Shown: positions 1 to 13,919 of the stretch, piece after piece | How positions within the stretch are numbered: position 1 is the stretch's first letter | Layout: every line of letters begins with the position of its first letter | Assembly: GCA_020696885.1 (NCBI GenBank) | Contig: JAJFMS010000011.1 | Coordinates: forward strand, 1-13,919 | Reading direction: 5' to 3' | Length of the DNA: 13,919 nucleotides | Source: Armatimonadota bacterium | Lineage (GTDB): Bacteria; Armatimonadota; SYMT01 | Made by a program: the position numbers and the translations under genes | The notes under the pieces: generated by a model | The model's database searches: none | The model's input: the letters and a program-made list of their open reading frames with translations, nothing else | Told to the model about the DNA's origin: nothing

Positions 1-789
1 GAGGCGAAGGAGCTGCGTGCCCGCCTCGGCCGTGGGGACCAGGAGAAGCTGGACGAGTACCTGCACTCGGTCCGCTCCGTGGAGCAGCGGATCGAGTTCC
101 TGGAAGCGCGCCTGCAGGAAGAGCTCCTGGACGCCGCCAATCCCGGCCCCTCAAAGCTGGTGCTCCCCTCGCAGCTCCCCGCGGAAGGGGTGCCGTTCTA
201 TAAGATCGACCACGAGATCCACCAGGACCCGGAGAAGCACGCCGAGTACATCCGGGTGATGCTGGACCTGATGGTGCTGGCGTTCCAGACGGACACCACC
301 CGCGTGGTGACCCTGGCGATCGGCAGCGACGGCGCCTATTTCCCGGGCGTGGTGACGGTGGGCTACGAGCGCCACTGCCACACGCTGGAGCACCAGGGCA
401 ACGCCTTCCCGGTGGAAAACGCGGACCCGATCGCCCGGGAGGCGTGCCGGCAGATCCACTCCTGGTACACCGCCCTGTTCGCCGAAGCGCTCGCGAAGAT
501 GAAGGCGATCGACGAGGGCGGCTCCTCGCTGCTGGACAACAGCATGCTCCTCTACACCTCCTACATGGCGGACGGCGGCCACGGCACGAACGACTACCCG
601 GTGCTGCTGGCAGGCAAGGCCCAGGGCACCCTGAAGCCGGGCCGCCAGATCACCCTGGAGAAGAAAGCGCCGGTAGCGAACCTCTACGTGGAGATGCTGG
701 ACCGCATGGGCGTGAAAGTAGACGCCTTCGGCGACAGCAAGACCTCCAAGCACGCCGCTTATGCGGGGCGGTTGCCCGGACTTTTATAA
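1..789 (+). CDS. DUF1552 family protein, 5'-truncated by the window edge
   Basis: The frame is open from base 1 to a TAA at 787-789 and gives the last 262 residues of a protein; the start lies outside the window. The pattern fits the C-terminal part of DUF1552: an N-terminal-side helix (LDEYLHSVRSVEQRI), then a His-rich stretch (HCHTLEHQGN), then SLLDNSMLLYTSYMADGGHGTNDYPVLLAGKAQGTLKPGR written here in pieces as SLLDNSMLLYTSYMADG and PVLLAGKAQGTLKPG, and a closing NLYVEMLDRMGVKVDAFGDS-type tail. Full-length members are usually a little over 400 residues, so roughly the first third is missing. DUF1552 proteins are known from Planctomycetota, Myxococcota and related bacteria, are usually exported, and often sit beside DUF1588/1592 genes, which would be upstream and are not visible. 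The biochemical function is unknown. The family call is strong; nothing is inferred about the reaction. Confidence 0.88.
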   Translation, partial: EAKELRARLGRGDQEKLDEYLHSVRSVEQRIEFLEARLQEELLDAANPGPSKLVLPSQLPAEGVPFYKIDHEIHQDPEKHAEYIRVMLDLMVLAFQTDTTRVVTLAIGSDGAYFPGVVTVGYERHCHTLEHQGNAFPVENADPIAREACRQIHSWYTALFAEALAKMKAIDEGGSSLLDNSMLLYTSYMADGGHGTNDYPVLLAGKAQGTLKPGRQITLEKKAPVANLYVEMLDRMGVKVDAFGDSKTSKHAAYAGRLPGLL

Positions 790-1176
790 GGAGAGCAGGA
801 AGGGAGGAGGGGAGGAAAGGGGGATTAGTCAGGATGCCAGGAGAAGGATGAGCATGGTTCTCGCGAGGCGCTCGGGCGTGGTGGCGATCCTATCCCACGT
901 GTCATCGCGAAGCGCCTGTCGTCCTCAATGCCTTACCCCGCGCTTCCGTGGCGCTGTGGCGATCCCGAAGGTTGCGCCGTACCCGGCCTGGGTCCCTTCG
1001 ACGTCTTGCAGGATCCGTACCGTTTGGGATTGCCACGGCGCCAAAAGCGCGCCTCGCAATGACTGCTTCTTCTGGCTGCCCGGTCTCCTCCTTTCCTGGG
1101 TTCCTGGCTTCCTGATCTACCCCCTCTCCCTTCCTTGCTTCATCCATTCCTGATTTCCTTATGAACAGCATTCCTT
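790..1176. other. Gene-free spacer between the DUF1552 and beta-propeller genes
   Basis: I see no convincing gene in these 387 bases; the short open frames on both strands lack family-like sequence. The first part (790-850) is purine-rich, with G/A runs. The centre holds three degenerate copies of one repeat, listed separately. The last 80 bases are pyrimidine-rich with many CCT/TTCC words. No Rho-independent terminator with a T-run is evident after the DUF1552 stop. Confidence 0.6.
861..1063. repeat. Three copies of a degenerate interspersed repeat (TCATTGCGAGGCGC...GTGGCAATCC type)
   Basis: Copy C (1026-1063) read on the minus strand begins GTCATTGCGAGGCGC and ends GGCGCCGTGGCAATCCC. Copy B on the plus strand begins GTCATCGCGAAGCGC at 901 and ends GGCGCTGTGGCGATCCC near 966, with about 30 extra bases in its middle. 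Copy A (861-890, plus) is shorter: TCGCGAGGCGC near its start and GGTGGCGATCC at its end. B and C are in opposite orientation. Repeats of this look (a CATTGCGAG end and a GGCAATCC end) are widespread in spacers of many bacteria and have no transposase of their own. I infer a REP- or MITE-like non-coding element; its role is unknown. Confidence 0.6.
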
Positions 1177-2055
1177 ATGGGCAGTAATCGCTTCATCGCC
1201 GTGGGTCATAACGGACTCCGGCTCGTCTCCGCGGACGGGCTGAAGTGGGAGCACGCCCAGACCGGCCGGGAGGGGGAGACGTTCTCCCTCCTCTGCTTCG
1301 GCGGCGGGCGCTGCCTGGCGGTGGGGCGGTTCGGCGGGGCGAACCTGTTCTCCGTGACCGCGGACGGCGTCACCTGGAAGACCACCACGCGCGACGCGTT
1401 CTATTCGAAGTACCTTCTCGGCGTGCACTACGCGGGAGGCATGTTCTTTGGGTTCGGCGGGGACCCCGGGGCGGTGGGCGCCTCTCGACCGTTCGTGATG
1501 ACCTCGAAGGACGGCGAGAACTGGAGCGACATGCGGGAGATCGCCGGGAAGAACGTGCTGCGGCGAGTCGCGTGGGGGAAGGACCGGTTCGTGGGGGTGG
1601 GGGACCGCGGGCGCCGCGCTACCTCCGCGGACGGCTTCGCGTGGGAGGATGTCCCGGACGTGAAGGCGGTGGACACGCTGGTGGACGTTGCCTTCGGGAA
1701 TGGCGTCTTCGTGGGCGTGGGGCTCCACGGCCTACGGATGACCAGCCCGGACGGCGTCACCTGGTCGCAACGGCTGGCGGGTGAGGAGGGCGAGCACCTG
1801 AACTCGATCCTCTGGACCGGCGATCGCTTCGCGGCGGTGGGTCTCGGTGCGACCTACTTCTCACCGAACGGCACGACCTGGGAGCGCCGTCCCAACCGGA
1901 ACGCGCCGCTCACCGCCGTGCACGGAGCCGGGACGTTCGTCGGCGCCGCCTGGAAAGGGCGCCTCCTCCGCTCCCCTGATGCCGTCAACTGGGAGCAGGC
2001 GTATAAGGCGGAGCTCCATGTGGAAGCGGTCGGCTACGGGATGCTCGACGGTTAA
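1177..2055 (+). CDS. Seven-motif (BNR/Asp-box-like) beta-propeller protein
   Basis: The product is 292 residues. It holds seven copies, about 40 residues apart, of a blade motif S/T-x-D/N-G-x-x-W, preceded in most blades by (F/R)xxVG. The motif cores end at W24, W67, W116, W156, W196, W235 and W272; the last is degenerate (SPDAVNW). Seven such blades would close a complete beta-propeller of the sialidase/BNR or photosynthesis-stability-factor type. No sialidase catalytic residues are recognisable, so the fold is supported and an enzyme activity is not. The chosen ATG begins directly at blade 1; there is no clear Shine-Dalgarno sequence and no signal peptide, which is unusual for this fold beside a DUF1552 gene. 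A start further upstream is unlikely because the spacer is repeat-filled. The partner or ligand is unknown. Confidence 0.82.
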   Translation: MGSNRFIAVGHNGLRLVSADGLKWEHAQTGREGETFSLLCFGGGRCLAVGRFGGANLFSVTADGVTWKTTTRDAFYSKYLLGVHYAGGMFFGFGGDPGAVGASRPFVMTSKDGENWSDMREIAGKNVLRRVAWGKDRFVGVGDRGRRATSADGFAWEDVPDVKAVDTLVDVAFGNGVFVGVGLHGLRMTSPDGVTWSQRLAGEEGEHLNSILWTGDRFAAVGLGATYFSPNGTTWERRPNRNAPLTAVHGAGTFVGAAWKGRLLRSPDAVNWEQAYKAELHVEAVGYGMLDG

Positions 2056-2110
2056 GGCGTAAGCGCGGCAGCCAGGGGGAGGGAACGTGCGGACCCAACG
2101 CGCGGTTCTG

Positions 2111-2251
2111 CGTAGGGGCACTCGCCGTGGTTGCCCTCGCCAGGCCCTTCTCCCGGCGCTGGCAGAGCCGTCACCACCGCTCGGGGGCGGTACGGCTCTG
2201 CTAGCGCCGCACCGTCGGCGTTTGCAGGCAATCACGGCGGATGCCCCTACG
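2111..2251. repeat. 141-bp palindromic element with 26-bp terminal inverted repeats and a nested 18-bp hairpin
   Basis: The ends are inverted repeats: CGTAGGGGCACTCGCCGTGG at 2111 matches the reverse complement of 2226-2251 (22 of 26 positions). Nested inside is a second stem, 2154-2171 against 2192-2209, of 18 bp with one mismatch (core GCAGAGCCGT / ACGGCTCTGC), and inside that a short CCGC/GCGG stem around a TCGGGG loop. It lies between the propeller gene and the 3' end of the convergent GspE-like gene, and codes for nothing plausible. It could serve as a bidirectional terminator, but the size and terminal repeats suit a non-autonomous mobile element better. The rest of the spacer (2056-2110 and 2252-2354) shows nothing further. 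Confidence 0.75.
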
Positions 2252-2354
2252 CAGCAACGGCCTGGAGCTTACCTGAATTTCGTGGTAGCGGAGAAGAGAA
2301 GCCGTAGCGTTACCCGGCGGGGGTGCGCCGGCTCCCGTGGCTCTGCGTGGCCGC

Positions 2355-3767
2355 TCAGAGCCCGAGCACCTGCGCCACCTCTTCCAGGCTGGTGTCCCCC
2401 GCCGCGGCCTTGCGGATCCCGTCCGTGGCCAGGGTTCGCAGCCCCGTCCCCGGCCCCACCGCCAGCGCTTCCAGCTCGTCCGGCGTTGCGCCGCGGGCGA
2501 TGGCGCTTCGGACGGACGGAGTGCCTTCCAGCACCTCGAAGAGGCTGGTGCGACCCTGGTACCCGGTGTTCCGGCACTGGGTGCAGCCGCCGGGGCTGTG
2601 GAACCGGCTCTCGCGCGGCAGCAGCGGCTCCAGCGCGCTCCCCGGGGGAAGCAGGCGTAGGAGCAGGGACTCTGGCGGCGTGGACGGCTTCTTGCATGCC
2701 TCGCAGAGGCGCCTCACCCGGCGCTGCGCCACCGCGCCGGCAAACGCACCGGCTACCCAGTGGCGGGAGGCGCCCAACTCCACCAGATCGGTAGGGACGG
2801 CGGCGGCTTGCACCGCCGGGAAACCGGCCAGCACCAGCGGGCCGCTCCGCGCCGCCCGCAGGGCCAGGCTCAAGGTCTCCGTATCCGGCAGCCCGCTCAG
2901 CATCAGCAGGTCCGGGTCTTCCCGGAGCCCGGCCGTCAGCGCGGCGGAGAAGGTAAGCCCCTGCTCCGGCCGCACCGCGATCTGCGTGGCGCCGGGAAGC
3001 GGCGCTTCCACCGGGTCCTCGACCGTCACGAGGTGGCGCTCCGGGCTGTTGAGCCGGTGGAGCAGCGTGTAAAGGGTGCTGGTGGTCCCGGCCCGTCCCG
3101 GTCCGCCCACCAGGAGCAGCCCGGACATCCGCCCGGTGATCCGCTCCAGGACCTCCATGTCCTCCGGGGAGATCCCGAGGCGCGCCAGCCCGCGCGCAAA
3201 CAGGCCCAGCTCCCACGGTGAGATCCGCAGCACCAGGGTGTCGCCGTACAGGCCGGGCGCGGAGTCCAGGTGAAGCTCCCATTCCCGCTCCCCCTCGCGC
3301 ACCCGGATGGCGCCCGGCTGGAGGGACGCCGCCGTGTCTCCGCCGGTCAGGGCGCCCAGCTTCTCCAGGAGCGCCTCGTGAAACCCGGCGGGCAGCTGCG
3401 CCCAGTCTCGCAGCACGCCCCCCACCCGGAGGCGCACCCGCGTGGACTGCGGGCCCGGCACCAGGTGCAGGTGGCTGGCGCCGGAGCGGATCGCTCCCTG
3501 GAACAGCCCCAACACCACGTGGGAAAGGCTCGCCGGGCTCGCGGGCTCCCCTTCCTCTACGCCGCCAGCCGCCGCGCTGAAGGTGAGGGCGAGCCCGCCG
3601 GAGAGCTGCTGCAGCCGCGCCCGCACCGCTTCCACCTGGACGGCGGGGATGCCCGCTCCGTTGGCGCGGGTCCCCGCCTCCGCCTTGCGCGCGCCCCAGC
3701 CCCAACCGCCCCGGGCGTCGCCCCGCGACTCCGGTTCCCGATCGTTCCGTGTCTTCGCCATGGCCAT
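2355..3767 (-). CDS. GspE/PilB-family secretion ATPase homologue with degenerate nucleotide-binding motifs
   Basis: The product is 470 residues from the ATG at 3767 (MAMAKTRND), which has a GAGAGAG ribosome-binding-like stretch 9 bases upstream; a TTG ten codons earlier is less likely. The N-terminal domain (about 85-200) has the family pattern SHLHLVPG...RVRLRVGGVL, where active proteins have SDIHIEP...RxRxDGVL. The core domain starts near 215. The Asp box is intact (VEDPVE, 249-254), but the P-loop reads GGPGRAGTTSTLY (221-233) instead of GPTGSGKTTTLY, so the Lys is absent. The Walker B segment reads PDLLMLSGLPD instead of PDxxMVGEIRD, losing the catalytic Glu, and the His box reads LAGFPAVQA instead of LSTLHTNDA. 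The zinc-binding tetracysteine remains (CEAC at 355-358, CTQC at 395-398). Known active relatives hydrolyse ATP to drive type II secretion or type IV pili; this one probably cannot. No other secretion gene is in the window. Confidence 0.88.
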   Translation of the reverse strand: MAMAKTRNDREPESRGDARGGWGWGARKAEAGTRANGAGIPAVQVEAVRARLQQLSGGLALTFSAAAGGVEEGEPASPASLSHVVLGLFQGAIRSGASHLHLVPGPQSTRVRLRVGGVLRDWAQLPAGFHEALLEKLGALTGGDTAASLQPGAIRVREGEREWELHLDSAPGLYGDTLVLRISPWELGLFARGLARLGISPEDMEVLERITGRMSGLLLVGGPGRAGTTSTLYTLLHRLNSPERHLVTVEDPVEAPLPGATQIAVRPEQGLTFSAALTAGLREDPDLLMLSGLPDTETLSLALRAARSGPLVLAGFPAVQAAAVPTDLVELGASRHWVAGAFAGAVAQRRVRRLCEACKKPSTPPESLLLRLLPPGSALEPLLPRESRFHSPGGCTQCRNTGYQGRTSLFEVLEGTPSVRSAIARGATPDELEALAVGPGTGLRTLATDGIRKAAAGDTSLEEVAQVLGL

Positions 3768-3791
3768 AATCCGGTGCTCTCTCTGGTGGAT

Positions 3792-3844
3792 TACCAAGCG
3801 GGGTTGCCGCAGGCGCAGCGCTGCCCCTGGTGCACCCCTTGGTA
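3792..3844. other. Inverted repeat in the anbu to GspE-like gene spacer
   Basis: TACCAAGCGGGG (3792-3803) pairs with CCCCTTGGTA (3835-3844), giving 10 to 11 bp with one bulged C. A self-complementary GCAGCGCTGC lies in the middle. On the minus strand it sits between the anbu stop and the ribosome-binding region of the GspE-like gene, with its inner end about 25 bases from the ATG. No T-run follows in either direction, so a classical terminator is not supported; a translational or processing role is possible. Confidence 0.45.
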
Positions 3845-3879
3845 TGGCAGAAGACCGGACGGACTAGAGGGGGAAGCGG

Positions 3880-4641
3880 CTACTCGTTTCGGGGAGCATC
3901 CGGCGGCCGCCCGCCCGGAGGGAACTCGATGCCCGGCAGCTCCTGCACGGCTCGCCGCAGCGACTGCTCCCATCGCTGCTGGATCTCCTTGAAGTCCGGA
4001 TCGCTCTCCCGGAACCTGCGGTAGCCATGGATCGAGAACTCATCTTCCACGTAGGTGAGCAGGTCGATGGGCGGGCCGACCGTGGCGTTGGAACGCATCG
4101 TCGAGTCGAACGAGATCAGCGCATATTTCGCAGCAGCCTCCAGTGTGGTATGATCGTAGCGCACCCCACGATCCAGGATCGGGCGGCCGTACTTCGACTC
4201 CCCGATCTGCAGGAACGGCGAGTCTTCCGTGGCCATCACCGGGTTCCCCTGCGGGTAGATGAGATAGAGTGCGGGCCGATCCCCCCGGATCTGGCCGCCC
4301 AGGATGATGTTCACGTTGAAGCGGAACTCATCGCGCTCCAGCGCCTCCCGGTCGATGGTGGAGACCCGCCGGATCTCCTCCCCGATCACGCGGGCGGCGT
4401 CATACATGGTGGGCGCGGTGGCCAGGCCCTTCCCCTGATCGAAATCCCGGCGCAGCAGAGTTACCACGGACTGGGAGAGGGAGAGGCTGCCGCTGGTCAT
4501 CAACACCAGCACGCGATCCCCCTCATGGACAAACGTGTGCATCTTCCGGCAGACGTTCACCATGTCCGCCCCCGAATTGGTCCGAGAATCCGAGCCCAGG
4601 ACCAGCCCCCGACGGGTCATGATGCCGACGCAATAGGTCAT
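3880..4641 (-). CDS. anbu: Anbu (ancestral beta-subunit) proteasome-like protein
   Basis: The product is 253 residues. It starts MTYCVGIMTRRGLVLGSDSRTNSG, with Thr2 directly after the initiator Met, as in the N-terminal-nucleophile hydrolases of the proteasome/HslV superfamily. Asp18 (SDSRT) and Lys33 (CRKMH) match the other two catalytic positions (Thr1, Asp17, Lys32 after Met removal). The length, the RRVSTIDREAL region and the GESKYGRPILDRG and ALISFDSTMRSNATVGPPIDLL segments are typical of Anbu rather than HslV. Known Anbu proteins self-assemble into open helical or ring assemblies in the cytoplasm; the natural substrate is not settled. The ATG at 4641 has a good GAGGA ribosome-binding site 7 bases upstream. 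It is divergent from a transglutaminase gene, the usual genomic partner. The alpha-E (DUF403) and ATP-grasp genes that often complete the cluster are not in the window. Confidence 0.95.
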   Translation of the reverse strand: MTYCVGIMTRRGLVLGSDSRTNSGADMVNVCRKMHTFVHEGDRVLVLMTSGSLSLSQSVVTLLRRDFDQGKGLATAPTMYDAARVIGEEIRRVSTIDREALERDEFRFNVNIILGGQIRGDRPALYLIYPQGNPVMATEDSPFLQIGESKYGRPILDRGVRYDHTTLEAAAKYALISFDSTMRSNATVGPPIDLLTYVEDEFSIHGYRRFRESDPDFKEIQQRWEQSLRRAVQELPGIEFPPGGRPPDAPRNE

Positions 4642-4673
4642 TCTTAATTCCTCAGAAACGAATCAGCCGAATA

Positions 4674-4725
4674 GGTTCTAAATCCGGCCCCCGTGGTTAT
4701 TATCCCCTGTGCACGGATTTGAACC
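4674..4725. promoter_or_regulatory. Stem-loop or operator-like inverted repeat upstream of anbu
   Basis: GGTTCTAAATCCG (4674-4686) and CGGATTTGAACC (4714-4725) form 12 pairs with one bulged T. The spacer between the arms contains CCGTG and CACGG, which could form an alternative stem. The repeat begins 33 bases upstream of the anbu start, so in an anbu transcript it would lie in the leader, or it may be an operator in the divergent promoter region. A second small hairpin follows at 4731-4754 (TTAGTGAC, loop GAA, GTCAC-AC-TAA). The remainder of the 270-bp divergent spacer holds a pyrimidine-rich stretch (about 4820-4850) and no recognisable -35/-10 pair that I would defend. Confidence 0.5.
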
Positions 4726-4911
4726 AGCTTGCTTAGTGACGAAGTCACACTAACCCGGGGAAGAACGCGTGACTTTTTTCGATCTCCTGCTCCAGCATGG
4801 GCCGACCGCTGCCGCCATCTTACTCCTTCTCTTGCTCCTGCTCCTACTCTGTGATCACCAATCAGCGACGGGGCGTAGGCGTGAGATCTCCTGAGTCGAC
4901 CAGTCCTTTTC

Positions 4912-5781
4912 ATGAACATCCGCATCGGTTTTGATATGACCTTCGAGGTCGCCACTCCTACGCCCATGGTGGTGATGCTCGAGACCCACCCGTCCGTCTC
5001 CGGCCGGCGCCTCCAGCCGGAGCGCCTCCGCACCGATCCCGCGGTCCCGATTGAGCGGTTCTGGGACTCGTTCGGCAACATGTGCGGGCGGCTGGTCGCC
5101 CCGGCGGGCACGCTGCGCCTGACCAACGACCTCCTGGTCTGGGACAGCGGCGAGCGGGACCCGGTGCCGGTGAACGCGGTGCAGCACCCGGTGGAGGAGC
5201 TGCCCGCGGAGTGCCTGCAGTTCTTGCTCCCCAGCCGCTACTGCGAGGTGGACCTGCTGAACGACCGCGCCTGGGAGCTGTTCGGGGCCACGGCGCCGGG
5301 CTGGGAGCGGGTGACCGCGGTACTGGACTGGGTGCACACCAACGTGCGGTACGGCTACGAGTTCGCGCGCCCCACCAAGACGGCCCTGGACGTGCACAGT
5401 GAGGGCACGGGCGTCTGCCGGGACTTCCAGCACCTGGCGATCACCTTCTGCCGGGCGCTGAACATCCCTGCCCGCTACGCCAGCGGCTACCTGGGCGACA
5501 TCGGCATCCCGCCGGTGCCGATCGCGATGGACTTCCACGCCTGGTTCGAGGTGTACCTGGGCGGGCGCTGGTATCCGGTGGACGCGCGGCACAACGTGCC
5601 CCGCATCGGCCGGGTGCTGATGGCCCGCGGCCGCGATGCCACGGACACCGCCCTCACCACCGCCTTCGGCTCCTCCAAGCTGCTGAACTTCAAGGTGTGG
5701 TCGGACGAAGTGCCGGACCAGCCAGACTTCGCGGACTTGGAAGACGAAGAGCTCCACGAAGCGGAACTGGTCTGCCGCTGA
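4912..5781 (+). CDS. Transglutaminase-like cysteine hydrolase of the Anbu-linked type
   Basis: The product is 289 residues. The first 100 residues form the beta-rich N-terminal domain usual in this bacterial group (MNIRIGFDMTFEV...). The transglutaminase core follows, with catalytic Cys169 in GVCRDFQHL, His209 in MDFHAWFEVYL and Asp224 in YPVDARHN, so the triad is complete. There is no signal peptide, which fits a cytoplasmic protease-like or amide-processing role. Proteins of this family are encoded beside Anbu, alpha-E and ATP-grasp genes in many bacteria, and the set is thought to act in one peptide-modification or peptide-turnover system; the actual substrate is unknown. Here the gene is divergent from anbu rather than in the same operon. 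The ATG at 4912 begins the conserved N-terminal strand but lacks a clear Shine-Dalgarno sequence. The acidic C-terminal tail (DFADLEDEELHEAEL) is poorly conserved in general. Confidence 0.92.
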   Translation: MNIRIGFDMTFEVATPTPMVVMLETHPSVSGRRLQPERLRTDPAVPIERFWDSFGNMCGRLVAPAGTLRLTNDLLVWDSGERDPVPVNAVQHPVEELPAECLQFLLPSRYCEVDLLNDRAWELFGATAPGWERVTAVLDWVHTNVRYGYEFARPTKTALDVHSEGTGVCRDFQHLAITFCRALNIPARYASGYLGDIGIPPVPIAMDFHAWFEVYLGGRWYPVDARHNVPRIGRVLMARGRDATDTALTTAFGSSKLLNFKVWSDEVPDQPDFADLEDEELHEAELVCR

Positions 5782-5882
5782 GGGGGAGTAGTGGAGTGGT
5801 GAGTGGTGGCTGCTTGGCTGCACCCATCCCCATCCCGCAATAGGCGTGCCGGAAGGATCGTGGTACATTAGATAAGATCCAA

Positions 5883-5894
5883 CGATCATGATCG
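5883..5894. promoter_or_regulatory. Perfect 12-bp palindrome just upstream of the histidine kinase gene
   Basis: CGATCATGATCG is a perfect palindrome ending 13 bases before the kinase ATG. Two related words flank it: GGATCGTGGTACAT (about 5857) and TGATCGGTGTACCT (about 5890), an imperfect direct repeat. It could be an operator, but no regulator gene is adjacent. The upstream part of the spacer (5790-5815) is a low-complexity GTGGAGTGGTGAGTGGTGG stretch. Confidence 0.35.
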
Positions 5895-5907
5895 GTGTAC
5901 CTCACGC

Positions 5908-7146
5908 ATGTCCGAAACGAGTCCGGTAGCGCCGGAAACCCACCCCAACACCCAGCGCCAGACCTCCGAGGAGGTGGCGCTCGGCCAGGATCTGGCGGCC
6001 GTGGCGGCGATCGACGCGGTCCCGCTGATCCTGGAGGTGGTGTGCCGGACCACCGGCCTGGGCTTCTCCGCGGTGGCGCGGGTGACCGAGGGCCGCTGGA
6101 TCGCCTGCGCGGTGCGCGATGAGATCGCCTTCGGGCTGGCGCCCGGTGGGGAGCTGGAGGTCGGGACCACGATCTGCGACGAGATCCGCCGGAGTGGGCA
6201 GATCGTGGTCATCGATCACGTGGCGGAGGACGAGGCGTTCTGCGGTCACCCCACGCCCGCGCGGTACGGGTTCCAGAGCTACATCTCCGTCCCGATCTAC
6301 CGGAAAGACGGCCACTTCTTCGGTACGCTTTGCGCGATCGATCCCCGCCCGGCGCGCGTCAAGACTCCCGAGACGATCGGGATGTTCAAGCTGTTCGCGC
6401 AGCTCATCTCCACCCACCTCGATTCGGAGGAGCGGCTGGCGGCCAGCGAGGCCGCCCTTTCGGATGAGCGAGGCACCGCGGAGCTGCGGGAGCAGTTCAT
6501 CGCGGTGCTGGGTCACGATCTGCGCACGCCGCTCGCCTCCATCGACGGTGGCGCTCGGGTCCTGCTGCAGACGCCGCTGACCGAGAAGGCCACCCAGGTG
6601 GTGGGCCGGATCCAGCGGAGTGCCGCGCGGATGGCCGGCCTCATCGACAACGTGCTGGACTTCGCCCGCGGGCGGCTGGGCGGCGGACTCTCCCTGGTCC
6701 GGGTGGCGGACCCACACCTGGGGCAGGCGCTGGAGCAGGTCATCGCGGAGCTACAGGCTGCCTGGCCGCACCGCGGCATCCAGTGGCGGCTCTCCCTGGA
6801 GCACCCGGTAGTGTGCGATCGGGCGCGTCTCGCCCAGTTATTCTCGAACCTGCTCTCGAATGCGCTCACCCATGGAGATCCGCTGGGACCGGTACGGGTA
6901 GCCGCACGCACGGACGAGCACGGTTTCGAGTTCTCCGTGTCCAATATCGGCGAGCCGATTCCCCCGGAGACGGTGGATCGGCTCTTTCAGCCGTTCTCCC
7001 GCGCCTCGGCCCGGCCAGGGCAGCAGGGGCTCGGACTGGGCCTCTACATCGCCTCCGAGATCGCCCGCGCCCACGAGGGCTCGCTGACGGTGACCTCGAC
7101 CCAGGAGGAGACCCGCTTCACGTTCAGGATGCCCGTGTCGGGGTGA
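5908..7146 (+). CDS. Cytoplasmic GAF-domain sensor histidine kinase (orphan)
   Basis: The product is 412 residues with no membrane segment. A GAF domain spans about 35-172 (SYISVPIYRKDGHFFGTLCAIDPRP is its typical late part, seen at 124-148). A short helix leads to the HisKA dimerisation domain, with the phosphoacceptor His203 in VLGHDLRTPL. The HATPase domain covers about 300-410: N box LFSNLLSNALTHG (311-323), G1 box VSNIGEPIPPE (344-354), F-box-like LFQPFSRAS, and G2 box GLGLGLYIASEI. The G1 box has Asn where most kinases have Asp (DxGxG), a variant seen in some active GAF kinases. Known relatives phosphorylate a partner response regulator after sensing a small ligand or redox cue; neither ligand nor regulator can be named, and no regulator is in the window. 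The ATG at 5908 has no clear ribosome-binding site. Confidence 0.93.
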   Translation: MSETSPVAPETHPNTQRQTSEEVALGQDLAAVAAIDAVPLILEVVCRTTGLGFSAVARVTEGRWIACAVRDEIAFGLAPGGELEVGTTICDEIRRSGQIVVIDHVAEDEAFCGHPTPARYGFQSYISVPIYRKDGHFFGTLCAIDPRPARVKTPETIGMFKLFAQLISTHLDSEERLAASEAALSDERGTAELREQFIAVLGHDLRTPLASIDGGARVLLQTPLTEKATQVVGRIQRSAARMAGLIDNVLDFARGRLGGGLSLVRVADPHLGQALEQVIAELQAAWPHRGIQWRLSLEHPVVCDRARLAQLFSNLLSNALTHGDPLGPVRVAARTDEHGFEFSVSNIGEPIPPETVDRLFQPFSRASARPGQQGLGLGLYIASEIARAHEGSLTVTSTQEETRFTFRMPVSG

Positions 7147-7148
7147 GG

Positions 7149-7233
7149 GGTATGGGAGTGCGGGAGTGTGGGAGTCGACGCGGAGCGCCGTCTTCGCTTC
7201 TCCCATACTCCCACACCCCCACACGCCCATACC
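7149..7233. terminator. Long inverted repeat between convergent genes, probable bidirectional terminator
   Basis: Bases 7149-7175 pair with 7207-7233 over 27 positions with three mismatches. The arms are low-complexity words of the GGGAGTGTGGGAG type. The hairpin begins two bases after the kinase stop codon and ends eight bases before the stop of the convergent SPFH gene. There is no T-run, so termination is inferred from the position and stem strength only. Confidence 0.55.
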
Positions 7234-7240
7234 TCCTGCA

Positions 7241-8176
7241 TCAGGCTAGCTGGCCCGGTAGCTGGAAGCCTTCCGACACGGCATCCGGCATCCGCTCCGC
7301 TGCCAGCATCTGCTTGAGCAGCTCGCTCTTCTCCGGCACCAGCGTGATCTGCGCCTGGCCGGTAACGAGGTTCTGCGTCTCCAGGATCTGGAACATCGCG
7401 TGCAGCACCTCGGGGTCCTCCGAGATCTCCTGCAGCGCGGCCCCGACGATCTGCGGCCGCATCGCCTGCGCCTTGGCAAACTCCACCGCCGCCTGCCGCT
7501 CTGCCGTGCTGGTGATGATGCTCACCTGGTTGGCGCCGCCCTGGCGGATGGCCGAGGTCACCTGCCGCAGCCGGTTGACTACCTTCTCCTCGATCTGCTG
7601 GATCATCCCCATGTCCCGGAAGTGGACCTTCCGGATGTAGACCGAGCCGAGCCGGTAGCCCCATTCGTCCGACTTCGGGGAGACTTCTTGCCGCACCACC
7701 TGGCTCATGGTGTGGCGCGTCTCCAGCATCTCTCCCAGCGGCATGTTGCTCAGGCAGCGCACCGTGGCGTTGCTCACGTTGGCGGAGAGGGAGCCGCGCG
7801 GGTCCGTGTTCTTGAAGAGATAAGACACCGGGTCGCTGATGTACATCTCATACCAGATGCCGATGCCCATCGGCGCGCCTTCCTCGGAGTTTACGGGCTG
7901 GCTGCGCAGGTACTGCTGGTCCAGGCGCATGTCCAGCACGTGGCACCGGCCCAGCCAGTTCACGATGAGCGCCCGCGGACCGAGCTTGAACCAGAGGAAG
8001 TAGAGGCCCGGCTCGTAGAGCACGTCGATGACCTTCCCGAACAGGACGTAGACGTGGCAGCGGCCTTCCTCCACGACGGTGTAGGCGCCGAACGAGCGCG
8101 TGAGCCCCGCGAGGATCGGCATCAGGATGAAGAGGCCGAAGAAGGTGCCCAGCATACCCCAGAAAAACTCGTTCAT
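7241..8176 (-). CDS. SPFH/band-7 (HflC-like) membrane protein
   Basis: The product is 311 residues. One N-terminal membrane segment (about 4-26, FFWGMLGTFFGLFILMPILAG) is followed by an SPFH domain: VVEEGRCHVYVLFGKVIDVLYEPGLYFLW (written in part) is the usual opening, and RLGSVYIRKVHFRDMGM is the typical later region. A helical, coiled-coil-prone part comes next, with AERQAAVEFAKAQAMRPQIV and the usual ILETQNLV and ITLVPEKSELL tail. Family members such as HflK/HflC, stomatin and prohibitin form large ring or cage assemblies on the inner membrane and restrain membrane proteases or organise lipid domains. The start ATG overlaps the stop of the upstream SPFH gene (ATGA) and has a GGGAGG site nearby, so the two are translationally coupled and probably make a hetero-oligomer. 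Which protease or lipid it works with is not shown. Confidence 0.9.
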   Translation of the reverse strand: MNEFFWGMLGTFFGLFILMPILAGLTRSFGAYTVVEEGRCHVYVLFGKVIDVLYEPGLYFLWFKLGPRALIVNWLGRCHVLDMRLDQQYLRSQPVNSEEGAPMGIGIWYEMYISDPVSYLFKNTDPRGSLSANVSNATVRCLSNMPLGEMLETRHTMSQVVRQEVSPKSDEWGYRLGSVYIRKVHFRDMGMIQQIEEKVVNRLRQVTSAIRQGGANQVSIITSTAERQAAVEFAKAQAMRPQIVGAALQEISEDPEVLHAMFQILETQNLVTGQAQITLVPEKSELLKQMLAAERMPDAVSEGFQLPGQLA

Positions 8177-9192
8177 CGGTCGCCTCCCGATACTTCCACA
8201 ATCGCCTTCCGGGCGCGGTTGTAGAGCTTTAGCCGCACGTTGCGCAGGTAGATCGGCAGCGTGTCCGGACCGCTGCGCTTCAGGCCCCGCAACTGCTCCG
8301 CCAGGGCTTTCAGCGGCTCGGCTTCAGCCTGTGCATTGAGCGTCTCGATCTCCACCGCGCGCTTGGACTGCACGATCCGCTGGTCCGCGGAGGCCTGCGC
8401 GAGACTGATGTCCGACGACACATGGTTGTGCGCCGTATTGATGGCGGCGAGCGCGGACTCCACCTCGGCCGGCGGGTCGATCCCGGTGATCAGAGAGGCG
8501 TCCAGCACGATGCCGTAGCGAGCCACGGAAGAGAGGCACTCCTGCTCCATGTGCTCGTTGAGGTCGCGCAGGTTCTTGCGCAGGTCGTTGATGGAGACTC
8601 CGGAAACCGCACTGGCGTCCGCCGGCTGGGAGGCCAGCATCAACTGCACGCCGTCCGGGGTGTCCTTGGCCGCCGGCGCCTCGAAGTTGGCGATGCGCTG
8701 GCGGAGCACGGAGATGAAGTAGCCCATCACGTGCACCAGCGGCTGCTTTACCCCAAACAGGTAGGCATACAGGTTGCGGTCCGCGATCCGGTACCGGATC
8801 TGGCCGCTGAGGCCGGTGTTCAACTGGTCCTTGGTGACCGCGTCCAGGAACTGGCCGTTGCGGTTGGCGGTGGGGTCTTCCGGGTCATACGCCATGTTGA
8901 TGGTCTGCGTGGCGATGGAGACCTTGTAGACCCGCTCCCACGGCCACTTGAAGTAGGGCCCGCCTGGCATGATCACCCGGACCTGCGGATAGCGGTAGCG
9001 CTCGCGCTCGTCCGGACGCAGCCGCTCCGCGATCGGGTCGTCCAAGGTGGTCAGGTGCTGAATGCGCTCGGCTCGCCCGAAGACGGTTTTTACCGCCCGC
9101 TCATTCTGGGCCACGGTATACAGACCGGCCAGGAAGTAGCGGACGAGGAACCAGGCCACGAAGCCGAACACGCTGCCGATGAGAAATGTCAT
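8173..9192 (-). CDS. SPFH/band-7 (HflK-like) membrane protein
   Basis: The product is 339 residues. An N-terminal membrane segment (about 2-27) leads into VAQNERAVKTVFGRAERI, the typical start of an SPFH domain. The domain continues to about residue 255, with the strand VIMPGGPYFKWPWERVYKVSI and the segment SINDLRKNLRDLNEHMEQECLSSVARYGIVL. A coiled-coil-like stretch rich in Ala, Glu and Gln follows (LAQASADQRIVQSKRAVEIETL). It is the first gene of a two-gene unit; its TGA overlaps the ATG of the second gene. The layout resembles hflKC, but similarity to true HflK is only family-level, so no symbol is given. The ATG at 9192 follows an AAGGA-like site about 8 bases upstream. Confidence 0.88.
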   Translation of the reverse strand: MTFLIGSVFGFVAWFLVRYFLAGLYTVAQNERAVKTVFGRAERIQHLTTLDDPIAERLRPDERERYRYPQVRVIMPGGPYFKWPWERVYKVSIATQTINMAYDPEDPTANRNGQFLDAVTKDQLNTGLSGQIRYRIADRNLYAYLFGVKQPLVHVMGYFISVLRQRIANFEAPAAKDTPDGVQLMLASQPADASAVSGVSINDLRKNLRDLNEHMEQECLSSVARYGIVLDASLITGIDPPAEVESALAAINTAHNHVSSDISLAQASADQRIVQSKRAVEIETLNAQAEAEPLKALAEQLRGLKRSGPDTLPIYLRNVRLKLYNRARKAIVEVSGGDR

Positions 9193-9508
9193 GGGAGAGT
9201 CCTTTCGTAGTCATGCGTTCGCACGGTGCTACGGCGGACTCCTCTACTGGGGTTGTTGTCCATAGTAAGAACAACGGGGCAGGAGGCGTGTTCGATGCGG
9301 TTCGGGCGAGGATTAAGCCCCGGTTAAGGGTTCGGCGATGCGCGCCGGAAACGGCGCCCTCGGTCTCAACCACCGGGCGGACACCCAGGTGCGACTCCTC
9401 TTCGAGCACGAGTGGAAGTAGGCGACGCTCACGCCTGGTGCGTTCCAGGATCCGGGACAAAGTGGCGCGGACAGCGCCGGCTACCCGGATCGTGAAACGC
9501 ACCCCCTA
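9193..9508. other. Gene-free spacer upstream of the SPFH pair
   Basis: No gene is supported in these 316 bases. The region must hold the promoter of the SPFH pair, but I cannot point to a convincing -35/-10. One small inverted repeat is present: GTTGTT (9252-9257) with AACAAC (9270-9275) around a 12-base loop, about 60 bases before the SPFH start. A GTG-started frame on the minus strand (9101-9502) begins nine bases past the TAG of the preceding gene in the same frame, but is Arg-rich, unlike any family, and runs into the SPFH gene. Confidence 0.5.
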
Positions 9509-10753
9509 CTACGACCCGTTGCACCAGCCCCGAGGGTAGCCGTAGAACCACTGCGTGGGTGGCAGGCGGTCATCCGCATCCGCGAGCGGGTTGAGGGTAA
9601 TGAGCGACCCCACCTGCGAGGTGGGGGAGCCGGTGTGCATGTTCGGCTGCATCGGCGACTGCGTGTGGGTGCCCAGGCTCAGCAGCTCGAACCGCTCGAA
9701 ACGGCGCGCGGCGGAGTCGTAGACGGCGCTGCCGATCAGGTTGCCCCGGTAAGAGCCCTGGTTCCACTGGGTGGTCGCCTTCAGCTCCAGGTCACCGGTG
9801 ATCCGCACCGTTACCCGGGAGCCCTCTACCTGGGTGACCGTGGAGGTGAGGTCACCGCGCCGGATGTCGCTTGCCTGCCAGGGGCTCTGGGACTGCACCA
9901 GGTGCCCCAGCGTGACCAGGCGCTCCAGCACCGGACCCCGCACCGCGGCCCGGGCGCCGACCCGCCGCTCCGACGGCACCCATCCCGTGAGCTCATCCTG
10001 CCGGTACCAGAGGCGGTCGATGGAGTAATACAGCGGGTTCCGGACATCGAACGAGGTCATAGACGGGAACGGATAGCTCCGCTTCACCACGCGCAGGTCC
10101 AGGCTGCCGGCCGGCTTGCGGAACATGTCGGACGGCACGGAAAGCCGGTCGCGCTTCGGGTCGATGGGGGTGGCCAGCACTCGCTCGCTGCGCGGCATGC
10201 GGCGGTACTCCGCCAGGGCCCCGCGGAGCAGCCGCAGCGTGGTATCGGCGTCCGGATCCGGCCAGCCGGCGTTCAGCCGCCCGAGCATCCGGCCGCTGGA
10301 GGTCACCGCGTAGATGCCCTGGTGTAGACCCTCGCGCTGGCCCTGGAACATCTGCATCAGCAGCCGGTACTCCAGCTTGTGCTTCTCGGGATGCTGGCGG
10401 TACTCCACGTCGTTCGAGACGACCGGCACGAAGTTCTTGCGCACTTCTTCGATGAAATCGGGGCGGGACCAGACAAACTGCCGGGTCTTCACACCGTTCT
10501 GTCAGCAGTTTCCTCGCGGGTCGCCGAAGTACAGCCACAGGACCAGCGGCTTGTCTTCCTTCTGGGCCTGCACCACGCCGTCCAGCACGCGCTCGTTCCA
10601 GTCCACCTGCTGAAAGCGCAGGTCTCCGGGCCGCAGCTCTACATGCTTTCGCACCTCGGCGTAGTTCTGGTCGGTAAGCCGCTCCGGAGCGGCGGCCAGC
10701 GCCAGCCCCGCCTGTGCGAGCAGCAGCGGTACGAGAAAGAGGGAACGCTTCAT
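9509..10753 (-). CDS. Candidate selenoprotein: exported thioredoxin-fold protein with a Cys-Sec (TGC-TGA) motif
   Basis: One frame runs from the ATG at 10753 to a TAG-TAG at 9511-9506, broken only by a TGA at 10504-10502. Read as selenocysteine, the product is 414 residues. Residues 1-21 are a signal peptide (MKRSLFLVPLLLAQAGLALA). Residues 52-190 look like a thioredoxin fold of the DUF255/thioredoxin_7 kind: KEDKPLVLWLYFGDPRGNC-U-QNGVKTRQ, then FIEEVRKNFVPVVSND, then QGIYAVTSSGRMLGRL. Cys83-U84 falls exactly at the redox-active turn after the first core strand. Residues 200-414 form a beta-rich domain that I do not recognise. A TAGGAG site lies 10 bases before the ATG. The downstream frame could restart only at a GTG 12 bases past the TGA, which has no ribosome-binding site. 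Alternatives are a recent nonsense mutation or a sequencing error. I infer an extracytoplasmic thiol/selenol oxidoreductase; the substrate is unknown. One gene spanning the TGA is near certain, Sec insertion likely. Confidence 0.75.
10467..10504 (-). promoter_or_regulatory. Possible bacterial SECIS hairpin after the in-frame TGA
   Basis: Bacterial SECIS hairpins lie inside the coding sequence just after the UGA, with the apical loop roughly 16-37 nt downstream and a G early in the loop. Here GACC (10487-10484) can pair with GGUC (10470-10467), enclosing a 13-base loop that begins CGG, 18 nt after the UGA. An alternative is AGAC/GUCU in the same place with the loop CCGGCAGUUU. Both stems are only 4 bp, so this is compatible with a SECIS but is not independent proof. 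Confidence 0.3.
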
Positions 10754-10881
10754 CTCCGGACGGCTCCTATCCGAACGCTTACTTACTCGTAGGCGAAGAA
10801 GCCGGCGAGGTTGTTCCGCACTCCACCGAATGGATGACCCTGCGGGCGGAATCCAGGGTGGCCCTTGCTGCGCGCACCGGT

Positions 10882-10974
10882 CGACGTCTATGGCGTACGG
10901 ATCTGCCAGGCTCCGCAGCGGTACCCGTTCGGGGAGGGTGCGAGGCCAGGAAGCCTCGCACTCCATAGACGTCG
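10882..10974. repeat. 93-bp palindromic element with a nested 9-bp hairpin
   Basis: The outer arms are the perfect 12-bp inverted repeat CGACGTCTATGG (10882-10893) and CCATAGACGTCG (10963-10974). Next to the right arm sits a perfect 9-bp hairpin, GTGCGAGGC (10938-10946) and GCCTCGCAC (10953-10961), with the loop CAGGAA. It lies about 130 bases upstream of the candidate selenoprotein start. It may be a non-autonomous repeat like the one at 2111-2251, although the two share no obvious sequence, or a structured leader. Confidence 0.6.
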
Positions 10975-11097
10975 CGCGGCAGTCTCGGATGAGGTGCCCG
11001 CCGCGCAGTACTTGCACCGCGGCTACCGCACAACGCATTCCCGGCACGGCGAGACAGCGCAGCCTTGCTCCTACAGCACGCCATCCCATCCTGCCAA

Positions 11098-11120
11098 ATC
11101 CTGTAATCCTGTCAAAAACT
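11098..11120. repeat. Interspersed word, copy 1 (ATCCTGT-AATCCTGTC-AAAACT)
   Basis: The 23-base word ATCCTGTAATCCTGTC followed by AAAAACT starts 12 bases beyond the stop of the minus-strand metallophosphoesterase. A near-identical copy sits at 13517-13540, again just past the stop of a minus-strand gene. A similar ATCCTGCCAAATCCTG word precedes this copy. Words of this kind recur in the spacers of many bacterial genomes. Confidence 0.55.
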
Positions 11121-11132
11121 CCCCCGCACTCC

Positions 11133-11912
11133 CTACCCCGAGCTATGCACGGGCTCCGGCAGGTCGTCCCGTAGGGCGCGCTTCTCCCAGGAGACCAGAC
11201 GACCCCGGCCATTCACCAGCTCCAGGCGCGCGATCCCCGCGTAGTAAGCGTGAGAGCGGGCCTGCAGCACCGGCACCCCTTCTACCCAGGTGGGCTCCGT
11301 CAGGTCCGTGTGGCTGTGGCCGCCGATGAGGAGGTCCACCTCCGGGCAGGCGGCAGCGAGGGCCAGGTCCTGGCGATAGCCGATGTGCGTGAGGGCGATG
11401 AGCACGTCCACCTGGGGCCGCAGCAGCACCGCCTGCTCGCGGGCGAGCTTGAGCGGGTCGTCGAACCAGTAATCGCAGAGCGGCTGCGACCACTGCTTGC
11501 GGGTGAACATCGGCACCGTCACCCCGAACACGCCGATCCGGAGGCCGTCTTGCTGCAGCACTACGTGCGCCTGCACCGGCGCTGGCGCGTTCCCCTTGGC
11601 GGTCAGGTTGGCGGACAGCACCGGAAACCGGGCGCGGTTGATCTTGAGCGGGAAGCACTCTTTGCGCGGGTGCGTCTCCCGGTTCCCCAGGCACATCGCG
11701 GCGCACCCCAGCTCGGACAGCATCTCGAGCACCGGCTCGCCGCCGAGCCGGAAGCCCAGGTTCCCGGCCGTCACGGTGTCTCCGGCGTCCAGGTACACGC
11801 AGCCCGGATGCTCCGCCAGGAGCGCCCGCAGCCGCTCCCGCGCCCCCGCAGCCGGGCCACGCTCCGCCCCCAGGCGGCCGTGAGTGTCGTTGGTATGAAT
11901 GAAGGTGAGCAC
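11133..11912 (-). CDS. UshA/5'-nucleotidase-like metallophosphoesterase, catalytic domain only
   Basis: The product is 259 residues. The calcineurin-like motifs are in order: Asp9 and His11 in NDTHG, Asp45 in LDAGDT, Asn77 in GNRET, His176 in LTHIGYRQD, and His199/His201 in GGHSHT. They supply a complete two-metal site, and the spacing matches UshA/5'-nucleotidases. The C-terminal substrate-binding domain of full 5'-nucleotidases (about 500 residues in all) is absent, and there is no signal peptide, so a cytoplasmic phosphoesterase is likely. The GNHEFD motif, whose His and Asp are the catalytic dyad in UshA, reads GNRETH here. The frame opens with GTG, and MLTFIHTNDTHG is exactly the family start, so this start is firm even though no Shine-Dalgarno sequence precedes it and it abuts an 8-bp repeat tract. 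The substrate is unknown; nucleotides or other phosphoesters are possible. Confidence 0.9.
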   Translation of the reverse strand: MLTFIHTNDTHGRLGAERGPAAGARERLRALLAEHPGCVYLDAGDTVTAGNLGFRLGGEPVLEMLSELGCAAMCLGNRETHPRKECFPLKINRARFPVLSANLTAKGNAPAPVQAHVVLQQDGLRIGVFGVTVPMFTRKQWSQPLCDYWFDDPLKLAREQAVLLRPQVDVLIALTHIGYRQDLALAAACPEVDLLIGGHSHTDLTEPTWVEGVPVLQARSHAYYAGIARLELVNGRGRLVSWEKRALRDDLPEPVHSSG

Positions 11913-11976
11913 GTGTTCAGGTGTTCAGGTGTTCAGGTGTTCAGGTGTTCAGGTGTTCAGGTGTTCAGGTGTTCAG
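11913..11976. repeat. Tandem array: eight perfect copies of an 8-bp unit (GTGTTCAG)
   Basis: Eight uninterrupted copies fill 64 bases, ending on the base before the GTG start codon of the minus-strand phosphoesterase, where the unit reads CTGAACAC. Each unit carries a TGA and 8 is not a multiple of 3, so all three frames are closed in the tract; it is not coding. It occupies the space where the ribosome-binding site and perhaps the promoter of that gene should be. Confidence 0.95.
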
Positions 11977-12013
11977 GAAGCAAGCGCTGTTTTGCAGGTA
12001 GGTGGTTGCTGCT

Positions 12014-12046
12014 AATCACCAGCCACTAACCACTAATCACTAACAG
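12014..12046. repeat. Low-complexity (CCACTAATCACTAAC)-like words across the sua5 stop codon
   Basis: Imperfect copies of CACTAA/ATCACC words run from inside the last six codons of sua5 to about 12 bases beyond its stop. They join the style of the neighbouring 8-bp array and of similar words at 5790 and 7150. The gene's closing residues (LLVISG, stop) are encoded by this stretch. Confidence 0.5.
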
Positions 12047-13084
12047 GCGCCCTGACGCCGCTCGGCGTAGACGGTCGTTGATGGCGTCGCCGAGGCCGCC
12101 GGGTGGGGCGAGGCGGAGGGCGATCTGGGTTATGCCGCGGGCATCCAGGTCGCGGAGGGCGGCGTAGAGCCGTCGGGCGGTCACGTCGGGCTGGGTGCGG
12201 CTGCCCAGGTCTATCAGGAGGACGGGCGCGCCTGCCAGGAGGGGGAGATCTTCGGTGAATGCCAGGAGTGCGGTCCGTGGCGGATCGGCTGCGGCCTCGG
12301 CCCACTGCCGCATCGCGGCGGCTACGCTCACGATCGGCCCGTCGTAGAGGAACACCTCTGCCCGGGGGCTGTAATGCTTGAGGAGCAGGCCGGGCGCGGC
12401 GAGCGGCTCCGTGGTTCCGGGGTTTGCGTTCGTTCCTCCCCGCGCCGGTACCGGACGGCCCAGCACGCGCTCTAGCTCCGCGCGGGAGACCCCGCCCGGG
12501 CGGAGGATCACCGGCGCTTCACCGCGGAGATCGACCACCGTCGACTCCACCCCCACGGAGGTCGGTCCGCCATCCAGCACGGCGTCGATGCGGCCTGTCA
12601 GATCCTGGAGCACGTGGGCGGCAGTGGTGGGACTGGTACGGCTGAACAGGTTGGCGCTGGGGGCGGCGACCGGCTCGCCCACCAGGCGGATGAGCTCCAG
12701 CGCCACCGGATGCGCCGGCATCCGCACCCCCACGGAGTCGCCGCCCGCGGTGACGCAGCCGGGCACCTGGCCGGACTTGGGCAGCACCAGCGTGAGGGGT
12801 CCGGGCCAGAACGCCTCCATCAGGCGCTCCGCCAGGGGCGGCAGTTCGCGGACCAGGTCCGTTACCCACGCTCGGTTGGCCACGTGCAGGATGATCGGGT
12901 CCGAGTGGGGCCGGCCCTTCGCGGCGAAGATCCGCTCCACCGCCTGCTCATCCAGTCCCAGCGCCCCGAGACCGTACACCGTCTCCGTAGGAAACGCCAC
13001 CAGTCCGCCGGAGCGCAGGAGCACCGCGGCTTCCTGGATAGCGCCGGGATCCGCTGCCGCCAGTACAGCGGTTACTTTATCCAT
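12026..13084 (-). CDS. sua5: Threonylcarbamoyl-AMP synthase (Sua5 type)
   Basis: The product is 352 residues. The YrdC-like catalytic domain covers about 10-205: GGLVAFPTETVYGLGA, then IFAAKGRPHSDPIILHV, then WPGPLTLVLPKSG, then VGVRMPAHPVALELI, then PVAAPSANLFSRTSPTTA, and VESTVVDL...ILRPGGVS. The linker PGLLLKHYSPRAEVFLY (about 232-248) and the following domain define the long Sua5 form rather than the short TsaC. The known reaction makes threonylcarbamoyl-AMP from threonine, bicarbonate and ATP; the TsaD complex then transfers the group to A37 of ANN-decoding tRNAs (t6A). It is a cytoplasmic housekeeping enzyme. The ATG at 13084 has a GGAG site about 10 bases upstream. The last codons are made of the same low-complexity words that fill the spacer beyond. 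The phosphoesterase gene follows on the same strand 113 bp further on. Confidence 0.95.
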   Translation of the reverse strand: MDKVTAVLAAADPGAIQEAAVLLRSGGLVAFPTETVYGLGALGLDEQAVERIFAAKGRPHSDPIILHVANRAWVTDLVRELPPLAERLMEAFWPGPLTLVLPKSGQVPGCVTAGGDSVGVRMPAHPVALELIRLVGEPVAAPSANLFSRTSPTTAAHVLQDLTGRIDAVLDGGPTSVGVESTVVDLRGEAPVILRPGGVSRAELERVLGRPVPARGGTNANPGTTEPLAAPGLLLKHYSPRAEVFLYDGPIVSVAAAMRQWAEAAADPPRTALLAFTEDLPLLAGAPVLLIDLGSRTQPDVTARRLYAALRDLDARGITQIALRLAPPGGLGDAINDRLRRAASGRLLVISG

Positions 13085-13247
13085 GAATGCACGGCTCCGA
13101 GGGGTTCTGGATCACTAGCGAGGCTCGGCCTTGCACCGACGAGACGGTTCTCTGTTCACTAACGGCTACCGTGGCGAGGGGTCGCCCCCGGCCCTGGTCG
13201 GTAGCGCCCACCCTCCCGCGAGGAGGGCCGGCGCTTCGCCCTTTCAC

Positions 13248-13270
13248 GTCCCGAGAAAAACACTCGGGAC
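13248..13270. other. Perfect 8-bp hairpin (GTCCCGAG / CTCGGGAC)
   Basis: The stem is perfect and the loop is the 7-base AAAAACA (TGTTTTT on the other strand). No T-run follows on either strand, so I do not call it a terminator. Confidence 0.5.
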
Positions 13271-13516
13271 TAACGGGCGGCTTGGCGTGGAGACTCAACG
13301 GCAGTTACCCGCGACCGCCAGCGCGGTGGGGTTCTGACTGGCGAATCGCGGGTGGGCGCTACCGCCTGCGAGCCGCCGCCCTGAGGGCACCCGGCCGACT
13401 CGGGGGCTTCACATTGGCGCCACCCCGGCGCCGGGTGACAGGTGCTCTCCCGGTAGCTACTCTCGATACCGTTACAATGACTTTTCTGGCTCGAGCTGTC
13501 TAGTACTGGCCGGCCG

Positions 13517-13540
13517 ATCCTGTTAATCCTGTCCAAAACT
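13517..13540. repeat. Interspersed word, copy 2 (ATCCTGTTAATCCTGTCC-AAAACT)
   Basis: This copy differs from that at 11098-11120 by one inserted T and one substitution. It begins 32 bases past the stop of the minus-strand pentapeptide-repeat gene. Confidence 0.55.
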
Positions 13541-13571
13541 TCCCCGAAAAGCCAACTCTTGGATCGATAGC

Positions 13572-13919
13572 TCAACCGGCGAGCGTTGCGCCGCGCGTCT
13601 CCGGCACGAAGCCGGCTGGCCAGCGGGTGCCTTGGCTGTACTCGGCGCCGCGGAGGTCCACGGTGTCCAGACCCTCGCCGCAGAGGTCCGCCCCGCGCAG
13701 GTCACAGCAGCGGAGGTCCGCGCCTTCCAGCGTGGCTCCGGTCAGGATCGCATCGCGGAGGTTGGCGCCACGGAGGTTCGCTCCGTCCAGGTGGGCTCCT
13801 TCGAGGTTGGCGCTCGACAGGTTGGCGGCCAGCAGGTGCGCGTTGAAGAAATCGGCGCCTGCGAGGCAGGCGGCCGTGAAGTCGGTCCGCTCCAGCCAGG
13901 CGCCGCAGAGCGAGGCCCC
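13572..13919 (-). CDS. Pentapeptide-repeat protein, 5'-truncated by the window edge
   Basis: The frame is open from the window end to a TGA at 13574-13572, giving the last 115 residues; the start lies beyond the window. The repeats follow A(D/N)LxX: GADFFNAHLLAANLSSANLEGAHLDGANL (in part), GANLRDAILTGATLEGADL, and CCDLRGADL, about 18 units in all. The tail YSQGTRWPAGFVPETRGA is the usual C-terminal cap of bacterial pentapeptide proteins (YxxxTxWPxGFxP). The fold is a right-handed quadrilateral beta-helix. Known members include DNA mimics that protect gyrase and exported or membrane-attached scaffolds; nothing here picks one role. Several Cys residues in the repeats (TAACLAG, RCCDL, ADLCG) are a mild oddity. 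Confidence 0.88.
   Translation of the reverse strand, partial: GASLCGAWLERTDFTAACLAGADFFNAHLLAANLSSANLEGAHLDGANLRGANLRDAILTGATLEGADLRCCDLRGADLCGEGLDTVDLRGAEYSQGTRWPAGFVPETRGATLAG

Follow-up and report, generated by a model that had tools for sequence, protein, structure and literature searches.

The read-through gene and its neighbourhood

The window, that is, the whole 13,919-nucleotide stretch of Armatimonadota DNA analysed here, carries on its minus strand a frame which opens with an ATG at 10753, closes with a TAG at 9511-9509 and is interrupted solely by one TGA (10502..10504), placed immediately 3' of the TGC codon of Cys83 (10505..10507). When read through, the frame constitutes a complete gene of 414 residues (9509..10753, minus strand), in which the TGA is codon 84, the proposed selenocysteine (Sec) codon, and Cys83 the proposed partner of Sec84; the gene aligns over nearly its full length in six of six named genomes. 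The sequence around the read-through point is GDPRGNC-U-QNGVKTRQFVW, followed by a long C-terminal half. An earlier note on this DNA had described two same-phase frames separated by a single TGA directly after a Cys codon, and both the frame and the position of the TGA were confirmed in the sequence.

A likely ribosome-binding site, AGGAG (10764..10768, minus strand), was recognised by eye within the 20 bases preceding the ATG (CGGATAGGAGCCGTCCGGAG); it ends 10 bases before the start codon, in agreement with the upstream site previously reported. Inspection by eye also points to a probable signal peptide, MKRSLFLVPLLLAQAGLALAA, covering about residues 1-21 (10691..10753, minus strand), and residues 1-18 have a pLDDT below 50 in the structure model. 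A longer open stretch, beginning at 11212, encloses the ATG-initiated frame, and the alignments of the six named relatives begin at residues 1, 1, 2, 14, 23 and 23. The first GTG downstream of the TGA is codon 88, four codons on, and from it the remaining piece extends over 327 codons; inspection of the sequence upstream of this GTG revealed no SD-like site, and both points are as the earlier note had them. GC3 is high on either side of the TGA (0.83 and 0.91). In GC-rich DNA, two in-phase frames around one stop may occur by chance; the present arrangement goes beyond chance, because the TGA is kept at the same codon in all six relatives from named genomes. TGA is also the stop codon of five of the ten other window genes checked, so UGA is a normal stop in the source organism and is not read through everywhere.

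Downstream of the selenoprotein gene and on the same strand lie two SPFH/Band_7 genes (7241-8176 and 8173-9192), which overlap by four bases. Proteins with 80-81% identity to the one encoded at 8173-9192 occur in four genomes of the phylum, which makes the source very probably one of its members; selB is over the cut-off in two of the four (G016 and G025) and not in the other two (G007 and G022). The window further contains a divergent pair, composed of a proteasome-subunit-like protein (PF00227, 3880-4641, minus strand) and a transglutaminase-like protein (PF01841, 4912-5781, plus strand), and a perfect tandem array of GTGTTCAG in 8.1 copies (11913-11977), located between a Sua5 gene and the start of a calcineurin-like phosphoesterase gene. 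No tRNA genes were found within the window.

Conservation of the UGA and the decoding machinery

Two peptide patterns, scanned against genomes from 84,980 species, recovered six loci, five in genomes titled Armatimonadetes or Fimbriimonadaceae and one in a genome titled only 'bacterium'. The TGA occupies the identical codon in all six, at 42-47% identity to the window protein. Among seven relatives, identity ranges from 37 to 53% before the Sec and from 42 to 47% after it, and comparison of four pairs showed, upstream and downstream of the UGA alike, a frequency of change at third codon positions at least double that at first or at second positions; the two flanks therefore share one type of protein constraint. 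A protein search of 5.8 billion sequences returned the window's own fragment and 12 relatives, one of them labelled as an Actinomycetota MAG. None of the 12 begins before the fourth codon past the UGA position, and all are C-terminal fragments of 300-327 residues; a UGA is presumed in these relatives, which are known from protein sequence alone.

On a broader scale, the window protein was searched against 291 genomes from the phylum of the first named relative, identified as Armatimonadota by the titles of the named genomes, every matched place being taken, which gave 88 loci in 54 genomes, the six named relatives included. An in-frame TGA is present at or near the motif in 82 of the 88 loci, a count that includes one locus (L116) for which the script chose the wrong TGA. 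The commonest motif among the paralogues is W-x-M-N-G-H-P-x-G-C-T-U-N-N-G, and the subfamily of the window (10 loci and the window itself) is marked by G-D-P-R-G-x-C-U-Q-N-G; on the 42-row tree, the nine members included group together as a single clade (100/100 support). Relative to the chosen UGA, 65 of the 82 members have a Cys at -2, 14 have one at -1 and three have it at neither position; the residue at +3 is Gly or Ala in all 82. Two distant relatives with a GRC-U-GG motif, L104 and L116 (genomes G044 and G064), may belong to a further selenoprotein family.

Members lacking the UGA are few. Ser or Asp stands at the Sec position in four loci (L092, L095, L107 and L111, with L107 aligned by eye), all of which also lack the neighbouring Cys; another, L100, distant from the subfamily of the window, is a Cys form with a CDDC motif, and the match of L115 is too weak for assigning the residue. 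Neither Trp nor Arg, which the earlier note had named as residues that would speak against Sec, occurs at this position among the 88 loci. Of four kin of L100 (P0016-P0019), the first three have CDDC and the fourth begins downstream of the motif. No Cys form was seen inside the subfamily of the window, the only ones being the distant L100 and P0016-P0018, and this near absence leaves the usual argument from Sec/Cys pairs weak. Two genomes, G016 and G025, have four matched places each, all with TGA, and a third, G078, has four, of which three carry TGA and the fourth is L100. Some members of the phylum (G016, G025 and G078) may owe a large selenoproteome to this family alone.

The genomes of the six named relatives (the source's own genome is not among them) each have selA, selB and selD over curated cut-offs, as well as a tRNA-Sec scoring 68-74 bits against a cut-off of 47. 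Five of these six genomes also have a TGA within selD, as do 10 of the 12 selD genes over the cut-off in the same search. Across the phylum, selB is over the cut-off in 141 of the 291 genomes; it is found in 44 of the 50 genomes with a UGA row, one of which (G014) rests on a weak row, versus 97 of the 241 others. Four of the six UGA-row genomes without selB over the cut-off retain tRNA-Sec (66-81 bits), selA and selD, an indication that the assemblies are incomplete; in the other two (G033 and G076) none of selA, selB, selD and tRNA-Sec is over the cut-off. In four genomes the only matched relative is UGA-free. Three of them (G116, G150 and G151) have no selA, selB or selD over the cut-off, and a tRNA-Sec match of 49 bits in G116, just above the cut-off, was taken as a serine tRNA, since each genome shows several weaker matches of this type. 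The fourth, G115, has complete Sec machinery, yet its family member and its selD are both without UGA.

The SECIS-like hairpin

Bacterial SECIS elements are described in a 2026 review, PMC13188914, by a loop of 3-9 nt with a G in its first two positions, a stem of 4-16 bp, a spacing of 16-37 nt and an MFE of -7.5 or lower. Folding of the UGA and the 42 nt that follow it predicts in the window a SECIS-like hairpin (10467..10487, minus strand) which fits this model, with 23 nt from the UGA to the loop, the loop GUU at 10476-10478, 8 bp including one mismatch and -13.1 kcal/mol. All 11 genes of the subfamily conform to the same model, where 100 rounds of synonymous shuffling averaged 3.1 and never exceeded 6, and so do 69 of the 82 genes of the family (shuffle mean 25.6, maximum 37), while 13 fall outside it.

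Folding z-scores average -1.03 at 83 UGA sites, with 72 of them below zero and 16 at p <0.05, versus -0.11 at 150 other sites of the same genes; the difference has a p of 9e-11, a value which, like all p-values of the hairpin statistics, is inflated by kinship, related sequences being counted as independent. In one hairpin class, 21 of the 23 members use AGA or AGG for the Arg codon in the stem, versus 68 of the 733 Arg codons in the rest of these genes. The window's own hairpin has a z of -0.04, no more stable than its synonymous shuffles, 37% of which also fit the SECIS model; its stem has one C-U mismatch and its Arg codon is CGG, not AGR. Most base pairs of the hairpin are invariant, which leaves little covariation. 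With the TGA conserved in relatives, a SECIS-type hairpin behind it and Sec machinery in the relatives' genomes, the earlier assignment of selenocysteine to residue 84 held, and this UGA very likely encodes Sec.

Fold, active site and probable role

The structure model places a thioredoxin-fold domain at about residues 46-189 (10187..10618, minus strand), with Sec84 just before the helix formed by residues 85-93, and a beta-rich domain at residues 200-414 (9512..10156, minus strand), for which structure comparison gave no confident match. The model agrees with the earlier note both on a thioredoxin fold and on a beta-rich C-terminal half of unassigned role, and it puts Sec84 where the active-site helix begins. 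The N-terminal half is predicted to be of the DsbD-gamma/AGR type. In place of a CxxC, UxxC or CxxU active site, the motif is CU in the subfamily and CxU in most paralogues, and the cis-Pro before strand 4 of the fold is replaced by Gly146 (sequence alignment to 3f9u), a Gly kept in all 42 rows of the family alignment. Compared with DsbD gamma, 3f9u, AGR2-AGR3 and DsbH, the window protein has Sec and Gly, respectively, for the first and second Cys of CxxC, its partner Cys precedes the Sec, and the beta-rich domain is additional. Cys83 is likely the redox partner of Sec84, a pairing favoured because the four Sec-less relatives with Ser or Asp also lack that Cys.

No NCBIfam (June 2026) or Pfam model is over its cut-off for the window protein or for ten family members. 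The closest NCBIfam selenoprotein model, NF041383 (VPGUxxT family thioredoxin-like (seleno)protein, type 2), matches weakly over residues 49-113, around the Sec, at 12.1 bits against a cut-off of 275; the window protein is without the VPGU motif, and the distant L100 scores 26.6 bits. NF041199 (Trx7/PDZ domain-containing (seleno)protein), likewise thioredoxin-like with Sec going by its name, does not match the window protein at E<=1 and gives L100 18.1 bits (cut-off 300); its motif in PMC13188914 is CxxU, in contrast to the CU or CxU of the Armatimonadota family. The thioredoxin-like selenoprotein Sec.1 (PF13192) is listed there with the CxU spacing common to most paralogues here, so a Cys before Sec is not unheard of in a thioredoxin-like selenoprotein, but it is a different Pfam family, unmatched by the window protein (E<=1) and by ten family members (E<=0.1). 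Since CU and CxU are listed in the same source for other selenoproteins, including Sec.1, the spacing alone is not new. Thioredoxin_7 (PF13899) has no match to the window protein at E<=1, and the best of ten family members reaches 19.8 bits versus 27. The 119 families and subfamilies in Table 1 of PMC13188914 include none that fits, as judged by name, motif and domain identifier, in line with the earlier remark that the protein was not recognised as one of the described bacterial selenoprotein families. A search of mainly open literature, with most subscription papers outside its reach and judged largely by title and abstract, found no paper on such a family. The protein would work in the manner of a thioredoxin-fold selenoprotein, yet it falls into no named family tested; it is rated as representing a new selenoprotein family, in which the Cys precedes the Sec within a DsbD-gamma-like fold, a further domain is attached and Sec forms are unusually dominant.

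A secreted selenoprotein, with Sec84 decoded by SelB and tRNA-Sec and a predicted activity as an extracytoplasmic oxidoreductase, is as a whole a highly probable explanation of the locus. SelB and tRNA-Sec would decode the UGA with the aid of the downstream hairpin, and the product would be exported through its signal-peptide-like N-terminus, which, as judged by eye from the sequence, makes secretion probable. Outside the cytoplasm, the protein may then act as a thiol/selenol oxidoreductase, in which Sec84, at the N-terminus of the active-site helix, where CxxC proteins have their first Cys, would be the nucleophile, and Cys83, instead of a Cys at +3, would close a vicinal selenenylsulfide and release the product. 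The C-terminal domain probably binds a substrate or partner.

As to the chemistry, the chances that the protein serves thiol/disulfide or peroxide reactions rather than soft-metal handling are judged to be about even. The principal alternative, tentative and on the unlikely side, keeps Sec at the UGA and assigns to the Cys-Sec pair the extracytoplasmic binding or transfer of a soft metal or metalloid such as Hg or As. Vicinal CU motifs are indeed listed in PMC13188914 for the organometal-related selenoproteins SaoL, SaoC and HgcA, and both the Gly or Ala at +3, where CxxC proteins have Cys, and the Gly at the cis-Pro position would suit such a role. Against it stand the thioredoxin fold, in which Sec takes the canonical place of the nucleophile, the lack of any match to a Pfam metal-resistance or metal-transport family among the ten other window genes scanned, and the absence of a telling gene neighbour in common with the five relatives compared.

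Decoding of the UGA by another tRNA, for example as Trp, or plain read-through is very improbable. A frame open past the UGA is compatible with it but specific to nothing, whereas TGA serves as a stop elsewhere in the window, the hairpin lies at the right spacing, the UGA co-occurs with selB in the family, and the five judged UGA-free relatives carry Ser, Asp or Cys, not Trp. Equally hard to sustain, and given scarcely any credence, is termination at the UGA with a restart downstream, yielding a short exported peptide and a separate protein of 327 residues: the window offers a GTG four codons past the UGA, but this GTG is missing in 10 of 10 subfamily relatives, whose first starts come 24-72 codons after the UGA, an SD-like match precedes the first start in just one of 11 subfamily genes, and the UGA splits a single thioredoxin domain. 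A nonsense mutation, pseudogene or sequencing error, which would look alike as a lone stop in an otherwise open gene of one genome, is rejected for the family and retains a negligible probability, being refuted by the conservation of the TGA in the named relatives and the wider family and countered by the protein-like constraint on both of its sides.

With Sec decoding thus preferred, what was found is very likely a sizeable selenoprotein family, seen here mainly in Armatimonadota, of a probably secreted thioredoxin-like protein. The evidence leans modestly towards a more inclusive reading, according to which the window protein represents one branch of a large selenoprotein superfamily where Sec is the normal and probably ancestral state and replacement by Cys is very rare. 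Where Sec is absent, the partner Cys would be absent too, as would the Sec machinery in three of four genomes. A partner Cys placed before the Sec (CU or CxU) would replace CxxC, so that an exported protein of thioredoxin fold would have its selenenylsulfide active site reversed.

To the known selenoproteins this family contributes a populous group, with in-frame TGA in 82 of 88 loci within one phylum, in a place where the 12 closest database proteins are C-terminal fragments and the NCBIfam and Pfam models stay below their cut-offs. As Sec forms dominate over Cys forms in what was searched, it is a test case for why Sec is kept. Furthermore, with four TGA places each in G016 and G025, the family could give Armatimonadota a reason for retaining Sec decoding.
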